Assembly: GCF_900187885.1 (NCBI RefSeq) | Contig: NZ_FYEK01000044.1 | Location: forward strand, 124,001 to 188,000 | Length of the DNA: 64,000 nt | Origin: Thermoflexus hugenholtzii JAD2 | GTDB taxonomy: Bacteria; Chloroflexota; Anaerolineae; Thermoflexales; Thermoflexaceae | Direction of reading: 5' to 3' | Shown: positions 1-64,000 of the stretch, in pieces | Layout: every line of letters starts with the position of its first letter | Position numbering within the stretch: position 1 is the stretch's first letter | Translations under genes and position numbers: made by a program | The notes under the pieces: generated by a model | Databases searched by the model: none | What the model was told of the DNA's origin: nothing | What the model saw: the letters and a program-made list of their open reading frames with translations, nothing else

Positions 1-240
1 CGGGTGACCCCTGTGCTCTACCACGCCGGGGTCCACCGCTGGTTCCGGGCGGACGGGAAGGGCATGCCCCGGCGGATGCATGTGGTGGAGGCGGACGGCT
101 CGGGGCTGTGGGAGGTCCTGGGGGTGCAGGGGACCACCCGCTCCGAGCTGGGCCGGGCCTTCGGGAAGAAGGACTTCTTCCCCGACCAGGTGGATCTGAA
201 GGCCTATCCGATGGAGAAGACCCTCACCTTCACCCCATAA
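1..240 (+). CDS. C-terminal part of an unrecognised protein (truncated by window start)
   Basis: The frame is open from the first base and ends at TAA 238-240, so the start lies upstream of the window. About 79 residues are visible; they are mixed polar/aromatic (HRWFRADG, FGKKDFFPDQVD) with no signal peptide or membrane segment. I recognise no family. The next gene starts 25 bp downstream on the same strand, so the two may share a transcript. Confidence 0.45.
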   Translation, partial: RVTPVLYHAGVHRWFRADGKGMPRRMHVVEADGSGLWEVLGVQGTTRSELGRAFGKKDFFPDQVDLKAYPMEKTLTFTP

Positions 241-264
241 GCGAGAAGCGAGGGGAGGCGTGGG

Positions 265-513
265 ATGCGGAAGACCTGGATCCTGATCCTGGCGGCGGCG
301 CTGGCCCTGGCCCCGGGGGCCGGCGCCGCCCGGGCCGAGGGGGATGGCCTCAATCGAACCCGTGTGGGACTGAAACCCGGGCGCTGATGGGTATACTGGA
401 TCGAACGCGCGGGCTGGATCCCGCGGCGGCCTTTCGCGCGCCGCCTGGGGCGGGGCGGCCCGGCGATCCTGGAGGCCCTGCGGGAGGAGGCGCGGAAGCT
501 GATCGGAGGATGA
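265..513 (+). pseudogene. Broken small secreted-protein gene (signal peptide, then in-frame stop)
   Basis: ATG 265 follows a good ribosome binding site (GGGGAGG about 9 bases upstream) and encodes a clear signal peptide: RK, a Leu/Ala-rich core, then AGAARA. After about 27 residues the frame enters a CRISPR-repeat-like sequence (348-376) and stops at TGA 385-387. The same frame then continues without a stop to TGA 511-513 and encodes a helical tail (ILEALREEARKLIGG) that reads like real protein. The next gene starts at 515, tightly coupled. The simplest reading is one small secreted or membrane-associated protein interrupted by inserted or diverged sequence. I do not recognise the family. A 40-residue secreted peptide (265-387) is the alternative. 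Confidence 0.4.
347..376. repeat. CRISPR-repeat-like sequence, copy 1
   Basis: Thirty bases start GCCTCAATCGAACC and end GGGACTGAAAC. The GACTGAAAC end resembles the 3' end of many type I/III CRISPR repeats. A second sequence with the same first 14 bases lies at 778-808. No regularly spaced array is present, so this is a solitary repeat-like element. Confidence 0.4.
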
Positions 514-514
514 G

Positions 515-736
515 ATGGACGAGATCATCCAGGCGCTGGAAGATCTGAGCCTCGCCTTCTGTGTCTCCCAGCTTCGGTCGTGGGGCGTGCGGCCGGAGCC
601 TGCGGATATCCGGGCGGCCCTGCGGGATGGCCGGATCCGCGACATCTGCGGGACCTCTTGGATGATGCTGGCCGACTACCTGGAGCGGAACCCGGATGCG
701 ATCGAGCGGTTGCGCGCGCGCCTGACGCGGACGTGA
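515..736 (+). CDS. Small conserved-looking hypothetical protein (73 aa)
   Basis: ATG 515 follows GGAGG at the end of the preceding frame, with its stop overlapping the spacing, so translation looks coupled. The product is 73 residues, predicted helical, acidic at the N-terminus (MDEIIQALEDL) and basic at the end (ERLRARLTRT), with no membrane segment. I recognise no family. Codon use matches the surrounding genes. Two GC-rich inverted repeats follow the stop (740-772), but without a T-run. Confidence 0.5.
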   Translation: MDEIIQALEDLSLAFCVSQLRSWGVRPEPADIRAALRDGRIRDICGTSWMMLADYLERNPDAIERLRARLTRT

Positions 737-777
737 AGCCGACGTGTCGGCGCCGCTTTGCGCGGCGGCGGGATGTC

Positions 778-808
778 GCCTCAATCGAACCAACTTTAGG
801 ATTAGAAG
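778..808. repeat. CRISPR-repeat-like sequence, copy 2 (degenerate)
   Basis: It begins GCCTCAATCGAACC exactly as the copy at 347-376, then diverges to end GGATTAGAAG, which partly resembles the GGACTGAAAC end of copy 1. The copies are about 430 bp apart and flank the remnant gene and the 73-residue ORF. Confidence 0.35.
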
Positions 809-829
809 GAGTGAGGGCCCTTCTGCGCT

Positions 830-2044
830 TCAGCGATCCGACATCCGGTTCGCTCGAGGACGCGCCCGGCGGGCGTAAAGCCCAAGGCCCAGGACGATCA
901 GGGATGGAAAGCCTGCACCAGCCATCCAGACGCATGATCCCACCACCCCATCCCTCAAGGTGAGGCCCAGCATCATCCATCCTGTTCCCAGCATCAGGAA
1001 GAGGCCCGCGGCGATCAGCCAGCCGGATCCGCGGGAAGAGAAGACAGATCGCATCAAATATACGGCCAGGATGGCAAGCCCCACCGCAAGCGGCAGGTTT
1101 GCCAGCCAGAAGAACAGCGCACCCGGGTTGGCTTCGTAAGCCTCCGGATAGGCGCGTTCCGACCCGATCAGGGCCAGGGTCATCCCCAGCCAGGCCAGCC
1201 CCACGCTCCCTGTCCCCACCGCCAGGATACGCCCCACCTCCGCCTGCCGCATCAGCCCCAGATTCCATGCCCCCACCCCGCCTGCGCTCAGCGCCCCCGC
1301 TACGCTCAGCAACGCCAGCGCCCCCCACCATCCTATCTCCACACCCACCGCATAGGGATTCCGGTAGGCCGCCTCTTCGATCCGCCTCCCCATCAGCACC
1401 ACCACGGCCTGCACAGCGTCCACCCCCGCATCCACCCCTGCGATCAGCAAATAAGCGCCTACGATCCGTGCGATGGCCCGAAGCATCTCTCCCCTCCCAT
1501 CAGGAGGGAAGAGGATCCGCTCTACCCTCGTCCCCACCCCAATCCCCACCATCCAAAGGAGGGCCGGAAGCAACGCCAGCGCCCACGAGAGCCACCACCT
1601 CCCTCCCCTCTCCGCCCCCACCGGGGAGGAAGTGAGCAGCCCAAGCACAAAACCGATCATCGAGAGGAGCAACTCCACCATCCCCGGAACGTCCGGGTAC
1701 GATGAGAGCGCAAGGATGTATGGATCCATCCACCGCCGGATGAGCGGCTCCCACAGAAGGTCCAGAGCGCTCAGGAAGCAAACCCCACTCAGCGCCCACG
1801 CCGCATCCCCCGGGATGCGGGGGGATCCTCTCCAGGCCGCGCGCAGCAACGCCAATCCCACCAGGAGGCGCGCGATGTCCATGGAGAGAACCTCCTCCAC
1901 CCGGGCGGGCAGGACGGCCGGCGACCAGACCCACGGCGTCCGCCACAGCCGGGAAAGATCCGCTGCAAGCCGGATCAAGGCAGGCAGCAGCGCGAGGAGG
2001 ATCACCCTGAGGACAGAGGGCGAGGATCGAAAGACGCGCCGCAC
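830..2044 (-). CDS. Polytopic membrane protein of unknown function
   Basis: A 404-residue protein starting at GTG 2044. About nine to ten hydrophobic segments span its length (for example residues 14-30, 55-72, 125-160 and 205-235, and several near the C-terminus), and it ends in a basic tail (ARRARPRANRMSDR). It has no recognised catalytic motif and no signature of a transporter family I know. It is the last gene of a long run of minus-strand genes, about 100 bp beyond the DUF457-type hydrolase gene. A role in the envelope is only a guess from the neighbouring glycosyltransferases. Confidence 0.6.
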   Translation of the reverse strand: MRRVFRSSPSVLRVILLALLPALIRLAADLSRLWRTPWVWSPAVLPARVEEVLSMDIARLLVGLALLRAAWRGSPRIPGDAAWALSGVCFLSALDLLWEPLIRRWMDPYILALSSYPDVPGMVELLLSMIGFVLGLLTSSPVGAERGGRWWLSWALALLPALLWMVGIGVGTRVERILFPPDGRGEMLRAIARIVGAYLLIAGVDAGVDAVQAVVVLMGRRIEEAAYRNPYAVGVEIGWWGALALLSVAGALSAGGVGAWNLGLMRQAEVGRILAVGTGSVGLAWLGMTLALIGSERAYPEAYEANPGALFFWLANLPLAVGLAILAVYLMRSVFSSRGSGWLIAAGLFLMLGTGWMMLGLTLRDGVVGSCVWMAGAGFPSLIVLGLGLYARRARPRANRMSDR

Positions 2045-2143
2045 CGGAATCCCCTATAAGTTGTGCTCCCCAGCCCGGAAGCGCACCAGGGGAAAGCGGC
2101 CGGACCCACCTCTACGATACCACACGAGCGATTCGGGGAGGGT

Positions 2144-3103
2144 TTAGGGTTCGGGTTCCCCTTCCTCCTCAGGGGCCTCCGGGAGGCGAAGGGCGGGATG
2201 ACGACGGACAGCCCATATGAGCAGCGGCATCAGCAACCCCAGCAACGGGAAACCCGCCGGCAGATGCGGCGCCCCCGCGAAGCGATCCAGGTTCCACAGC
2301 ATCAGGATCAGGCTCAGCCAGACCACGCTGAAGTTGGGCCACGGATCCACACTCCGCATCCAGCGCAGCCCCGGGATCCGACGACGGGTGAAGGGCCAGA
2401 ACAGGTTGCTCCCCATCCACCCCAGCTGGTCCTCCAGGATGTGCAACGCATACCCCAGCCCCACCATCACCCCCGGCCACCACCCCCACCACATCCCCAC
2501 GCCCGTCCCCAGGGCAGCCGCCAGCACCAGCGAGTGGCTCCACGCCCGATGCCAGGGGAGGAACTCCACCCGCACCGCCTCCCCCTCCGGACAGAAAGCC
2601 AGCGAGGGGCCCGAGAAGATGTCCACCGTGATCTCCGGATCGTAGCCATATCGCACAGGGCTCGGAAGGGGACGGCGGGCCCGCCCTCCCGCTTCCTCGC
2701 CCCCCCGAATCGGCCGCCCGCCGGTGTTCACCACCGGGCCCACCTCGACCTCCACCGCCCCGCCCTCGAGGTCGAACCGCACCCGGTAGCGCCGCCAGGC
2801 GTCCGGCCCCAAGCGCAGGGTGTGCAGCATCAGGCGGACCGCCCGCCCCTCCCGTCGGGCCATCGCCACCGCCGCCACGATCCCCTCCGCGATGACCGCC
2901 GGATCCGGGGGATCCTCCTCAAAATCCACGGAGAGATCCGGTTGCTCCAACCACCGGGCGAGGCGGAAATCCAGGGCGTCCGGGAGCAGCGCGGCGATGC
3001 CGGCCAGGGCGGGCCAGATCGCCCCCCGGGCCGCCGCCTGCACCACCTCGGGGAAAAACGTGGCCGCGGCAAGGGCGGAGATGAAGTGGGTGAAGCCCTT
3101 CAT
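2144..3103 (-). CDS. Membrane-bound metal-dependent hydrolase, DUF457/YdjM type
   Basis: A 319-residue protein. The N-terminus has the family layout: KGFTHF, a hydrophobic stretch, then LPDALDF. The C-terminal half carries HRAWSHSLVLA and a later HILEDQLGWMGSNLFWPF, matching the conserved His/Asp motifs (H..SH and HxxxD/E) of the YdjM family of inner-membrane hydrolases, followed by hydrophobic helices. Between these halves sits an extra domain of about 110 residues, charged and beta-rich, that ordinary family members lack. I chose ATG 3103 because homology starts at MKGF; an upstream ATG at 3136 would add 11 residues, and neither has a strong ribosome binding site. The substrate is unknown. 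Confidence 0.65.
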   Translation of the reverse strand: MKGFTHFISALAAATFFPEVVQAAARGAIWPALAGIAALLPDALDFRLARWLEQPDLSVDFEEDPPDPAVIAEGIVAAVAMARREGRAVRLMLHTLRLGPDAWRRYRVRFDLEGGAVEVEVGPVVNTGGRPIRGGEEAGGRARRPLPSPVRYGYDPEITVDIFSGPSLAFCPEGEAVRVEFLPWHRAWSHSLVLAAALGTGVGMWWGWWPGVMVGLGYALHILEDQLGWMGSNLFWPFTRRRIPGLRWMRSVDPWPNFSVVWLSLILMLWNLDRFAGAPHLPAGFPLLGLLMPLLIWAVRRHPALRLPEAPEEEGEPEP

Positions 3104-3374
3104 CGAGGCATCCCGTGCGGCGCGCTCTATCATGATGATAGCCGGCTGGCTGCGCCCTCCCCTTCCCCCGCGTTGTCGCATGCCGAATTGCCGATAACCG
3201 GACTGGGCGTTCCGGGGAAGGTGGCAGGGCAGGCGGCCCGGTCGGCGCATTCCCGCAGCCGGGGGCGGAGTTCTCCAGGTGGGGTAACAGGCCTGGGGGC
3301 CGGGTTTCTTTGCCTCGCCCGCTTCCGGTGCGTCGGCTATGGCTGGCTGGACGGGGAGAGGGGGAGCCGTTGTC

Positions 3375-4589
3375 CTACTGCTGAAGAAGGGGGCGGACGA
3401 GGGCCTCAAGGGGCGCCAGGGTCTGTTCCCAGTCGTAACGGGCGACGGCCAGGCGGCGCGCCGCCTCCCCCAGCTGCCGGCGACGGGCTTCATCCGTGGC
3501 TAAGGCGATCATCGCCTCGGCGAACGCCTCCCCGTCGGCCAGCCACACGTGCTCCTGATCCCGCACCGTTAGCCCCTCGCACCCCATCGGGGTGCTGACG
3601 ATGGCCCTCCCCATCGCCATGGCCTCCAAGACCTTGAGGCGGGTCCCCCCGCCGGCCCGCAGGGGCGCCACATAGACCGTCGCGGCGGCCAGATACGGCC
3701 GCACATCGGGCACTTCCCCGACCACCTCCACGCCCGGGATCTCCCCCAGGGCGCGCACCGCCGGAGCCGGGCGCCGGCCGACCAGGAACAGGCGCGCCGC
3801 GGGGAGGACCGCTCGCACCCGAGGCCAGACGGCCCGGGCCAGCCAGAGGGCCGCGTCGATGTTCGGCCGGTAGTCCATCGACCCGGTGAACACGAAGGCC
3901 GGCTCCGGGAGCGGAGCCGGCGGGACGGCCTCGGGCCGGAAGAACGCGGTGTCCACCCCATTGGGCGCCACTACCGGCATGCGGGCCATCCCCAGGGCAT
4001 GGAGATCCCGGGCGTCGGGCTCCGAGACCGCGATCACCGCGTCCACGCCGCGCACCACCCAGGCCTCATAGCGGCGGAGCCGCCGGGCCTGGATCCCCGA
4101 ATAGAGCGCCCCGATCCACCGCCGCGGATCCCGCTGATCCGCTCGGAACAACCGTTCCTGCAGCCGGTATTCGGCGTTCAGCTCGTCCAGGAGGAGGAAG
4201 GGGCGGGATCCCGGCGGGCGCGCGAGCATCTCCTCCACCGCCCAGGCCATCTCCAGCCCCTCGATGAGGATGAGGTCGACCGGGCCCCGGGCCAGGAGCT
4301 CCTCCAACCCTTCCACCAAGGCGCGGGTCCGATAACGAAAGGCGAGATCGGGCCGCGAGGAGGTCAGCAGCTGGCGCAGCCGGACCGAGAGGGGACGCGG
4401 GCGCCAGGGGAACAGCCGGATCTCGTGGGCCAGGGCCTGCCAGGAGGGCGGCGGCGGCCCGGGTCGCTCCGAGAGGGCGAGCACGACCACCGGTCCCAGC
4501 CGGGCCAGCCGACGCAACACGTGGAAGGCCCGGATGGAACCTCCCTTGTTGGGGGGATCCGGGAGCTCGGGGGCCAGGAACAGGATCAC
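3375..4589 (-). CDS. Glycosyltransferase family 4 (GT-B)
   Basis: A 404-residue protein starting at GTG 4589. The N-terminal Rossmann half opens with LFLAPELPDPPNKGGSIRAF, the glycine loop of GT4 acceptor-binding domains. The C-terminal donor half contains APNGVDTAFF, VFTGSMDYRPN and GGTRLKVLEAMAMGRAIVSTP, the nucleotide-sugar-binding region. The sequence resembles the PEP-CTERM/exopolysaccharide Stp1-type sugar transferases, but the substrate cannot be read from it. It lies 62 bp beyond another GT4 gene on the same strand, and a palindromic repeat occupies that gap, so the pair probably works in one envelope or exopolysaccharide pathway. Confidence 0.85.
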   Translation of the reverse strand: MILFLAPELPDPPNKGGSIRAFHVLRRLARLGPVVVLALSERPGPPPPSWQALAHEIRLFPWRPRPLSVRLRQLLTSSRPDLAFRYRTRALVEGLEELLARGPVDLILIEGLEMAWAVEEMLARPPGSRPFLLLDELNAEYRLQERLFRADQRDPRRWIGALYSGIQARRLRRYEAWVVRGVDAVIAVSEPDARDLHALGMARMPVVAPNGVDTAFFRPEAVPPAPLPEPAFVFTGSMDYRPNIDAALWLARAVWPRVRAVLPAARLFLVGRRPAPAVRALGEIPGVEVVGEVPDVRPYLAAATVYVAPLRAGGGTRLKVLEAMAMGRAIVSTPMGCEGLTVRDQEHVWLADGEAFAEAMIALATDEARRRQLGEAARRLAVARYDWEQTLAPLEALVRPLLQQ

Positions 4590-4605
4590 GCGGTGCCCTC
4601 GATCC

Positions 4606-4640
4606 TGAGCAAAAGGGAGTCGCGGCTGAAGCCGCTCCTC
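4606..4640. repeat. Dispersed palindromic repeat (REP-like), single copy
   Basis: It contains GTCGCGGCTGAAGCCGCTCC, whose reverse complement matches the core of the repeats at 63090-63370 (GGAGCGGCTT-AGCCGCGAC). It sits between two glycosyltransferase genes and can form a GCGGCT/AGCCGC hairpin. Confidence 0.6.
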
Positions 4641-4651
4641 CCGGATGATGC

Positions 4652-5770
4652 TTAACGGCCGAGGACGCGGCGGTAAACCGCCCAGGTCTCGGCGGCGGCG
4701 CGGTCCCAGGAGAAGGCGGCGGACCGCTCCAGCCCCTGGCGGCGCATCCGCTCCCGCTGCGCCGCGTCCTCTAAGAGCGCCTCCATGGCTTCGGCCCAGC
4801 GCGCTTCATCTTCGGCGGGCAGGACCATCCCCGCCTCCCCCACCACCTCGGGCAGCGCCCCCCGGTCGCTGACCACCACCGGGGTGCCGCAGGCCATAGC
4901 CTCCAGGGCCGGCAGGCCGAAGCCTTCATACAGCGAGGGGAAGGCCAGGAAGGCCGCCCCGTTATAGAGGACCGCCAGGGTTTGATCGTCCGGCCCCTCG
5001 ATCCAGCGCAGATGATCGGCGATGTGCAGGCGGTGGGGCCATTCCAGGATCTCCTGATACAGCCAGCCCCGCCGGCCGGCCAGCACCAGGGGCGGGGCAT
5101 TCGGGCGGCGCTCCCGCAGCCGGGCATACGCCCGCAACAGCATCGGGATGTTCTTCCGGGGCTCCCACGCCCCCACGAACAGTATATATCCCGGCTCCAG
5201 GCCCAGACGCCCCAGAGTCTCCCGCACCTGTTCCGGGGGGAGCGGGCGGCACACGGCGCTGGCCCCCTCGTAGATCACCGTGATCCGGTCCTCCGGAACC
5301 CCCAGGTGAGCGATGAGATCCGCCCGGGTGGTCTGAGAGACGGCGATGATGTGATCGGCCACGGCCGCCGCCCGCTCGATCTGTCCGGCGTAATAGCGTC
5401 GGCTCTCCGCGGTCATGAAGTCCGGATACTTCAGGAAATGTAGGTCGTGGATGGTGATGACCTTCCGGAAAGGCCCGGAGAACGGGGGGATGAAGTCCGG
5501 GCTGTGGAGCAGGGCCACCCGCCGCAGGCCCACCTCCAGCGGCCACACGCGCTGCTCCCAGCGATGATGCGGAGGGGTCCAGGCATGGGCGACCCGCACC
5601 TGAGGCCCAGCGGCCCAGGTGTTGGGGTCCTTACGGCTCTGGAAGATCACCAGGCGGACGTCGGGGTCGTGGATGACTTGGGGGAGTCGGGCGGCCAGCT
5701 CCAGGATGTAACGGGCGATGCCTTCCCGTCGATACGCCAGCAACCGAGCGTCCAATCCAATCCGTATCAT
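4652..5770 (-). CDS. Glycosyltransferase family 4 (mannosyltransferase-like)
   Basis: A 372-residue protein. ATG 5770 overlaps the TGA of the upstream sensor gene by four bases (ATGA), which decides the start. The N-terminus IGLDARLLAYRREGIARYI is the classic opening of GT4 mannosyl/rhamnosyl transferases. Later motifs are IVVSQTT-type linker residues, LFVGAWEPRKNIPMLL and EGFGLPALEAMACGTPVVVS, with the EX7E pair that contacts the nucleotide sugar. It acts at the cytoplasmic face on a lipid-linked or polysaccharide acceptor; the sugar cannot be told. Translational coupling to the HTH sensor gene suggests coordinated expression. Confidence 0.88.
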   Translation of the reverse strand: MIRIGLDARLLAYRREGIARYILELAARLPQVIHDPDVRLVIFQSRKDPNTWAAGPQVRVAHAWTPPHHRWEQRVWPLEVGLRRVALLHSPDFIPPFSGPFRKVITIHDLHFLKYPDFMTAESRRYYAGQIERAAAVADHIIAVSQTTRADLIAHLGVPEDRITVIYEGASAVCRPLPPEQVRETLGRLGLEPGYILFVGAWEPRKNIPMLLRAYARLRERRPNAPPLVLAGRRGWLYQEILEWPHRLHIADHLRWIEGPDDQTLAVLYNGAAFLAFPSLYEGFGLPALEAMACGTPVVVSDRGALPEVVGEAGMVLPAEDEARWAEAMEALLEDAAQRERMRRQGLERSAAFSWDRAAAETWAVYRRVLGR

Positions 5771-7701
5771 CGGGGCGCTCCATCCTCCTCCGGTGGGATC
5801 TCCCGGCCTCCGCCCCGGGCCGGATGCGGCGCGCGCGGGGGCAGGGAGGGCTCTTCCTCCGTCGAGCGGGCAGCCCGGCGTTCCATCTCCGCCAGGACCA
5901 TGGCCACCGCCTCGATGGCCGCCCGCTGCTTGCGGTAGAGGTCCGACTCGCTCAGGGCCAGGCGCTGGGCGATCTCGCGGACCTTGCGACCTTGAAGGAA
6001 CCGCAGCTCCAGCAGGTTGTAGAGCAGCCACTCCGGCGCTGTCAATTTCCGCTCGCCATCCGGGCGGAGCCGCTCGATGGCCTCGGCCAGCACGGCCCGC
6101 AGGGCGCGGATGGGGTTGCCGTCGTGGGCCTCCATCGCCTGCTGCACCACCCGCAGCTGCAACAGGGGGCTCTGGAGCAGCCGGGGACCACCCCAGTAGT
6201 GCGCCAGGGCGTCCCGGACCCAGGTGATGAACTCTGGATGTTCGATGAGAGAGCGGGCAGAAGGCTCCCCCTCCGCCCATCGCAGGCGGCGGGCCTCCTC
6301 GGCCACCTGTTCCAGGGCCTGCAGCGCCCGCTCCTGGATCAGCCGGTCCTCCAGGGCGGCGGCGGCCCGGGCGATCCAGACGGGGAGGACCTCGTGGAGG
6401 ACCTCCGGGGAGACCTCGCTGGGCGGAGCGGCCACGGCGATGGCCCCCAGGAGGATCCCTTCCGCCCGGCTCCGCAGGGGCCACACCCAGAAGCCGTCCG
6501 TCCGCACCGGCCCGTTCGAGGAGGGCTCCACCTCCGCCAGAGTGGCCTCGATGGAGGCATGCGCGATGTCGCCGAAGGCGGCCACCGGCTCGATCCCCTC
6601 CGGGGTGCGACGCACCACGAACCCGGTGGGCGAGCGGAGGGTCTCGCAGATCAGGGCCAGGATCCCCTCCAGGAACTGTCGCAGATCCCGGGCGGTGATC
6701 ATCGCCTCGCTCAGCCGGCGCATCCGCGCCAGCTCCGAGACGTCCCGCCGCAGGAACAGCCACTCGAAAAGGGGGCGGATCCCGTCGCTCAACAGCTCAT
6801 AGCTCACGATGGTCCCCACCGCCGCCAAGGGGAGGAGAAGCGCCAGGGGCAGCCCCAGGGCGTGGCTCAGCCGGCTGACCCCGAACATCACCAGGGCCAC
6901 CAGGGTGGCCAGGACCGGCCCGCGCAGCAGGTAGGTGATCCAGCGCTGCTTGACCACCCGATCCGGCACCAGCACATCCACATAGGCGACGGCGTAGACC
7001 ATACCGAACAGCATCGTCCCGATGAACAGGTTGCTGATCCCCACCATCCCCCAGAAGACCAGGGGGTAAGCCGGGAGGGTCCGCCCGGCCAGAAGCAGAT
7101 AGGGGAAGACCCCGACAGCGGGGGCGATCATCGTGAGGGCCAGGTAGGTCATCCGCCGCCGATGGGTGGAGATCAGCGTCCGTTGCCGGACCCGCCAGGC
7201 GTTCACGATCCCCCAGCCCACCCCTCCGATGAAGTAGATCAAAAAGAGGGGAAAGAGGGGGCCCGCCCACAGATGGAAGGCCCGGCCATCCGCCGTCCCG
7301 TCGTGAACCAGGAGATCGCTCGACAGGGCGAGCAGAAACCAGAGGAAGGCCAGGGCGTAGGCCCCTCGGACCGCCCAGCGGCGCCACGGGGAGAAGGAGC
7401 CGGTCCGCTCCAGCAAGGCGTCGGTCAGATGCGCATAGGCCGCCGGGGCGATAGCGATGCCCAGCCATTGCAGCCGGAGCCACGGCTCCGCGGACCGGGG
7501 ATCGGCCACGAAGAAGAGGACCAGATCGCCCAGGTAGACGATAGAGACCGAGGCCAGCAGCCACGCCGCCCCCCGGGCGCTCCGGCTCTGGAAGTAATAA
7601 GCGAGCAGGTAGACCAGCAGGGAGAAGGCGGCGATGAGCAGCGCGGCGACGATGACGAAGTTGATCTGGATGATCAGGTCGAGCGGATCTGTTCGAGCCA
7701 T
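5767..7701 (-). CDS. Membrane sensor with 7TM-like N-terminus, GAF-like domain and C-terminal HTH
   Basis: A 644-residue protein. Residues 8-290 contain about eight hydrophobic helices in the pattern of the N-terminal 7TM region of some histidine kinases. Residues 315-470 look like a GAF-type sensor domain (RDLRQFLEGILALICETL, then beta-rich). There is no histidine phosphoacceptor box and no HATPase motif. Instead the C-terminus (about 570-620) has APEWLLYNLLELRFLQGRKVREIAQRL-type helix-turn-helix sequence followed by ALSESDLYRKQRAAIE, then a Pro-rich basic tail. It is probably a one-component membrane-bound transcription regulator. It overlaps the upstream hydrolase gene by 28 bp and the downstream glycosyltransferase by 4 bp. 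Confidence 0.6.
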   Translation of the reverse strand: MARTDPLDLIIQINFVIVAALLIAAFSLLVYLLAYYFQSRSARGAAWLLASVSIVYLGDLVLFFVADPRSAEPWLRLQWLGIAIAPAAYAHLTDALLERTGSFSPWRRWAVRGAYALAFLWFLLALSSDLLVHDGTADGRAFHLWAGPLFPLFLIYFIGGVGWGIVNAWRVRQRTLISTHRRRMTYLALTMIAPAVGVFPYLLLAGRTLPAYPLVFWGMVGISNLFIGTMLFGMVYAVAYVDVLVPDRVVKQRWITYLLRGPVLATLVALVMFGVSRLSHALGLPLALLLPLAAVGTIVSYELLSDGIRPLFEWLFLRRDVSELARMRRLSEAMITARDLRQFLEGILALICETLRSPTGFVVRRTPEGIEPVAAFGDIAHASIEATLAEVEPSSNGPVRTDGFWVWPLRSRAEGILLGAIAVAAPPSEVSPEVLHEVLPVWIARAAAALEDRLIQERALQALEQVAEEARRLRWAEGEPSARSLIEHPEFITWVRDALAHYWGGPRLLQSPLLQLRVVQQAMEAHDGNPIRALRAVLAEAIERLRPDGERKLTAPEWLLYNLLELRFLQGRKVREIAQRLALSESDLYRKQRAAIEAVAMVLAEMERRAARSTEEEPSLPPRAPHPARGGGREIPPEEDGAPR

Positions 7702-8402
7702 CGCTGGATACGCTGGATCATCACCCGGCGCCGGCCGGTGTAGCGGTGATCTCCTCCATCGATGAGGGCCAGGTCGGTGTTCAGCCCGGCCCGGTGATGA
7801 AGGGCCAGGCTGTGGCGGTGATGCACCACCGGGTCCGCGGTCCCGTGGACGATGAGGAGCGGCCGCGGGGAGAGCCGATCGACCACCTCCACCGGCTGAA
7901 GCCCTTCGGCGCAGGCCCGCAGGTCCTCCCGCAGGCGCTCCACCGTCATCCCCTGCATGAAGCGGACCCAGTCGGCGAGCATCGCCTCATCCGGCGTCCA
8001 GGCCCGCAGGTCGCTCACCGTAGAGAGCGTGATCAGCGCGAAGGGGCGGGGGTCCTGGGCCGCGGCGAGCACCGCGGCCCAGCCCCCGATGCTGTATCCC
8101 AGCAGGACCAGACGATGGGGGTCCACCGCCGGCTGGGCCAGGGCCCAATCGACGGCGGCCCGGACATCCTCCACCAGGGTGGTGAGGCGGTAGGGGCCTT
8201 CGCTTCCCCAGCATCCCCGATAGTGGAAGACCAGGATGTTCCACCCCGCATCCCGGAGGGCGTCGGCTAGGTCCAGGTTGAGCTCCACGCCGGCGATGCC
8301 GTGGGCCATCACCAGCGTAGGGTGAGGTCCCTCCCCATCCGCCCGGTAGAAGCGCCCGAGCAGCCGATACCCGTTGCTCTCGAAGATCACGCCGCTCAGC
8401 AT
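7674..8402 (-). CDS. Alpha/beta hydrolase (serine esterase/peptidase-like)
   Basis: A 242-residue cytoplasmic protein with a complete alpha/beta-hydrolase triad: Ser104 in the nucleophile elbow GYSIGG, Asp190 in HGTADPVV and His219 in GGDHRY. The oxyanion region is AHGIAGV near residue 34. Size and layout match small esterases or the dienelactone-hydrolase/S9-like group; the substrate is not predictable. It has no signal peptide. It lies 43 bp downstream of the P5C dehydrogenase gene and overlaps the next gene by 28 bp, so it is probably part of one transcript. Confidence 0.8.
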   Translation of the reverse strand: MLSGVIFESNGYRLLGRFYRADGEGPHPTLVMAHGIAGVELNLDLADALRDAGWNILVFHYRGCWGSEGPYRLTTLVEDVRAAVDWALAQPAVDPHRLVLLGYSIGGWAAVLAAAQDPRPFALITLSTVSDLRAWTPDEAMLADWVRFMQGMTVERLREDLRACAEGLQPVEVVDRLSPRPLLIVHGTADPVVHHRHSLALHHRAGLNTDLALIDGGDHRYTGRRRVMIQRIQRWLEQIRST

Positions 8403-8445
8403 CGCCGGCCGCGTCCCTCCGGGAAGTTCCGGCCGCCGGGGCCGG

Positions 8446-10149
8446 TCAATCGATCACCGTCTGACTCTGCTCCCGCAGATACTGGATCAGGTAATAGGGC
8501 CCGCCGGCGCCCCGGCCGGTGGAGCCGCTGGCCTTCCAGCCCCCGAAGGGCTGGTAGCCGGGCCAGGCGCCGGTGGTCGCCCCCGCCGCCCGGTTGACAT
8601 AGGTCACGCCGGCCTCGATGTGATCGAAGAACCACTGGATCTCCTCCGGGTCGTTGCTGTAGAAGCCGGCGGTCAGACCGTAGTCCACCGCGTTGGCGTA
8701 GCGCATGGCCTCCTCCAGGGAATCCACGGTCACGATGCAGGTGATGGGGAGGAACATCTCCTCCCGGAGCAGCGGATGATCCGGCGGGAGGCCGTCGACC
8801 ACCGTGGGCTCCACGAAGTAGCCTTTGGCGAACTCCCCATCGGTCAGGACGTTGCCCCCGAAGAGGACCACGCCGTCGCGGCGGAGGATCTCCACGTAGC
8901 GCTGGAACTTCTCATAGGCGGTCCGGTTGATCACCGGACCCAGGAACACGTCCCGCTGGGTGGGATCGCCGATGCGGATCTTGCTGGTGAGGTCCAGGAA
9001 CTTCTCCAGGAAGGCGTCCCGCACCGGGCGCTCCACGTAGATCCGCGAGGCCGCCGAGCACTTCTGGCCCTGAAGGCCGAAGGCCGAGCGCATGCAGCCC
9101 AGGGCCGCCCGGTCTAAATCCGCGTGGCGGCTGATGATCACCGGGTTCTTGCCCCCCATCTCCAGGATGATGGGCTTAGGATACCGGGTCGAGGCCGCCA
9201 CCTTGCGATAGATGGACATCCCCACCTCATAGCTGCCGGTGAAGGTGATCCCGGCCACATCCGGGTGCAGGACCAGGGGGTCGCCGACCTCGCTCCCGCT
9301 CCCCGTGATGTAGTTGAAAGCCCCCTCGGGCACCCCCGCGTCGCGGAAGATCTCATAGAGCCTGTAGCCCACGTAGGGGGTGTCCGACGCCGGCTTGAAC
9401 ACCACCGTGTTGCCGGCCAGCAGGGCCGCCCCAGCGGGGCCGCCGGCCAGGGCCAGGGGGAAGTTGAAGGGGGAGATCACCGCCCACACCCCGTAGGGCT
9501 TCAGGACGCTGCGGTTGTGGTGCTTGGGGGATTCCTGCTTCATGGGCACGACGTAGCCGTCGTGGGCCTCCATCTGGTCGCAGTAGTAGCGGATGAGATC
9601 CGCGGTCTCCTCCACGTCCCCCAGGGCTTCCAGGCGGTTCTTGCCCACCTCCAGGCTCATCAGCGCCGCCAGCTCGAAGGCCCGCTCGCTGATGAGGTCC
9701 GCTGCCCGGCGCAGGATCTTCACCCGCTCCGTCCAGGGGGTGCGGCTCCAGGCCGGGAAGGCCGCCTTCGCCGCCGCCACCGCGTCCGCCACGTCCTCAG
9801 GGGTCCCCCGCTGGAAGATCCCCAGCAGCCAGTCGGTGTTGATCGGGGAGCGATCCTCAAAGGTGCGCTCAGCGTAGCGGGGCTGCCCGCCGATGACCAT
9901 GGGGACGGTCCCGCCCAGGCTCTCTCGGACCTTCCCCAGGGCAACTTCATAACGAATGTGGAGCTCCTCGCTGGGGACGGCGAGGGTGGCGTAGGTGATC
10001 TTGAAGGGCTGGGCCGGGGCCTCCGCCGCCGGGCCCCCCCGGCGGCGTGGGGAGACTGCGCGCGCGGGCGCCTTCCGGGTCGTTTTACGGGCCGTCTTCT
10101 TCGGCGCCGCCTTCCGCGTCGTCTTACGCGTGGGCTTCTTCGCAGGCAT
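8446..10149 (-). CDS. L-glutamate gamma-semialdehyde (1-pyrroline-5-carboxylate) dehydrogenase
   Basis: A 567-residue NAD-dependent aldehyde dehydrogenase of the PruA/RocA group. It oxidises glutamate semialdehyde to glutamate in proline and arginine breakdown. Catalytic Cys364 lies in GQKCSAASR and the general base Glu330 in LEMGGKNPV; the NAD-binding loop is TFTGSYEVG near 303-311. The enzyme proper starts near residue 47 (PFKITYATL). The first 46 residues are an unusual Lys/Arg/Thr/Ala-rich tail built from KKTxRKTTRKA-like units, resembling histone H1 or DNA-binding tails. ATG 10149 has GGAGG-type spacing (AGGAGGT at about 10157). No proline dehydrogenase gene is adjacent. Confidence 0.9.
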   Translation of the reverse strand: MPAKKPTRKTTRKAAPKKTARKTTRKAPARAVSPRRRGGPAAEAPAQPFKITYATLAVPSEELHIRYEVALGKVRESLGGTVPMVIGGQPRYAERTFEDRSPINTDWLLGIFQRGTPEDVADAVAAAKAAFPAWSRTPWTERVKILRRAADLISERAFELAALMSLEVGKNRLEALGDVEETADLIRYYCDQMEAHDGYVVPMKQESPKHHNRSVLKPYGVWAVISPFNFPLALAGGPAGAALLAGNTVVFKPASDTPYVGYRLYEIFRDAGVPEGAFNYITGSGSEVGDPLVLHPDVAGITFTGSYEVGMSIYRKVAASTRYPKPIILEMGGKNPVIISRHADLDRAALGCMRSAFGLQGQKCSAASRIYVERPVRDAFLEKFLDLTSKIRIGDPTQRDVFLGPVINRTAYEKFQRYVEILRRDGVVLFGGNVLTDGEFAKGYFVEPTVVDGLPPDHPLLREEMFLPITCIVTVDSLEEAMRYANAVDYGLTAGFYSNDPEEIQWFFDHIEAGVTYVNRAAGATTGAWPGYQPFGGWKASGSTGRGAGGPYYLIQYLREQSQTVID

Positions 10150-10194
10150 TCTGACCTCCTGAGCCGGTGTTCTGCGCTTGCAAGACCACCTTCC

Positions 10195-10509
10195 TCAATC
10201 GAAGAAATAGGGGATCCGCAGGCCCCCGGTCAGGGTCTCCCGTTTGAGAGGGAGGGTGAGGCCGTGGAGGGCCTCCTCGGGGACCTTCACCCGCTTCCCT
10301 TCCAGCGTGCGAAGACCCTCTGGACGGAGCAAGGGATCCTCTACGCCCGGGGGGGTCTGCACCTCCAGCAGAGTCATCAGGCGACACAGAACCCGCCGCA
10401 TCGCCGGATCCTCCCCCTCTACGGCTGCCCGGAACCGGGCGACCACCTGAGGGCCCTGAACCGAGCGCCACGCGAATCGGATCTCGACTTCCTTCCCGGA
10501 AGACTCCAT
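10195..10509 (-). CDS. Small hypothetical protein (104 aa)
   Basis: Starts at ATG 10509 (MESSGKEVEIRFAWR) and ends at TGA 10195. It is charged, with a helix-rich middle (VVARFRAAVEGEDPAMRRVLCRLMTLLEV) and no signal peptide or membrane span. I recognise no family. It lies 45 bp upstream of the P5C dehydrogenase gene on the same strand and is divergent from the lytic transglycosylase gene. A TATAAT hexamer on the minus strand at 10552-10547 may be its -10 element, although no clear -35 is present. Confidence 0.55.
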   Translation of the reverse strand: MESSGKEVEIRFAWRSVQGPQVVARFRAAVEGEDPAMRRVLCRLMTLLEVQTPPGVEDPLLRPEGLRTLEGKRVKVPEEALHGLTLPLKRETLTGGLRIPYFFD

Positions 10510-10603
10510 CGATCGCTTCGCCAATCCGCCGTGATGATCTGACTTGATTATAAACCAGACCGGAGACGGTGAAGTCCTGCCCGACCCAGGGGGATTGGGG
10601 TTT

Positions 10604-10635
10604 GGGTTGGGATCGGATAAACTAAATTCCAACCC
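10604..10635. other. Inverted repeat in divergent promoter region
   Basis: GGGTTGGGA and TTCCAACCC flank a 14-base AT-rich centre (GATAAACTAAA core) between the divergent genes at 10509 and 10699. It could be an operator or an mRNA hairpin; nothing further is visible. Confidence 0.3.
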
Positions 10636-10698
10636 GGATGGCTGCGGTGGGAGAGAGACGCTGCGTCTAAGAGCACTCCACAGGGAAAGGGGCGTTGG

Positions 10699-13116
10699 AT
10701 GCACTGGCAGGGATCCTTCCGAGGATGGTGGCGCTGGGCGGTGATGGGCGTGGTGTTGTTCGGGCTGGCGGCTTTCTTCGCGAGATGGCCGCGGCCGTCC
10801 GCCCTTCCCTCCCGGACGCGGACACCGCTTCCTTCCCCCACCGTCCCGGCGACCCCGTCGCCCACCCCCTCGCCGACATCGACCCCCACGCCCCTTCCCG
10901 GGGAGTGGCTGGATCGAGGACGCAGGGCCATGCGGGTGGGAGCGTTTGAGGAGGCTGCCGCCGCCTATGCGGCGGCGTTGCAGGGCGCTTTGCCTCCGGA
11001 GGCTGCCGGCGAGGCGTGGGTCGGATGGGGACGGGCCTTGCTGGCCGCCGAGCAGCCGGCGGAGGCCGCCCGAGTCCTCGCCCAGGCCCCTATGGAGGAG
11101 CTGCCCCCCGAGTGGGCCCGCGGGGTCTGGACGCTCCGGGGGGACGCCCAGCGGGCGGCCGGGGATCCAGCCGGAGCCGCCGAGGCGTATCGCCACGCCC
11201 TCGCCCTGGGCTCTCCCCTGACGGCGGAGCTCCGGATGCGCCGCGCCCTCGCCCTGCAGGAGGCGGGTCGGCTGGAGGCCGCTGCGGCGGAGCTGCGGGC
11301 CGCTCTCCCTGCAGCCCGGAACCCCAGTCAGGAGGCCGCCATCCGGGAGCGGCTGGCGGAGACCCTGGAGGCCCTCCAGGCTTACCCGGCCGCCCTCGAG
11401 CAGTATGAGGCCATCCTGGCTTTCGCCCGGAACCGCGCTTACCGCGCATATATCGAATGGCGGGCGGCCCAGGTCCTTCTCGCCGCCGGCCAGACCGCAG
11501 AGGGCTACGCCCGGCTCCAGCAGCTGATCCGGGAGGCCCCGGATACCCTCGCCGCCTACAACGCCCTGGTCCGCCTGGTGGAGGCGGGGATCCCGGTGCC
11601 GGATGACCTGCGAGGCCGCATCGACGCCGCCGCCGGGCAGTGCCTCCCGGCCGTCCAGGCCTTTGAGCGCTGGATCGCCGCCCACCCGGACCACGGGGAC
11701 ATCCACTACGAGGCCGCCCGCTGTTATCGGGATCTGGGGAACCTGAAGGCCGCCCACGCTCATCTCGACGCCCTGATCCGCGATCATCCGGAGGCCTCCC
11801 GCTGGGCGGAGGGATGGCTGGAGAAGGGGCGGCTGTGGCTCCGAAGCGGGGCGGTGGAGGCCGCCGTGGCCCTCTGGCGACAGTTCCTCGCCCGCTTCCC
11901 GACCCATCCCTTCACTCCTCGTCTGCTCTACGAGGCCGCCCGCCTCCTGGAGCGGAACGGAGCGGAGGAAGCGGCGGAGGAGTTCTATCGTCTCCTCGCC
12001 GAGCGCTTCCCGGCGGATCCGCGCGCGCCGGAGGCCCGGCACCGGCAGGGGGTGCTGGCCTACGGCCGGGGGGATCTCGACGCGGCGGCCGCGGCATGGG
12101 AGGCGTTGCGAAGCCAGCATCCAGAGGCGCCGGAGGCCCTGGCCGCTCGCTTCTGGCTGGGGAAGGTGGCCCTGGCCCGCGGGGATCGCGTGCGGGCGGA
12201 GGCGGAGTGGCAGGCCGTCGTCGCCCAGGCCTCCGGGCGCTTCCTCGGGGAGCGAGCCCGCATGCTCCTGCAGGGCGAGGATCTCACCGACCTGCCCGAA
12301 ACCCTGGACCTCCTGGATCCGGAGGCGGGCCGGGCGGAGGCCGAGGAATGGCTGCGGGCCCGTCTGGGGATCACCGGCACCCATCCGCTCTCGCCGTCCG
12401 CGCTGTGGGAGGATCCCCTCTGGCAGGCCGGTGCGGAGGCCTGGCGGGTGGGCTGGGTGGAGGAGGCGCGAGGACTCTGGACCGTCTTGCGGCAACGCGT
12501 GGAGGGGGATCCCCTCGCGCTGTATGCCCTGGCCCTGGCCTTCCGGGAGCAGGGGGCAGACGCCCTAGCCGTCCAGGCGGCCGCCCGGCTGCTCGCCCGC
12601 CTCCGGGTGGATCCCCGGGAGGCGCCGCCTTTCCTGGCCCGGCTCGCCTATCCGGTGCCTTATCTGGATCAGGTCCTGGAGGAGGCCCGGCGGCATCGTC
12701 TGCCGCCGCTCCTGCTGTATGCAGTGATGCGCCAGGAGAGCCTGTTCGATCCCCATGCGGTCTCCTCGGCCCGAGCCCGCGGGCTGATGCAGATCATTCC
12801 GCCGACAGCTCGGGAGATCGCTGAGGCCCTGGGTCAGCCATACCAGGAGTCCTGGTTGCATCGTCCGGCTGTGAGCATCGCCTTCGGGGCCTATTATCTG
12901 GCCCGGCAGCGGGATCGCTTCGGGGGGAACCTGTGGGTGGCCCTGGCCGCTTACAACGGGGGGCCGGGGAACGCAGCGCGCTGGTGGGCGACGGCGCGGG
13001 GGGATCCCGACCTGTTCTACGAGCGGATCACCCTGGAGGAGACCCGCCGGTATCTCGAGCGGGTCGTGGAGCATCTCGCGGTGTATCGGACCCTCTACGC
13101 CGGGCGCGCCGAATGA
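10699..13116 (+). CDS. TPR-containing soluble lytic transglycosylase
   Basis: An 805-residue exported murein hydrolase. Residues 11-28 form an N-terminal membrane anchor or signal segment, followed by a Pro/Thr/Ser-rich linker (30-60). Residues 65-620 are TPR-like helical repeats (for example EAAAAYAAALQ, AEAYRHALALG). The C-terminal SLT domain (about 655-795) has catalytic Glu680 in MRQESLFDP, then ARGLMQIIP and AAYNGGPGNA, the family signature. It cleaves peptidoglycan between MurNAc and GlcNAc with 1,6-anhydro ring formation. The layout matches Slt70-like enzymes. Its stop codon lies inside a palindrome of the repeat block that follows. Confidence 0.9.
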   Translation: MHWQGSFRGWWRWAVMGVVLFGLAAFFARWPRPSALPSRTRTPLPSPTVPATPSPTPSPTSTPTPLPGEWLDRGRRAMRVGAFEEAAAAYAAALQGALPPEAAGEAWVGWGRALLAAEQPAEAARVLAQAPMEELPPEWARGVWTLRGDAQRAAGDPAGAAEAYRHALALGSPLTAELRMRRALALQEAGRLEAAAAELRAALPAARNPSQEAAIRERLAETLEALQAYPAALEQYEAILAFARNRAYRAYIEWRAAQVLLAAGQTAEGYARLQQLIREAPDTLAAYNALVRLVEAGIPVPDDLRGRIDAAAGQCLPAVQAFERWIAAHPDHGDIHYEAARCYRDLGNLKAAHAHLDALIRDHPEASRWAEGWLEKGRLWLRSGAVEAAVALWRQFLARFPTHPFTPRLLYEAARLLERNGAEEAAEEFYRLLAERFPADPRAPEARHRQGVLAYGRGDLDAAAAAWEALRSQHPEAPEALAARFWLGKVALARGDRVRAEAEWQAVVAQASGRFLGERARMLLQGEDLTDLPETLDLLDPEAGRAEAEEWLRARLGITGTHPLSPSALWEDPLWQAGAEAWRVGWVEEARGLWTVLRQRVEGDPLALYALALAFREQGADALAVQAAARLLARLRVDPREAPPFLARLAYPVPYLDQVLEEARRHRLPPLLLYAVMRQESLFDPHAVSSARARGLMQIIPPTAREIAEALGQPYQESWLHRPAVSIAFGAYYLARQRDRFGGNLWVALAAYNGGPGNAARWWATARGDPDLFYERITLEETRRYLERVVEHLAVYRTLYAGRAE

Positions 13117-13400
13117 ATTCGGCTTCAGGAGGCCTTCGGCCGATGGTCGGCCTGCGTGCCGAATGAATTCGGCCTGGGGAGGCCTTCGGCCGGCGGTCGG
13201 CCTGCGCCAACCGAAAGCGATTCTTGCGTCGGCGAAGGCCGACGCCCGGCGCGCAAGCGCCTTAGGAGGCCGATTTCAATCGGCACAAAAGCCTTCGGCC
13301 CACGGTCGGCCTGCGCCAACCCAAAGCGATTCTCGCGTCGGCGAAGGCCGACGCTTGGCGCGCAGGGCCTTAAAAGGCTGATTTCAATCCGCGTGAAGAT
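13109..13400. repeat. Cluster of palindromic repeats, about 109-bp unit
   Basis: GCCGAATGAATTCGGC occurs at 13109-13124 and again about 50 bases later. GCCTTCGGCC followed three bases later by GGTCGGCCTGCG occurs at 13132, 13182 and 13291. The last two copies continue in parallel for over 100 bases (AAAGCGATTCT, then GTCGGCGAAGGCCGAC, then GATTTCAATC), giving a period of 109 bp. Each unit contains several short hairpins. The first palindrome overlaps the slt stop codon. Confidence 0.75.
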
Positions 13401-13467
13401 GAAGCCCGACCGCCGCATTCGCACGTTCGGGCCTCCCTTCGCGGACCGTCGACGCCTCCGGGAAAAC
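13401..13467. other. Non-coding stretch between repeat block and rplY terminator
   Basis: This completes the 411-bp gap between slt (ends 13116) and rplY (ends 13528). Apart from the repeats and the terminator, I see no gene or signal in it. Confidence 0.5.
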
Positions 13468-13499
13468 GCGTGGCGGGCCTTCGGAGGGGCCCGCCACGC
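13463..13499 (-). terminator. Intrinsic terminator after rplY
   Basis: Read on the minus strand, a perfect 12-bp stem (GCGTGGCGGGCC / GGCCCGCCACGC) with an 8-base loop is followed by GTTTTCCC. It lies about 30 bp downstream of the rplY stop. Confidence 0.8.
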
Positions 13500-13527
13500 C
13501 ATCGACGGGGGGATGCCGGGGGAGCGG

Positions 13528-14184
13528 TCACTCCTCCTCTTCCTCTCCCTCCTCGACCTTCTTCCCGCGTCCGATGACCTCGACCTCGGGAGCTTCCGCA
13601 GGCAGCGGGGCTTCTTCAATGGCCTCCGCCGCGGGCGCGGTCACCAGCGCGATCAGCTCGTCCGGATCGCTCACGATGGTGACCCCGGGCGGCGCCTGAA
13701 GATCCCGCACGTAGATCGCCGCATCCACCCGATCCAGGACGCTCAGGTCCACAGTGATGGCCTCGATGAGGTCCTTGGGGAGACATTCGATCTCCACGTG
13801 AGTCAGGCCGTGCACCAGGACGCCCTCGCCCCGCTCCACCGCCGGGGAGGCGCCCTTGAAGATCACCGGGACCTCCACCCGGATCTTCTCCGTCATCTCG
13901 ATGGCCTGGAAATCGACGTGGAGGATCTCCCGGCGGATAGGCTCGCGCTGCACCTCACGGATCAGCGCCAGGTGGGTCTCGCCGTCCACCTGGAGGGTGA
14001 TCAGCCGGGCGCCGCCCCGAGCCTGGGAGAGCACCCGTTGCAGCTCCCGGCCCTCGACCTGGATGGGAAGGGGCGAGATGTGACGCCCGTAAAGCACCGC
14101 CGGGATCCATCCCTGGCGGCGGAGGGCTTTCACGGCTTTCCCGATCACGCTTCGAGGTTTCGCGTTCAGCACCAGCTCGGCCAT
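13528..14184 (-). CDS. rplY: Large-subunit ribosomal protein L25 (Ctc/TL5 long form)
   Basis: A 218-residue protein. The N-terminal L25 domain (1-95) starts AELVLNAKPR and contains GKAVKALRRQGWIPAVLYGR and ILHVDFQAI, typical of 5S-rRNA-binding L25. The C-terminal TL5/Ctc beta domain (96-190) follows, with LPKDLIEAITVDLS. It ends in a Glu-rich tail (KKVEEGEEEEE), common in this long form. It binds 5S rRNA in the central protuberance of the 50S subunit. ATG 14184 follows GAGGTGAG. The upstream membrane-anchored gene is 53 bp away on the same strand, and an intrinsic terminator follows. Confidence 0.95.
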   Translation of the reverse strand: MAELVLNAKPRSVIGKAVKALRRQGWIPAVLYGRHISPLPIQVEGRELQRVLSQARGGARLITLQVDGETHLALIREVQREPIRREILHVDFQAIEMTEKIRVEVPVIFKGASPAVERGEGVLVHGLTHVEIECLPKDLIEAITVDLSVLDRVDAAIYVRDLQAPPGVTIVSDPDELIALVTAPAAEAIEEAPLPAEAPEVEVIGRGKKVEEGEEEEE

Positions 14185-14237
14185 CGCCTCTCACCTCAAA
14201 AAGGGTTGGAAAAACCTGCGGATCCTGGGGGCCGTCC

Positions 14238-14684
14238 TCATCCCCGAGACGTGGGTTTCATCACACGGACCCGGCGGCTCAGGGTCCAGCCCAGGAGCGT
14301 GCCCAGGAGGAGGCCGAGGAGCAGGCCGATCCATGAGGCCTGCGGGCCGGCGGGCGTTCCCTCCACGGAGCGGGCGAGGATCAACCCGGCCCGCCCGCCG
14401 TGCATCCGGAGGTTGCGGGCGAGCACCAGGCCGGCCCAGCTCTTGTGGAGCTCCGCCTCCTGGGAGGAGGCCAGCCCGACCGCGCTTTCCCGAAATTCCA
14501 TGCGCACGCCCCGCGCTGTTCCGAAGGCCGCGCGCTGGGCGTGGACCTGGTTGGCCGCAAGGTGGGAGATGGCCGCCTCCTGGCACGTGGCCGTGTTGGC
14601 GATCAGGGATCCCACCTGGACCCTGGAGAGCGCGATCGACTCCGCGCTCAGAGCTTCCGGCCCTCGAGGTTCAGCCTCCGACAT
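14238..14684 (-). CDS. Repeat-containing protein with C-terminal membrane anchor
   Basis: A 148-residue protein. Residues 12-105 show a loose period of about 18-19 residues, with small residues and hydrophobics recurring (VGSLIAN, ISHLAAN, VGLASSQ, AGLVLARN, AGLILARS). This suggests a short beta-solenoid or stacked-strand fold. A single hydrophobic helix follows (about 118-135, IGLLLGLLLGTLLGW) and then a basic end (SRRVRVMKP), so the repeat domain is tethered to the membrane. The function is unknown. A promoter with TTGACG and TACAAT 17 bp apart lies upstream. It probably shares a transcript with rplY. Confidence 0.55.
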   Translation of the reverse strand: MSEAEPRGPEALSAESIALSRVQVGSLIANTATCQEAAISHLAANQVHAQRAAFGTARGVRMEFRESAVGLASSQEAELHKSWAGLVLARNLRMHGGRAGLILARSVEGTPAGPQASWIGLLLGLLLGTLLGWTLSRRVRVMKPTSRG

Positions 14685-14811
14685 CCTCAGACCTCAGATT
14701 TAGATCCGATGGGACCTCCCATGCCGCAGAGGAGGCCCTCGGGCCGACAGGACAAGCCGCCATCGGGGGGAGCGCACATCACCCCACTGCCCCCACATCC
14801 TTGCCGAAGGG

Positions 14812-14840
14812 ATTGTATAGGGCCCGGGCAGGGGCGTCAA
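14812..14840 (-). promoter_or_regulatory. Sigma-70-type promoter for the 14684 gene
   Basis: On the minus strand TTGACG (14840-14835) and TACAAT (14817-14812) are separated by 17 bases, about 128 bp upstream of the ATG at 14684. It is back to back with the argC promoter. Confidence 0.5.
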
Positions 14841-14855
14841 GCCAGAGCCCCTATC

Positions 14856-14884
14856 TTGACAGATCTCAACGATCTGATTATGAT
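14856..14884 (+). promoter_or_regulatory. Consensus sigma-70 promoter of the arginine operon
   Basis: TTGACA (14856-14861), a 17-base spacer and TATGAT (14879-14884). Transcription should begin near 14891, just ahead of the leader peptide. It is the best-matching promoter in the window. Confidence 0.8.
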
Positions 14885-14913
14885 TAGGGCCAAATCCTGG
14901 GATGAGGATCCGT

Positions 14914-15009
14914 ATGACGTTGGCTTTCATCCGCTTCCCACGCATCCGTCGTCCGGAGACCCTGCCGGGTATCGGGTCCGGTGCGGGGAAGTGGGTGATT
15001 GGCCATTGA
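14914..15009 (+). CDS. Arginine-rich leader peptide of the arg operon (candidate attenuator)
   Basis: ATG 14914 has GATGAGG six bases upstream and encodes 31 residues to TGA 15007-15009. Residues 5-14 read FIRFPRIRRP, four Arg in seven positions with three of them (R10, R12, R13) nearly adjacent. An in-frame ATG at 14902 would add two more Arg but has a weaker binding site. The frame sits between a consensus promoter and a strong intrinsic terminator (15037-15071), directly upstream of argC. By analogy with his, trp and leu leaders, ribosome stalling at Arg codons under arginine shortage could prevent terminator formation. The antiterminator pairing was not established. Confidence 0.5.
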   Translation: MTLAFIRFPRIRRPETLPGIGSGAGKWVIGH

Positions 15010-15036
15010 TGAACTCCCTTTAGAGATCACACTCAA

Positions 15037-15071
15037 CCCCCCGGGCTCGATGCCCGGGGGGTTTTCGTTTT
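15037..15071 (+). terminator. Intrinsic terminator in the argC leader (attenuator)
   Basis: A perfect 10-bp stem (CCCCCCGGGC / GCCCGGGGGG) with loop TCGAT is followed by TTTTCGTTTT. It lies 28 bp after the leader-peptide stop and 32 bp before the argC ATG, with no gene upstream on this strand other than the leader peptide. Confidence 0.85.
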
Positions 15072-15102
15072 CCCAGGAGTTCTGGATGCGGAGGCAACAA
15101 GA

Positions 15103-16116
15103 ATGTGGCGAGTGGGGATCTACGGGGTGACCGGCTACGCCGGGTTCGAGGTCTTCCGCCTGCTGCGGCGACACCCGGCGGTGGAGATCGTCTTCGCCGC
15201 CTCGGAGAGCGGCGCCGGCAGTGTCCTCTCCCAGCTCTTCCCCACTACGGAGGACTTCCCGGTGGTGGGCTTCGCGGAAGCCCCCCTGGATCAGGTGGAC
15301 GCGGTGTTCCTGGCGTTGCCCCACGGGGTCTCCGCTTCGGTGGCCCGCCAGGCCCACGACGCCGGCGTGCGCGTCATCGACCTCTCCGCCGACTTCCGCC
15401 TGAAGGACCCTGCGACATATGCCCGATGGTATCGGGAAGCGCATCCCGCCCCCGAGCTGTTGCCTGAGGCGGTCTACGGCCTGACGGAATGGAACCGGGC
15501 GGCCATCCGTGAGGCGACGCTGATCGCCAACCCCGGCTGCTACCCCACCGCCACCCTCCTGGCCCTGCTCCCCCTGGCCCAGGCCGGGGCCGTGGGGCCC
15601 GGCCCCATCGTGGTGGACGCGAAATCCGGGGTCTCCGGGGCCGGCCGCAAACCCTCCCTCACCACCCACTTTGTGGAGGTGGATGAGAACCTGAGCCCCT
15701 ACAGCATCGGCCGCGCCCACCGCCATCTGCCGGAGATGGAACAGATGCTGCAGGCCATCCACGGCACCCTCGGCCCCCTGGTGTTCTCTCCCCAGCTGCT
15801 CCCGGTGGCCCGGGGCATCCTGGCCACGATCTACGTCCCCCTCGCCCCCGGCTGGACCGAGGCGATGGTCCACGAGCTGCTGACGGAGGTGTATGGGCGC
15901 GAGCCCTTCGTGAAGGTGCTGCCTCGCGGGACGCTGGCGACGCTCCGCCACAGCGTGGGGACGAACCTCTGCGTGCTCTCGGTGACCGGCGTGCCGGAGG
16001 CCGGCATGGTCATCGTGACGTCTTCCATCGACAACCTGATCAAGGGCGCCGCCGGGCAGGCGGTCCAGAACTTCAACGTGATGTTCGGGATCGAGGAGAC
16101 AGCGGGCCTTCTGTGA
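15103..16116 (+). CDS. argC: N-acetyl-gamma-glutamyl-phosphate reductase
   Basis: A 337-residue NADPH-dependent reductase catalysing the third step of arginine synthesis (N-acetylglutamyl phosphate to N-acetylglutamate semialdehyde). The nucleotide-binding loop GVTGYAG is at 8-14, and the catalytic Cys146 lies in ANPGCYPTA. The C-terminal half has the dimer-domain motifs GAGRKPSLTTHF and SPYSIGRAHRHLPEM. Length is standard for the family. GGAGG 15090-15094 precedes the ATG by eight bases. It is first in a six-gene arg operon controlled by the upstream promoter and leader. Confidence 0.97.
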   Translation: MWRVGIYGVTGYAGFEVFRLLRRHPAVEIVFAASESGAGSVLSQLFPTTEDFPVVGFAEAPLDQVDAVFLALPHGVSASVARQAHDAGVRVIDLSADFRLKDPATYARWYREAHPAPELLPEAVYGLTEWNRAAIREATLIANPGCYPTATLLALLPLAQAGAVGPGPIVVDAKSGVSGAGRKPSLTTHFVEVDENLSPYSIGRAHRHLPEMEQMLQAIHGTLGPLVFSPQLLPVARGILATIYVPLAPGWTEAMVHELLTEVYGREPFVKVLPRGTLATLRHSVGTNLCVLSVTGVPEAGMVIVTSSIDNLIKGAAGQAVQNFNVMFGIEETAGLL

Positions 16117-16144
16117 GCGCGCGGCGGTGAGGAGGAGAGAGACG

Positions 16145-16873
16145 ATGCGGGTGATCAAGATCGGGGGCCACGAGCTGGACCAGCCCTCTTTCCTGGAGGG
16201 CCTGATCGCCGCCCTGCGCCGGATGCGACCGCTGCCCCTCCTGGTCCACGGCGGGGGGAAGGCGGTGAGCGCCTGGCAGCAGCGGGTGGGGCTCACCCCG
16301 CGCTACATCGGCGGGCTGCGGGTGACCGACGACGAGACCCGGGAGCTGGCGGTGATGACCCTGGCGGGGCTGACCAACAAGTCCCTGGTGGCGGCCCTGG
16401 CCCAGGCTGGCCTCCCTGCCCTGGGCCTGTGCGGGGCCGACCTGGCCCTGGTGCGGGTGGAGCCCCTGCCGGAGCTGGGATGGGTGGGGAAACCATCGGC
16501 GGTGGACGCGGAACGCCTCCGGCGCTGGCTGGCGGAGGGGCTGCTGCCGGTGATCGCCCCCATCGGCCTGGGGCCCGGGGGGCTCTACAACGTCAACGCT
16601 GACCAGATGGCGGCGGCCATCGCCGCGGCCCTCCCCGCCGAGGAGCTGGTCTTCCTAACCGACGTCCCGGGGGTGCAGGCGGAGGGAGCGGTTCGCCCTT
16701 CCCTCCGCGCCCGGGAGGCCGAGGTGCTGATCGCCGCCGGCGTCATCCGCGACGGCATGATCCCCAAAGTGCGCTCGGCCCTGGAAGCCCTCGCCGCCGG
16801 CGTCCGACGGGTTCGCATCACGAACCTGAGCGGCCTAGAGGCCGGCGGCACCGAGATCCTCGCGGAGGCATAG
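16145..16873 (+). CDS. argB: N-acetylglutamate kinase
   Basis: A 242-residue amino-acid kinase phosphorylating N-acetylglutamate. MRVIKIGGHEL is the N-terminal ATP-binding strand and loop, LLVHGGGKAVS the second glycine loop, and GLYNVNADQMAAAIA with VFLTDVPGV the substrate and nucleotide motifs. It is slightly shorter than typical ArgB and lacks the N-terminal extension of the arginine-sensitive hexameric form, so feedback inhibition is less likely. I prefer ATG 16145, preceded by GAGGAGAG, over a GTG 18 bases upstream. It lies 28 bp after argC and 2 bp before argD. Confidence 0.92.
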   Translation: MRVIKIGGHELDQPSFLEGLIAALRRMRPLPLLVHGGGKAVSAWQQRVGLTPRYIGGLRVTDDETRELAVMTLAGLTNKSLVAALAQAGLPALGLCGADLALVRVEPLPELGWVGKPSAVDAERLRRWLAEGLLPVIAPIGLGPGGLYNVNADQMAAAIAAALPAEELVFLTDVPGVQAEGAVRPSLRAREAEVLIAAGVIRDGMIPKVRSALEALAAGVRRVRITNLSGLEAGGTEILAEA

Positions 16874-16875
16874 CG

Positions 16876-18084
16876 ATGGAGGCGGAGGCCCTGATCGCCC
16901 TAGCGGAACGGGTGTTGGCGCCCACCTACCGACGCCCTCCCGTGCTCTTCACCCACGGCGAGGGGATGTATGTTTACGACGCGAACGGCCGGCGCTACCT
17001 GGACTTCGTGGCCGGCATCGCTGTCTGCGCCCTGGGCCACGCGGATCCCGGGGTGGCCCAGGTGGTCGCCGAGCAAGCCCGGCGGCTGGTCCACCTGAGC
17101 AACCTCTACCACACCGAGCCCCACCTGCACCTGGCGGAGGCCCTGGTCGCCCACAGCTTCGCCGACCGCGTCTTCTTCTGCAACTCCGGCGCTGAGGCCG
17201 CCGAGGCGGCCCTGAAGTTCGCCCGCAAGTTCGCCCGGCTCCGTTTCGGCCCCCACAAGACCGGCTTCGTCGCCTTCACCCACAGCTTCCACGGCCGCAC
17301 GATGGGCGCCCTCTCCGTGACCGAGAAGCCCGCTTACCGCGAGCCCTTCGCCCCCCTGGTCCCCGGGGTGACCTTCGTCCCTTTCAACGACGTGGAGGCC
17401 GCCCGAGCGGCCATCACGGAGGAGACATGCGCGGTGATCGTGGAGCCGATCCAGGGGGAGGGCGGGGTGAACGTGGCCACCCCGGCGTTCCTCCGGGCCC
17501 TGCGGGCGCGCTGCGATGAGGTCGGCGCGCTGCTCATCTTCGACGAGGTGCAGTGCGGCCTGGGACGCACGGGGACCTTGTGGGCCTACGAAGCATATGG
17601 AGTGGAGCCGGATTTGCTGACGGTCGCCAAGCCCCTGGCCAACGGGCTGCCCATCGGGGCTGTCCTGATGCGGGAGGCGGTGGCCGCGGCCCTCCAGCCC
17701 GGGGACCACGGCAGCACCTTCGCCGGCGGACCCCTGGTGACGGCGGTGGCCCTCCACGTGTTCCGGCGGCTGTGCGACCCCACCTTCCTGGCCCACGTGC
17801 GGGAGGTGGGGGAATACCTGATGGCGCGCCTGCAGGCGCTGGCGCTCCCCGGCGTGAAGGAGATCCGGGGCCGGGGCCTGCTGGTGGGGATCGAGATCGA
17901 GGGAGACGCCCGGGCCGTGGTCGCCGCCGCCCTGGAGCGGGGCTTACTGATCACCACCGCCGGCGACACGGTGGTGCGCCTGGTCCCCCCGCTGATCGTC
18001 GAACGGGCCCACATCGACGAGGCCCTGGGGATCCTGGAGGACGCCATGCGGGCGGCCCTCCCCGCCCGCTCTTCCCACGCCTGA
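16876..18084 (+). CDS. argD: Acetylornithine aminotransferase
   Basis: A 402-residue PLP-dependent class III aminotransferase converting N-acetylglutamate semialdehyde to N-acetylornithine. The PLP-binding Lys252 is in LLTVAKPLANG. Other class motifs are CNSGAEAAEAALKFARK (102-118), HSFHGRT (137-142), FDEVQCGLGRTG (222-233) and GSTFAGGPL. Length and N-terminus match ArgD. It follows argB by 2 bp and precedes the GNAT gene by 14 bp. It may also act on succinyl-diaminopimelate intermediates, as some ArgDs do, but this is not visible from the sequence. Confidence 0.94.
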   Translation: MEAEALIALAERVLAPTYRRPPVLFTHGEGMYVYDANGRRYLDFVAGIAVCALGHADPGVAQVVAEQARRLVHLSNLYHTEPHLHLAEALVAHSFADRVFFCNSGAEAAEAALKFARKFARLRFGPHKTGFVAFTHSFHGRTMGALSVTEKPAYREPFAPLVPGVTFVPFNDVEAARAAITEETCAVIVEPIQGEGGVNVATPAFLRALRARCDEVGALLIFDEVQCGLGRTGTLWAYEAYGVEPDLLTVAKPLANGLPIGAVLMREAVAAALQPGDHGSTFAGGPLVTAVALHVFRRLCDPTFLAHVREVGEYLMARLQALALPGVKEIRGRGLLVGIEIEGDARAVVAAALERGLLITTAGDTVVRLVPPLIVERAHIDEALGILEDAMRAALPARSSHA

Positions 18085-18098
18085 ACGGGAGGCATCGG

Positions 18099-18569
18099 AT
18101 GGTGCGGATCCGACCGGCCCGACCCGAGGACATCCCTGCCCTGTTCGGCCTGGTGGACGCCTACGCCCGGCGGGGATTGTTGCTGCCACGATCCGAGGAG
18201 GAGATCGCGGCCACCCTGTCGGATTGGGTCGTGGCGGAGGCGGAGGGCCGGATGGTGGGATGCGGCTCCCTGGTCTGGATGAGCCCGACCCTAGTGGAGA
18301 TCCGCTCCCTGGCCGTGGCCGAGGATTATCAAGGCAACGGCGCAGGGGGCGCCATCGTCCAGGCGTTGGTCCGGCGCGCCCGGGCGGCCGGGGCCCGGGT
18401 CGTGTTCGCCCTCACCCGGGCCGTCCCCTTCTTCGAGCGCCTGGGCTTCGCGGTGACGGAGCGGGAACGTTTCCCCGAAAAAGTCTGGCGGGACTGCGTG
18501 CGCTGCCCCCTGCGGGAGCGCTGCGATGAGGTGGCGGTGGTCTACGCCTTCCCGGAGGACGAGGCCTGA
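18099..18569 (+). CDS. argA: Short GNAT-type N-acetylglutamate synthase
   Basis: A 156-residue single-domain GNAT acetyltransferase inside the arg operon. It has [11 protein letters not shown] at the start, the acetyl-CoA loop [14 protein letters not shown] near 75, FFERLGFAV near 108, and a C-terminal segment [18 protein letters not shown] with a Cys-rich pattern typical of the short ArgA found in many bacteria without the kinase-fused form. It should make N-acetylglutamate from glutamate and acetyl-CoA. Note that the first glycine-loop position reads QGNGAGG rather than the usual QGKGVG. ATG 18099 follows GGGAGG. Confidence 0.85.
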
Positions 18570-18631
18570 GCGGAAGGCGCACGGAGGAAACCCGAATCTG
18601 GGAACCCCATATTGATTCCAGGGAGGTCCGT

Positions 18632-19864
18632 ATGGTTCGCAAGGTGGTGCTGGCGTATTCCGGCGGACTGGACACCTCCACCATCATCCCGTGGCTGCGA
18701 GAGACGTATGGGTGCGAGGTGATCGCCTTCTGCGCCGACATCGGCCAAGGGGAGGAGGAGCTGCGCGGGGTGGAGGAGCGGGCCTACGCCGGCGGGGCGT
18801 CCAAGGTGATCCTCCGCGACCTGCGCGAGGAGTTCCTGCGGGACTACGTGCTGCCCACGGTGCAGGCCGGCGCCGTCTATGAGGGCAAATACCTCCTGGG
18901 GACGGCGATGGCCCGCCCCCTGATCGCCAAACACCAGGTCCAGATCGCCCTGGAGGAGGGAGCGGACGCGGTGGCCCATGGAGCCACCGGCAAGGGCAAC
19001 GACCAGGTCCGCTTCGAGCTCGCCTACCAAGCCCTGGCACCCCATCTGCGGGTGATCGCCCCATGGCGGGAGTGGTCCATCACCTCCCGCCGCGAGGCCT
19101 ATGAATACGCCCGCGCCCACGGGGTGCCCATCGAGTGGAGCACCAGCCGCTACAGCCGCGATCGGAACCTCTGGCACGTCTCCCACGAGGGCGGTCCCCT
19201 GGAGGACCCGGATTGGGAGCCTGAAGCGGATGTCTTCCTCTGGACCACGGATCCGACCTGTGCCCCGGAGACCCCCGAGACCATCACCTTGGCCTTCGAG
19301 CAAGGGGTCCCGGTGGCCCTCAACGGCCAGCCGATGGGCCTGGTGCCCTTGATGGAGGCCCTCAACGCCCTGGGGGCCAAGCACGGCGTCGGACGGGTGG
19401 ATCTGGTGGAGAACCGGCTGGTGGGGATGAAGTCCCGAGGCGTTTACGAGACACCGGGGGGCACCATCCTGGTGGAGGCCCTGCGGGCCCTGGAGACCCT
19501 GTGCCTGGACCGCGAGACCATGCACTTCAAGCAGGCCCTGGCCCTGCGCTACGCGGAGCTGGTCTACTACGGCTGGTGGTTCAGCCCCCTGCGCGAGGCC
19601 ATGGACGCCTTCGTGAAGGTGGTGATGCGGAACGTGACCGGGGAGGTCCGCCTCAAACTGTATAAAGGGAACGTGTGGGTGGTGGGCCGGCGCTCGCCCT
19701 ACAGCCTCTACCGGGAGGACATCGTCTCTTTCGATACCGTGGGGGCCTACGACCACAAGGACGCCGCCGGCTTCATCCGGCTGTTCGGACTCCCGCTGAA
19801 GGTGCACGGCCTGGTCCGCCGCGGGCTGCGCGGGGAGCCCCGCACCCCGGAGGAGCGGGATTAG
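18632..19864 (+). CDS. argG: Argininosuccinate synthase
   Basis: A 410-residue ATP-dependent ligase joining citrulline and aspartate. The N-terminus [12 protein letters not shown] is the PP-loop ATP site. [14 protein letters not shown] (about 118-131) and SVDRNLW-like residues (YSRDRNLWH) are the citrulline/aspartate-binding signatures. Length is standard. GGGAGG lies seven bases before the ATG. It follows the GNAT gene by 62 bp and precedes argH by 30 bp, so the last two steps of the pathway are encoded together. Confidence 0.97.
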
Positions 19865-19894
19865 CCGAACCCCTCGCCTGGGAAAGGAGTCGGA

Positions 19895-21277
19895 ATGCGC
19901 CTGTGGGGGACCGTGGAGAACCCGCCGCTGGATCCGGCCTTCGAGCGGCTGAACGCTTCGCTGCCGTTCGACCGTCGCCTGTATCCCCAGGACATCCGGG
20001 GCTCCATCGCCTGGGCCCGGGCCCTGGCCCGGGCCGGGATCCTGAGCCCCGAGGAGCAGCAGGCCATCGAGGAGGGCTTGCAACGGGTTCGGGAGGAGTT
20101 GGACGCCGGCCTCTTCCTCTTCCGGCCCACCGATGAGGACATCCACACGGCGGTCGAACGGCGGCTCTCGGAGCTCATCGGCCCGGCCGCCGGCAAGCTC
20201 CACACCGGGCGCAGCCGGAACGACCAGGTGGCGACAGATCTCCGGCTCTTTCTGATGGACGAATGGCCGGAGCTGGAGGGCGGGCTGCGCGCGCTGGAGG
20301 AGGCCCTGGTCCGGCAGGCGGAGGCGCACCCGGATCTCCTGATGCCGGGCTACACGCATCTGCAACGGGCCCAGCCCATCCGCTACGCCCAGTGGTGTCT
20401 GGCCCACGCCTGGGCCTTCGAGCGGGACCGGGAGCGGCTGCAGGAGGCCTTCCCCCGCCTGGCCACCCTCCCCCTGGGCAGCGGCGCCCTCGCCGGCACG
20501 CCCTTCCCCATCGACCGGGAGGCCCTGGCCCGGGAGCTGGGCTTTCAGCAGGTCTCCCCCAACAGCCTGGACGCAGTCTCCGATCGGGACTTCGTCGCCG
20601 AATTTCTCTTCATCGCCGCCATGATCGGTATCCATCTCAGCCGCCTGGCCGAGGACCTCATCCTGTTCGCCAGCGCGGAGTTCGGGTTCATCGAGCTGGA
20701 TCCCGCCTATACCACCGGCTCCAGCCTGATGCCCCAGAAGCGCAACCCCGACGCCCTGGAGCTGGCCCGGGCGAAGGCCGGGCGGCTCATCGGGCATCTC
20801 ACCGGTTTCCTCACGGTGCTCAAGGGCTTGCCCTCCGGCTATAACAAGGACCTCCAGGAGGACAAGGAGCCGGTCTTCGATACGGTGGACACGCTGCGGG
20901 CGGTGCTGGCCGTGATGCCCGGCCTGATCGCGACCATGCGGCCCCGCCCAGAACGCATGCGCGCCGCCCTGGAGGAGGCTATGCTGGCCACGGAGCTCGC
21001 CGACTACCTGGTGCGCAAGGGCGTCCCCTTCCGGGAAGCCCATCGGGTGGTGAGCGCGCTGGTGCAGGAGGCCCTTCGGGAGGGGAAGGCCCTGAGCGCT
21101 CTCCCTCTGGAGCGGATGCGCCGGCATCATCCGGCTTTCGAAGCGGACGTCTTCGCCGCCCTGGACCCCGAGGCCGCTGTAGAGCGGCGGGTTGTCATCG
21201 GCGGGACGGCCCGGGCCGCGGTGGACGCCCAGATCCGGGCCCTCCGGGCGCGCCTGGCCCCCGCCGACTCCCAGTAG
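19895..21277 (+). CDS. argH: Argininosuccinate lyase
   Basis: A 460-residue member of the fumarase/aspartase superfamily that splits argininosuccinate to arginine and fumarate. HTGRSRNDQVATDLRL (about 101-116), GYTHLQRAQPI (about 150-160) and the lyase signature TGSSLMPQKRNPD (about 271-283, containing the catalytic Ser loop) are all present. Length matches the family. It is the last gene of the operon. argJ or argE and argF are not in this window and must be elsewhere for a complete pathway. Confidence 0.97.
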   Translation: MRLWGTVENPPLDPAFERLNASLPFDRRLYPQDIRGSIAWARALARAGILSPEEQQAIEEGLQRVREELDAGLFLFRPTDEDIHTAVERRLSELIGPAAGKLHTGRSRNDQVATDLRLFLMDEWPELEGGLRALEEALVRQAEAHPDLLMPGYTHLQRAQPIRYAQWCLAHAWAFERDRERLQEAFPRLATLPLGSGALAGTPFPIDREALARELGFQQVSPNSLDAVSDRDFVAEFLFIAAMIGIHLSRLAEDLILFASAEFGFIELDPAYTTGSSLMPQKRNPDALELARAKAGRLIGHLTGFLTVLKGLPSGYNKDLQEDKEPVFDTVDTLRAVLAVMPGLIATMRPRPERMRAALEEAMLATELADYLVRKGVPFREAHRVVSALVQEALREGKALSALPLERMRRHHPAFEADVFAALDPEAAVERRVVIGGTARAAVDAQIRALRARLAPADSQ

Positions 21278-21330
21278 GAGGGACTCAAGGGCTTTCCCGC
21301 TATTATGGTGAGGGCATTCTCTTCCCACAC

Positions 21331-21336
21331 TATAAT
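21331..21336 (+). promoter_or_regulatory. TATAAT -10 candidate before pepA
   Basis: A perfect TATAAT 35 bp before the pepA start, after the argH stop at 21277. I find no good -35 hexamer, so pepA may have its own weak promoter or be read through from the arg operon. Confidence 0.3.
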
Positions 21337-21370
21337 TCCCTCCGAACACGGCATGCACAGGAGGATGCCC

Positions 21371-22876
21371 ATGCGCGTGGAAGTTCGGATCGGGGCCATC
21401 CAGGAGGTGGAGGCGGATGCGATCGTGGTGAACTTGTTTGAGGGCGTGACGGCGCCGGGCGGGGCCACGGCGGCCGTGGATCGCGCCCTGGAGGGTCGGA
21501 TCTCACGGGTGCTCGCCGCTGGGGACTTCCGGGGCCGCCTGGGGGAGACCCTGGTCCTCTACCCCGACGGGCGCATCCCCGCGCCCCGGGTGATCCTGGT
21601 CGGGCTGGGCCCGGAGGCTTCCTTCAACACCGAAAAAATCCGCCACGCGGCCGCCGCCGCGGCCCAGCGCGCCCGGGACCTGCGGGTGCGGACCCTGGCG
21701 ACGGTGGTCCACGGAGCGGGCCGGGGCGGGCTCTCCCCGGAGGAAGCCGCCCAGGCCACCGTGGAGGGGGCCCTGCTGGGCCTTTACACTTACCAGCGGA
21801 AGAAGGAGAACACCGGAGGATCCGGGCCGGAGACCCTTCTGCTGGTGGAGTTCGACGCCGCCAAGGAGGCGGCCATCGCCGCGGGCGCCCGCCGCGCCGA
21901 GACCCTCGCCCGCTATGTGAACCGGGTGCGGGACTGGGTGAACGAGCCGGGCTCGGATCTGACGCCCCGCCGGCTGGCCGAGGAGGTCCGCGGGCTGGCC
22001 GCCGAGGTCGGCGGCGTGCGGGTCCAGGTCCTGGATGAGCACCAGATCACCGCCCTGGGGATGGGCGCCCTCACGGCGGTGGCCCGCGGCAGCGAGGAGC
22101 CCCCCCGCTTCATCATCCTGGAATACGCCCCGGAGGGCCGCCTGGAGCGGCCGGTGGTCCTGGTCGGGAAGGGGATCACCTTCGACAGCGGCGGGCTCAA
22201 CCTCAAGAGCGAGGAAGGCATGCTCACGATGAAGGGGGATATGGCCGGCGCGGCGGCGGTGCTCGGGGCGACCTTGGCCGCCGCCGCGCTGGGGCTGCCG
22301 GTCCCGGTGGTGGCCCTCGCCCCCGCCTGCGAGAACATGCCCTCCGGCAAATCCTACAAGCCCGGGGATATCCTGCGGGCCCTCAACGGCAAAACCATCG
22401 AGATCGTGAACACCGATGCCGAGGGACGGCTGATCCTGGCGGATGCCCTCTCTTACGCCGCCCGCTACGCGCCCCGCGCGGTGATCGACGTAGCCACCCT
22501 GACCGGGGCAGCCATCATCGCCCTGGGCCAGGATGTGGCCGCCGCCCTGTTCTCGGACCACGAGGAGCTGGCCGCGGCGTTGCTGCGGGCCGCCGAGGCC
22601 ACCGGCGAGCGGCTCTGGCGCATGCCCCTGTGGGAGGATTACCTGGAGCGGATCAAAAGCGATGTGGCCGACGTCAAGAACAGCGGGGGCCGCTACGGTG
22701 GGCTGGGGACCTCCGCCATGTTCCTCAAGCAGTTCGCTCCGGAGGGCGTCCCCTGGGCCCATCTGGACATCGCCCCGATGGATATGGCGGAGAAGGCCCG
22801 GGGTTACATACCCAAGGGAGGGACCGGATTCGGGGTGCGGCTGCTGGTGCGCTACCTGGAGGATCCCCGGCCATAA
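21371..22876 (+). CDS. pepA: Leucyl aminopeptidase (M17)
   Basis: A 501-residue cytosolic aminopeptidase. The C-terminal catalytic domain has VLVGKGITFDSGGLNLK (metal-binding Lys and Asp), DMAGAAAVLG, PSGKSYKPGD and the M17 signature NTDAEGRLILADAL, with two metal sites. The N-terminal macro-like domain occupies about 1-160. It releases N-terminal amino acids, and PepA proteins in some bacteria also bind DNA. I chose ATG 21371, with AGGAGG seven bases upstream, over earlier in-frame starts. It lies 93 bp after argH on the same strand. Confidence 0.95.
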   Translation: MRVEVRIGAIQEVEADAIVVNLFEGVTAPGGATAAVDRALEGRISRVLAAGDFRGRLGETLVLYPDGRIPAPRVILVGLGPEASFNTEKIRHAAAAAAQRARDLRVRTLATVVHGAGRGGLSPEEAAQATVEGALLGLYTYQRKKENTGGSGPETLLLVEFDAAKEAAIAAGARRAETLARYVNRVRDWVNEPGSDLTPRRLAEEVRGLAAEVGGVRVQVLDEHQITALGMGALTAVARGSEEPPRFIILEYAPEGRLERPVVLVGKGITFDSGGLNLKSEEGMLTMKGDMAGAAAVLGATLAAAALGLPVPVVALAPACENMPSGKSYKPGDILRALNGKTIEIVNTDAEGRLILADALSYAARYAPRAVIDVATLTGAAIIALGQDVAAALFSDHEELAAALLRAAEATGERLWRMPLWEDYLERIKSDVADVKNSGGRYGGLGTSAMFLKQFAPEGVPWAHLDIAPMDMAEKARGYIPKGGTGFGVRLLVRYLEDPRP

Positions 22877-22899
22877 GGCCCGCCGAGGAGCAGCCCTTT

Positions 22900-22950
22900 C
22901 CTTGAGGGAAAATCAAGGGCCGGAGGGCGCTCGGGGGCCCCTCCGGCCCT
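22900..22950 (-). terminator. Intrinsic terminator between pepA and ilvE (minus-strand sense)
   Basis: A 12-bp stem pairs 22916-22927 with 22939-22950 (AGGGCCGGAGGG / CCCTCCGGCCCT region). On the minus strand it is followed by TTGATTTTCCC, so it should end ilvE transcription. On the plus strand no T-run follows, but the hairpin may also help end pepA. Confidence 0.7.
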
Positions 22951-22968
22951 GGTTGCCTGAGCCCGCGC

Positions 22969-23913
22969 CTATCCGCGGGCGGCCCCCACCGGCTCCGGCA
23001 CATAGACCGGGACGCACCAGCCCCGATACTTCGGCACCTTCCCCCGCACCACATCGAAGTAGAGATCATGGAGGCGCCGGGTGATCGGCCCGATCTCTCC
23101 GTTGCCCACCGGCCGCCGGTCCACCGAGACCACCGGGACGAGCTGGACGCCGGTGCCGCACAGGAACATCTCGTCGGCGTAATACAGCTCGGTGCGGTCG
23201 ATGTGGCGCTCCACCGTCGGGATCCCCAGCTCGTTGTGGGCCAGCTCGATGAGGGTGCGCCGGGTGATGCCCTCGAGGATCTCGTCGGTCACCGGCGGGG
23301 TGATCAGGACGCCGTTTCGGATGATGAAGAGGTTCTCGGCGCTCCCCTCGGCCACATGGCCGTCCTCGGTCAGCACGATGGCCTCGTCGAAGCCGTTGAG
23401 CATGGCCTCGCTCTTGGCCAGGGCGGAGTTCACGTAGGCCCCGGTGATCTTGGAGCGGGCGGGGATGGCGTTGTCGTTGATCCGCCGCCAGGAGGAGACC
23501 ATCACGTGGGCCGCCTCCCGCTCGATGTAGTGGCCGAAGGGGGTGGTCCAGATGGTCAGCTCCTCCTTGAGGTTGTGCAGGCGGACCCCGATGACCTCGT
23601 CCGCCTTGTAGGCGATGGGGCGGATGTAGACGTCCTCCCGGTAGCCTTCTTTCTGCAGGAGCTCGACGGTGATGCGGGTGAGGTCGTCGGGGGTGTAGGG
23701 GAAGCTCATCAGGAGCATGCGGGCGGAGGCGAGGAGTCGCTCGTAGTGCTCACGGGGCCGGAAGATGAAGAGCTGCTGCTCTTCCTCGTTCCAGTAGGCC
23801 CGTATCCCTTCGAAGACGCCGGTGCCGTAGTTGAAGGCGTGGGTGCGCACGCTGATCACCGCCTCCTCGATGGGCACGATGCGCCCTTTGAAGAAGGCAT
23901 AGCGGCCGCTCAT
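22969..23913 (-). CDS. ilvE: Branched-chain amino acid aminotransferase
   Basis: A 314-residue PLP-fold class IV aminotransferase for the last step of Leu/Ile/Val synthesis. FNYGTGVFEGIRAYW near 26-40 and the Lys-containing ARSKITGAYVNSALAKSEA (about 160) are the BCAT signatures, with EGSAENLFIIRNGVLITPP and GITRRTLIELA further on. Length matches bacterial IlvE. I chose ATG 23913, with GAGGGGGAAGG just upstream, over an upstream start because homology begins at MSGRYAFFKG. It is monocistronic, divergent from the PBP gene, with a terminator downstream. Confidence 0.94.
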   Translation of the reverse strand: MSGRYAFFKGRIVPIEEAVISVRTHAFNYGTGVFEGIRAYWNEEEQQLFIFRPREHYERLLASARMLLMSFPYTPDDLTRITVELLQKEGYREDVYIRPIAYKADEVIGVRLHNLKEELTIWTTPFGHYIEREAAHVMVSSWRRINDNAIPARSKITGAYVNSALAKSEAMLNGFDEAIVLTEDGHVAEGSAENLFIIRNGVLITPPVTDEILEGITRRTLIELAHNELGIPTVERHIDRTELYYADEMFLCGTGVQLVPVVSVDRRPVGNGEIGPITRRLHDLYFDVVRGKVPKYRGWCVPVYVPEPVGAARG

Positions 23914-24171
23914 GGCCTTCCCCCTCTGGAAAGGTGGTGAACATCCAGCGGGCCCGGAGGTCCGCACCGATGCGGAGCGCGGGCCGAGGCCCCGCTTTCA
24001 TTATAGCGCGGCCGGGACCCCGCCGGCCCTGGCCAGAACCGGATGGGGCATCCGTTCGCCGGTGCGGTAGAATGATCCATGCGAGGGAAGTGGGATGCAG
24101 AAACCCGGAAGCCCCTGATGGGTGTTCCGAGCGGAAGCGTTCCCGCATTTTGCGAGAGAGGATGGGATGCG

Positions 24172-27081
24172 ATGGCTCTTCGACCCGGGGATTTGAGCTG
24201 GCTGCTGGAGCGACGACGGATGCGGCGGGCCCGCCGCCACCAGGGGGCCGCCCGATGGATCCGCCTGGCCCTGGCGCTGGGGATCTTCGGCCTCACCGGG
24301 ATGGGATTGTTCGCCGCGGCTGGCGTGGCCGGGGCCGCCGCCCTTTACGTCAGCCTGATCCGCCAGGCCGATCCCGCTCGCATCGAGGCCAGCGCCAGAG
24401 CCTTCGAGACCACCAAGATCTACGACCGCACCGGCCGCGTCCTCCTCTATGAGGTGATCGATCCCACCTGGGGCGATCGCACCTGGGTGCCCCTGGAGCA
24501 GATTCCCCTCGCCCTGCGCCAGGCCACCATCGCCATCGAGGATCGCTCCTTCTACGAGAACCCGGGGATCAACCCTCGCGGCCTGTTGCGGGCCTTCTGG
24601 ATCAACCTGCGCACCGGCGGCGAGGTCGTCCAGGGCGGCTCCTCCATCACCCAGCAGCTGGTGAAGAACACCCTCATCGATCCCCAGGAGCGCTACCAGC
24701 GCTCCTACACCCGCAAGATCAAGGAGATCCTGCTGGCCCTGGAGCTCTCCCGCCGCTACTCGAAGGATCAGATCCTGGAAATGTATCTGAACACGAACTT
24801 CTACGGGAACCTGGCTTACGGGGTGGAGGCCGCCTCCCAGATCTACTTCGGCAAGCATGTGTGGGAGCTGAACCTGGCGGAGTCCGCCATGCTGGCCGCC
24901 ATCCCCCAGTTCCCCAGCCTGAACCCCATCGACGCCCCCCAGGAGGCCAAGCGCCGTCAGGAGATCGTGCTGGACGCGATGGTGCGGGAGGGCTACATCT
25001 CCCCCGAGGCGGCCGCGGCCGCCAAGGCCCAGCCCCTCCAGATCCGGCGTCAGCCCGCCGCGCGTTTCGACATCAAAGCCCCCCACTTCTCCCTTTACGT
25101 CCGCCGCTGGCTGGAGGAGCGCTTCGGACCCGAACTGGTCCACCGTGGTGGGCTCCGGGTCTACACCACCCTGGACTGGGACCTCCAGCAATACGCCGAG
25201 CAGGCCGTCCGCCGCCACGTCGAGAAGCTGAAGGCGGAAAAGCGCAACGTGACCAACGGGGCCCTGGTGGCCATCCGGCCGAGGACCGGTGAGATCCTGG
25301 CCATGGTGGGAAGCGTGGATTACTGGGACGAGTCCATCGATGGCCGCTTCAACGTGGCCGTGGATGGACTGCGGCAGCCGGGCTCCGCCTTCAAGCCTTT
25401 CACCTACGCCACCCTGCTCAGCCAGGGCGTGCCGGCTTCCCACTTGTTCTGGGATGTCCCTAAGACCTTCGATCAGGGGCCGGGGATGCCGCCTTACGCC
25501 CCGGAGAACTACGACCGCAAGTTCCATGGCCCCCAGCGGATGCGATTGGCCCTGGCCCGCAGCTACAACATCCCGGCCGTGGAGGCCCTGCAGATGGCCG
25601 GGATCGCCAACGTCATCCGCCTCGCCCACCGCATGGGGCTCACCACCCTGGATAAAGGCCTGGATTACTACGGCCTGGCCCTCACCCTGGGCGGCGGCGA
25701 GGTGCGCCTGATCGACATGGTCTACGCCTTCAGCGTCTTCGCCAACAACGGCTTCATGGCCGGCGCCCCCGTCCCCGAAGACCGCCGCCGGCCCGGCTAC
25801 CGGGAGCTGGACCCGGTCCCTGTGCTCCGGGTGGAAACCCCGGATGGGAAGGTCCTCTGGGAATACCGCCAGCCGGAGGTCCAGGCCATCCTGGACCCGC
25901 GGGTGGCCTACCTGATCACCAGCATCCTCTCGGACAAGGCCGCCCGCTGGGAGGCCTTCGGGCGCGGCAACGTCTTGGAGCTCTCCCGGCCCGCGGCGGT
26001 GAAGACGGGGACCACCAACGACTGGCGGGACAACTGGACCATCGGCTACACCCCGCAGCTGGCGGTGGGCGTGTGGGTGGGGAACACCGACAACAGCCCG
26101 ATGCGGAACGTCTCCGGGATCGCTGGGGCGGCCCCCATCTGGCATGACGTGATGGAATACGCCCACCGGGACCTCCCGGAGGAGCCCTTCCAGCGGCCTC
26201 CCGGCCTGATCGAGCAGACCATCTGCGCCGTCTCCGGCAAGCTCCCCGGCCCCTACTGCCCGACGGTGAAGGAGCTGTTCATCCCGGGGACGGAACCTCA
26301 AGAGATCTGCGACCTGCACCAGGCCTTCCGCATCAACCGGGAGACCGGCAAGCTGGCCACCGCCAGCACGCCCCCGGACAAGGTGGAGGAGAAAGTCTTC
26401 CTGGTGGTCCCGCCGGAGGCCCTGGGCTGGGCCCGGGAGGCCGGCATCCCCCAGCCGCCCACGGAATACGACACCCAGTTCGCTCAGCCGGCCGGCGACG
26501 TCGCCATCCTCAACCCCGCCCCCTACGCCTACGTCCGCGGGATCGTCCCCATCATCGGCAACGCCCGGGGGGATGTGGCCTTCTACCGGCTGGCCATGGG
26601 GGCCGGCCTGAACCCCACCGCCTGGATCCCGATTGGCCCGGAGCACGGCAACCCCGTGGACAACGGGCTCCTGGAGAGCTGGGACACCTCCGGCTTCGCC
26701 GACGGCCTCTACACCCTGCAGCTCACCGTGGTCCGCCACGACGGGAGCGTGCACACCGCCGTGGTCCCGGTGACCGTGGACCGCACCCCCCCTGCGGTGC
26801 GGGTGGTGTATCCGCGGGAGGGGGAGACGTATAAGCTTTCGGAGGAATGGATCAGCGTGGTCACCGAGGTCTCAGACAACTACGCCATGGACCGGGTGGA
26901 GTTCTACGCGGACGGGCAGCCTTTCGCCGTGCGCGACGCGCCGCCCTTCAACGCGAAGTGGTATTTCAACCGGGTGGAGCGGGAGCGCCTGCTGGGCTGC
27001 CACGAGTTCTGGGTGAAGGCCTACGACAAGGCCGGCAACGAGACCGAGAGCCACCACGTCCGCGCCTGCGTCACCCGCTGA
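24172..27081 (+). CDS. Class A penicillin-binding protein (bifunctional PBP1A-type)
   Basis: A 969-residue peptidoglycan synthase. A basic cytoplasmic N-terminus and one membrane helix (about 34-62) precede the GT51 glycosyltransferase domain with Glu123 in AIEDRSFYEN and GGSSITQQLVKN. The transpeptidase domain has the three penicillin-binding motifs: Ser405 in PGSAFKPF, RSYN, and Lys611 in KTGTT. From about 735 to the end lies an extracellular extension with two Ig/Big-like segments (TPPAVRVVYPREGETY; VEFYADGQPF) absent from short PBPs. I prefer ATG 24172, with GAGAGG upstream, over a start 93 bases earlier. Confidence 0.95.
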   Translation: MALRPGDLSWLLERRRMRRARRHQGAARWIRLALALGIFGLTGMGLFAAAGVAGAAALYVSLIRQADPARIEASARAFETTKIYDRTGRVLLYEVIDPTWGDRTWVPLEQIPLALRQATIAIEDRSFYENPGINPRGLLRAFWINLRTGGEVVQGGSSITQQLVKNTLIDPQERYQRSYTRKIKEILLALELSRRYSKDQILEMYLNTNFYGNLAYGVEAASQIYFGKHVWELNLAESAMLAAIPQFPSLNPIDAPQEAKRRQEIVLDAMVREGYISPEAAAAAKAQPLQIRRQPAARFDIKAPHFSLYVRRWLEERFGPELVHRGGLRVYTTLDWDLQQYAEQAVRRHVEKLKAEKRNVTNGALVAIRPRTGEILAMVGSVDYWDESIDGRFNVAVDGLRQPGSAFKPFTYATLLSQGVPASHLFWDVPKTFDQGPGMPPYAPENYDRKFHGPQRMRLALARSYNIPAVEALQMAGIANVIRLAHRMGLTTLDKGLDYYGLALTLGGGEVRLIDMVYAFSVFANNGFMAGAPVPEDRRRPGYRELDPVPVLRVETPDGKVLWEYRQPEVQAILDPRVAYLITSILSDKAARWEAFGRGNVLELSRPAAVKTGTTNDWRDNWTIGYTPQLAVGVWVGNTDNSPMRNVSGIAGAAPIWHDVMEYAHRDLPEEPFQRPPGLIEQTICAVSGKLPGPYCPTVKELFIPGTEPQEICDLHQAFRINRETGKLATASTPPDKVEEKVFLVVPPEALGWAREAGIPQPPTEYDTQFAQPAGDVAILNPAPYAYVRGIVPIIGNARGDVAFYRLAMGAGLNPTAWIPIGPEHGNPVDNGLLESWDTSGFADGLYTLQLTVVRHDGSVHTAVVPVTVDRTPPAVRVVYPREGETYKLSEEWISVVTEVSDNYAMDRVEFYADGQPFAVRDAPPFNAKWYFNRVERERLLGCHEFWVKAYDKAGNETESHHVRACVTR

Positions 27082-27282
27082 GCGTCAGCCCGGAGGCCGC
27101 AGGCCACCCACCTTGTCGATCCGCAAGCTCCCCGCTATACTTCAAGCACCAACACAGCTCCAACCTGATGGGACGGGAGGCCGCTGCCCGGGAGGAAGCG
27201 CGGAAGAGGGGGTTCCGGGCGGGGCCCGGCGGAGGTTGGGAGAAGCCGCTGGGCTCCGCCTGCCGGAGCGCAGGGGGGTGCT

Positions 27283-30200
27283 ATGATCGCGGAGCTCCCC
27301 ATCGCCAGAACCAAGATCTACCCGCCGGTGCGGCGCGGGCCGCTGCTGGAGCGCCCCCGCTTGCTCAACTTCCTGCATGAGAACATCGATAAGACCCTTA
27401 TCCTGCTCTCCGCGCCGGCCGGTTACGGGAAGACCGCCCTCCTCATCCAGTTCTATCACGACACCGACCTCCCCGTCGCCTGGTATAGCCTGGATGAGAC
27501 GGATCGGAACCTCCACCGCTTCGTGGAGCACCTGGTGGCCTCCCTCCGGGAGCGGTTCCCTGCCTTCGGCCGCCTCACCCTGGGGGTGCTGCGGGCCGGC
27601 GCCCCCCCCGAGACGGTGGCCACTGCCATCATCAACGACATGCTCGAGAACATCCCCGACTACTTCGCCCTGATCCTCGACGACTATCACATGGTGGCGG
27701 AGCACCTCGGCATTCAGATCCTGATGCGCCACCTGCTGGAGCGCGCCCCCGAGCACCTCCACATCCTGCTGGCCAGCCGCGGCCCCTACGGCCTCCCGAT
27801 GACCCCTCTGGTCGCCCGCCAGCAGGCCACCGGCCTGGGCGCCCGCCACCTCGCCTTCACCCCCGAGGAGGTCCGCGCCCTCTTCACCCGCCACCACGCC
27901 ATGGAGCTCTCCGAAGAGGAGGCCCGGGCCCTGGCCCAGGAGACCGAGGGGTGGATCACCGCCATCCTCCTCCTGGTGGAGCACCTGCGGGAGACCGGGG
28001 CCTACCGCCCCCTGCGGCCCGGCGAGCCCGGCGCCCTCTACCGGTATCTCGAGGAGGAGGTCCTGCATCGCCAGCCCCCTGAGCTTCAGGACTTCCTCCT
28101 GGAGACCGCCATCCTCCCCCTCTTCAACGTCGCCGCCTGCAACGCCGTGCGCGCCCGGGACGACTCCGCCCGGTGGATCGAAGAGGCCGACCGCCGCCAG
28201 CTCTTCCTGATCCAGGTCGAGACCACCGCGGAGGGCCCCTGGTATCGCTACCATCATCTCTTCCGGGAGTTCCTCAACTTCCACCTGCGCTCCTGGGACC
28301 CCGCCCGTTACCGGGTCCTCCATCAGCGGGCGGGCCGATGGTTCGCCGGGCGGGGCGACGCCGAGGCCGCCGTCGCCCACTTCTTAGAGGCCGAGGATCT
28401 GGAGGCCGCCGTCGAGGCCATGGAGGGGGCGGTGCGGGGCGTCTTCGCCGCCGGGCGCCTGGAGACCCTGGGCCGGTGGTTCCGGGCCCTGCCCCCCGCC
28501 CGCCTGCGGCAGGCCCCCCGCCTGCTGCTTTACCAAGCCAAGATGCTCGCCGACACCGGCCGGCCGGAAGCCGCCCTCCACCTCCTGGACCAAGCCGCGG
28601 CGGCCTGCGGGCCGGGGGACGACCAGGTCCGGGTGGAGATCGAGATCCAGCGGGCCTCCACCCTGAAGCTGATGGGCCGGCACGCCGAGGCCCTCGCCGC
28701 CGCCGAGGCCGCCCTCGCCGCCTGCCGGCCGGAGTGGACTCACCCCCTGGCCGCCGCCCACCGGCTGCGGGGCTTCGCCCGCCTCGCCCAGGGCCGCCCC
28801 CGGGAGGCGGAGCAGGACCTCCGCCAGGCCATGGCGCTGTTCCGTTCCCTCGAGGCCCCGGTGGATCTTGTGAACACCCTGATCGAGCTGGCCGAGGCCC
28901 TGCGGGCCCAGGATCGGCTGGTGGAGATGGACCTCTACCTTCAGGAGGCCCTGGCCTTGGCCCGGTCCCTGGAGAACCCCCGTCCCCTGATCTCCCTCCT
29001 GAACAACCTGGGCTACACGGCCTACACCCGGTGCCAGTTCGAGGCCGCCCGGCGCTACTACGAGGAGGGCCTGGGGCTGGCCCGCCAGGTGGGGGATCGG
29101 CGGGCCGAGGCCTTCCTCCTCATCGGCCTGGCGGACTTGGCCCGGGACGAGGAGCGGCTGGAGGAAGCCCTGGCGGCCTACCGGGCGGCCCTGGAGATCG
29201 CCCGGGAGGTCCGCAACGCCTACCTCACCGCCTACGGCTTGGAGGGGCTGGGGCGGACCCTGCGGCTGAAGGGGCAGCCCCGCCAGGCCCTCGCCTCCCT
29301 GCGGGAGGCGGCGGAGATGGCGGCCCGCCTGGGGGTGCCGACCCTGGCCGCGGTGGCCGCCCTCTCCCGGGGGATGGCCGAGGTGGAGGCTGGGCAGGCC
29401 CTGGACGGCCTCTCCCGCATGGCCCCGGCCCTGGAGCGCCTGCAGGGGGCGGAGCTGCCCACCCGGGTGTGGGGGCACTTCCTGATGGCCCGGGCCTACT
29501 TCCTGGCCCACCGCCAGCGGGATGCCCTCCAGCAGCTCGCCGAGGCGGCCCGGCTCAACGGGCCGGACCTCCTCGTCGCCCCCCTGCTCCCGGAGCTCCG
29601 GCGGGCCGACAAGCTCTTCCGCTTGGCCGGGCGGCGGGGGGTGGAGTGGCCCCGGATCTGGGATCCCCTGCGCCGGCTCGGGCGGTCCCGCCGGGCCTCC
29701 GCCCGGGCCGCCTCGCCCCCTATGGAGATCCGGGCCTTCGGCCCCGGGGAGGTGTGGATCGAGGGGCAGCGCGTGGCCTGGCCTGAGGGCCGCAAGGCCT
29801 GGGAGCTATTCTTCTTCATGCTCTCGGTGGGCTCGGCGACTCGAGAGGAGATCGGGGCGGCCCTCTGGCCCGACGCCGATCCGGCCCGGCTCACCGGCCA
29901 GTTCCACTCGGCCAAGTGGCGCCTCAAGCGGATCCTGAGGCGGGAGGTCCTGGTTTTCCGGGAGGGTCGCTACGCCTTCGATCGCCGCCAGCCCCACTGG
30001 TATGACGTGGAGGTCTTCGAGGCGCACCTCCGGCAGGCCCGGGCGGCCCGGGGGACCCCCGAGGCCCTCTCCCACCTGCGGGCGGCCGTGGAGCTCTACC
30101 GGGGGGACTACCTGAGCGGCTGGAACGCCGAGTGGGCGGTGGAGCGCCGGGAGCGGCTGCGGGCCCAGTATCTGGAGGCCCTCCTCACCCTGGCGGAGGC

Positions 30201-30456
30201 GACCCTGACGGCGGGGGAGCCGGCGGCGGCCCTGGCCTGGTTCCAACGGGCCCTGGAGGCTGACCCCTACTTAGAGGCCGCCTGCCTGGGGGCCCTCCGC
30301 TGTTACCTCGCCCTGGACCAGCCCGGTGCCGCCCTGGATCTCTACCGGCAGTATGCGGCCCGCCTGGAGCGGGAGCTGGGCCTGCGGCCCTCCCCCGAGG
30401 CCCAGGCCCTGTATGAGTCCATCCGCCGCGCCCGGAGCCCGACCGGCCGCCCGTGA
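27283..30456 (+). CDS. STAND ATPase / TPR transcription regulator with C-terminal winged helix and BTAD
   Basis: A 1,057-residue regulator. Residues 10-330 form a MalT-like STAND ATPase with Walker A APAGYGKTALL (about 44-54) and Walker B YFALILDDYH. Residues 340-800 are TPR-type helical repeats. From about 816, an OmpR-like winged helix (FGPGEVWIEGQRVAWPEGRKAWELFF) is followed by a bacterial transcriptional activator domain (YDVEVFEAHLRQA to RRARSP). In classical SARP regulators the wHTH-BTAD pair is N-terminal; here it is at the C-terminus, where MalT would carry a LuxR HTH. The inducer and targets are unknown. It lies upstream of a small-peptide cluster. Confidence 0.85.
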   Translation: MIAELPIARTKIYPPVRRGPLLERPRLLNFLHENIDKTLILLSAPAGYGKTALLIQFYHDTDLPVAWYSLDETDRNLHRFVEHLVASLRERFPAFGRLTLGVLRAGAPPETVATAIINDMLENIPDYFALILDDYHMVAEHLGIQILMRHLLERAPEHLHILLASRGPYGLPMTPLVARQQATGLGARHLAFTPEEVRALFTRHHAMELSEEEARALAQETEGWITAILLLVEHLRETGAYRPLRPGEPGALYRYLEEEVLHRQPPELQDFLLETAILPLFNVAACNAVRARDDSARWIEEADRRQLFLIQVETTAEGPWYRYHHLFREFLNFHLRSWDPARYRVLHQRAGRWFAGRGDAEAAVAHFLEAEDLEAAVEAMEGAVRGVFAAGRLETLGRWFRALPPARLRQAPRLLLYQAKMLADTGRPEAALHLLDQAAAACGPGDDQVRVEIEIQRASTLKLMGRHAEALAAAEAALAACRPEWTHPLAAAHRLRGFARLAQGRPREAEQDLRQAMALFRSLEAPVDLVNTLIELAEALRAQDRLVEMDLYLQEALALARSLENPRPLISLLNNLGYTAYTRCQFEAARRYYEEGLGLARQVGDRRAEAFLLIGLADLARDEERLEEALAAYRAALEIAREVRNAYLTAYGLEGLGRTLRLKGQPRQALASLREAAEMAARLGVPTLAAVAALSRGMAEVEAGQALDGLSRMAPALERLQGAELPTRVWGHFLMARAYFLAHRQRDALQQLAEAARLNGPDLLVAPLLPELRRADKLFRLAGRRGVEWPRIWDPLRRLGRSRRASARAASPPMEIRAFGPGEVWIEGQRVAWPEGRKAWELFFFMLSVGSATREEIGAALWPDADPARLTGQFHSAKWRLKRILRREVLVFREGRYAFDRRQPHWYDVEVFEAHLRQARAARGTPEALSHLRAAVELYRGDYLSGWNAEWAVERRERLRAQYLEALLTLAEATLTAGEPAAALAWFQRALEADPYLEAACLGALRCYLALDQPGAALDLYRQYAARLERELGLRPSPEAQALYESIRRARSPTGRP

Positions 30457-30730
30457 TCCGCCCTCGCGCCTGAAAGCGGCCCCTTGAGGCAGGCGGCGAA
30501 CCGCCGGACGCGGCGAGGGAAATCGCACCGGTGCGGGATCGAAAGGCCTGGCCCATCGCTCCGTCCTGCCATCGCCCGCCGGCGCGGGCACCCCCTTCCT
30601 GAGCCCTGAACCCCCGACAGAATCCCTTAACCACGCGCCTGGTCCGTCAGAAATCCCTGCCCATCCCCGTGAGAGTCCCGTGAGAGGCCCTCGTTACGAT
30701 GGAGCCAGAATCCTTTCGGGAGGAAGCGCC

Positions 30731-30871
30731 ATGAAGGCCCGTGGGCTCGCGCTGGCGACCTGGTTGATGACCCATCCTCAGGCGTTCCGCCTGGCCCTGC
30801 TCGCGGTCTGGCTGGTCGGGGCGGTCTTCCGGCTGGCCAACCCGCCGATGGATGGCGGCAGTCCTACATAG
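30731..30871 (+). CDS. Small single-pass membrane peptide (46 aa)
   Basis: ATG 30731 follows GGGAGGAAG with good spacing. The product is 46 residues with one hydrophobic helix (about 19-36, FRLALLAVWLVGAVFRLA) after a basic N-terminus and ends NPPMDGGSPT. It has no homology I recognise. It begins a cluster with the NHLP-like protein (43 bp downstream) and a degenerate receiver, and lies 274 bp after the STAND/BTAD regulator. That intervening gap shows no gene or clear signal. Confidence 0.45.
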   Translation: MKARGLALATWLMTHPQAFRLALLAVWLVGAVFRLANPPMDGGSPT

Positions 30872-30913
30872 GTTTGGCTTGAGCGTCAGAATCCTCGATA
30901 AGGAGCGACGACC

Positions 30914-31159
30914 ATGTCGGCGGCGGCGATCGACGAGCTGGTGGGCTGGGCCCTGATCGACGAGCGGATCCGCGAGGAGCTGCTGGGCCCCCGCCGGGCG
31001 GAGGTGCTGGCCCGCTACGACCTCACCGAGGAGGAGCGCCAGTGGCTGCTCCGGGTGCGGGCGAAGGACCTGACCGGCTTCGCCGCAGCGGCGGCCCGGT
31101 GGCTGGAGCATCGGGCGGCCCGGGACGAGACCCCTTTCCCCGATTATCTCTTCGCGTAG
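30914..31159 (+). CDS. Os1348-like / NHLP-clan small protein (possible RiPP precursor-related)
   Basis: An 81-residue protein with AAGGAG nine bases before ATG. The pattern LVGWALIDERIREELLGPRRAEVLARYDLTEEERQWLLRVRA (RE-x-LL, then YDLTEEE, then WLL) resembles the nitrile-hydratase-leader-like (NHLP) clan and its Os1348 and Franean1_4349 families, many of whose members are leader parts of ribosomal natural products. No Gly-Gly cleavage site or Cys/Ser-rich core is obvious, and no modifying enzyme is nearby. It could equally be a stand-alone helical protein. The neighbours are a 46-residue membrane peptide and a degenerate receiver. Confidence 0.5.
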   Translation: MSAAAIDELVGWALIDERIREELLGPRRAEVLARYDLTEEERQWLLRVRAKDLTGFAAAAARWLEHRAARDETPFPDYLFA

Positions 31160-31166
31160 GTGGGCG

Positions 31167-31586
31167 ATGAGACTCCTGATTGTGGAACAAAACCCGGATA
31201 TGCGGCTGCTCTACCGCATCGGCCTGCGCAACGTGCCGTGGGAGATCCGAGAGGCGGGCACGATGGCGGAGGCCCTGGAGCAGGTGACGGCGCACCATCC
31301 GGACATCGTCCTGATCGGCGAGGAGCTGCCGGATGGGGATCCCTTCGAGCTCTGCGCCTGGATCAAGTCGAATCCGGAGACCCGGGACATTGTGGTGGCC
31401 ATCACGGTTTACTATATGGACGGACTGATCCGGCGGCGGAGCCAAGAGGTGGAGGCGGACGCCTGCTGGCTGGGCCCGATCCCGCCCCGGGAGCTGCCCA
31501 AGCGGCTGGAGGAGCTCTATCACCAGGTCCGGCAGGCCGTCGCCGGTGGGAACAACGGGTCCTCGAATCGCCCGCCGCAAGGATAA
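31167..31586 (+). CDS. Degenerate response-regulator receiver domain protein
   Basis: A 139-residue stand-alone receiver fold (LLIVEQNPD at strand 1, DIVLIGEELPDGDPFEL at strand 3). The phosphoacceptor Asp at the end of strand 3 is replaced by Gly51 (LIG instead of LLD). The switch Lys normally in the TKP motif is Gly (LGP, near residue 104). The acidic pair is E7 and D11. It should therefore not be phosphorylated in the usual way and is best called a pseudo-receiver, perhaps a protein-interaction module. It starts 7 bp after the NHLP-like gene, so the two are probably co-translated. Confidence 0.75.
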   Translation: MRLLIVEQNPDMRLLYRIGLRNVPWEIREAGTMAEALEQVTAHHPDIVLIGEELPDGDPFELCAWIKSNPETRDIVVAITVYYMDGLIRRRSQEVEADACWLGPIPPRELPKRLEELYHQVRQAVAGGNNGSSNRPPQG

Positions 31587-31599
31587 ACCCGGGGAGCTG

Positions 31600-31641
31600 C
31601 GGCCGGGAGGGGCGGCCCGGAGGCTCGCTCCTCCCGGCCGC
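31600..31641. other. Strong hairpin between convergent genes
   Basis: GCGGCCGGGAGG (31600-31611) pairs with CCTCCCGGCCGC (31630-31641), a perfect 12-bp stem with an 18-base loop, between the receiver gene and convergent ogt. No T-run follows on either strand, so it may act as a weak bidirectional terminator or a processing site. Confidence 0.45.
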
Positions 31642-31701
31642 GGGGGAGCAGGATGGGAACGCCCCAAGGGGGCACCTGCCCGGACCCCCGGGACGGAGGT
31701 G

Positions 31702-32217
31702 TCAGCGCTTCTGTGCGGGGAGGGTTTCTGCAACGCCCTCTAGCAGGAGGAGCCATTGCTTGAGGGAGAGCCCCCCGGTGTAGCCCCCCAGGCTCCCGTC
31801 CGAGGCGACCACCCGGTGACAGGGGATGAGGATGGGAAGGGGGTTCGCCCCGAGGGCTTGTCCCACGGCCCGGGTCGCCCCCGGCCGTCCGATGCGCCGC
31901 GCCAGCTCTGCATATGTGATCGTCCGCCCATACGGGATGCGCAGCGTCTCCCGCCAGACCGCCTGCTGAAAGGCCGTGCCCTCCGGATCCAGAGGGACGG
32001 TGAACGTTTTCCGTTTCCCCCGCAAATACTCCAGGATCTGGGCGATGGCCTGGGCGGCTAAGCCGCCGTCCCACCGGATCCACTCGGGGTGGGCCGCCTG
32101 AAGGGCCGCCCACTCCGAAGCGGCGTCCTCCCCGAAGATCACCCGTCGCACGCCCCGCGCCCCCGCCACCACCCACAGCGTCCCCAGCGGTGTCCCCTCC
32201 GCCATCGACCAGTGCAT
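31702..32217 (-). CDS. ogt: Methylated-DNA--protein-cysteine methyltransferase (O6-alkylguanine repair)
   Basis: A 171-residue single-use DNA repair protein that transfers alkyl groups from O6-alkylguanine to its own cysteine. The active site is IPCHRVV, preceded by the DNA-binding helix-turn-helix region FQQAVWRETLRIPYGRTITYAELARRIGRPGATRAVG. The N-terminal domain (about 1-80) begins STPLGTLWVV-like. I chose ATG 32217, with GGAGG five bases upstream, over ATG 32274, because homologues start just before TPLG. It is divergent from the LysM-protein gene. Confidence 0.9.
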   Translation of the reverse strand: MHWSMAEGTPLGTLWVVAGARGVRRVIFGEDAASEWAALQAAHPEWIRWDGGLAAQAIAQILEYLRGKRKTFTVPLDPEGTAFQQAVWRETLRIPYGRTITYAELARRIGRPGATRAVGQALGANPLPILIPCHRVVASDGSLGGYTGGLSLKQWLLLLEGVAETLPAQKR

Positions 32218-32351
32218 GGCGCCTCCATCCAATGAAAGGCTCCCCACAGCACAGGCCACGATGGGATCCGCCATGGATTTTCCCCCCGTTCCGGCTTCTG
32301 CTAAAATGCCCCCGCTGCACCCTTTCTTCAGCCCAAGGTGAGGGAAGATCG

Positions 32352-33149
32352 ATGCGTCGAACCGCTGGCTGGCTGCTCGCGGCATGGATCGGGCTCGCCC
32401 TGATGGGCCTCACAGTGGCCGGTCTGGCCGGCTCCGGACCCCGGGCCCTGGCCCAGGCGGCGGTCACCGCCACCCCGCGCCCCGATGGCTCGATCGTCCA
32501 CACCGTGCAGGAGGGGGACACCCTCTTCGGCCTCGCCCTGCTTTACGGCACCACCGTAGACGAGATCCGGGCCCTGAACGGGCTGGACTCGGACCTGCTG
32601 ATCGTCGGCCAGGAGCTCCTGATCCGGCCGCCGCAGGCTGCCCCGGCCGCTCCTTCGCCGACGCCCGCGCCCGTGGCGCGCCAGCCGGGGGCGCTGTGCA
32701 CCGGGGCCTTCGAGGATCGGAACGGGAACGACCAGAGGGAAGAGGGGGAGCCCTGGATCGCGGGGGTGCGCATCGCCCTGGTGAACGGGCGCGGCTTTCA
32801 GCAGACTCTGATCTCCCAAGCCGGCCAGCCGGCCTGCGCCCGGGATCTGGAGCCGGGTTACTATCTCCTCGCCCTGGACGATCCGGCCGGCTACCAAGCC
32901 TCCGGCTTCCCGCGACGGGAGGTCTGGTTGCCATGGAACGCGGAAGTGACCCTGCTCTTCGGGCTCCGCCCGGCTGCCGCGTCCCCGGCCCCCACTCCTT
33001 TGCCGGCCCCTGCCGCGGCGAGCGCCTCCGGCCTCGATCTCACCCGCCTGGGGGAGGCGCTGCTGCTCGCCGCCGGGTTCCTCGCATTGCTGCTGGTCGG
33101 GGGTGCGGTCGGCTACTGGGTCGGCCAGCGGCGCGCCCGGCCGCGGTGA
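32352..33149 (+). CDS. LysM-domain secreted protein with C-terminal membrane anchor
   Basis: A 265-residue exported protein. Residues 7-37 form a signal peptide or anchor ending near ALAQA. The LysM domain (about 49-95) reads IVHTVQEGDTLFGLALLYGTTVDEI to NGLDSDLLIVGQELLI, which binds peptidoglycan glycans. After a Pro/Ala linker, residues 117-218 resemble an SdrD/Cna-B-like beta domain (GAFEDRNGNDQREEGEPWIAGV). A final hydrophobic helix (about 233-255) and basic end (QRRARPR) anchor it. It is probably a cell-wall-associated surface protein. It is divergent from ogt and 97 bp upstream of glmU. Confidence 0.8.
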   Translation: MRRTAGWLLAAWIGLALMGLTVAGLAGSGPRALAQAAVTATPRPDGSIVHTVQEGDTLFGLALLYGTTVDEIRALNGLDSDLLIVGQELLIRPPQAAPAAPSPTPAPVARQPGALCTGAFEDRNGNDQREEGEPWIAGVRIALVNGRGFQQTLISQAGQPACARDLEPGYYLLALDDPAGYQASGFPRREVWLPWNAEVTLLFGLRPAAASPAPTPLPAPAAASASGLDLTRLGEALLLAAGFLALLLVGGAVGYWVGQRRARPR

Positions 33150-33246
33150 GGCACCCGGGGAGAACGGACCCGCGCCGGTGTGCCGCAACCGGGAACGCGG
33201 TGGCAAGAAAGATGTCCCCCTGAAAGCAAACTGAAAGGATCGGGCG

Positions 33247-34602
33247 ATGACGTGGACGGGAGTGATCCTGGCGGCGGGGTTAAGCACCCGCTTCCGCTCC
33301 GAGCGGCCGAAGGTGATCCATCCCCTGGCCGGCCGCCCGATGATCCGACACAGCATCGAGGCCCTGCGGGCGGCCGGATCGCCCCATCCTCCCGTGGTGG
33401 TCATCGGACCGGCTGCGGACCTGGTCCGGGAGGCGGCCGGCCCGGGGGTGCGCTTCGTCCGGCAGCCGGCCCCCCGAGGAACCGGCGACGCCGTCCGGTG
33501 GGCCGAGCCGCTCCTGCGGGAGGAGGCCTCCGACCTCCTGATCACCTATGCGGATCTCCCGCTGGTGCGTCCCGAAACCTACCGGCGCCTGATGGAGGCT
33601 CACCGGGCGCGAAGGGCCACGCTCACCCTCCTCACCGCCCGGCTCTCGGATCCCACCGGCTACGGCCGGGTGGTCCGGGATGAAGCCGGGCGGGTGGTGC
33701 GGGTGGTGGAGCAGGCCGAGGCGAGCCCGGAGGAGCGGCGCCTCTCGGAGATCAACGTAGGGGTCTACGCGGTGCGGGCGGCCTGGCTCTGGCCCGCCCT
33801 GGCCCGGCTGCAGCCCAGCCCGGTGAAGGGCGAGCTCTACCTCACGGATCTCGTCGCCCTGGCCGTGGCGGACGGCGAGCCGGTGGAGGCGGTGCCCCTG
33901 GAGGATCCAGAGGAAGCCTTAGGGGTCAACACCCGGGTTCAGCTGGCCGAGGCCGAGCGCATCCTGCGGCGGCGGATCAACGCCCGCTGGATGCTGGAGG
34001 GGGTCACCCTGGTCGATCCGGACCGCGTGTATATCGGGATGGAGGCGATCATCGGCCCGGACACCGTGATCTATCCGGACACTTACATCGAGGGGGAGAC
34101 GCGGATCGGCCGCCGCTGTCGCATCGGGCCCAACGCCATCCTGCGGGACGCGGTGATCGGGGATGATTGCGTGGTGGAGGCGTCGGTGGTGGAGGGCGCC
34201 GTGCTGGCGGATCGCGTCCACGTGGGGCCCTTCGCCCACCTCCGCCCGGGGACGCGGCTGGCGGAGGAGGTGCGGGTGGGGAACTTCGCCGAGATCAAGA
34301 ACAGCGTCGTCGGCCCGCGGACCCGGATGCACCATTTCGGCTATCTGGGGGACGCCACGGTGGGCGCCGATGTGAACATCGGGGCGGGGACGGTGACCTG
34401 CAACTACGACGGGGTGCGCAAGCATCCCACGGTGATCGAGGATGGGGCTTTCATCGGCAGCGACACGATGCTGGTGGCCCCGGTGCGGGTGGGGCGCGGG
34501 GCCAAAACCGGCGCCGGTTCCGTGGTGACCCGCGACGTCCCGCCGGAGACGCTGGTCTATGGGGTGCCGGCGCGCCCTCGCCCGGCCTCGGGATCCGAGT
34601 GA
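33247..34602 (+). CDS. glmU: Bifunctional GlcN-1-P N-acetyltransferase / GlcNAc-1-P uridylyltransferase
   Basis: A 451-residue enzyme making UDP-GlcNAc, the entry to peptidoglycan and other glycans. The N-terminal uridylyltransferase (1-225) has LAAGLSTRFRSERPKVIHPLAG, PRGTGDAVR and YADLPLV. The C-terminal half (about 250-445) is a left-handed beta-helix of hexapeptide repeats with PFAHLRPGTRLA, NFAEIKN, GAGTVTCNYDG and the acetyl-CoA-binding GSVVTRDV. Catalytic His is in FAHLRPG. Length and order are standard. ATG 33247 follows GAAAGGATCGGGCG. Confidence 0.95.
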   Translation: MTWTGVILAAGLSTRFRSERPKVIHPLAGRPMIRHSIEALRAAGSPHPPVVVIGPAADLVREAAGPGVRFVRQPAPRGTGDAVRWAEPLLREEASDLLITYADLPLVRPETYRRLMEAHRARRATLTLLTARLSDPTGYGRVVRDEAGRVVRVVEQAEASPEERRLSEINVGVYAVRAAWLWPALARLQPSPVKGELYLTDLVALAVADGEPVEAVPLEDPEEALGVNTRVQLAEAERILRRRINARWMLEGVTLVDPDRVYIGMEAIIGPDTVIYPDTYIEGETRIGRRCRIGPNAILRDAVIGDDCVVEASVVEGAVLADRVHVGPFAHLRPGTRLAEEVRVGNFAEIKNSVVGPRTRMHHFGYLGDATVGADVNIGAGTVTCNYDGVRKHPTVIEDGAFIGSDTMLVAPVRVGRGAKTGAGSVVTRDVPPETLVYGVPARPRPASGSE

Positions 34603-34612
34603 AGGGGGGTTC

Positions 34613-35800
34613 TCAGGCAGCCCCCAACGCCGCCCGGCGCGCCCGCAACCGGCTGAGACGCGCCACCGCCTCCCGCAGGGTCTCCTCCCGCTTGCAGAAG
34701 GCGAAGCGGACCTGGCTGCGCCCTCGCTCCGGGTGGGCGTAGAAGCTGGAGCCGGGGACCACGGCCACGCCGATCTCCCGGACCAGGTGCATGGCGAAGG
34801 CGGTGTCGTCCTCGAAGCCGAAGGCCCGGAAGTCCGTCATCACGTAATAAGCTCCTTGAGGCCGCCAGACCTCGAACCCCAGCTCCTCCAGAGCGTCCAC
34901 CAACAGCCGCCGCCGGCGGTCGTAATCCGCCCGCAGCGCCTCGTAATACGCGGGCGGGAACTGTAGGGCCACAGCGCTCGCCTCCTGGAGGGGAGCTGGC
35001 GCGCCCACCGTGAGGAAGTCGTGGACCTTGCGGATCGCGCCGGTGAGGTCCTCCGGGGCGATGCACCAGCCGATGCGCCATCCGGTCACCGCGTAGGACT
35101 TCGACATCCCGCTGATGGTGACCGTGCGCTCCCACATCCCGGGGAGGGTGGCGATGGGGATGTGGCGGTGGCCATCGTAGAGGATGTGCTCGTAGATCTC
35201 ATCCGTGATGGCATAGGCATCGTAGCGCTGGCACAGCTCGGCGATGAAGCGGAGCTCCTCCTCTGAGAACACGTGGCCGGTGGGGTTGTGCGGCGTGTTG
35301 AGGATGATGGCCCGGGTGCGGGGGGAGAAGGCCCGCCGCAACGCGTCCGGGTCGAAGGTCCAGTCGGGCGGATGCAGGGGGACGTAGACCGGCTTCGCCC
35401 CGCTGATCCAGGTGTCTGGCCCGTAGTTCTCGTAGAAGGGCTCAAAGATGATTACCTCGTCGCCGGGGTTGAGCAGGGCAAGCAGGGTGGCAATCATGCA
35501 CTCCGTAGCCCCGCAGCACACCGTGATGTGCCGCTCCGGGTCGACCTCCATGCCGTAAAAGCGGCGATATTTTTCGGCGATGGCGGCGCGCAGGCGAGGA
35601 CTCCCCCAGGTGATGGCATACTGGTTGTGGTCCTCCCGGATGGCCCGGGCGGCCGCCTCCTTCAGGGCCTCCGGGGCAGGGAAATCCGGGAACCCCTGGG
35701 CCAGGTTGATGGCTCCAAACTGATGGGCCCACCGGGTCATCTCCCGGATGACGGATTCGGTGAAATGCGTTACGCGATCTGCAGTGCGAGCCTTCACCAT
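34613..35800 (-). CDS. Class I/II pyridoxal-phosphate aminotransferase
   Basis: A 395-residue fold-type I enzyme. GAINLAQGFPDFPAPEALKEAA, the substrate/PLP motifs LNTPHNPTGHVFSEEEL and TDEIYEHILYDG, and the PLP Lys in TISGMSKSYAVTGWRIG are all present. The NLAQGFPDF opening resembles kynurenine/glutamine transaminase or methionine aminotransferase (YbdL) enzymes; the exact substrate is uncertain. ATG 35800 has GGAGGG eight bases upstream. It is convergent with glmU, 11 bp away, and 257 bp from the divergent permease gene; that gap holds no clear signal. Confidence 0.9.
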   Translation of the reverse strand: MVKARTADRVTHFTESVIREMTRWAHQFGAINLAQGFPDFPAPEALKEAAARAIREDHNQYAITWGSPRLRAAIAEKYRRFYGMEVDPERHITVCCGATECMIATLLALLNPGDEVIIFEPFYENYGPDTWISGAKPVYVPLHPPDWTFDPDALRRAFSPRTRAIILNTPHNPTGHVFSEEELRFIAELCQRYDAYAITDEIYEHILYDGHRHIPIATLPGMWERTVTISGMSKSYAVTGWRIGWCIAPEDLTGAIRKVHDFLTVGAPAPLQEASAVALQFPPAYYEALRADYDRRRRLLVDALEELGFEVWRPQGAYYVMTDFRAFGFEDDTAFAMHLVREIGVAVVPGSSFYAHPERGRSQVRFAFCKREETLREAVARLSRLRARRAALGAA

Positions 35801-36056
35801 CCACCCTCCGGCCGAGTTTGAACCCACAGGTGGGAAATCCTGCACGCCCTCGCGGCAGGCTCTTCACGACCGCCGGGCTCCGAGGCGCCGCAAGGGATGC
35901 CTTCAAACCCTCAGTGGATTATGGGAGCGATGGTCTTTTGTGTCAAAGTGGCTTCCCCGAAATGGCCTGCCGGTTGAAACGGGAAGCGGGACCTTCCGCC
36001 TTTGGCGGTAAAATGGGTCCGGCCTTTGGGAGGGATCCCGGACGGAGCCATGGGAG

Positions 36057-37775
36057 ATGCGGCGTTTCTTCGGTGCCTTCATCCCAATCCGCGTGGCCCT
36101 GAGCGGCGCGGATTTGGTCATCCTGCTGCTGCTGGGAGCGCTTCTGGTGCTGGGGATGGCCCTGGCGGTTCAGGCCCCGGCCGCGATCTCCGGGCCAGCG
36201 GTGAAGCTGGCCCCGGAGCTCCTGCCGTATTACGCCCTGCGCTCCCTCCTGCGCATGGCAATGGCCTATATCCTCTCCCTCCTGTTCTCCCTGACAGTGG
36301 GCTACCTCGCGGCGACCCGGCGCTGGGCCGGCGCGATCATCCTCCCCATCCTGGACGTCCTCCAGTCGGTGCCGATCCTCTCCTTCCTTCCTGTGGTCGC
36401 CCTTTCCCTGACAGCCATCCTCCCCGAGGGCGTGGCGGTGGAGCTGGCCTCCATCGTCCTCATCTTCACCAGCCAGGTCTGGAACTTGACCTTCAGCTTC
36501 TACCAGTCATTGATCACCATCCCGGGGGATCTCCGAGAGGCGGCCCGCATCTTCCGGCTGAACCCCTGGCTCCGCTTCCGACATCTGGAGCTGCCTCACG
36601 CCGCCATCCCTCTGATCTGGAACAGCATGATGAGCTGGGCCGGGGGATGGTTCTTCCTGATGGCGGCGGAGACCTTCACGGTCGGCGCCCGGGACTTCCG
36701 GCTGCTCGGTCTGGGGACCTACCTGCAGATGGCAGCGGAACAGGGAGATCTGCAGGCCCTGGGGTGGGGGTTGCTCGCCCTGATCGCGGTGATCGTGGGG
36801 ATGGATCAGCTGATCTGGCGCCCCCTGCTGGCCTGGGCGGATAAGTTCCGCGTGGAGATGGTGGAGAGCGACGAGGCGCCCTCCTCCTGGCTTTATGACC
36901 TGTGGCAGCGCGCCGCGCTGTCCGAGTGGTTCCTGCGACGGGTCTGGGAGCCCCTGGTGGAGCGCGTGGATGTGGCGCTGGGCCGCCTGAGCGAGCAGCT
37001 GGCCGTCCGGCCGGCGCTGAACCCCATCCCGCCCTGGCTGGTGGGGTTGCCCTTCGCGGCCCTGGCCCTCCTCGGCCTGGGCTATGGCATCGTGCAGGCC
37101 TATCACCTGCTCGGCGCGCTGCCCGCCTCGGCCCTGCCCCTCCTCGGCCTGGCCACCCTGGCCTCCATGGCCCGCGTCCTGTCCGCCCAGATCATCGCCC
37201 TGGCCTGGACGGTGCCGGTGGGGGTGTGGATCGGCATGAACCGCTCGCTGGCGGCGCGGCTGCAACCCATCGTCCAGGTCGTGGCCTCCATCCCGGCCAC
37301 CGCCCTCTTCCCGGTGATCCTGCTCTTCGCGCTGCGGCTCCCGCTGGGGATCGAGATCGCCGCCGTGCTGCTGATGCTGATGGGCACGCAGTGGTATCTG
37401 CTGTTCAACGTCATCGCCGGGGCCTCCGCCATCCCCCGGGATCTGATCTTCACCACGGAGATCCTGGGGCTCCGGGGCCTGGAGCGCTGGCGGGTGCTGA
37501 TCCTGCCGGCGATCTTCCCCTACCTGATCACCGGTCTGATCACCGCCAGCGGCGGGGCGTGGAACGCCACCATCGTGGCGGAGTATGTGGAGTTCGCCGG
37601 CCGGGCCCACGCCACCCTGGGCCTGGGGGCCCTCATCGCTCAGGCCACCGGCCAGGGGGATTACTCTATGCTGCTCGCCGCCACCCTCACGATGATCCTC
37701 ACCGTCGCGGCCATCAACCGCCTGGTCTGGCGCCGCCTCTACGCTATGGCCGCCGAACGGTTCCGCCTGGAATGA
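36057..37775 (+). CDS. Fused two-domain ABC transporter permease (nitrate/sulfonate-type)
   Basis: A 572-residue membrane protein made of two binding-protein-dependent transport permease domains in tandem, about 60-275 and 355-565, each with about five to six helices. Each carries an EAA-type loop: REAARIFRLNPWLRFRHLELPHAAIP in the first and LIFTTEILGLRGLERWRVLILPAIFP in the second. The fused form is common for nitrate/sulfonate/bicarbonate-like importers. No ATPase or binding protein is adjacent, so partners must be elsewhere. A cytoplasmic linker (about 275-325) joins the domains. Substrate unknown. Confidence 0.85.
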   Translation: MRRFFGAFIPIRVALSGADLVILLLLGALLVLGMALAVQAPAAISGPAVKLAPELLPYYALRSLLRMAMAYILSLLFSLTVGYLAATRRWAGAIILPILDVLQSVPILSFLPVVALSLTAILPEGVAVELASIVLIFTSQVWNLTFSFYQSLITIPGDLREAARIFRLNPWLRFRHLELPHAAIPLIWNSMMSWAGGWFFLMAAETFTVGARDFRLLGLGTYLQMAAEQGDLQALGWGLLALIAVIVGMDQLIWRPLLAWADKFRVEMVESDEAPSSWLYDLWQRAALSEWFLRRVWEPLVERVDVALGRLSEQLAVRPALNPIPPWLVGLPFAALALLGLGYGIVQAYHLLGALPASALPLLGLATLASMARVLSAQIIALAWTVPVGVWIGMNRSLAARLQPIVQVVASIPATALFPVILLFALRLPLGIEIAAVLLMLMGTQWYLLFNVIAGASAIPRDLIFTTEILGLRGLERWRVLILPAIFPYLITGLITASGGAWNATIVAEYVEFAGRAHATLGLGALIAQATGQGDYSMLLAATLTMILTVAAINRLVWRRLYAMAAERFRLE

Positions 37776-37957
37776 CGGCCGACCTGACCAGAGGTCACGA
37801 GGAGATCGCTCGCAGCGACCCTGCCGGAAAACCCCGCTCCCATGCGATGGGATCACCTCTCCCGGCGGAATCCGGGTTAACATAGATAGATGGCGTCCTT
37901 TCCGGAACCCGCTGGACGGGCCGGAGGGCCGAATCCGATCCCGGAGGCACGGCGACG

Positions 37958-38968
37958 GTGAACACCCATCCCGCTTCGGAGCCCGAGCCCTCGATCCCGG
38001 GGATCCCGGAATACGAGGAGGTCCCCCCGGGCCATAAGGCCGGCTTCGTGGCCATCATCGGCAAGCCCAACGTGGGCAAGTCCACCCTGCTCAACGCCTA
38101 CCTGGGGACCAAGATCGCCATCGTTTCCCCGAAGCCCCAGACCACCCGCCATCGCATCCTGGGCGTGCTGACCCGGCCCGACGCCCAGGTGATCTTCATG
38201 GACACCCCGGGGATCCATCAGCCCTTCCACAAGCTGGGGGAGTATATGGTGGAGGTGGCCCGCCGGGCCATCCCGGACGCCGATGTGGTGGTCTTCCTGG
38301 TGGACGCTTCCCAGTGGCCGGATGAGGAGGATCGCATGATCGCCGAGCTGCTGAAGGAGCAGGCGGCGGATAAGCCTGTGATCCTCGCCCTGAACAAGAT
38401 CGATCTTCTGAAATCCGACCGGGAGGCCCACCTGGCCGCCTACCGGGCCCTGGCCCCTACCCCGCCGGACGCCGAACCCCCTTTCCCCTGGGAGGAAGTT
38501 CAGATCTCCGCCATTCGAGGGGATAACCTGGATCAGCTACTGGAACGGATCATCGCCCATCTCCCGGAGGGGCCCCGCTATTACGACCCCGAGATGCTGA
38601 CGGACCAGCCGATGCAAATGATCGTGGCGGAGCTCATCCGGGAGAAGGCCCTGCTCCTGCTGCGGGAGGAAGTCCCCCACGGGATCGCGGTGGAGATCAC
38701 CGACTGGGTGGATCGCAACCCGAACCTCACCTACATCGCCGCCACGATCTATGTGGAGAAAGAGACCCACAAGCCCATCGTCATCGGCGAGAACGGGCAG
38801 ATGCTCAAGCGCATCGGGGCGGCGGCCCGTCAGGAGATCGAGGCCCTCCTGGGCCATGCGGTTTACCTCGAGCTCTGGGTGAAGGTCCGCAAGAACTGGC
38901 GGCGGGATCCGGAGCAGCTGCGCCGCCTGGGCTACGCCCTCCCCCGGGAGCGCAAAGGCCGCCGTTGA
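37958..38968 (+). CDS. era: GTPase Era (16S rRNA/30S assembly)
   Basis: A 336-residue GTPase. G1 loop GKPNVGKST (about 37-45), G2 QTTRH, G3 DTPG and G4 NKID are all present. The C-terminal KH domain reads EITDWVDRNPNLTYIAATIYVEKETHKPIVIGENGQMLKRIGAAARQEIE, with GENGQMLKRIG as its RNA-binding loop. It binds the 3' end of 16S rRNA and helps mature 30S subunits. The start is GTG 37958, giving an N-terminal extension of about 27 residues compared with E. coli Era. It starts an era-truB-ribF-amaP-scpB run. Confidence 0.95.
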   Translation: MNTHPASEPEPSIPGIPEYEEVPPGHKAGFVAIIGKPNVGKSTLLNAYLGTKIAIVSPKPQTTRHRILGVLTRPDAQVIFMDTPGIHQPFHKLGEYMVEVARRAIPDADVVVFLVDASQWPDEEDRMIAELLKEQAADKPVILALNKIDLLKSDREAHLAAYRALAPTPPDAEPPFPWEEVQISAIRGDNLDQLLERIIAHLPEGPRYYDPEMLTDQPMQMIVAELIREKALLLLREEVPHGIAVEITDWVDRNPNLTYIAATIYVEKETHKPIVIGENGQMLKRIGAAARQEIEALLGHAVYLELWVKVRKNWRRDPEQLRRLGYALPRERKGRR

Positions 38969-38979
38969 GGAGCCCGGCG

Positions 38980-39870
38980 ATGAAAGGGCCCGCAGGCCTG
39001 CTGGTGCTGGACAAACCCCAGGGCTGGACCTCCCACGACGTCGTGGAGCGGGTCCGGCGGTTGACCCGCGTCCGGCGGGTGGGCCACGCCGGGACGCTGG
39101 ATCCCCTGGCGACCGGGGTGCTGGTGGTGCTGATCGGGCCGGCCACCCGGCTGGCGGAGTTCCTGCTTCGGCACGACAAGCGTTACCGGGCCACTCTCCG
39201 CCTGGGGATCGCCACCGACACGGGAGATGCGGAAGGACGTGTCCTGTTCGAGCGGCCGGTGGCGATCTCGCGGGAGGCCTTCGAGGAGGTCCTGCAGGCC
39301 TTCATCGGGGAGATCGATCAGATCCCCCCCGCCTTCTCCGCCATCCGGATGGGTGGGGAGCGGCTGTATGAGAAGGCCCGCCGGGGCGAGCCGGTGTCTC
39401 CCCCACCGCGCCGGGTGCGCATTGACGCCCTGCGGCTGGTGGAGTGGAACCCTCCATGGGCGGTCCTGGAGGTGGACTGCTCCGCGGGCACGTATATCCG
39501 CGCCCTGGCCCGGGACATCGGGGAGCGCCTGGGATGCGGAGCCCATCTGACGGCGCTGCGGCGCCTGGCCAGCGGGCCCTTCACCCTGGCCGACGCGGTC
39601 CCTTGGGAGGCCTTCGAGGCTGCCGCCCGGGCGGGATCCTGGACGGCTTACCTGCGCCCGGTGGGGGAGGCATTGCCGGACTGGCCCCCGGTGACCCCGG
39701 GCGAGGCGCTCCTCGTCCGGCTGCGCCACGGCCAGGCCCTCCCGGCGGCCGCGCTCCCCCATCCCGGCCCCCGCCTCCGGGTCCACGGACCGGATGGGGA
39801 GCTGATTGCCCTGCTGGAACGAAGGGGGGACCGCTGGCAGCCCGTGCGGGTGTTCCCGGAGGATCCATGA
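38980..39870 (+). CDS. truB: tRNA pseudouridine(55) synthase
   Basis: A 296-residue enzyme making pseudouridine 55 in the T-loop of tRNA. The N-terminus GLLVLDKPQGWTSHDVV and the catalytic motif GHAGTLDPLATGVLVVLIG contain the nucleophilic Asp. PPAFSAIRMGGERLYEKAR and AGTYIRALARDIGERL follow. A short C-terminal PUA-like segment is present. I chose ATG 38980, preceded by GAGGAG, over an ATG 15 bases upstream. It starts 11 bp after era and its stop overlaps a possible ATGA start of ribF. Confidence 0.94.
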   Translation: MKGPAGLLVLDKPQGWTSHDVVERVRRLTRVRRVGHAGTLDPLATGVLVVLIGPATRLAEFLLRHDKRYRATLRLGIATDTGDAEGRVLFERPVAISREAFEEVLQAFIGEIDQIPPAFSAIRMGGERLYEKARRGEPVSPPPRRVRIDALRLVEWNPPWAVLEVDCSAGTYIRALARDIGERLGCGAHLTALRRLASGPFTLADAVPWEAFEAAARAGSWTAYLRPVGEALPDWPPVTPGEALLVRLRHGQALPAAALPHPGPRLRVHGPDGELIALLERRGDRWQPVRVFPEDP

Positions 39871-39899
39871 GCAGGGAACCGGTGGGAAAGGAGCCGCGG

Positions 39900-40847
39900 A
39901 TGCGTTTCGTCCAGGATCTGGAGGAGGTGGAGCCGTTCCCTTCCGTGGTGACGGTGGGTGCCTTCGACGGCGTGCACCTGGGCCATCAGGCCCTCATCGC
40001 CCAGGTCGTGGCCATGGCCCGGGCGACAGGCGGGCGCGCCGTGGTGGTCACTTTCTTCCCGCACCCCGCCGTGGTCCTGCGCGGGGAGACGCCGTTCTAC
40101 CTCACGTCCCCCGAGGAGAAGCGGCGCTACATCGCCCGCCTGGGGGTGGACCTGCTGGTCCAGCTCCCCTTCACGCCGGAGACGGCCCGCATCCGGGCCG
40201 CGGCGTTCGTCGAGCAGCTGGTCCGCATCGGCATGCGGGCCCTCTGGGCCGGCCCGGATTTCGCCCTGGGTTATCGGCGGGAGGGGACCCTGCCCGTCCT
40301 GGAGGCGCTGGGCCGCCAGCATGGCTACACAGTTCACGTCGCCATGGAGTTCCGTCTGGGCGGTCGCCCGGTGCGCAGCAGTCGGATCCGCGAGGCGCTG
40401 CGGCAGGGGGACGTGCGCGCCGCCGCGGCGTGCCTGGGGCGTCCCTTCGCGGTCAGCGGGGAGGTCATCGCCGGGGCCGGCCGGGGGCAGCGCCTGGGCT
40501 TCCCCACTGCGAACCTCGCGATCTGGCCGGAGCACGCCCTCCCGGCGGACGGGGTGTATGCGTGCTGGGCGGATCTGCCGGAAGGGATCCGCCGCATGGC
40601 GGTGGTCAACATCGGGGTCCGGCCCACCTTCGATCAGAGCCAGGAGCGCATCGTCGAGGCCCATCTGCTGGACTGGCACGGCGATCTATACGGCCAGCGG
40701 GTGACGCTGCACTTTATCGAACGCCTGCGGGAGGAGCGCCGGTTCCCGTCGGTCGCGGACCTGGTCGCGCAGATCCATCGGGACGTCGAGCGGGCCCGCG
40801 CGTTGCTGGAGGCGATGGCGCCGCCCGTTCCCATCGAGGCGGAGTAA
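39900..40847 (+). CDS. ribF: Bifunctional riboflavin kinase / FAD synthetase
   Basis: A 315-residue enzyme producing FMN and FAD. The N-terminal FAD synthetase domain (about 1-185) has VTVGAFDGVHLGHQ and RSSRIREAL, the nucleotidyltransferase motifs. The C-terminal flavokinase (about 186-305) has GRGQRLGFPTANL and VVNIGVRPTFD, with LYGQRVTLHFIERLREE. AAAGGAG before ATG 39900 and homology favour this start. ATG 39867, overlapping the truB stop (ATGA), is an alternative that would add 11 residues. Confidence 0.94.
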   Translation: MRFVQDLEEVEPFPSVVTVGAFDGVHLGHQALIAQVVAMARATGGRAVVVTFFPHPAVVLRGETPFYLTSPEEKRRYIARLGVDLLVQLPFTPETARIRAAAFVEQLVRIGMRALWAGPDFALGYRREGTLPVLEALGRQHGYTVHVAMEFRLGGRPVRSSRIREALRQGDVRAAAACLGRPFAVSGEVIAGAGRGQRLGFPTANLAIWPEHALPADGVYACWADLPEGIRRMAVVNIGVRPTFDQSQERIVEAHLLDWHGDLYGQRVTLHFIERLREERRFPSVADLVAQIHRDVERARALLEAMAPPVPIEAE

Positions 40848-40888
40848 CGCGGCATGACCGCTTCCGAATCCTCCTGCGGAGGCAAGAG

Positions 40889-41458
40889 ATGAACACGCTG
40901 AACCGCGTCCTGGTGGTGTTAATGATTCTAGTGGCCATCCCGCTCTGCAGCGTGGTCCTCATCACGCCGGTGGAGCTGGCCCGCCTGCTCCAGGCCGGCC
41001 TGGGGAATCTGGCGGAGAGCCTCAGCCAAATCCGCCCTGAGATCCGCTATGGGGTGGGGATCCTGCTGGCCCTGGTGGTGGACGCCCTGCTCCTCCTGTG
41101 GCTGGTGCTGGAGGTCCGGCCCCCACGGCGGATCATCCGGGTCCCGGGGGTGAGCGGGGCGACGGTGGCCGTGGCCGTGGATTCCATCCGGGAGCGGCTG
41201 CGGTATCATCTGGATCAGCTGGCCGATGTGATCGAGGTGCGGCCCCGGGTGATCCCGCACCGGGACGGGCTGCAGGTCGAGCTGGACGTCCTCACCGCGC
41301 CCGAGGTGGACGTCCCCCGCAAGGCGGAGGAGATCCTGCAGATCGCGCGGGTGGTGGTGGAGGAGAAGATGGGCTTGCGCCTGCGGGGCCAGCCGGTGGT
41401 GCGCATCCGCCATGCTCCCTATCCACGGGGGGAGCGGCGCCCGCCGGCCCCGGCCTGA
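40889..41458 (+). CDS. amaP: Alkaline-shock-response membrane anchor protein (AmaP-like)
   Basis: A 189-residue protein with two N-terminal membrane helices (about 6-27 and 54-73), then a soluble domain with IIRVPGVSGATVAVAVDSIRERLRYHLDQLADVIEVRPRV. The layout of two helices plus a small cytoplasmic Asp23/Gls24-related domain matches AmaP, which anchors Asp23-family proteins at the membrane. No Asp23 gene is adjacent, so the name is moderately sure. It lies 42 bp after ribF and about 60 bp before scpB. Confidence 0.7.
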   Translation: MNTLNRVLVVLMILVAIPLCSVVLITPVELARLLQAGLGNLAESLSQIRPEIRYGVGILLALVVDALLLLWLVLEVRPPRRIIRVPGVSGATVAVAVDSIRERLRYHLDQLADVIEVRPRVIPHRDGLQVELDVLTAPEVDVPRKAEEILQIARVVVEEKMGLRLRGQPVVRIRHAPYPRGERRPPAPA

Positions 41459-41516
41459 TCGACGGCGTGAGAATCTTATGGATGGAAATAGGATGGAGTT
41501 CGGGAGGTCGGGAGCC

Positions 41517-42092
41517 GTGACCGAGCCGGAGCGGGAATGGTTCCCCCGGCCGCTGATCCAGCCGAACGGGGGGCTCCCCCTGGAGGCGCGGGTGGAGGCG
41601 TTGCTGTTTGTCGCGGAGGAGCCCCCTTCGGTTGTTCAGCTGGCCCGGGCTCTGGAGGCCACCCCGGAGGCGGTGGAGGAGGCGCTGCGGGGGCTGGCGA
41701 AGCGCCTGAAGGATCGGGGGCTCCGGCTGCAGCGGAAGGGGGATCGGGTGCAGCTGGTGACCGCGCCGGAGGCGGCGGAGGACGTGCGACGTTTCCTGGG
41801 CCTGACCGCAGGCCCGCGGCTTTCCCCCGCCGCCCTGGAGACGCTGGCCATCATCGCTTACCGCCAGCCCATCACCCGCGCGGAGATCGAGGCCATCCGC
41901 GGGGTGAACTGCGATGGGGTGCTGCGCACCCTCCTCGCCCGCGGGCTGATCGAGGAGGTCGGGCGGTCGGAAGGGCCGGGCCGCCCCATCCTTTATGGGA
42001 CCACCTTCCTCTTCCTCCAGCATTTTGGGCTGCGTTCCCTGGAGGACCTCCCGCCCCTGGATGGGGCAGAGGAGGGCGCCTCCGCTACGTGA
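41517..42092 (+). CDS. scpB: Segregation and condensation protein B
   Basis: A 191-residue subunit of the SMC-ScpA-ScpB condensin. It has two winged-helix domains: residues 20-85 with LEARVEALLFVAEEPPSVVQLARAL, and 95-165 with LSPAALETLAIIAYRQPITRAEIEAIRGVNCDGVLRTLLARGLIEEVGR. Those are the family signatures. The start is uncertain: GTG 41517 has GGGAG nearby, while ATG 41478 would add 13 residues without a clear binding site. scpA is not in the window. It overlaps the convergent nucleotidyltransferase gene by 8 bp. Confidence 0.9.
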   Translation: MTEPEREWFPRPLIQPNGGLPLEARVEALLFVAEEPPSVVQLARALEATPEAVEEALRGLAKRLKDRGLRLQRKGDRVQLVTAPEAAEDVRRFLGLTAGPRLSPAALETLAIIAYRQPITRAEIEAIRGVNCDGVLRTLLARGLIEEVGRSEGPGRPILYGTTFLFLQHFGLRSLEDLPPLDGAEEGASAT

Positions 42093-43071
42093 AATCGATG
42101 CTGGAGGAGTCCCCCACGTTGAAGCGGCGGAACCGTCCGCCCACGTAGGCGTCGCGGCCGATGAGGGATCCTTCCAGGATGGCGTTCACGATGCGCGCCC
42201 CGCTGTCGACGATGGAGTCGCGGATGATGGCGTTCTCGATGAAGCAGCCATCAGCGATAGTGGCGTAGGGGCCGATGACCGCATGGCGGACGTGGGCGGT
42301 GGGGGAGATGAAGACGGGTGGGATGATCACCACCCCCTCGCGCTGGGCCTCCCGGGAGTTATCGTGGCCGTGGGCGAGCAGGTAGCGGTTGGTCTCCAGC
42401 ACCGCCTCCGGCGTCCCGCAATCCACCCAGACGTTCACCTCGCGCACCCGCAGCCGCTGGCCGTATTCCAGGAAGATGTTCAGGGCGTCCGTCAGGAAAT
42501 ACTCGCCCCGGGTGCGGATCCCTCGGGCCATCAGCTCCTCGCAGGCTTTCACCAACAGGGGGCCGTTGCGGATGTAATACATCCCGATCACCGCCAGGCG
42601 GTTCTCCAGGCTGGCCGGCTTCTCCACGAAGCGAGTGACATAGCCCCGGGCGTCGAGCTCCACCACCCCGAAGCGCCGGGGATCCTCCACCTCCTTCACG
42701 AAGGCGATGCCATCCGCGTCCTTCGGATCCAGGTCCCGGAGGTCCGCCTCGAAGAGGGTGTCGGCGAAGATGATCACGATGGGGCCGTCGATGTGGTCCC
42801 GGGCCAGCCAGAGGGCGTGGGCCTGGCCGAGGAGCTCCTTCTGCTCCACGTAGCGGGCGGGGAGGCGGTAGGTGCTGTCCACATACTGCTGGATCTGTTC
42901 GCCCAGGTAGCCCACAATGAAGATGTATTCCTCCGGGTTGAGGGCGGCCAGCTTCTCCACGATGTAGCCCAGGAAGGGCTTGCCGGCCACGTTGATCAGG
43001 GGCTTCGGCTTGCTGTAGGTGTGCGGCCGCAGCCGGGTTCCGAACCCGGCCACCGGGATCACCGCTTTCAT
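42085..43071 (-). CDS. Sugar nucleotidyltransferase (glucose-1-phosphate thymidylyl/uridylyl-like)
   Basis: A 328-residue enzyme. The N-terminus MKAVIPVAGFGTRLRPHTYSKPKPLINVAGKP is the NTP-transferase signature, with GQAHALWLARDHIDG and FADTLFEADL near 80-105. The C-terminus (about 250-325) is a short left-handed beta-helix (PTAHVRHAVIGPYATIADGC). It activates a hexose-1-phosphate with a nucleotide; the base and sugar cannot be told. I prefer ATG 43071, with AGGAGG upstream, over GTG 43074. It follows treT by 70 bp and may be the last gene of the sugar-import operon. Confidence 0.85.
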   Translation of the reverse strand: MKAVIPVAGFGTRLRPHTYSKPKPLINVAGKPFLGYIVEKLAALNPEEYIFIVGYLGEQIQQYVDSTYRLPARYVEQKELLGQAHALWLARDHIDGPIVIIFADTLFEADLRDLDPKDADGIAFVKEVEDPRRFGVVELDARGYVTRFVEKPASLENRLAVIGMYYIRNGPLLVKACEELMARGIRTRGEYFLTDALNIFLEYGQRLRVREVNVWVDCGTPEAVLETNRYLLAHGHDNSREAQREGVVIIPPVFISPTAHVRHAVIGPYATIADGCFIENAIIRDSIVDSGARIVNAILEGSLIGRDAYVGGRFRRFNVGDSSSIDFT

Positions 43072-43141
43072 CACCGGACCTCCTGCGGAGGGTAGGGATT
43101 TTCATCTTAGCCGAAGCCCGCCGGAAGGGGAAGCCCGTTCC

Positions 43142-44383
43142 TTATCCGGCCATCCACTCCCGCAGGAGGGCGAGCTCATCCCGGAGGCCCCGGGTGCAGA
43201 GAAAGTGGCGTCGCACATGCTCCCGCCCGCGCGCCCCCATCGCCTGCGCCTCCTCTGGATGGGAGAGGAGGTAGAGGGCCTTCTCCGCACATGCCGCGAC
43301 GCTGTCCACCAGGAACCCGGTCTCGCCGTCGTGGACCTGCAGGGGGATCCCGCCGGTCCGGCCCCCGACGACCGGTTTGCCCTTCCATAGGGCTTCGGTC
43401 ACCGTCAGCCCGAACCCCTCCCGCAGGGATTTCTGGATCACCACCGCGGCCGCCCGCTGGAAGGCGTTCACCTCCCAAGCCCCTACCCCATGGAAATTGT
43501 GCAGCACGTGGAGGTCGGGATCCTCCCCGGCGTGCCGGAGCGTGCGGTCGTAATACCACCAGCCCTCCGGGTCGTCGTGGGCCATGGAACCCACCAGGGC
43601 CAGCTGGACCTCCGGACGCTCCCGTTTCACCAGCCGGTAAGCGTCGATCACCCCGATGGGATCCTTCCACGGATCGAAGCGGGAGACCTGGAGGAGGAGG
43701 GGCCGATGGGGATCCACCCCGAAGCGGGCGACGATGGCGCGGGCTTCGTCCTCCCTCATCGGCGCGTTCTTGGGGGAGAGGGGATCGATGGTCGGCGGGA
43801 TGAAGGCCACCCGGCGGACTGGGAAATCGGGCCCCACGTATTCGGCCATGGTGAAGATGGCTGCGTCGTAGGCGGAGAGATAAGGGAGTAGGAAAGACCA
43901 GAAGGGCGGATGGGGGGTCCGGGTGTCGATGTGACAGCGCCAGATCCAGAGCCGGGCCCCCCGCCGCTCCCGGAACGCCGGGATGCCGGCCGGCTGGGGG
44001 TCGTGGATGAAGATCACGTCGTAATCTCCTTCCAGCTGCGCGGCGTTGCGCCGGTTCCCCTCCCGCCAGATCTCCTGCATTTCGGGAGAGAAGGGGAGCT
44101 CCATCCCTTGCAGGCCGTTATGCATGGCCTTGGTGACCCGGAAGAAGGCCTCGTCGCCATGGATCACCCGCCATTCCGCCTCCAGGCCCAGGTCACGCAA
44201 CAAGGGGATATGGGTGCTCAGGATCTCCGCCACGCCGCCGCCGAAGGCGGTGGCGTTCACATGCAGCACGCGCATGCCGCGCAGCGGCGCGGCCAGCTCC
44301 CGCAGCGCTTCGACCTCCTCCTCCCCGACCACCGGGCGCAGCGCGTTCAGGGAGCGGGGCGTCACAGACACCGGCTCGTGCAT
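43142..44383 (-). CDS. treT: Trehalose synthase (TreT-type GT4 glycosyltransferase)
   Basis: A 413-residue protein matching TreT, which reversibly joins glucose from NDP-glucose to glucose to form trehalose. LHVNATAFGGGVAEILSTHIPLLRDLGLEAEWRVI (about 40-72) and IFIHDPQPAGIP are strongly TreT-like. VSRFDPWKDPIGVIDAY is the donor-domain start, and EGFGLTVTEALWKGKPVVGG holds the EX7E pair. ATG 44383 has AAGGAG seven bases upstream. It is next to a sugar ABC importer under LacI control, suggesting that imported trehalose or a related sugar is processed or trehalose is recycled. Confidence 0.85.
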   Translation of the reverse strand: MHEPVSVTPRSLNALRPVVGEEEVEALRELAAPLRGMRVLHVNATAFGGGVAEILSTHIPLLRDLGLEAEWRVIHGDEAFFRVTKAMHNGLQGMELPFSPEMQEIWREGNRRNAAQLEGDYDVIFIHDPQPAGIPAFRERRGARLWIWRCHIDTRTPHPPFWSFLLPYLSAYDAAIFTMAEYVGPDFPVRRVAFIPPTIDPLSPKNAPMREDEARAIVARFGVDPHRPLLLQVSRFDPWKDPIGVIDAYRLVKRERPEVQLALVGSMAHDDPEGWWYYDRTLRHAGEDPDLHVLHNFHGVGAWEVNAFQRAAAVVIQKSLREGFGLTVTEALWKGKPVVGGRTGGIPLQVHDGETGFLVDSVAACAEKALYLLSHPEEAQAMGARGREHVRRHFLCTRGLRDELALLREWMAG

Positions 44384-44442
44384 CGCGAGCTCTCCTTGCA
44401 GGGGATAAGGCCTGGGAGGCGCCTGCGGGCCCTGCCCCGAGC

Positions 44443-45273
44443 TCATTTCAGCGTCCATCCGATCAGGCCGCGGATGTAGTAGCGCTGAAGCAGGGCGAAG
44501 ACCAGGATGGGCATGCTCATGGTCAGGATGGAGGCGGCAGTGAGCACCCCCCAGTCGATGTGATACTGTCCCCGTAGCAGCGGGATGCGCTGGGTGGCCA
44601 CCAGCTTCTCCGGGTCGTAGATCAGGATCAGGGCCATGAAGAAGTCGTTCCAGGCCCAGGTCAGCTGCAGGGCGGCCGCCGAGGCCAGGCCGGGGAGGCT
44701 CAGGGGCAGCACGATTCGGGTGAAGATCTGGAACCGGCTGGCCCCGTCCAGGCTGGCCGCTTCTTCGATCTCCGGAGGCAGGGTGGAGAAATAATTGCGC
44801 AGGAAGAGGATCACCCAGGGCAGGGCCCACGCGGTGTGCACCAGGATCAATCCCGCGTAATGGTTGATCAGCCCCAGATCCCGCAGGAACCGGAACAGGG
44901 GGACCGCCACCATCTGCTGGGGGATGGCCATCAGCAACACGATGACCAAAAAGAGCGGATCCCGGAGCGGGAAGGGGAAGCGCAGCATGGCGTAAGCGGC
45001 CATGGCCCCGATGAAGAGGGGCAGGATCGTGGAAGGGATCACCACCAGCAGCGAGTTGCGGATCCCCTGGCTCATCGGCGCGGTGGGATGGTTCCAGGCC
45101 TTGACGAAGTTGTCTAGAGAGATGGTGAAGGAGGAGAACTGCCACCAGCCGTGGATCAGTTCGCTCTGGGGGCGCAGGGCGCTCATCAGGATCCCGAGGA
45201 AGGGGACGATCCAGGCCAGCCCGATCCCCCAGGCCAGGGCGTTGATCCACAGTTCCCGTCCCCATCGCCGCAT
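44443..45273 (-). CDS. Carbohydrate ABC transporter permease (MalG-type)
   Basis: A 276-residue permease with six hydrophobic helices. The EAA loop EAASLDGASRFQIFTRIVLPLSLPG (about 175-200) contacts the ATPase. FSSFTISLDNFVKAWNHPTAPM near 45-66 is typical of MalG partners. It ends in LIGWTLK, the common G-x-x-K C-terminus of this group. It follows the MalF-type permease by 6 bp. No ATPase gene is in the operon; a shared MsmK/MalK-type ATPase encoded elsewhere is likely. Confidence 0.92.
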   Translation of the reverse strand: MRRWGRELWINALAWGIGLAWIVPFLGILMSALRPQSELIHGWWQFSSFTISLDNFVKAWNHPTAPMSQGIRNSLLVVIPSTILPLFIGAMAAYAMLRFPFPLRDPLFLVIVLLMAIPQQMVAVPLFRFLRDLGLINHYAGLILVHTAWALPWVILFLRNYFSTLPPEIEEAASLDGASRFQIFTRIVLPLSLPGLASAAALQLTWAWNDFFMALILIYDPEKLVATQRIPLLRGQYHIDWGVLTAASILTMSMPILVFALLQRYYIRGLIGWTLK

Positions 45274-45279
45274 GGCCGC

Positions 45280-46191
45280 TCACTCCGAGGACCTCAGGGT
45301 CCGCACGAACCAGAGGCCGACGATCAGGGTAAAGAGGCTGAGCATGGTCGCCACCGCCGCCGCCCGCGGGAACTCCAGGGCGCGGAAGGCGTAGAAATAC
45401 ATCTGGAGAGCGAGCACCATGGTGGCCCCGCCCGGCCCGCCCAGGGTAGCCGTGTAGACGATGTCGAAGATCTTCAGCTCCCAGAGGATGGTCATGGCCA
45501 CGATGACCATGGTGACCGGCCGGAGGCTGGGGACCGTGATATACCAGAATTGTTGGAGAGGTCCGGCCCCGTCCACCGCGGCGGCCTCGTAGTAATCCCG
45601 GGGGATCGTGGCCAGGCCGGCGCTGTAAAGGATCATGCTGAAGCCCGCCCAGAGCCAGACCGATCCGAGGATGAGGGCAAGGAGCGCGGTCTCCGGATAG
45701 GCGGTCCAGCTCCGTCCCAGCGCCGTCAGCCCCACTGCCCGCATGATCGCCGTCACCACCCCTGCGTTCTCATCGAACAGGAAGCGGATGATCACCCCGC
45801 CCACAATCATCGGGGTGACCATTCCCAGGAAGATGACCGACTTCAGAAAGGTGGCCCCCCGGGCCCGCTCCAGCAGCACCGCCAGGATCAGGCCCAGCCC
45901 CACGGTAAGGGGGAGATGGAGCAGGATCCAGACGACGTTGTGCACCAGGGAACCCCAGGGCGGCGGCCCGGGGGGGAAACCGGTGAGGTTCAGGGTGTCC
46001 GAATCGGAGAGAACCTCTATGAAGTTCCTCAGGCCGACGAAAGCGCCCCGCTTGTCCGTAAAGCTGAGGGCGACCGTCTGCACCGCGGGCAGGATGATCA
46101 GCAGGAAGATCAGGGCGAGGGCGGGGGCGGTGAACGTTAGGAACGCCCCCCAGCGCCGCATCCGTTCCCATCGAGCGCGATGGAGCCTCAT
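45280..46191 (-). CDS. Carbohydrate ABC transporter permease (MalF-type)
   Basis: A 303-residue permease with six helices, beginning with a basic segment (RLHRARWERMRRW). The EAA motif is DYYEAAAVDGAGPLQQFWYITVPSLRP (about 205-231). FTAPALALIFLLIILPAVQTVALSF is helix 1. I chose ATG 46191, with GGAG upstream, over a longer frame. It lies 76 bp downstream of the binding-protein gene and 6 bp before the second permease. The two permeases should form a heterodimer. Confidence 0.92.
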   Translation of the reverse strand: MRLHRARWERMRRWGAFLTFTAPALALIFLLIILPAVQTVALSFTDKRGAFVGLRNFIEVLSDSDTLNLTGFPPGPPPWGSLVHNVVWILLHLPLTVGLGLILAVLLERARGATFLKSVIFLGMVTPMIVGGVIIRFLFDENAGVVTAIMRAVGLTALGRSWTAYPETALLALILGSVWLWAGFSMILYSAGLATIPRDYYEAAAVDGAGPLQQFWYITVPSLRPVTMVIVAMTILWELKIFDIVYTATLGGPGGATMVLALQMYFYAFRALEFPRAAAVATMLSLFTLIVGLWFVRTLRSSE

Positions 46192-46267
46192 TCGCTCCGC
46201 TCCCTTCTCTGGCGGCCCGCCGGATCCCAGAGGGGAGGGCCCGCTCAGGCCCTCCCCTCGCCGGTTC

Positions 46268-47536
46268 TCACTTCGTGGGGAACTTGGCATCCAGCTGCCG
46301 GAGCACGCTGTCCAGGGCCTGGGGGCGGACCCAGAGGAGCTTCATCTGATCCCAGAACAGGCGCTGCCAGTCGCCACCCACGGCGTCATCCAGGTCCGGC
46401 ACCGTCGGCTGCTCCACTTTGGCCAGCGCCTCCGCCAGGGCACGGTCCGCCGGCGGGTAGACGTCCGGGGGGATGTCCTTCCGGCTGGCCAGCTTGCCGC
46501 CCTGTTTGGCCCGGACCTCCATCCCCTCCTTGCTGATCATGAAGGCGATCAGCTGCTTGGCCGCCTCCACGTTCTCGCTGTATTTGGGGATGAAGGCCCA
46601 GTCCGTCCCGCCCACCACGCCACGGGCTCCGGGCAGGGTGAAGACCCCCAGATCGTTGGGATCCTTCACCATGCCGGTCAGCCAGTTCCCCATGAAGAAC
46701 AGGCCGTATTCCTCGTTCCACCAGAGGTCGATGGCCTGGGTCCACTCCACCGGATCGCTGAAGTATTTGCCGAGGAGGGGCACCAGCCGCTCGGCGAAAA
46801 TGGATCGAACCTGGGGGTCGGTGAAGCGGACCTTGCCGGCGATGAGGTTCTGCTGGAGCTCCGGCCCGCCGAAGGTGATCAGGAAGTGCTCCACGATGTC
46901 TGAGATCGGCCAGCCCACGCCGTCGCCGGTGATGATCGCCTTCTTGATCCCGGGGATCGCCGAGATCTTGTCCAGGAGGGCCAGGAACTCCTCCCAGGTG
47001 GTCGGCGGCTGCAGGTTGTGCTTCTGGAAGAAGGACTTCTTATACCAGAAGCCCGGCTTCACAAACAGGACATAGGGGACGGCGTAGACCCGGCCGTCCA
47101 CGGTGGTGGGCTGGAGGACGAACTGGTTCGCCTCCTTCTGCCACAGATCCGTGAGGTCCACGGCGTGGTCCTTGTTCTCCCGGACCCACCACTCCCACAT
47201 GAAGATCACATCGCCCGGGGCCTGCTTCGCCTCAAATTGGGGCGGCAGGACCTGGGAGAGGTCCTCGGCGCGGTAGATCCGATACTGGATCTTCATGCCC
47301 AGCTTCTCCTCCGCGGCCTTGAGGACCGGGAGGAACTGGTCCATCTCCGCCCCCGCCCACGGGCCGATGACCGTCAGGGTGGGGATCACTTTGGTGACCT
47401 CGACGGTTTTCTCTACTTCGACTGTCCGCTCCACCACCCGGGTTTCTACGATGCGTTCGGGGGTGGGGGTGGCCGCCGGCACGCATGCGCTCAGCGCGAG
47501 CATCAAGATCACGAGGGCCAGACCGATGCGCTTCAT
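46268..47536 (-). CDS. Sugar ABC transporter substrate-binding lipoprotein
   Basis: A 422-residue extracellular binding protein. The N-terminus has a lipobox (LALSAC, Cys at about residue 18), followed by a Val/Glu-rich repeat spacer (RVVERTVEVEKTVEV) and then the type-1 binding fold with LTVIGPWAGAEMDQF, DVIFMW, YAVPYVLFVKPGFWYKKSFFQ and TTWEEFLALLDKI. The family is bacterial extracellular solute-binding protein of the sugar group; trehalose/maltose-like ligands are likely from context. ATG 47536 overlaps the stop of the upstream lacI-type gene (ATGA) and has AGGAGG upstream. Confidence 0.92.
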   Translation of the reverse strand: MKRIGLALVILMLALSACVPAATPTPERIVETRVVERTVEVEKTVEVTKVIPTLTVIGPWAGAEMDQFLPVLKAAEEKLGMKIQYRIYRAEDLSQVLPPQFEAKQAPGDVIFMWEWWVRENKDHAVDLTDLWQKEANQFVLQPTTVDGRVYAVPYVLFVKPGFWYKKSFFQKHNLQPPTTWEEFLALLDKISAIPGIKKAIITGDGVGWPISDIVEHFLITFGGPELQQNLIAGKVRFTDPQVRSIFAERLVPLLGKYFSDPVEWTQAIDLWWNEEYGLFFMGNWLTGMVKDPNDLGVFTLPGARGVVGGTDWAFIPKYSENVEAAKQLIAFMISKEGMEVRAKQGGKLASRKDIPPDVYPPADRALAEALAKVEQPTVPDLDDAVGGDWQRLFWDQMKLLWVRPQALDSVLRQLDAKFPTK

Positions 47537-48576
47537 GCTCCACCTCCTGCGCCACAGGATTGACGGATGATCAGCCCGGTGGCCAGCCGGATCTCCTGCG
47601 TGGGAGGCCTTCCCTCCTCGATCCACCGAAGGAGCAGATGGCCGGCATGGAGCCCCAGCTCCTCCGCCGGCAGGTGCACGGTGGTCAACGGGGGATCCAC
47701 GTAAGCGGAGAGGGGAACATCGTCGAAGCCCACGATGGCAATGTCCTGGGGGACGCGCAGGCCGTGGCGCCGGATGGTCTGCAGAGCCCCGAAGGCCACC
47801 ACATCGCTGGCCGCGAAGACCGCTGTGGGGGGATCCGGAAGCCGGAGCAGCTGCTCCATGGCTGCCGCGCCGCTGGCGGGGGTGAAGGCGCCGAAGGCGA
47901 CCCATGCCTCCTCGTAGAGGAGACCGGCTTCCTCCAGGGCCTGGCGATAACCCAGCCAGCGCTCGTAGCTCGCGGTGTAGGAGAGGGGGGCGTTGGTGAT
48001 CAGCCCGATGCGCCGGTGGCCCAGGCGGATTAAATGGCGAACCGCCTCCGCCGCGGCCTGAACGTTGTCCACATCCACGGAGGGGATCGGGGTATCGCTC
48101 AGGCGGCCCAGGAGGACGACGGGGGTCTCCTGGCTCCAGCGCGCCAGCCACTCCCGATCCTCAAAGCGAGGCCCAGAGAGGATCAGCCCATCTACCCGGC
48201 GCTCCTGAAGCAACGCCACCGTCTCCTCGGGGGGGTGATCCGGGGAGAGGGGGAAGATCAATAGATGAAAGCCCGCCTTTCGCAGCACGCGGCTCAGGCC
48301 GCGGAGGACCTCGGGGAGGAAGGCATCGGCGAAGACCTGATCGGGGGTCTGGCGGAGCACCAGGGCGATCACCTCCGCGCGCCCGCGCACCAGATGCCGG
48401 GCCGCCGCGTGCGGGCGATAGCCCAAGCGCGCCGCCGCCTCCCGCACCCGCCGACGGGTCTCCTCCGGGATCCGAACGCCCACCACCCCATTGAGCACCA
48501 GCGAGACCGTGGTGCGGGAGACCCCCGCCAGACGGGCCACATCCTCCGCCGTCGGAGCCCGCCGAGGCTTCCCCAT
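47533..48576 (-). CDS. LacI-family transcriptional repressor of the sugar import operon
   Basis: A 347-residue regulator. The N-terminal HTH has TAEDVARLAGVSRTTVSLVLNGV and the hinge helix GYRPHAAARHLVRGR. The C-terminal periplasmic-binding-like domain (about 62-340) binds the effector sugar. It is the first gene of a six-gene minus-strand run (lacI, binding protein, two permeases, treT, nucleotidyltransferase). A promoter and a 12-bp palindromic operator lie directly upstream, so it probably represses itself and the operon until its sugar is present. Confidence 0.93.
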   Translation of the reverse strand: MGKPRRAPTAEDVARLAGVSRTTVSLVLNGVVGVRIPEETRRRVREAAARLGYRPHAAARHLVRGRAEVIALVLRQTPDQVFADAFLPEVLRGLSRVLRKAGFHLLIFPLSPDHPPEETVALLQERRVDGLILSGPRFEDREWLARWSQETPVVLLGRLSDTPIPSVDVDNVQAAAEAVRHLIRLGHRRIGLITNAPLSYTASYERWLGYRQALEEAGLLYEEAWVAFGAFTPASGAAAMEQLLRLPDPPTAVFAASDVVAFGALQTIRRHGLRVPQDIAIVGFDDVPLSAYVDPPLTTVHLPAEELGLHAGHLLLRWIEEGRPPTQEIRLATGLIIRQSCGAGGGA

Positions 48577-48610
48577 CTGATCCCCTCTGCCGCGGGAATC
48601 CGATCATTGG

Positions 48611-48622
48611 TAACACGTGTTA
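48611..48622. promoter_or_regulatory. LacI-type operator, perfect palindrome
   Basis: TAACACGTGTTA is a perfect 12-bp palindrome with a central CG, the usual layout for LacI-family sites. It lies immediately downstream of the -10 element, over the expected transcription start, where bound repressor would block RNA polymerase. Confidence 0.75.
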
Positions 48623-48630
48623 GCACTATC

Positions 48631-48659
48631 ATGTTAATCCCTTCAACTCAGCTTGTCAA
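48631..48659 (-). promoter_or_regulatory. Sigma-70 promoter of the lacI/sugar-import operon
   Basis: On the minus strand TTGACA (48659-48654), a 17-base spacer and TAACAT (48636-48631). Upstream (48660-48715) is unusually AT-rich and might act as an UP element. The operator lies between this promoter and the start codon at 48576. Confidence 0.75.
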
Positions 48660-48798
48660 GTGATATTTTTCACAATATGGCCGTTTTCGATGATGATGAG
48701 AAGAAAATTTTAGGGTCCCCGGGGGATCCGGTGGGGATTGCGAAGGGGAGGCCGGCGCGGGTAAACTGAGTCTCCGAATCGCTCCGGGAGGGGAGAGG

Positions 48799-49566
48799 AT
48801 GCTGCGCGTCGAGGGACTCCGGGTGGCGTATGGGGAGCGGGTGGTGATCCCGGGGTTGAGCTTCACGGTGGCGCCGGGGCAGGCCCTGGGGTTGATCGGC
48901 CCCAACGGGGCCGGCAAGACGACGGTGATCCGGGCCTTAAGCGGCGTGCTCCCGCTTCAGGGCGGGACGATCTTCTGGGAGACAGTGCCCCTGCACACCC
49001 TGCCGCCGGAGCAACGCGCCCGCTGGGTGGCGGTGGTCCCCCAGGGGGCGACGTTGCCGGAGGCCTTCACCGGCGAGGAGGTCGTCGCCTTCGGGCGAAC
49101 CCCCTATCATCCCTGGTGGGGCCCCCTCGCGGATCTGGATCATCTCCCGATCGCCCGGGCGATGATCCGCACCGACACGCAGGCCTTCGCGGAGCGCCGG
49201 GTGGGAACCCTCTCGGGAGGAGAGCGGCAACGCCTCCTGCTCGCCCGGGCCTTCGCCCAGACCCCCCAGATCCTGTTGCTGGACGAGGCCTTCGCCCACC
49301 TGGACCTGAAGTATCAGGTCCGCCTGCTGCGCATGATCCGCCGCCTGCTGCAGGAAGAAGGGATGGCGGGGGTGCTGGCGATCCACGATCTGCATCTGGC
49401 GGCGCGATTCTGCGACCAGCTGCTTCTGCTCCGGGAGGGCCGGGCCCTCGCCGGGGGTCCGCCCGAGGTGGTGCTCCAGCCCGCGCTGCTGGAAGCCGCC
49501 TACGGGATCCCAATGCGGGTGGAACGCCACCCGGAGGCCGGCTGGCTGATCTGGCCTGAGCTATGA
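48799..49566 (+). CDS. ABC transporter ATPase, iron-siderophore/cobalamin type
   Basis: A 255-residue ATPase with Walker A GPNGAGKTT (about 34-42), signature LSGGERQRL (about 135-143) and Walker B QILLLDEAFAHLD. WVAVVPQGATLPEAFTGEEVVAFGRTPY is characteristic of FepC/BtuD-like enzymes that energise iron-chelate or vitamin B12 importers. No permease or binding-protein gene is adjacent, so its partners must be elsewhere. It is divergent from lacI and overlaps the convergent PHP gene by 6 bp. Confidence 0.88.
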   Translation: MLRVEGLRVAYGERVVIPGLSFTVAPGQALGLIGPNGAGKTTVIRALSGVLPLQGGTIFWETVPLHTLPPEQRARWVAVVPQGATLPEAFTGEEVVAFGRTPYHPWWGPLADLDHLPIARAMIRTDTQAFAERRVGTLSGGERQRLLLARAFAQTPQILLLDEAFAHLDLKYQVRLLRMIRRLLQEEGMAGVLAIHDLHLAARFCDQLLLLREGRALAGGPPEVVLQPALLEAAYGIPMRVERHPEAGWLIWPEL

Positions 49567-50208
49567 GAGGCGGCGCCTCCATTTGGCCCACGTGGAGAGC
49601 AGGTGCACCCAGGGAGGGCTGAGGCGGCGGGTGGGGCGCGCATGTTGCAGGGCCTGCCGGAAGCCCTCCGCGTCCTCGAAGGGCGGCAGTGCCGTCCACG
49701 CCCGCCCGAGCTCCCAGGCGGTGTGGGCGTCGCTCCCGGAGAACCCCGGCTTGCCGAAACGGGCCGCCAGCGCCGCCGCGCAGGCGTTGTCGCCGGGGAA
49801 GAGGCACCGCGCGTTGAAGACCTCCACCGCATCGACCAGGGGAAGGATAGCCTCCGCCGTCCGCCGGCCCACCGCCGAGCCCCGGGCCCGATCGCATGGA
49901 TGGGGGAGGGCCACCACCCCGCCCTGCTCCCGGATCCGCTCGATGGTCTCCAGCAGGGGAAGGCCCTTGGGGATCTCCCGCTCGATGAAGTAGGCCAGCA
50001 CCTCGCCTTCCCGGGTCCGGATTTCCTCCCCAATGATGATCCACTCCGGCGCCTTCTCCTTCAGCCGCAGCGCCCCTTCAATGGTGTTGTGATCCGTCAC
50101 CGCCACCCGATCCAGCCCCCGGCGTTGGCAGGCCTCCAGGAACTCCTCCAGTTCCAAGAGGCTGTCGGGGGAGTAGCGGGTATGAGCATGCAGCTCAACG
50201 CGCCACAC
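49561..50208 (-). CDS. PHP-domain metal-dependent phosphoesterase
   Basis: A 215-residue protein of the PHP (polymerase and histidinol phosphatase) superfamily. All metal-binding motifs are visible: HAHTRYSPDS (about 7-16), DHNTIEG (about 39-45), GEEIRT, LPHP (about 100) and GSDAH (about 158). It may cleave phosphate monoesters or nucleotide derivatives; the substrate is unknown. It overlaps cmk by 14 bp, indicating a shared transcript. Confidence 0.88.
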   Translation of the reverse strand: MWRVELHAHTRYSPDSLLELEEFLEACQRRGLDRVAVTDHNTIEGALRLKEKAPEWIIIGEEIRTREGEVLAYFIEREIPKGLPLLETIERIREQGGVVALPHPCDRARGSAVGRRTAEAILPLVDAVEVFNARCLFPGDNACAAALAARFGKPGFSGSDAHTAWELGRAWTALPPFEDAEGFRQALQHARPTRRLSPPWVHLLSTWAKWRRRLS

Positions 50209-50902
50209 GGGAGCCCTCCCGGCATCGGGCCTCGATGAGCGCCACCACCTTCTGGAACACTTCCTCGATGTCCAGGGCGGTGGTGTCCAGGACGACCGCG
50301 TCGGGGGCCGGGCGGAGGGGCGCCACCTCCCGCCCTTGATCCAGCGCGTCCCGCTGCCGCATGGCTTCCAGGACCTCCTCGAAGGAAACCGCCTGCCCCC
50401 GTTCCCGGAGCTCCTGATATCGCCGTCGCGCCCGGGTCTCCAGATCCGCGTCCAGGTAGATCTTCAGATCCGCCTCCGGGAGGACGACGGTGCCGATGTC
50501 CCGGCCGACCATCACCACGCGTCCCCGCAACCCCAGCTGACGCTGCCGCTGGCTCAGGGCCTGGCGGACGCCGGGATGGGCAGAAACCTGGGAGACGGCG
50601 GCGTCCACCTCCGGTCGCCGCAACTCCCACGTGACGTCCTCACCCTCCACGATCACCGTGTAAGGACGGCCATCCGCTACCGTGGGGCGCTGAATGTCCA
50701 GATCCAGGCTCTCCGCCAGGTGGGTAAGGGCCTCGGCGTCCTCCGGGGAGATCCCCCGGCGCAGGGCGGCCCAGGTGACCGCCCGATACATCACCCCGGT
50801 GTCGATGTAGGTGTAGCCGAGATGGGCTGCCAGCCGCTGGGCCAGGGTGCTCTTCCCGGAGGCGGCCGGCCCATCAATGGCGATCCGCAACGGCGTCCCC
50901 AT
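50195..50902 (-). CDS. cmk: Cytidylate kinase
   Basis: A 235-residue P-loop kinase phosphorylating CMP and dCMP. P-loop DGPAASGKST is at 9-18, DTGVMYRAVTWAAL (about 35-48) is the CMP-binding motif, and GRDIGTVVLPEADLKIYLDAD (about 132-152) and RRRYQEL (LID) follow. Length matches the family. It is 14 bp overlapped by the downstream PHP gene. The 156-bp gap upstream to the anti-sigma gene holds no clear feature. Confidence 0.95.
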   Translation of the reverse strand: MGTPLRIAIDGPAASGKSTLAQRLAAHLGYTYIDTGVMYRAVTWAALRRGISPEDAEALTHLAESLDLDIQRPTVADGRPYTVIVEGEDVTWELRRPEVDAAVSQVSAHPGVRQALSQRQRQLGLRGRVVMVGRDIGTVVLPEADLKIYLDADLETRARRRYQELRERGQAVSFEEVLEAMRQRDALDQGREVAPLRPAPDAVVLDTTALDIEEVFQKVVALIEARCREGSRVAR

Positions 50903-51058
50903 CGCCGAACGTTCCCCGCTTTCCCGGATTTTCCCTCTACGTCGACGGCTGAGGTCACCGCGGGCCGGCGGCCCACGGTCCGCCTCCGCCGAAGCGCACG
51001 AGGTGACCTTCCTCCAGGATTCTACTCGAACGCATCTCTTGCCCGGAATCCGGGAGCG

Positions 51059-51673
51059 CTATCGAGGGCGCCGTCCCCAGCGGTCCAGGGCCAGGGCCCC
51101 CAGGATCCCCAGCAGCAGGAGGGCCTCGATCAGCCGCCACGGCGAGGGCCAGAGGGGCGGCGCGGGGGGAGAAGGCGCAGGCGCCGGGGGAATCGGCGTC
51201 GGGGACGCCACGGGGGTTTCTGAAGGGACCGCGAGGCCGAATAGCGGCGCGGGGGTGGCCTCCTCCGCCTTCGGGGCGCGCAGCGCCGGCGCCTCCGCAG
51301 GGGCCATGGGGACCGAAGCCGTGGGGAATGGAGCAGCTTCCTGCCCCATCGTCCACGCGAGATCCAGGCCCAGCACGAGGAGGAGCACCGCCGCCATGGC
51401 CCAGGCGGCTCGCCGGAGCCACCCGACCGGGCGGGGAGCCGGGATGATGTCCTCCGGCCGCAGCGCGAGAGGACGGGGCGCCGGGACCCGCGGCATGGCC
51501 CGGAGGGCCTGCACCGTCCATCGCAGGGTCTCCCATGACCGGGCGCACGCGGCGCATGCGGCCAGGTGGCGCTCCACCCGCGCCCGTGCCTCGGGATCCA
51601 GGCGGCCGTCCAGATAGAGCGAGAGCCGCTCCCGGACCCACTGATGCTCGTCGAACCGGAATCGAAGAAACAT
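51059..51673 (-). CDS. Anti-sigma factor with zinc-finger domain and membrane anchor
   Basis: A 204-residue protein. The N-terminus has the ZAS motif of anti-ECF factors: LYLDGRLDPEARARVERHLAACAACA, with H-x3-C-x2-C (HLAACAAC). A membrane helix (about 91-107, AWAMAAVLLLVLGLDLAW), a Pro/Ala-rich extracytoplasmic linker and a second hydrophobic segment (about 183-197) follow. It should hold the ECF sigma factor (start 52301) inactive until a surface signal releases it. It lies 19 bp after the sigma gene. Confidence 0.85.
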   Translation of the reverse strand: MFLRFRFDEHQWVRERLSLYLDGRLDPEARARVERHLAACAACARSWETLRWTVQALRAMPRVPAPRPLALRPEDIIPAPRPVGWLRRAAWAMAAVLLLVLGLDLAWTMGQEAAPFPTASVPMAPAEAPALRAPKAEEATPAPLFGLAVPSETPVASPTPIPPAPAPSPPAPPLWPSPWRLIEALLLLGILGALALDRWGRRPR

Positions 51674-51692
51674 CGGAACCTTTCCCTCACTC

Positions 51693-52301
51693 TTATGGAC
51701 GAGCCTTGCCGGGCAGAAGTTCCCGGTGGGCGAGCAGGATGTCTCGGACCCGCATCCGGGCCCGGCTCAGGCGCGATTTGACGGTCCCCAGGGGCACCCC
51801 CAGGATCCCTGAGATCTCCTCATAGGAATATCCCTCGATGTCGGAGAGCACCAGGACGATGCGTTGATCCTCCGGGAGGGTCTGGATCGCCCGGTGGAGG
51901 AGCTCCGCCAGCTCCCGGCGCTCCGCGTAGAACTCCGGCCCCTCCACCGGGGGCAGGGTCATCTCCGTCTCCGGGGTTTGATCGGCCACGAACAAGGCTT
52001 CCAGAGAGGCCTGAGGCCGGCGGCGCCGGCGGCGCAGCTCATCGTAGCAGGCGTGGGTGACGATGCGCATCAGCCAGGCGAGGAAGGATCCCCCGCGGAA
52101 CCCCCGGATCCCCCGGAAGGCCGAGATCAAGGCCTCCTGCACCGCGTCCCAGGCGGAATCGTGATCGCCCATGATCCGGAAGGCTACGTTGTAAAGACGG
52201 TCCTGATAGGCCCGGATGAGGGTGTTGAAGGCCTCCAGGTCGCCGGACCGGGCGGCCTCGATCAGCCGGCCCTCTTCAGCAGGAGGGAGGGAGGCGCTCA
52301 T
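51693..52301 (-). CDS. ECF-type RNA polymerase sigma factor
   Basis: A 202-residue sigma-70-family factor. Region 2 (about 20-85) has FNTLIRAYQDRLYNVAFRIMGDHDSAWDAVQEALISAFRGI, and region 4 (about 130-185) has LPEDQRIVLVLSDIEGYSYEEISGILGVPLGTVKSRLSRARMRVRDIL. No extra N- or C-terminal domain is present. ATG 52301 gives MSASLPPAEEG, the usual family length. It is followed by its anti-sigma gene and preceded by a GT2 gene 14 bp away, so a cell-envelope regulon is plausible. Confidence 0.92.
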   Translation of the reverse strand: MSASLPPAEEGRLIEAARSGDLEAFNTLIRAYQDRLYNVAFRIMGDHDSAWDAVQEALISAFRGIRGFRGGSFLAWLMRIVTHACYDELRRRRRRPQASLEALFVADQTPETEMTLPPVEGPEFYAERRELAELLHRAIQTLPEDQRIVLVLSDIEGYSYEEISGILGVPLGTVKSRLSRARMRVRDILLAHRELLPGKARP

Positions 52302-52315
52302 CTGTCCGTGTCCGC

Positions 52316-52999
52316 CTAATCCGTGAACCGGTATTTGATGAGGGTCCACAGGGCCTTCAGGCCGTCGCGCAGGGGACGGATCTTCTTGCCCTCTTTGAAC
52401 TCCCGCCCGTAGTAGGAGATGGGGACCTCGAAGATGCGGTAGCCCCGCTTGAGGATCTTGGCGGTGATCTCCGGCTCGAACTCGAACCCCCGGGCCCGCA
52501 GCGGGATGTTCCGGATCACGTCGGCGCGGAACACCTTGTAGCCGGTCTCCATATCGCTCAGGATGGCGTCGTAGAGCAGGTTGGTCACCAGGGTGAGGAA
52601 CTTGTTGCCGATCATGTGCCAGAAGAGCATGGCCTTGCGCGGGCCCAGGAAGCGGGAGCCGTAGACCACCGCCGCCCGTCCCTCCTGAATCGGGCGGATC
52701 AGCTGAGGGTAGTCTCGCGGATCATACTCCAGATCGGCGTCCTGGATCAGGAGGATGTCCCCCGTGGCGTGGGCGATGCCGGTCCGCACCGCCGCCCCCT
52801 TCCCCATGTTCCGCTCGTGGAAGATCACCCGGATATCCCCGTTGCGGGCTTCCTCCTGGAGGATCTCCCGCGTCCCGTCGGTGGAGCCATCGTCCACCAC
52901 GATGATCTCGTCCGCCAGGCCCACCGCCCGCACCTGTCTCAGGATCTCCCGGATGGTGGCCCGCTCGTTGTAAACGGGTATGATCACCGAAAGGCGCAC
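52316..52999 (-). CDS. Glycosyltransferase family 2 (dolichol/polyprenyl-phosphate-mannose-like)
   Basis: A 227-residue GT-A enzyme starting at GTG 52999. SVIIPVYNERATIREI and VVDDGSTDGTREIL are the GT2 N-terminal motifs; QDADLEYDPRDY contains the DxD-type metal-binding residues. It has no membrane helix of its own, like soluble DPM1-type enzymes that load a sugar onto polyprenyl phosphate. The lipid-linked sugar could feed the GT39-like membrane enzyme at 54251. It is divergent from the GT4 gene at 53083. Confidence 0.88.
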   Translation of the reverse strand: MRLSVIIPVYNERATIREILRQVRAVGLADEIIVVDDGSTDGTREILQEEARNGDIRVIFHERNMGKGAAVRTGIAHATGDILLIQDADLEYDPRDYPQLIRPIQEGRAAVVYGSRFLGPRKAMLFWHMIGNKFLTLVTNLLYDAILSDMETGYKVFRADVIRNIPLRARGFEFEPEITAKILKRGYRIFEVPISYYGREFKEGKKIRPLRDGLKALWTLIKYRFTD

Positions 53000-53082
53000 C
53001 GCCCCGCCCCCTGTTCTGGATTCTTCGCCTCATTTATACCATAGATGCGATCCAGGATGAGCCGGAGAGAAAGGAGGTCTCC

Positions 53083-54240
53083 TTGCGGCTGGCGCTGATC
53101 ACCGGTGAATACCCACCGCTCCCCGGCGGGGTGGGGGATTACACCCGCGAGCTGGCCCGGGCCCTGCAGGCCCGGGGGCACACGGTGGCGGTGTGGACGG
53201 ACCGGCGGGGCGTGGGAGAGGCCGGCTCCCCGGTGCCGGTCCATCGGGTGGTGCGCCGGTGGGACCTCACCGCCTGGTGGGCGCTGGGGCGCTCCCTGCG
53301 GGCTTGGCGGCCGGAGGGAGTGCTGCTGCAGTATCAGGCCGCCGCCTACGGGCTGGGCGGGGCGATGAACCTGTGGCCGGCCCTCGCCCGACGCTGGATC
53401 GGCGACGCGCCCCTCGTGGTCACCTTTCACGACCTCCGGGTCCCCTATCTCTTCCCGAAGGCCGGCCCGCTCCGGGAGTGGAGCATGCGCTTCCTGGCCC
53501 GCGCCGCCAACGGGGTGATCGTCACCAACCACGAGGACGAGCTCCGGCTGCGCGCCCAGGGCCTCCGGGCCCTCTGGCGGATCCCCATCGGCAGCAACAT
53601 CCAGCCTCCTCCCAACCTCCCGGATCCCACAGAGGCCCGGCGGCGGCTGGGGCTTCCCGTTGACCGGCCGCTGGTGGGCTTCTTCGGCTTTCTTCATCCA
53701 TCGAAAGGCTTCGATGTGTTGCTGGAGGCCATCGCCGCGCTCCGCCGGGAGGGGGTGAGGATCGGCCTGGTGCACATCGGGGCATCGGTGGCCCCCAGCG
53801 ATCCCAGCCAGCGGGGTTACGCGGCGGCCTGTCGCCAGCGGATCCAGGAGCTGGGGCTGGCGGATGCGGTGTGGGAAACCGGCTACCGTCCGCCCGAGGA
53901 GATCTCCCTGGCCTTTGCCGCGGTGGAGGTCTGCGCCCTGCCCTATCGGGACGGCGTCTCCTTCCGTCGCGGCACCCTGATGGCCGCCCTGGCCCACGGA
54001 CGGGCGGTGGTCAGCACCTTCCCACGGGTCCCAATCCCCGAGCTGCGGGAGGGGGAGAACATCTTCCTAATTCCTCCGGAGGATCCGGCGGCCCTGGCGC
54101 GGGCCCTGGGCCGGGTGCTGGCGGAGCCAGAGATGCGCGCCCGTTTGGAGGAGGGGGCGCGACGGCTAGCCGAAATCTTCGCCTGGGAGCGCATCGCCGC
54201 GCAGGTGGAGGAAGTCTTCCGGGCGCTGCGCGCTCGCTGA
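53083..54240 (+). CDS. Glycosyltransferase family 4
   Basis: A 385-residue GT-B enzyme. The start is TTG 53083, preceded by AAGGAGGT at five bases, the only good site. The N-terminus RLALITGEYPPLPGGVGDYTREL is the GT4 opening. The donor half has VGFFGFLHPSKGFDVLL and the nucleotide-sugar-binding region YRDGVSFRRGTLMAALAHGRAVV. The usual EGFG motif is not well conserved here, so the donor is uncertain. It lies 10 bp before the GT39-like gene. Confidence 0.85.
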   Translation: MRLALITGEYPPLPGGVGDYTRELARALQARGHTVAVWTDRRGVGEAGSPVPVHRVVRRWDLTAWWALGRSLRAWRPEGVLLQYQAAAYGLGGAMNLWPALARRWIGDAPLVVTFHDLRVPYLFPKAGPLREWSMRFLARAANGVIVTNHEDELRLRAQGLRALWRIPIGSNIQPPPNLPDPTEARRRLGLPVDRPLVGFFGFLHPSKGFDVLLEAIAALRREGVRIGLVHIGASVAPSDPSQRGYAAACRQRIQELGLADAVWETGYRPPEEISLAFAAVEVCALPYRDGVSFRRGTLMAALAHGRAVVSTFPRVPIPELREGENIFLIPPEDPAALARALGRVLAEPEMRARLEEGARRLAEIFAWERIAAQVEEVFRALRAR

Positions 54241-54250
54241 GGAGGAGCCG

Positions 54251-56431
54251 ATGCATCGGAGCCGATGGCTGGCATGGCCCGGAGCCGCGTTGCTCCTGCT
54301 CGCGCTGGCCTTCGGGCTGCGAGTCTACCGTCTGGACGGGCCCAGCCTGTGGTATGACGAGGCCTTCAGCATCGCCCTGGCCCGCTCGGGGGTCTGGCAG
54401 CCCCTGGAGGCGCATCCTCCCCTTTTCTATCTCATCCTCCGGCTCTGGATAGCTCTCGCGGGCTCCTCCGAGTTCAGCGCCCGTTTCCTTTCGGTGGGCG
54501 TGGGGATGCTGACCGTGGCCCTCTTCGGGGCGGCGGCGGCCCGCCTCGGGCGATCCCCCTGGGCAGGGCTCCTCGGGCTGACCTTGGCGGCCACCCTCCC
54601 CTTCTGGATCTGGGAGTCCCGCGAGGTCCGCATGTATTCGGCCCTGGGGATGTGGACGGCCCTGGCGCTGTGGCTGGAACTCCGGGGCCGGCCTATGGGG
54701 ACCGCCCTCGCGGTCCTGGCCGGGGTCTACACCCACTACGCGATGCTTTGGATGGTCCCCGGGTGGCTGCTCCTCCTCGGGAGGCGGGGGTGGGATCGCG
54801 GGCTGTGGGCGCTGATCATCGCCCTGGGAGCGGCCCCGGGAGCCCTCCATGCCCTGTGGGTGGGTCAAACCCAGGGGGCCTTCTGGCCGGGACGGCTGGA
54901 TCTGATCCGGGCCCTGGGGACCCTCGGGCAGGCCCAGGCGTTGCAGGCCCGGATGGCCGGCCTTCTCCCACCGCCGGGCTCCCCGTGGCTTCCGGGCCTG
55001 ATCGCCGGAGCCCTCCTCCTCGTCGCCGGCCTCCTCGTGGGGATCCGCTCGCGGGCGATGCGGGTTCGATGGGTCTGGCTCGGCCTCCTCCCCCTTGCCG
55101 TCGGGCTGGGCCTGCTCTACCGCAGCCCCAAGTTCCACCCGCATTATTTCATCGGCGTGACGGTGGCCTTCTATCTGGCGGTGGTCCTGGGCTGGGCGGA
55201 AGGGGTTCGGCACGTCCGCTGGGCCCTCCTGCCTGGATTGCTGGCCTGGGGCCTCTTCGTCGGGCCGGCGCTCCTCTGGGCGCTGGGCCCCGCGGAGCAG
55301 ACCAAGGACGACTGGCGGGGGGCGGTGCGAACGGTGGAGGCCCGGCGAGGGCCGGGGGAAGCGGTGGTGCTGGTGAGCGGGTTCGCCCTCCCGGCGTATC
55401 AGGCTTACGCCCGGTCCACCACGCCAGTCCCGCTCCCCGCGGATCCGGTGGCCGATGTGCGCCACGTGCTGGACTATGAGACGGTCGCCCCGAGGCTGAA
55501 CGCCGCCCTCTCCGGGACCTCGGGGGCGTGGCTGGTGCAGTGGGGGGATGAGATCAACGACCCGGCCCAGATTGTGGCAGCGGCCCTGGACTGGGTGGGG
55601 GATGAGGTGGAGACATGGGCCTTCGGCGGGAGAATCCGGGTTCGACGGTTCCTCTGGGGGAGCTTTCGCCCGCTGCCTGCGGAGCCGGAGGCCCTCTTCG
55701 GTCACGCGGGCCAGCCCATCGGGCCGAACCTGCGCTGGCTGGGCTACGGCCTCCCGGGAGGGGAGATTCCCATCGATCGCCCCCTTCCGGTGATCGTGGG
55801 ATGGCGGACGACCGGGCCCCTCCCGTCTGGGTTGCGGATCTCTTTTCGGCTGGAGTGGGAGGATGGCACGGTGTGGGGACAGTGGGATGGGGCGCTGGGG
55901 GGCGAGACATGGGACACGGCCCGGTGGCCGTATCCGCGCACCATCCTGGCCCGCTATGAGGTGATGGCCCAAGTGGGGACGCCCCCCGGGCGGTATCGGC
56001 CGCGCCTGGTGGTCTACCAGGGCGGGGAGGTCTGGCTGGACGCCCGGCTGAACCCCGTGGTCCGAGCGGCCCCGTCGCGTCCCTATGAGGATCCCCGGTG
56101 GGAGGAGCCGCCGCGGGCACGATGGCCGGGCCTGGCCCTCACCCACGTGGATCTCGAAGGAGAGCCCCGCGCGTGTCGGGCGCTCACCGTTGCCCTCTGG
56201 TGGCGGGTGGAGGGGCCGCCTCCGGCGGCCTGGGTGCGGGTTCGCATCGGGGAGGCCGAGGGCGTCTGGCCGTGGAACCCGGCGCAGCCCGAGGCGATCT
56301 GGGGACCGGGGGAGCGATGGCGGGTCCGATATCCGGTGCCGGTGCCCTGTGCCCCGGGGCGTTATCCCCTGGAGGTCGCTGTCGGAGAAGAGAGCGGGCA
56401 GACGGTGGGGATAGTGGAAGTAATGCCCTAA
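54251..56431 (+). CDS. Polyprenol-phosphate-dependent membrane glycosyltransferase (GT39/GT83-like)
   Basis: A 726-residue integral membrane protein with about ten hydrophobic helices in the first 380 residues. RVYRLDGPSLWYDEAFSIALAR (about 24-46) holds the luminal Asp/Glu motif of PMT/ArnT-family enzymes; HPPLFYLIL follows. The remaining 340 residues are soluble beta-rich extracytoplasmic sequence, so the enzyme could glycosylate or modify surface proteins or glycans using the lipid-linked sugar made by the GT2 gene. It lies 10 bp after the GT4 gene. Acceptor unknown. Confidence 0.8.
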   Translation: MHRSRWLAWPGAALLLLALAFGLRVYRLDGPSLWYDEAFSIALARSGVWQPLEAHPPLFYLILRLWIALAGSSEFSARFLSVGVGMLTVALFGAAAARLGRSPWAGLLGLTLAATLPFWIWESREVRMYSALGMWTALALWLELRGRPMGTALAVLAGVYTHYAMLWMVPGWLLLLGRRGWDRGLWALIIALGAAPGALHALWVGQTQGAFWPGRLDLIRALGTLGQAQALQARMAGLLPPPGSPWLPGLIAGALLLVAGLLVGIRSRAMRVRWVWLGLLPLAVGLGLLYRSPKFHPHYFIGVTVAFYLAVVLGWAEGVRHVRWALLPGLLAWGLFVGPALLWALGPAEQTKDDWRGAVRTVEARRGPGEAVVLVSGFALPAYQAYARSTTPVPLPADPVADVRHVLDYETVAPRLNAALSGTSGAWLVQWGDEINDPAQIVAAALDWVGDEVETWAFGGRIRVRRFLWGSFRPLPAEPEALFGHAGQPIGPNLRWLGYGLPGGEIPIDRPLPVIVGWRTTGPLPSGLRISFRLEWEDGTVWGQWDGALGGETWDTARWPYPRTILARYEVMAQVGTPPGRYRPRLVVYQGGEVWLDARLNPVVRAAPSRPYEDPRWEEPPRARWPGLALTHVDLEGEPRACRALTVALWWRVEGPPPAAWVRVRIGEAEGVWPWNPAQPEAIWGPGERWRVRYPVPVPCAPGRYPLEVAVGEESGQTVGIVEVMP

Positions 56432-56483
56432 ACGGGCGCGAGGGGATGTTCCCATCCCATCGGGCGTCCAGCCCGGACCGGTT

Positions 56484-57464
56484 CTACCCGCCGATTTGGC
56501 TCATCACGCGGGCGGTGGGGATGACGCCTTCGGGGAGGCCGTGGCCCCAGGGCTTGCGCCAGATGGCGGACCGGATCAGGGCCTTCAGCTCCTCATCATC
56601 GGCGCCGTTTCGAAGCGGCGTCCGCAGGTCCACCTCATCATCCCGCAAGAGGCACAGGCGGAGCCGTCCCTCCGCCGTCAGGCGGACTCGGTTACACTGG
56701 GCGCAGAAGGGCTCACTGACCGGGCTGATGAACCCCACCGTCCCCGCCGCCCCCCGAATGCGATACACCCGGGCCTCGCCGTCCAGACGGCCGTCGCCGA
56801 CCGGCTCCAGCGGCCCGAATTCGCCCTCCAGGACGCGGATCATCTCGGCGGTGGAAACCACCGCCTGCTGGGCGAAGGGGGCGACGTCGGCGAAGGGCAT
56901 CACCTCGATGAAGCGAACCTGCCAGGGGCGGGCGAGGGTGAGGGCGGCCAGGTCGACGATGTCCGAATCGTTATAGCCCCGGACCACCACGGCGTTGAGT
57001 TTGATGGGGGTGAGCCCGGCGGATTCGGCGGCGAGGATGCCTTCCCACACATCCTCCAGTCGGCCCCACCGGGTGATGCGGCGGAACTTCTCCGGGTCCA
57101 GGGTGTCCAGGCTGACGTTGACCCGTTTCAGGCCGGCGCGGGCCAGGGGCTCGGCCAGGGCCTTAAGGCGCAGGCCGTTGGTGGTCATGGAGATCTCCCG
57201 GATCCCGGGGAGGGCGGCCATCCGGGCGACCAGCTCCACCAGATGGGGGCGGACGGTGGGCTCTCCACCGGTGAGGCGGATCTTGTCAAAGCCCAGCTCG
57301 GCGAAGAGGCGGGCCAGGCGGATCAGCTCGTCATCGGTGAGGAGCTCTTCTCGGGGGAGGAAGACCATCTGCTCCGGCATGCAGTAGACACAGCGGAGGT
57401 TGCAGCGGTCGGTCAGAGAGATCCGGAGATATCGAATGTGGCGGCCGAATTGATCCAGAACCAT
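56484..57464 (-). CDS. moaA: GTP 3',8-cyclase (molybdenum cofactor synthesis, radical SAM)
   Basis: A 326-residue radical SAM enzyme that rearranges GTP in the first step of molybdenum cofactor synthesis. The N-terminal SAM cluster ligands are Cys21, Cys25 and Cys28 (DRCNLRCVYC). The second cluster is in FCAQCNRVRLTAEGRLRLCLL. LTGGEPTVRP is the SAM-binding motif. It ends SQIGG, the conserved C-terminal Gly-Gly needed for activity. ATG 57464 has a promoter upstream (TGGACA-18-TAGAAT). No other moa gene is nearby. Confidence 0.96.
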   Translation of the reverse strand: MVLDQFGRHIRYLRISLTDRCNLRCVYCMPEQMVFLPREELLTDDELIRLARLFAELGFDKIRLTGGEPTVRPHLVELVARMAALPGIREISMTTNGLRLKALAEPLARAGLKRVNVSLDTLDPEKFRRITRWGRLEDVWEGILAAESAGLTPIKLNAVVVRGYNDSDIVDLAALTLARPWQVRFIEVMPFADVAPFAQQAVVSTAEMIRVLEGEFGPLEPVGDGRLDGEARVYRIRGAAGTVGFISPVSEPFCAQCNRVRLTAEGRLRLCLLRDDEVDLRTPLRNGADDEELKALIRSAIWRKPWGHGLPEGVIPTARVMSQIGG

Positions 57465-57509
57465 GGAACCCCCTTCCAGGGATCCTTTGCCCTCCGCCCT
57501 CTTGCTTCT

Positions 57510-57539
57510 ATTCTATCCCGATTGAAGAGGGCTTGTCCA
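57510..57539 (-). promoter_or_regulatory. Promoter of moaA
   Basis: On the minus strand TGGACA (57539-57534) and TAGAAT (57515-57510) are separated by 18 bases, about 45 bp before the ATG. Short repeats containing CAATTC flank the upstream side (57540-57570). Confidence 0.55.
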
Positions 57540-57697
57540 CAATTCTCACGTTCAACAATTCCCGATCGGCACGCTGGGAGAAAGCGCGGAGGGCCGTCCA
57601 CGAGTCCGAGCACGAACCTACGAACAGGGCGCGCAAGGACTTCCGGGGTCCGGGTTCGGTGGGGGGGCACCGATGGACAATGGGCCGGGGCGGGCCC

Positions 57698-58930
57698 TCA
57701 CCCGGCCGGGCGTCGGAGAGCCGGAGCGGGTTGGGGAGCTGGGGCGCGATCCCGAGGGGCGAAGGCCAGATACTGATGGAGGGTCCCCAGCCCATACAGC
57801 GCGGCGGTGCCGAGGAGCATCGCGGTCAGGCCGTAGCGGGCCTGCAGGAGCCCGGAGAGGGTGGCCCCGATCATCCAGCCGGCCTCCCAGGTCAGGTTCA
57901 GGATGCTGCTCACCGTCGCCCGCTCGGCCGGAGGGGTCTGCTCCATGCAAAACTCGGTGAAGAGCGGAGAAGCCATGTTCATCAGCGCCCCGCGCAGGAT
58001 CATCGCCAGGGCGGCCAGCGGCGTCTGATCCGTGAGGGCCATCCCGATCAGGAAGATCACCGACAGCCCCTGGGTGAGAGCCACAGTCGGGATGCGCCCG
58101 ATCCCACGAGCCAGGGCCGGGGCCAGCAACGTAGCCAGCCCGGTAAGGGCGGAGGCCAGGGCGAAGAGCGCGCCCAGGATCTCATCCGGCAGCCCGTAAC
58201 GCTCATGGAAATAGACGTTGAGGAAGGGGATGCTGAGAGCCGCCCCGATCCCCATCAGGAAGTTCGGGACCGCCATGTGGAAAACCGGCGCGCGCAGGGG
58301 TCGCCCCTGGCCGCGCATCGGCCTGGCGGCCATCGGAGCGCGAGGGGCCTCTCGGATAGCGAGCAGCGGCCCCAGGGAGGCGAAGTCGATGAGGGCGGTG
58401 AACAGGATGGGACCGGCGTAGGGCGTCGGCCCCACCAACCCGAGCACCCGGAAGAGATCCGGCAACGCGCCCCCTGCCAGCTCACCTGCGAAGCCGGCCC
58501 AGAACAGGACCGCCGAGGAGAGGGCGAAGAGGGCCGCCCGTTCCGCCTCGGAGGCGTTCTCCGCCAGGAACGGCGCATGGGCGATCACGAACAGGTTGTA
58601 TCCTACCCCGATCAAGCCCACGCCCAGCCCGAGGGGCCAGGGGCCCGTCCCCAGGCCCACCCCGACGGTGCCCAGGCCCATCAGGAGGACGCCCAGGAGC
58701 ATCGCCGGCCGACGGCCGATCCGATCGATCCACCGGCCCGCCGGCAGGCCGATCCCCAAAGCCAGCGCGGAGGGCAGGGCGTTCAGCAGACCCAGGAGCT
58801 CCCGGGATCCGCCCCCCTCCAGCACGTGCAGGTTAAACCAGAGGCCATAGATGGCGCTGCTGAACCCATGCAGGGCCAGGGCGATCAGGAAGAGACGAAC
58901 GTTCCGGTCGAAACGTCGAAGCCTGCGCAT
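57698..58930 (-). CDS. Major facilitator superfamily transporter
   Basis: A 410-residue transporter with about twelve hydrophobic helices in two halves joined by a basic cytoplasmic loop (REAPRAPMAARPMRGQGRP, about 190-210). The inter-helix signature GRWIDRIGRRPAMLLG between helices 2 and 3 is the MFS motif A. Substrate cannot be told; drug or sugar efflux is common. I chose ATG 58930, with GGAGGG upstream, over a longer frame. A perfect palindrome lies 19 bases upstream of the start. Confidence 0.85.
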   Translation of the reverse strand: MRRLRRFDRNVRLFLIALALHGFSSAIYGLWFNLHVLEGGGSRELLGLLNALPSALALGIGLPAGRWIDRIGRRPAMLLGVLLMGLGTVGVGLGTGPWPLGLGVGLIGVGYNLFVIAHAPFLAENASEAERAALFALSSAVLFWAGFAGELAGGALPDLFRVLGLVGPTPYAGPILFTALIDFASLGPLLAIREAPRAPMAARPMRGQGRPLRAPVFHMAVPNFLMGIGAALSIPFLNVYFHERYGLPDEILGALFALASALTGLATLLAPALARGIGRIPTVALTQGLSVIFLIGMALTDQTPLAALAMILRGALMNMASPLFTEFCMEQTPPAERATVSSILNLTWEAGWMIGATLSGLLQARYGLTAMLLGTAALYGLGTLHQYLAFAPRDRAPAPQPAPALRRPAG

Positions 58931-58948
58931 CTCCGCTTCCCTCCGGAG

Positions 58949-58971
58949 GCCCGACCCCCTGGGGGTCGGGC
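58949..58971. promoter_or_regulatory. Perfect palindrome in the MFS 5' leader
   Basis: GCCCGACCCCC and GGGGGTCGGGC flank a single T, giving 11-bp arms. It lies 19-41 bases upstream of the MFS start on its leader. It could be an operator for an unknown repressor or an RNA hairpin near the ribosome site. Confidence 0.5.
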
Positions 58972-59370
58972 AGGAATGAGGCCGAGAGGACATCCGAGAC
59001 ACTCCACCCCTCCAGCGGTTCGCGGCGCGCCGGACCCAACGGCTCACCCGGAAACGGTCGATCGGCGAAACGAGGAAAAGCCCTGCCGGAGCTTCCCCGG
59101 GGCGCTCCAGAGGAGAGCCATCCCCATCCTACCACACACACCTCAGAATTCCGTAAGAGCCCAATGGATCCACAAGGCTAATATTTCCGAATTGTTTGCA
59201 GATATATCTCGCTATATCGAAATCTTGATTCAATCATTCGGGAGATATATGCCAACTACGAGCCCTTTCGCTTGGTATTACCAAGTTCAAATAGAGAAAT
59301 GGGGCCGGCGGGTGGCAGGGGTGTTGTTCAGTTGGGGGAGGGGGATCTGTCGTGGAGGCGGGGATCAAGT

Positions 59371-59376
59371 TATAAT
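59371..59376 (+). promoter_or_regulatory. TATAAT -10 candidate for secG
   Basis: TATAAT 47 bp before the secG start, with no good -35 element visible. Position fits a promoter for the secG/binding-protein/thioredoxin run. Confidence 0.35.
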
Positions 59377-59422
59377 GGAGGGGCTCCGGTCGGGAGCGGG
59401 AACCTTTCGAGGGAGGAAAGCG

Positions 59423-59659
59423 GTGGCCACGGCGTTGAACATCGCGCAGATCCTGCTGGCGATCGCCCTGATCGCCATCATCCTGCTGCAGGCCGGCTCC
59501 TCGCAGCTGGGAGGGGTGTTCGGCCTGGGGGATGTGGGAGTGCCCCGGAAACGGCGGGGCCTGGAGCGCACCGTCTTCAACCTCACGATCTTCCTGGCCG
59601 TCCTCTTCCTGGTCCTGGCGGTGGTGAACGTGATCGTGACCGGCACCCCCACCGGCTGA
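59423..59659 (+). CDS. secG: Preprotein translocase subunit SecG
   Basis: A 78-residue membrane protein starting at GTG 59423, with GGGAGGAAAG nearby. Two hydrophobic helices (about 4-22 and 54-72) flank the conserved loop ILLQAGSSQLGGVFGLGD, and RGLERTVFNLTIFLAVLF follows, which is the SecG layout. It assists SecYE and SecA in protein export. It begins a likely transcript with the peptide-type binding protein 9 bp downstream. Confidence 0.92.
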   Translation: MATALNIAQILLAIALIAIILLQAGSSQLGGVFGLGDVGVPRKRRGLERTVFNLTIFLAVLFLVLAVVNVIVTGTPTG

Positions 59660-59668
59660 AGGCAGGCG

Positions 59669-61345
59669 ATGGCCACCCGTCCACGTGATCCCACCCTGGC
59701 GCGCGGGCTCTACTTCCCCCTGATCCTGCTGACCCTCACCGCCCTCGGCCTGGGGACGATGATGCTCTCCCTCATCCTGCGGGCGGGCGTGGAGACGGTC
59801 CCGGCCCGCGGGGGGCATTACACGGAGGCGATCGGGGGCCCGATCACCACCCTGAACCCCCTTCAGGTCCAGCCCGGGGATCCTGAAGCCGAGCTCACGC
59901 GCCTGATCTTCAACGGCCTGGTCCAGCTGAACGAGCAAGGGCTTCCGGTGGGCGATCTGGCCCAGCGCTGGGAGGTCTCCGAGGATGGCCTGCGCTACAC
60001 GTTCTACCTGCGCCCGAACGTTCGCTGGCACGACGGGGCTCCTTTCACGGTGGAGGACGTGCTCTTCACGGTGCGCCTGCTCCAGTCCGAGGAGCTGCCC
60101 GGTCCGCCGGAACGGGCCCGCCTCTGGCAGTCTATCGAGGTCATCCCGGTCAACAGCCTGACGGTGCAGTTCCGGCTGCCGGAGCCTCTGGCGCTCTTCC
60201 CTGATCTGCTGACCTTCGGGATCCTGCCGGCCCATCGCCTCCGCGATGTCCCGCCGGCCCAGCTGAACACCCATCCCTTCCACCTGAACCCCATCGGCAC
60301 CGGGCCATATCGGGTGGAGACTGTCCGCGTCGAGGAGGGGCGGATCCAGCAGATCGTCCTCTCCGCCAACCCCCAGTATTTCCGGGGCCCGCCGCTGCTC
60401 GAGCGCCTCGAGTTCCGGATCTTCCCGGACACCCGCACAGCCCTCCAGGCCTACCGGGCGGGGGAGGTGCAGGGCATCGCCCGGATCTTCCCCACGGACC
60501 TAGATCAGGTCCGCGCCCTGCCCTCGCTGAACCTGTTCTCCGCCGTGCTCTCCAGTTACGAGGTCATCCTGCTGAACCACGCTTCTCCCCTCTTCCGGGA
60601 GGCCGAGGTGCGACAGGCCCTCTGGCTGGCCCTGGATCGCCAGCGGCTGATCGATCGGTTCCTGGCCGGCCAGGGCGTCGTGGCGGACAGCCCGATCCCG
60701 CCGGGGAACTGGGCGCGCCATCCCCAGCTGTCGCCGGTCCCTTATGATCCGGCGAAGGCGCGGGCCCTTCTGGAAGCACGGGGATGGGTGATCCCGGAGG
60801 GCGGGACGATCCGGCAGAAGGGGGATCAGGTGCTTCGGTTCCGCCTCGCCGCGAGCGCAGATGGCTTCCATGAGGTGCTGGCCCAGGAGATCGCTCGACA
60901 GTGGGAGGAGATCGGGGTGAAGGTGGACGTCGATCCCATCCCCGGGGATCTGGTGGGACAGGTGCTGGCCCCTCGCCAGTTCGACGCGGCCCTGGTGGAG
61001 ATCATGGTCCCTGGGGATCCAGACCCTTACCCGTTCTGGCACGAGACGCAGGTGGAAACCGGGCAGAACTACGGGAGGTTCCGGGATCGGGACATCAGCG
61101 AGGTGATCGAGGAGGCCCGCCGGGTCTTTGACATCGCCCGCCGGAGGGAGCTCTACTGGCGCTTTCAGGAGCTCTTCCAGAAGAAGGTGCCGGCCATCCT
61201 GCTCTACTATCCGGTTTACACGTTCGCGGTGGACGAGCGGATCTCCGGGATCCAGGTAGGGGCGTTGTTGAACACCCCGGCGGACCGCCTGGATGGGATC
61301 ACCGGATGGTATACTCTGGTCCGGCGGCGGATCATCGTGCGATAG
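59669..61345 (+). CDS. ABC transporter substrate-binding protein, family 5 (oligopeptide/dipeptide-like)
   Basis: A 558-residue membrane-anchored binding protein. A hydrophobic helix near the N-terminus (about 13-35, YFPLILLTLTALGLGTMML) is not a lipobox. The mature part has family-5 motifs: GGHYTEAIGGPITTLNPL, LIFNGLVQLNEQG, YTFYLRPNVRWHDGAPFTVEDVLFTV and TGPYRVE. It binds oligopeptides or similar ligands outside the cell. No permease or ATPase gene is adjacent. It lies 9 bp after secG and 19 bp before the thioredoxin-like gene. Confidence 0.88.
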   Translation: MATRPRDPTLARGLYFPLILLTLTALGLGTMMLSLILRAGVETVPARGGHYTEAIGGPITTLNPLQVQPGDPEAELTRLIFNGLVQLNEQGLPVGDLAQRWEVSEDGLRYTFYLRPNVRWHDGAPFTVEDVLFTVRLLQSEELPGPPERARLWQSIEVIPVNSLTVQFRLPEPLALFPDLLTFGILPAHRLRDVPPAQLNTHPFHLNPIGTGPYRVETVRVEEGRIQQIVLSANPQYFRGPPLLERLEFRIFPDTRTALQAYRAGEVQGIARIFPTDLDQVRALPSLNLFSAVLSSYEVILLNHASPLFREAEVRQALWLALDRQRLIDRFLAGQGVVADSPIPPGNWARHPQLSPVPYDPAKARALLEARGWVIPEGGTIRQKGDQVLRFRLAASADGFHEVLAQEIARQWEEIGVKVDVDPIPGDLVGQVLAPRQFDAALVEIMVPGDPDPYPFWHETQVETGQNYGRFRDRDISEVIEEARRVFDIARRRELYWRFQELFQKKVPAILLYYPVYTFAVDERISGIQVGALLNTPADRLDGITGWYTLVRRRIIVR

Positions 61346-61364
61346 CTTCCTCAGGAGGGGAAGG

Positions 61365-61877
61365 GTGGGGCCTCTGGAGGTGATAAATCGTTATTCGTTT
61401 CTGGTTCTCGGAGGAGCGGCCCTGCTCGGGCTGGCCGTCGTGCTGGGGCTGCGACGCGCGGGCGGGATCGGCTGGGGGATCTGGCTCCTGCTCCTGCTCG
61501 CCTTGGTGGTCTTCGGGCTGTCCCGACGGGCGCAGCCGTCCGCGCCCTTCTCCTCGGAGGAGGAGATCGCGGCGGCCTGGCGGAGCGGACGGCCGGTCCT
61601 GGTCTACTGGTTCTCGAACTACTGACTGGGGTGCCTCTCCATCCAGCCTGCCGTGCGCAGGCTCGAGCGGGAGTGGCGAGGCGGAAAAGTGCTCTACGTG
61701 GAGGCGCTGAGCCCGGCCGGGCGGGCCTTCGGCCAGCGGTGGGGGTTGCGGCTCACCCCCTCCCTCGCGCTGTTCGATGCCCAGGGCCGTCTGGTTCACA
61801 TCTGGACGGGTGTGACCATGATCCCGGGGGTGGAGGAGCTGGAGCGGCAGCTGCGGGAGCCCGGCGCTCCGCCATGA
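61365..61877 (+). CDS. Membrane thioredoxin-like protein with in-frame TGA (candidate selenoprotein)
   Basis: The frame runs from GTG 61365 (AGGAGG seven bases upstream) to TGA 61875-61877, interrupted only by TGA at 61623-61625. If that TGA is read as selenocysteine the product has 170 residues: two membrane helices (about 11-29 and 36-52), then a thioredoxin fold with RPVLVYWFSNY-U-LGC, placing Sec87 at the first position of the CxxC motif (U-L-G-C, Cys90). The cis-Pro segment is RLTPSLALFDAQGR. Coding character continues unchanged past the TGA. A hairpin with GT in its loop follows. The alternative is a Cys-to-stop mutation (TGC/TGT to TGA). It lies 19 bp after the binding-protein gene. 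Confidence 0.6.
61645..61663 (+). promoter_or_regulatory. Candidate bacterial SECIS hairpin
   Basis: AGCCTGC (61645-61651) pairs with GCAGGCT (61657-61663), a 7-bp stem with a 5-base loop CGTGC. It begins 19 bases after the in-frame TGA, and G and T occupy loop positions 2 and 3, as in SelB-binding bacterial SECIS elements where the GU is near the loop apex. Confidence 0.45.
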
Positions 61878-61890
61878 GGGATCCTCCCCC

Positions 61891-62526
61891 TTAGCCCTCC
61901 GGCCGGAGGCCGGGCCATCCCCGCCGGCCCATCCAACGGGAGAGCTCTGTGGCGACCAGCCAGGCGCTGGCCTCGAAGAAGGCGTAGGTGCGGCGGACGG
62001 AATCCGCAGGGGCCGACTCCAGATCAGCGTTCTCCGCCACCCAGACCACGTGCTCCATCTCCTCGATTCGGTCCAGGACCTCTCCGGGCGTGCCCGGCAC
62101 CGGGATGTCCGCATAGGTGGGATGACGCTGATGAGGGAAGGTCACCGCGTAATCGGGGAGCCGGGGCAGGATCCCCATGGCGATGTAAGCGTGGTGGAAG
62201 AAGAAGACCTGATCTCCGGGTCGGGCCAGCTGGAAGGCCGGCATGAACCGGAACCCCATGGCCTCCCATGCGGACCAGTCCATCATCACCCGCTCCACCA
62301 GGGCGCGCAGCTCGGCGAAGGAGGGGACCGCGGAGGTCCGCAGGCTGAGGATGAACCCCTCCCGCACTTCGGAGAGGTGGTCCAGGGCGTGGTGCAGGGT
62401 GGCTTGGGCGTTTTCAGGGAGCGGCTCCCCCTGGATCCGTCGGGCGAGGGCCGCTTTGGTCTGTTCGGCCAGCCGCCCCAGCGTCTGGAGCGCCTGGAGG
62501 CCTGCGCGCACGTCCCACAGGCGCAT
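61891..62526 (-). CDS. Hypothetical protein (211 aa)
   Basis: A 211-residue soluble protein, mostly helical, with tryptophan-rich segments (VMMDWSAWEAMGFRFMPAFQL; HVVWVAENADLE). Its pattern of helices and spaced histidines (HHALDHL, FFHHAY, HQRHP) could bind metal, but I do not recognise a family. ATG 62526 follows AGGAGGTGAT. It is convergent with the thioredoxin-like gene (14 bp apart), with a remnant gene just upstream on the same strand. Confidence 0.6.
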   Translation of the reverse strand: MRLWDVRAGLQALQTLGRLAEQTKAALARRIQGEPLPENAQATLHHALDHLSEVREGFILSLRTSAVPSFAELRALVERVMMDWSAWEAMGFRFMPAFQLARPGDQVFFFHHAYIAMGILPRLPDYAVTFPHQRHPTYADIPVPGTPGEVLDRIEEMEHVVWVAENADLESAPADSVRRTYAFFEASAWLVATELSRWMGRRGWPGLRPEG

Positions 62527-62582
62527 CTGCCATCACCTCCTGAGCTCGACGCGCCAATCGATCGGTATCTGGCATGATGATC

Positions 62583-63030
62583 TTACCCCTCCAGGAGGGC
62601 ACGCGCCAGCCGCTCTAGTCCCCCCAGATCATCCAGCTCAAGCCACTGGAGCATCACCCGCTGGACCCCGGCCTCCCCCAGTCGCTCGACTTGCTCCCGA
62701 AGCGCGGAGGGAGTTCCGATCAAGATCCCCCAAGCCCGCAGCGCTTCCTCCGGGCGTCCGACGAGCTTTCGCCGCACCTCCGCCGGATCCCGGCCGAAGA
62801 TCAGGCCGGTCATCTCCGAGCGGCGCACTTCCTCGGGGCGCCAGCCTTCCCGGGCCAGGTATTCACATCCAGGCGCGCGTTGAGCTCCCGGAAGGGCACC
62901 ACACATCTCGTGTTCGCGGACCCGTCGGCCTGCTTCCGAGGCCCAGGACCAGGCGCCCTCATGGTTCCCGGCGCCAACATTGACAGCCATTCGGCCCACG
63001 ATTAATTTGAGGGGTGGAAATCGCTCTGAG
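62583..63030 (-). pseudogene. Decayed luciferase-like (LLM) monooxygenase remnant
   Basis: The last 90 residues match the C-terminus of F420/flavin-dependent luciferase-like oxidoreductases (YLAREGW, TGLIFGRDPAEV, LIGTPSALREQVERLGEAGVQRVMLQW). Ahead of them GRMAVNVGAGNHE resembles the internal GR-x-x-x-NVGAG-W-x-E motif of the family, but the roughly 45 residues between do not fit the family, and the N-terminal half (about 120-150 residues) is missing. No proper start is visible. The remnant abuts the repeat block that begins after 63030. Confidence 0.55.
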
Positions 63031-63084
63031 GTTCAGATCTGAGCTGGGACAAGCGGGAAGAGGCCGGGAGCCGAACCGGTTTTC

Positions 63085-63375
63085 GCAGGAATGGCTTTCG
63101 CCGCGGCCCTTGCGCCGTCGAAGTCAAAGGATTCGGGGCGAAAGCCCCCTCCGTAAGAAATTCATTTCGGCATTCACGTTTGTAAGAGCGGCTTTAGCCG
63201 CGACCCTTTGCGTCATCGAAGACAGGGTTCGGGGCTACAGGAGGATCCGCATTTGCAGGAGCGGCTTTCGCCACAACCTTTGCGGGATCGAGAGGACAGG
63301 GTTCGGACTGTTGGGTGCGGCTTCCGCCGCGACCCTTGCGCCATTGAAGACAGAGGGCTCGGGGCGAAAGCCATT
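63085..63375. repeat. Cluster of four dispersed REP-like repeats
   Basis: Four imperfect copies, roughly 50 bp each and starting near 63090, 63183, 63254 and 63310, share GGAGCGGCTTTAGCCGCGACC-like hairpins followed by CTTTGCG, an AT-poor spacer and AGGACAGGGTTCGGGG-like ends. A single related copy is at 4606-4640. They fill part of the 473-bp gap between the LLM remnant and htrA; the remaining bases show no gene. Confidence 0.75.
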
Positions 63376-63503
63376 CATTTCGACCGTCATCCCGTCGGTG
63401 CCGAGGCCTCGCCCGTTCCCGGGCGTTCGGATTGATTTTGAAAGCCGATCCCCTCGCGCCATCCGGGAAGCGCGGAGCGCGGGAAAGGTTGAGGTGAGGC
63501 CAA

Positions 63504-64000
63504 ATGACAACGCCCGAAGAGGAAGAGCTGGACGTTTACTCGCGGACGGTGATCCGGGCGGTGGAGCAGGTGGGCCCGGCGGTGGTGAGCATCCGACCGG
63601 CGGGATCGCCCCGGCGCCGCCCCGCGGTCGAGCTGATGGGCTCCGGCTTCTTCATCACCCCGGACGGCTACCTCCTGACCAACAGCCACGTGATCCGCCC
63701 CATCCGCCATCCGGAGATCACCCTGATCGACGGCCGCACGTTCCCGGCGCGGGTGATCGGGGAGGACCCCGTCACCGATCTGGCCGTGTTGCGGGTGGAG
63801 CACGAGGGGACGTTCCCAGCAGCCCGGCTGGGGGATTCCTCGCGCCTGCGGCTGGGACAGCTGGTGGTCGCCATCGGCAATCCCCTGGGCTTCCAGTTCA
63901 CGGTGTCCGCCGGGATCATCAGCGGCCTGGGCCGGGCGCTCCAGGGGCCTGGCGGGCGGATCATCGAGGACATCATCCAGACCGACGCGGCCCTCAACCC
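63504..64000 (+). CDS. HtrA/DegP-type serine protease (truncated by window end)
   Basis: The first 165 residues of a trypsin-like protease are visible. ATG 63504 follows GAGGTGAGG. No signal peptide is seen; the N-terminus is acidic (TTPEEEELDVYSR). SGFFITPDGYLLTNSHVI holds the catalytic His62, and VTDLAVLRV the Asp92. The Ser motif, and any PDZ domain, lie beyond the window. HtrA proteins degrade misfolded extracytoplasmic proteins; the lack of a visible export signal may mean a cytoplasmic form or a different start. Confidence 0.88.
   Translation, partial: MTTPEEEELDVYSRTVIRAVEQVGPAVVSIRPAGSPRRRPAVELMGSGFFITPDGYLLTNSHVIRPIRHPEITLIDGRTFPARVIGEDPVTDLAVLRVEHEGTFPAARLGDSSRLRLGQLVVAIGNPLGFQFTVSAGIISGLGRALQGPGGRIIEDIIQTDAALN

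Follow-up and report, generated by a model that had tools for sequence, protein, structure and literature searches.

The attenuators of the his, trp, leu, thr and ilv operons in Proteobacteria and Actinobacteria share a short translated leader rich in codons for the product of the pathway, a competition between 1:2, 2:3 and 3:4 pairings, and an intrinsic terminator before the first gene. Leader peptides of this type are, to our knowledge, not known for arginine. Arginine biosynthesis is instead the textbook case of a repressor, ArgR/AhrC, in which the same operon is regulated by arginine but through a protein. A comparative study of attenuation in bacteria (Lopatovskaya et al. 2010, Mol Biol 44:128) may contain an earlier prediction; this work aside, we found no report of a bacterial arginine-biosynthesis attenuator in the open literature, our search having covered arginine leader-peptide attenuation, Chloroflexi/Anaerolineae leader peptides and lysine leaders in PMC.

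The leader described here resembles several of these systems without coinciding with any. From the his, trp, leu, thr and ilv attenuators it differs in being found across a class of Chloroflexota, and in that one scaffold serves several amino acids in relatives. In the Salmonella speF leader, ribosome pausing at consecutive Arg codons of orf34 alters RNA folding, a principle that our leader would share; speF differs, as far as the accessible part of that paper goes, in controlling ornithine decarboxylase via Rho, sequestration of the ribosome-binding site and RNase G (PMC6386406), and only the argC leader would govern arginine biosynthesis through an intrinsic terminator. The rare Arg codons of the Staphylococcus aureus rbfL leader peptide sense arginine limitation, but there, in the portion of the article available, the control is translational and acts on a biofilm regulator whose ribosome-binding site is blocked (PMC13009471). 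The T-box (RF00230) offers another likeness, with one RNA scaffold, an exchangeable specifier codon and control by an intrinsic terminator, but it binds the tRNA directly, whereas the sensor of the argC leader would be the translating ribosome. The present system is not described in the accessible parts of PMC8632094, PMC4833913, PMC2965389, PMC1262725, PMC13009471, PMC4046918 and PMC6386406.

The window, that is, the whole stretch of 64,000 nucleotides from Thermoflexus hugenholtzii JAD2 that we analysed, is part of contig C44 of genome G000, as that genome is labelled in our set of relatives. The ArgC encoded here shares 98% identity with a congener's, and the named records with an ArgC 84-86% identical to it are mostly Thermoflexus (Chloroflexota). 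The features on which the argument rests are the following:

14856-14884, plus strand: sigma-70-type promoter, TTGACA (14856-14861), 17-nt spacer, TATGAT (14879-14884)
14899-14908, plus strand: ribosome-binding site of the leader ORF, GGGATGAGGA, with AGGA at 14905-14908, inferred from its spacing to the ATG at 14914
14914-15009, plus strand: leader ORF of 31 codons, from ATG 14914 to TGA 15007-15009, peptide MTLAFIRFPRIRRPETLPGIGSGAGKWVIGH
14921-15005, plus strand: segment 1:2 hairpin of the minimum-energy fold, which holds segment 2 if unmasked
14972-14988, plus strand: segment 2, 5' strand of the predicted antiterminator, TCGGGTCCGGTGCGGGG
15037-15051, plus strand: segment 3, at once the terminator 5' arm and the antiterminator 3' strand, CCCCCCGGGCTCGAT
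15035-15072, plus strand: intrinsic terminator, stem 15035-15063, then the T-rich tract TTCGTTTTCC
15103-16116, plus strand: argC (argC equivalog, TIGR01850), first gene of the operon
15103-22876, plus strand: operon argC-argB-argD-GNAT-argG-argH-pepA, starting at the argC start
18150-18569: GNAT acetyltransferase gene within the arginine operon, flanked by argD and argG

Family searches of the operon's proteins matched argC (TIGR01850), argB (TIGR00761) and argG, and the GNAT protein and the M17 peptidase (pepA) matched domain families; argD and argH were named from the look of their sequences, without a family search, and are presumptive. No argJ was seen within the operon, and the GNAT gene probably encodes N-acetylglutamate synthase.

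A first-pass annotation of this DNA had proposed a consensus promoter, a short ORF with four Arg in seven residues and its own binding site, and a 10-bp GC stem with a T-run before argC, and all three are borne out. The promoter matches the consensus at 11 of 12 positions and is one of two promoter-like sites in 10 kb (0.4 in shuffles); similar TTGACA/TAT--T elements precede the leader in many relatives. AGGA ends 5 nt 5' of the leader ATG, and the Arg codons, all CGC or CGT, begin at 14932, 14941, 14947 and 14950. An alternative in-frame ATG at 14902 would give the leader two further Arg codons, while the start at 14914 aligns with an ATG of the relative L003. The terminator stem has 10 G-C pairs, or 12 pairs counting A-T (-27.9 kcal/mol), and lies between the leader ORF and argC. 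As a separate observation, a second promoter-like site (TTGACG-17-TACAAT, 14812-14840, minus strand) sits 15 bases from the arg promoter and faces away from it, toward minus-strand ORFs at 14238-14684.

What the first-pass annotation had not established was a competing antiterminator, and folding the leader for alternative pairings supplied one. The whole leader RNA is far more stable than its dinucleotide shuffles (z -5.9, 0/200 as good). With no mask, the full transcript folds as hairpin 1:2, whose segment 1 holds the Arg codons, plus the terminator, and it folds so again when a ribosome at the stop codon is mimicked by masking 14993-15020. Masking 14916-14965 instead, to mimic a ribosome on the Arg codons, gives the antiterminator as the predicted structure, both in the full transcript and in one cut before segment 4. 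The antiterminator duplex (14972-14988 with 15037-15051) reaches -26.9 kcal/mol, where shuffles average -19.4, and is near the terminator's own value. All of these are minimum-energy folds computed at 37 °C for an organism that we take to be thermophilic, and their energies should be read as relative values only. Because the leader stop codon of Thermoflexus is situated about 18 nt beyond segment 2, a ribosome terminating there need not cover that segment, unlike in many relatives, where it would do so.

On these grounds a mechanism can be proposed. RNA polymerase would start near 14891, and a ribosome would translate the 31-codon ORF while the leader is being transcribed. With ample charged tRNA-Arg, the ribosome would clear the four Arg codons and reach the stop codon, hairpin 1:2 would sequester segment 2, and the terminator would end transcription before argC. 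With scarce charged tRNA-Arg, the ribosome would stall on the Arg codons and cover segment 1, the freed segment 2 would pair with 15037-15051, no terminator would form and the operon would be transcribed. The attenuator would thus fill the role that ArgR has in other bacteria. The ORF, the alternative pairings, the conservation of the Arg codons, the covariation of the antiterminator and the absence of ArgR are shown by computation; the transcription start, the translation of the ORF, the stalling and the response to arginine are inferred. Put in terms of what defines an attenuator, the locus places, between promoter and terminator, a short ORF that has a start and a binding site of its own; codons for the operon's amino-acid product are in excess in it; an intrinsic terminator precedes the first structural gene; and, by computation only, there is an antiterminator that excludes the terminator when a ribosome covers the control codons.

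The arrangement is conserved. In 8 of 9 Thermoflexus genomes the leader DNA is present once, directly before argC; in the ninth, G006, the contig begins inside argC and has no upstream sequence. RFPRIRR is kept in all 8 genomes with sequence there, and the only variation seen in its seven codons consists of two synonymous changes of Arg codons (L005, L007). A repeat element was also considered and rejected, the leader being single-copy in each Thermoflexus genome. Further out, ArgC is found at E<=1e-70 in 181/296 genomes of the class, and we took 155 argC upstream regions, of which 147 remained once 4 paralogues (L027-L030, about 40% identical and of the LysW-pathway type) and 4 duplicates were excluded. 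In 127 of the 147 regions we could call a terminator together with a suitably spaced ORF that has at least 2 Arg in 8 residues, with 115 passing at a cut of at least 3 Arg and 75 at a cut of at least 4; in 20 of the 147 there was no call, a few of these being truncated contigs. The automatic choice of ORF maximises Arg and is plainly wrong in some rows (L014, L022, L023, L038-L040). The annotation's comparison of relatives came out in its favor, in that the Arg codons are kept together with the terminator, and not the terminator alone.

Measured against dinucleotide shuffles in 133 regions, Arg in short ORFs before the argC terminator is in clear excess (z 13.4; mean best count 3.57 versus 2.37), and at least 4 Arg in 8 residues are reached in 77 regions versus 13.1% of shuffles. 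The next residues after Arg are Ile (z 5.4) and Leu (4.6), with no other above 5.4. Since all six Arg codons are used (115 leaders: CGC 184, CGT 152, AGG 121, CGA 49, CGG 37, AGA 16), it is the amino acid that is kept and not a DNA motif. Control regions from other phyla had at least 4 Arg in 0/67 and at least 3 in 6, but they are weak controls, being mostly Firmicutes and probably of lower G+C, which we did not measure; the shuffles are the better control. In two other families of the phylum, f77 (six genomes, L251-L255 and L258) and f102 (L245, L256), an Arg-rich leader with a terminator before argC was seen by eye; it was absent from the argC regions of f67, f62 and f105 inspected in the same way. 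Conservation excludes a chance origin of the arrangement.

The antiterminator itself covaries in the relatives. Segment 2 pairs with the terminator arm better than shuffles do at p<=0.05 in 62 of 127 leaders and at p<=0.01 in 33, while in the other 65 the duplex is no better than shuffles at p<=0.05. When partners were swapped among 110 leaders, own pairs averaged -18.3 kcal/mol versus -14.8 for swapped ones (z -13.6, 0/20,000 permutations; z -12.2 with the 95 distinct arms only). In the closest-knit subfamily, aligned from 20 leaders, the antiterminator cells are paired in 89.5% of cases versus 26-45% when slid; within these 20 the antiterminator is nearly invariant, and no covariation above shuffles was detected in it. 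The 1:2 and terminator stems of the same subfamily have 95.2% of cells paired and a covariation score reached by 0/500 shuffles.

These data also bear on the alternative that survives best, in which the element is a constitutive partial terminator or a transcriptional insulator and the Arg-rich ORF follows incidentally from high G+C and from the hairpin sequence. High G+C does yield Arg by chance, as the 13% of shuffles that reach 4 Arg in 8 show, and in Thermoflexus the Arg codons also sit in a conserved stem. Yet the excess of Arg stands far above that of shuffles that keep dinucleotides, the antiterminator covaries, and leaders of the same class are rich in Lys before lysine genes and in Pro before proS, and we regard this alternative as improbable.

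The first-pass annotation had hesitated because arginine operons usually rely on ArgR/AhrC. That doubt is answered by the genomes: the ArgR family (PF02863) was found in 0/296 genomes of the class, G000 included, while 8 of 14 control genomes were positive, and all of the 43 genomes with PF02863 among 201 of the phylum are listed outside the class. T-boxes, on the other hand, were present in 101/101 class genomes searched, so that leader peptides and T-boxes share the work in these bacteria. This ubiquity, together with the strong structure of the leader RNA, is what could be said for a riboswitch or T-box that senses arginine or uncharged tRNA-Arg directly, the ORF being incidental. However, no Rfam family, T-box RF00230 included, matches anywhere in the window at the gathering threshold, the Arg codons vary synonymously across six codons, and the codons that precede a common scaffold in relatives fit the downstream pathway, which leaves direct sensing very unlikely. 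Least tenable of all is control of translation rather than termination, by masking of a ribosome-binding site or by coupling, for which one could invoke the Shine-Dalgarno-like AGG AGG of several relatives and, within what is accessible of that article, the action of S. aureus rbfL on translation via arginine codons (PMC13009471), but the Arg codons of the window's leader are only CGC and CGT, which is also why AGGAGG was rejected as a Shine-Dalgarno motif, and an intrinsic terminator separates the ORF from argC, 39 nt before the start codon and at a greater distance in several relatives.

We consider it very likely, in the absence of expression data, that the argC leader is a ribosome-mediated transcription attenuator that senses charged tRNA-Arg and stands in for ArgR. 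The annotation's reading of the locus as an arginine counterpart of his, trp and leu attenuation is supported by the antiterminator, by its covariation and by the Arg codons that have been kept. In the textbook case of a repressor, a whole class would then appear to do without ArgR and to sense arginine by way of ribosome stalling.

The same architecture extends beyond arginine. An initial covariance model, R1, was set aside because it placed just five pairs. Another, R2, built from leaders outside Thermoflexus, included the stretch of Arg codons; R3 leaves that stretch out and contains no sensor codons. Searching the class with R2 gave many matches away from argC, and 90 matched loci away from argC share the stems and the reading frame but differ in codons. 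After its codon run the scaffold leader ends in Pro-Asp..Ser-Gly-stop, from CCA GAC .. TCT GGA TAG read in frame, a tail for which the competing stems themselves are the coding sequence, and the layout in R3 is CCAGAC..GTCTGGATAG..CCAGAC terminator. Leaders before argG or argC are dominated by Arg in 13/15 cases, those before LysW/LysX/homocitrate synthase by Lys in 46/53 (the others being 5 Arg, 1 tie and 1 none), and those before proline-tRNA ligase (proS) by Pro in 8/10. For 78 loci, the agreement between codons and downstream pathway scored 194 versus 17.9 (sd 21.5) with shuffled labels, which reached it in 0/20,000 trials; dropped from this test were the 6 of the 90 loci for which no peptide was called (L333, L404, L406, L408, L413, L421), 3 loci without a gene call and 3 metallophosphoesterase loci with no proS in the fetched stretch. 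The LysW, homocitrate-synthase-type, ArgG and ProS identities come from family searches. Single cases noted by eye are six Gln before glutamine synthetase, glnA (L416), His-His before hisG (L404) and Arg plus Lys before carA (L304); the gene families of these three rest on fragments, with glnA and carA below the curated whole-protein cut-off.

At E<=1e-7, R3 has matches in 105/248 class genomes, hand-picked from the match list. A cut of E<=0.002 was rejected as unspecific, since R3 then also matches 13 of the 20 genomes taken from outside the phylum (best match 26.1 bits, E 5.7e-6), and for that reason the raw counts of 173/248 in the class and 55/201 in the phylum are inflated. At 36 bits or more, R3 is found in 14 genomes of the phylum outside the class, whose best loci are Lys-rich before lysine genes in 8/14 and Arg-rich before argG in 1, the remaining ones lying before LysE-type transporters (3) and before a histidine phosphatase (2); the gene of L426 was named homoaconitase by eye, from a fragment without a Pfam match, and not all 14 genes were submitted to searches. 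The window's own leader is not matched by R3, and its congeners score little above an antisense noise match of 14.1 bits (L004 17.2 bits, L002 15.5). Its parts come in the same order as in the scaffold family, and shared descent is likely, though not shown.

Our data make it probable, with somewhat less assurance than for the argC leader, that Chloroflexota hold a duplicated, modular family of attenuators in which one scaffold of RNA plus reading frame has had its sensor codons swapped, much as in T-boxes, for arginine, lysine, proline and probably glutamine and histidine, and in which some LysW leaders may sense both Arg and Lys. A leader-peptide attenuator can in that case be a reusable cassette whose specificity is altered by a few codon swaps, and the scaffold lets the spread and the changes of specificity of such switches be traced. 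It also allows regulons to be predicted from sequence in uncultured Chloroflexota, and the codon swaps are directly testable with reporters.

Several loci of this family deserve mention for themselves. Arg-rich or mixed Arg/Lys leaders precede LysW-LysX operons in L384, L387 and L388 (G068, G035, G094), L376 (G055) and L379 (G185), a mixed example being LRAKRSKVYPR, and an argC-like gene follows in L379, L384, L387 and L388; they would fit LysW operons that serve arginine or both amino acids. The scaffold lies directly before LysE-type amino-acid transporters in L437 (Lys-rich), L432 and L440 (both Gln-rich). Scarcity would hardly be expected to induce an exporter, so the direction of transport or the amino acid sensed remains undecided. 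Arg/Gln-rich leaders (HRQRRQQ, RRRQRCPQ) precede a gene of the histidine phosphatase superfamily in L435 and L439, where the link to an amino acid is unclear. Pro-rich leaders are found before a metallophosphoesterase and a ParB-like gene in L324, L325, L327, L331, L386 and L414, and proS follows this pair in L325, L331 and L386, an unexplained partnership. Two copies of the scaffold in tandem, 150-420 bases apart and preceding one and the same operon, occur in G171:C10, G113:C112, G064:C13, G097:C6 and G010:C56, and are possibly double attenuators. Finally, the lysine operon of Thermoflexus has a leader of its own (L410-L412), in which two Lys codons and an alternative, antiterminator-like pairing of GGACGGTAG with CTACCGTCC were recognized by eye; this lysW leader, ending in IKKAAAPPGPDGSPVLT and a stop, lies at about 58.2 kb of G000:C66 (L410, 9750-10345) and recurs in L411 and L412, with two hairpins in series and a T-rich stretch after each.

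Follow-up and report, generated by a model that had tools for sequence, protein, structure and literature searches.

A probable membrane-anchored UxxC thioredoxin-fold selenoprotein in Thermoflexus hugenholtzii and other Chloroflexota

Replacement of the first Cys of a CxxC motif by selenocysteine (Sec) is an established arrangement. Known examples include Sec-containing thioredoxins and several further thioredoxin-fold selenoproteins with UxxC (PMC13188914, PMC9312934), in line with the precedent cited in a sequence-only reading of the locus described here. The Sec-containing bacterial thioredoxin (Trx, PF00085, UxxC) is listed as verified in PMC13188914, and a "thiol:disulfide interchange protein" (PF13098, UxxC) appears there as a predicted selenoprotein. 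The same paper models the bacterial SECIS as a hairpin with a loop of 3–9 nt, a stem of 4–16 bp, a G in the first two loop positions, a distance of 16–37 nt from the UGA, and an MFE of at most −7.5 kcal/mol.

The Thermoflexus gene shares with the Sec-containing Trx a thioredoxin fold, Sec as the first residue of UxxC, and an in-frame UGA with a SECIS downstream. It departs from that protein in having two membrane helices, in reading SNYUxxC rather than WCGPC, and in scoring below the cut-offs of the thioredoxin models. With the predicted PF13098 selenoprotein it has the fold class and UxxC in common. The C-terminal domain of DsbD is also similar, as a membrane-tied periplasmic thioredoxin domain that matches in fold (4ip1, 2fwe). 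That domain, however, has Cys instead of Sec and is part of a large electron-transfer protein absent from this gene.

The locus and the predicted protein

The window, i.e., the whole stretch of DNA that was analysed, is 64,000 nucleotides of a T. hugenholtzii JAD2 contig and has a G+C content of 0.692. The features of interest are as follows.

61353..61358, +, Shine-Dalgarno-like AGGAGG, seen in the sequence 6 nt before the GTG start
61365..61877, +, proposed selenoprotein gene (170 residues and a stop codon) for a thioredoxin domain with U87-L-G-C90 behind two membrane helices at the N terminus
61395..61451, +, membrane helix 1, residues 11–29 (AlphaFold helix and hydropathy)
61464..61526, +, membrane helix 2, residues 34–54 (AlphaFold helix and hydropathy)
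61557..61856, +, thioredoxin-fold domain, residues 65–164 (profile search, AlphaFold, Foldseek)
61623..61625, +, TGA within the frame, decoded as selenocysteine (residue 87), at the N-terminal end of the helix that follows the first core strand
61632..61634, +, TGC, Cys90, the resolving residue of UxxC, unchanged in all aligned sequences
61645..61663, +, putative SECIS hairpin: 7-bp stem (61645–61651 with 61657–61663), loop CGUGC containing GU, UGA-to-loop distance 26 nt
61758..61760, +, codon of P132, the cis-Pro position across from the active site, likewise unchanged throughout the alignment
61891..62526, −, 211-residue protein with no Pfam match, a conserved downstream neighbour in Thermoflexus (86–99% identity)

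The frame is opened by GTG 61365, 20 bases past the end of a solute-binding-protein gene (PF00496), and closed by TGA 61875–61877; two close relatives have ATG in place of this GTG. The sequence-only reading had proposed a frame open for 84 codons past TGA 61623–61625, with that TGA at the first position of a redox motif and a 7-bp hairpin with GT in its loop starting 19 bases downstream. All of this was found as described, codon 87 being U and codon 90 Cys. Its expectation that automatic annotation would yield two short ORFs also holds for the program-made ORF list, which splits the gene into a part ending at the TGA and a downstream ORF from GTG 61653.

Taken alone, the open frame carries little weight: with 69% G+C, stops make up about 2% of random codons, and by our estimate 84 open codons would arise by chance about 1 time in 5–6. 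The region has an MFE of −29.7 kcal/mol over 65 nt, and the folding energy of the hairpin is by itself not exceptional (z −1.2). The case thus rests on comparison. Three findings exceed chance: the retention of the TGA across the genus, the covarying stem, and purifying selection before as well as after the TGA.

The AlphaFold model, built with 30 aligned members, has a pLDDT of 88.6 and a pTM of 0.82 and consists of two long N-terminal helices and a thioredoxin fold. Helix 88–103 starts directly after U87, and P132 directly precedes strand 133–137. That is, the redox pair sits at a helix N terminus and the cis-Pro comes before the next core strand, as in thioredoxin folds generally. The top PDB matches in Foldseek are thioredoxins and the DsbD C-terminal domain (E about 5e-6), and a profile search of PDB sequences retrieves thioredoxins at 2.4e-18. 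In both the AlphaFold model and the Foldseek matches a single core spans the junction, in agreement with the earlier claim that the parts on either side of the TGA form one thioredoxin fold.

Two membrane helices are present in Thermoflexus and in some other families, and a second branch has one. The short loop between the helices is Arg-rich in nearly all two-helix members, and the one-helix form has basic residues at its N terminus. By the positive-inside rule, these basic segments suggest that the thioredoxin domain probably lies outside the cytoplasm in both forms.

Conservation of the TGA and of the downstream stem

All eight genus members that yield a full gene, this genome included, have TGA at codon 87, at protein identities of 67–92%; the ninth, 76% complete, gives a weak thioredoxin match only. 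In dozens of other Chloroflexota genomes, drawn from the class and the phylum, a single TGA stands exactly at the U of [S][NP]x-U-x-x-C. Among the Sec-form records are some labelled Roseilinea, Thermoflexales, and Anaerolineales, together with one Ktedonobacter and one Acidobacteriota; the latter two are metagenome bins and possibly misassigned. The Acidobacteriota-labelled record (L073) is, by its label, a Sec form outside Chloroflexota, for which horizontal transfer or a misbinned contig is possible.

The Sec site is TGC in 16 homologues, e.g., in the SNYCLGC of one genome (G027) at 40% identity. The 60 TGA forms and 16 Cys forms align without gaps at this site, giving an in-frame UGA opposite Cys in homologues, as in bacterial selenoproteins. 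Weaker hits, with E of about 1e-3 to 1e-7, are ordinary thioredoxins and do not enter these counts. Among the Thermoflexus genomes compared, Ka/Ks is about 0.1–0.4 both before and after the TGA; one comparison gives a Ka of 0.226 and a Ks of 0.696 after it. The expectations of Cys at position 87 and of a TGA and hairpin conserved in relatives have therefore both held, the latter with compensatory changes in the stem. TGC or TGT throughout the relatives, named in the sequence-only reading as an adverse outcome, is not what is seen, as the TGA is kept. Its caution that an error in a single genome would look alike is answered by the same TGA in independent genomes.

With its 7-bp stem, 5-nt loop, G in the second loop position, and 26-nt spacing, the hairpin lies within the limits of the bacterial SECIS model (PMC13188914). 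An Rfam scan of the region returned no family, and no bacterial SECIS model at threshold. The family alignment has no gaps over the UGA and the 54 bases after it. Across 30 diverse Sec forms an 8-pair stem is paired in 89.2% of the cells, with a covariation score of 0.481, and six of the pairs have changed on both sides (42 cells). Sliding the partner by 1–3 columns lowers the score to 0.098 or less, and all of 500 shuffles stay below the observed value.

As the stem lies within coding sequence, it was compared with two nulls that preserve the amino acids, one drawing synonymous codons at random and the other swapping synonymous codons among the sequences of an alignment column. Pairing in the 60 Sec forms exceeds the former with a z of 14.8 and the latter with a z of 11.2 (0 of 5000). 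In the 16 Cys forms pairing equals the null (2.31 vs. 2.34, z −0.2). If a hairpin is scored as present when its loop contains GU and at least four of its five inner pairs form, it is found in 58 of 59 Sec forms, as against 2 of 16 Cys forms; in the other 14 Cys forms it is broken. The two Cys forms that retain it, L067 and L077, nest inside Sec clades in the tree, and their stems are possibly relics of a recent Sec-to-Cys change, as their placement would lead one to expect. Supported tree-based independent pairs are too few for significance; in these the hairpin goes with the TGA in about three of five and against it in none.

Selenocysteine machinery and the reading of the TGA

The sequence-only reading had called for a search for selA, selB, selC, and selD, whose absence from the genome would have spoken against it. 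All four are present: SelA scores 464.8 bits, SelB 295.7 bits (cut-off 242), SelD 379 bits, and the tRNA-Sec, with anticodon TCA, 78.1 bits. The SelD gene itself carries one in-frame TGA, in SCAGUASKMGP.

2970..4019 of locus L044 (G000:C12), −, SelD gene with in-frame TGA in MDNKTVRLTALASCAGUASK

UxxK is the known Sec site of SelD (PMC13188914). Although SelD is an enzyme unrelated to the thioredoxin-fold protein, it too has an in-frame TGA that this organism reads as Sec, and it serves as an internal positive control. Given the full machinery and a SelD with its own TGA at the classical site, UGA is almost certainly decoded as Sec in this organism. SelB and tRNA-Sec are found in nearly all of the Chloroflexota searched, most Cys-form genomes included, so that across genomes their presence does not tell Sec forms from Cys forms. 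Three of 40 Sec-form genomes have neither a SelB above the cut-off nor a strong tRNA-Sec; all three are drafts, two of them 87–88% complete.

Could the TGA be something else? It is one base away from TGC and TGT, and homologues have Cys at its position, as would be the case if a Cys codon had turned into TGA in this genome only, by decay or sequencing error, and broken the gene. The same TGA, however, is present in separate assemblies of seven other genus members and in dozens of other genera, and Ka is far below Ks downstream of it. This reading is refuted by the conservation of the TGA, and its probability is negligible. Equally improbable is a pair of genes, an 86-residue membrane protein ending at the TGA and a downstream ORF from GTG 61653. 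The automatic ORF list does divide the region in this way, but a single thioredoxin core extends over the junction, Cys-form relatives have a single uninterrupted gene, and neither half holds a complete active site. Translation past the TGA is needed in any case, and it might insert another residue, owing to a code change or a suppressor tRNA, or to programmed read-through that places Trp or Cys there. This is very unlikely, as TGA still ends ordinary genes of the window, such as the 449-codon gene at 57698–59047, and the full Sec machinery, including tRNA-Sec, is present. Moreover, the stem agrees with the bacterial SECIS model and goes with the TGA, not with the gene as such, and the replacement residue in homologues is Cys.

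We are thus highly confident that the gene encodes a selenoprotein, namely, a thioredoxin-fold thiol-disulfide oxidoreductase with two N-terminal membrane helices and Sec at the attacking position of UxxC; the interpretation in the sequence-only reading is supported. The computational evidence consists of the conserved TGA, the Cys/Sec exchange, the covarying SECIS, the complete machinery, purifying selection past the TGA, and the fold. The actual insertion of Sec, the outward-facing topology, a reducing rather than oxidizing role, the electron donor, and the substrate are inferences. In the proposed scheme, the hairpin at 61645–61663 in the mRNA would recruit SelB, which would bring Sec-tRNA to UGA 61623–61625 and allow the ribosome to read through to the TGA at 61875. 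Outside the cytoplasm, Sec87 would attack disulfides, and Cys90 would resolve the resulting selenenylsulfide.

Redox role, family status, and gene neighbourhood

A classical thioredoxin gene (WCGPC) lies directly upstream in 9–10 loci of the one-helix branch, whether of Sec or Cys form, 410–480 bases before the Sec codon.

L018, L029, L064, L068, L069, L075, L085, L094, L103, L077: loci with a classical thioredoxin directly upstream of the one-helix form

This layout suggests that Sec and Cys thioredoxins may be co-expressed at these loci. A thioredoxin-reductase-like gene is found directly downstream at L032, a glutaredoxin/thioredoxin-reductase fusion upstream at L028, and TlpA-like and OsmC-like genes next to Cys-form relatives. 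In Thermoflexus the neighbours, conserved in most members, are the solute-binding protein on the upstream side and the 211-residue protein on the downstream side, and no redox gene is among them. Upstream of the solute-binding-protein gene is a SecG-like frame (LNIAQILLAIALIAIILLQ...) at 59430–59659, +.

Since redox genes adjoin the gene in several relatives, a membrane-anchored thiol-disulfide oxidoreductase is the most likely product. A reducing role seems more likely than an oxidizing one, the profile and fold being closest to the reducing thioredoxins and the reducing DsbD C-terminal domain, and TrxA and TrxB being neighbours in relatives. It is unlikely, though by a margin that leaves it real weight, that the selenoprotein is mainly a VKOR-fed oxidase or isomerase acting on exported disulfides. 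In favour of this reading, a VKOR homologue (91.4 bits) is encoded in the genome, and a DsbD/CcdA-like membrane domain is matched at only 25.3 bits, below the cut-off of 27.1.

The protein scores 16.4 bits against TIGR01068 (classical thioredoxin), where the cut-off is 96.8, and 19 bits against PF00085, where it is 23.5. Its best Pfam match, PF13098 (E 0.0011), is below the cut-off. When 22 members were scanned with the curated NCBIfam selenoprotein models, none was convincing, the best being seleno_TsoB (E 0.021). Thus, no curated NCBIfam or Pfam model searched claims the protein above its cut-off, and the literature searched, from which most subscription papers fall out, holds no report of it. 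In a tree of 84 rows and 97 columns, the family is split from classical thioredoxins, including the neighbouring ones, by a 100/100 branch. The Sec/Cys states need about 10–11 changes on this tree, at least five of them forced by supported branches. As a number of Cys rows appear as lone tips within Sec clades, repeated Sec-to-Cys change is the simplest reading of the 97-column tree.

The selenoprotein family is probably uncatalogued. On balance we favour a Chloroflexota family of membrane-anchored UxxC thioredoxins whose usual form has Sec and whose Cys forms have come about by repeated loss; the Pro-x-Val that follows the active site would be set in part by the SECIS stem and GU loop overlapping it.

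A seemingly unlisted selenoprotein family would be added to a phylum for which few have been described, three in a 2006 survey (PMC1794560), and many split or missed genes are predicted in public Chloroflexota genomes. For Anaerolinea thermophila, PMC4959059 reports a Sec elongation factor without an annotated Sec dehydrogenase. The family may explain the Sec machinery of Chloroflexota that lack Sec dehydrogenases. Since T. hugenholtzii, a member of the genus whose description PMC4959059 cites, is in culture, the protein should be open to direct testing. Finally, in Chloroflexota family f73 the gene is found as two tandem copies with an in-frame TGA in each (G220:C25:16895-17974, G179:C20, G439:C326, G259:C6).
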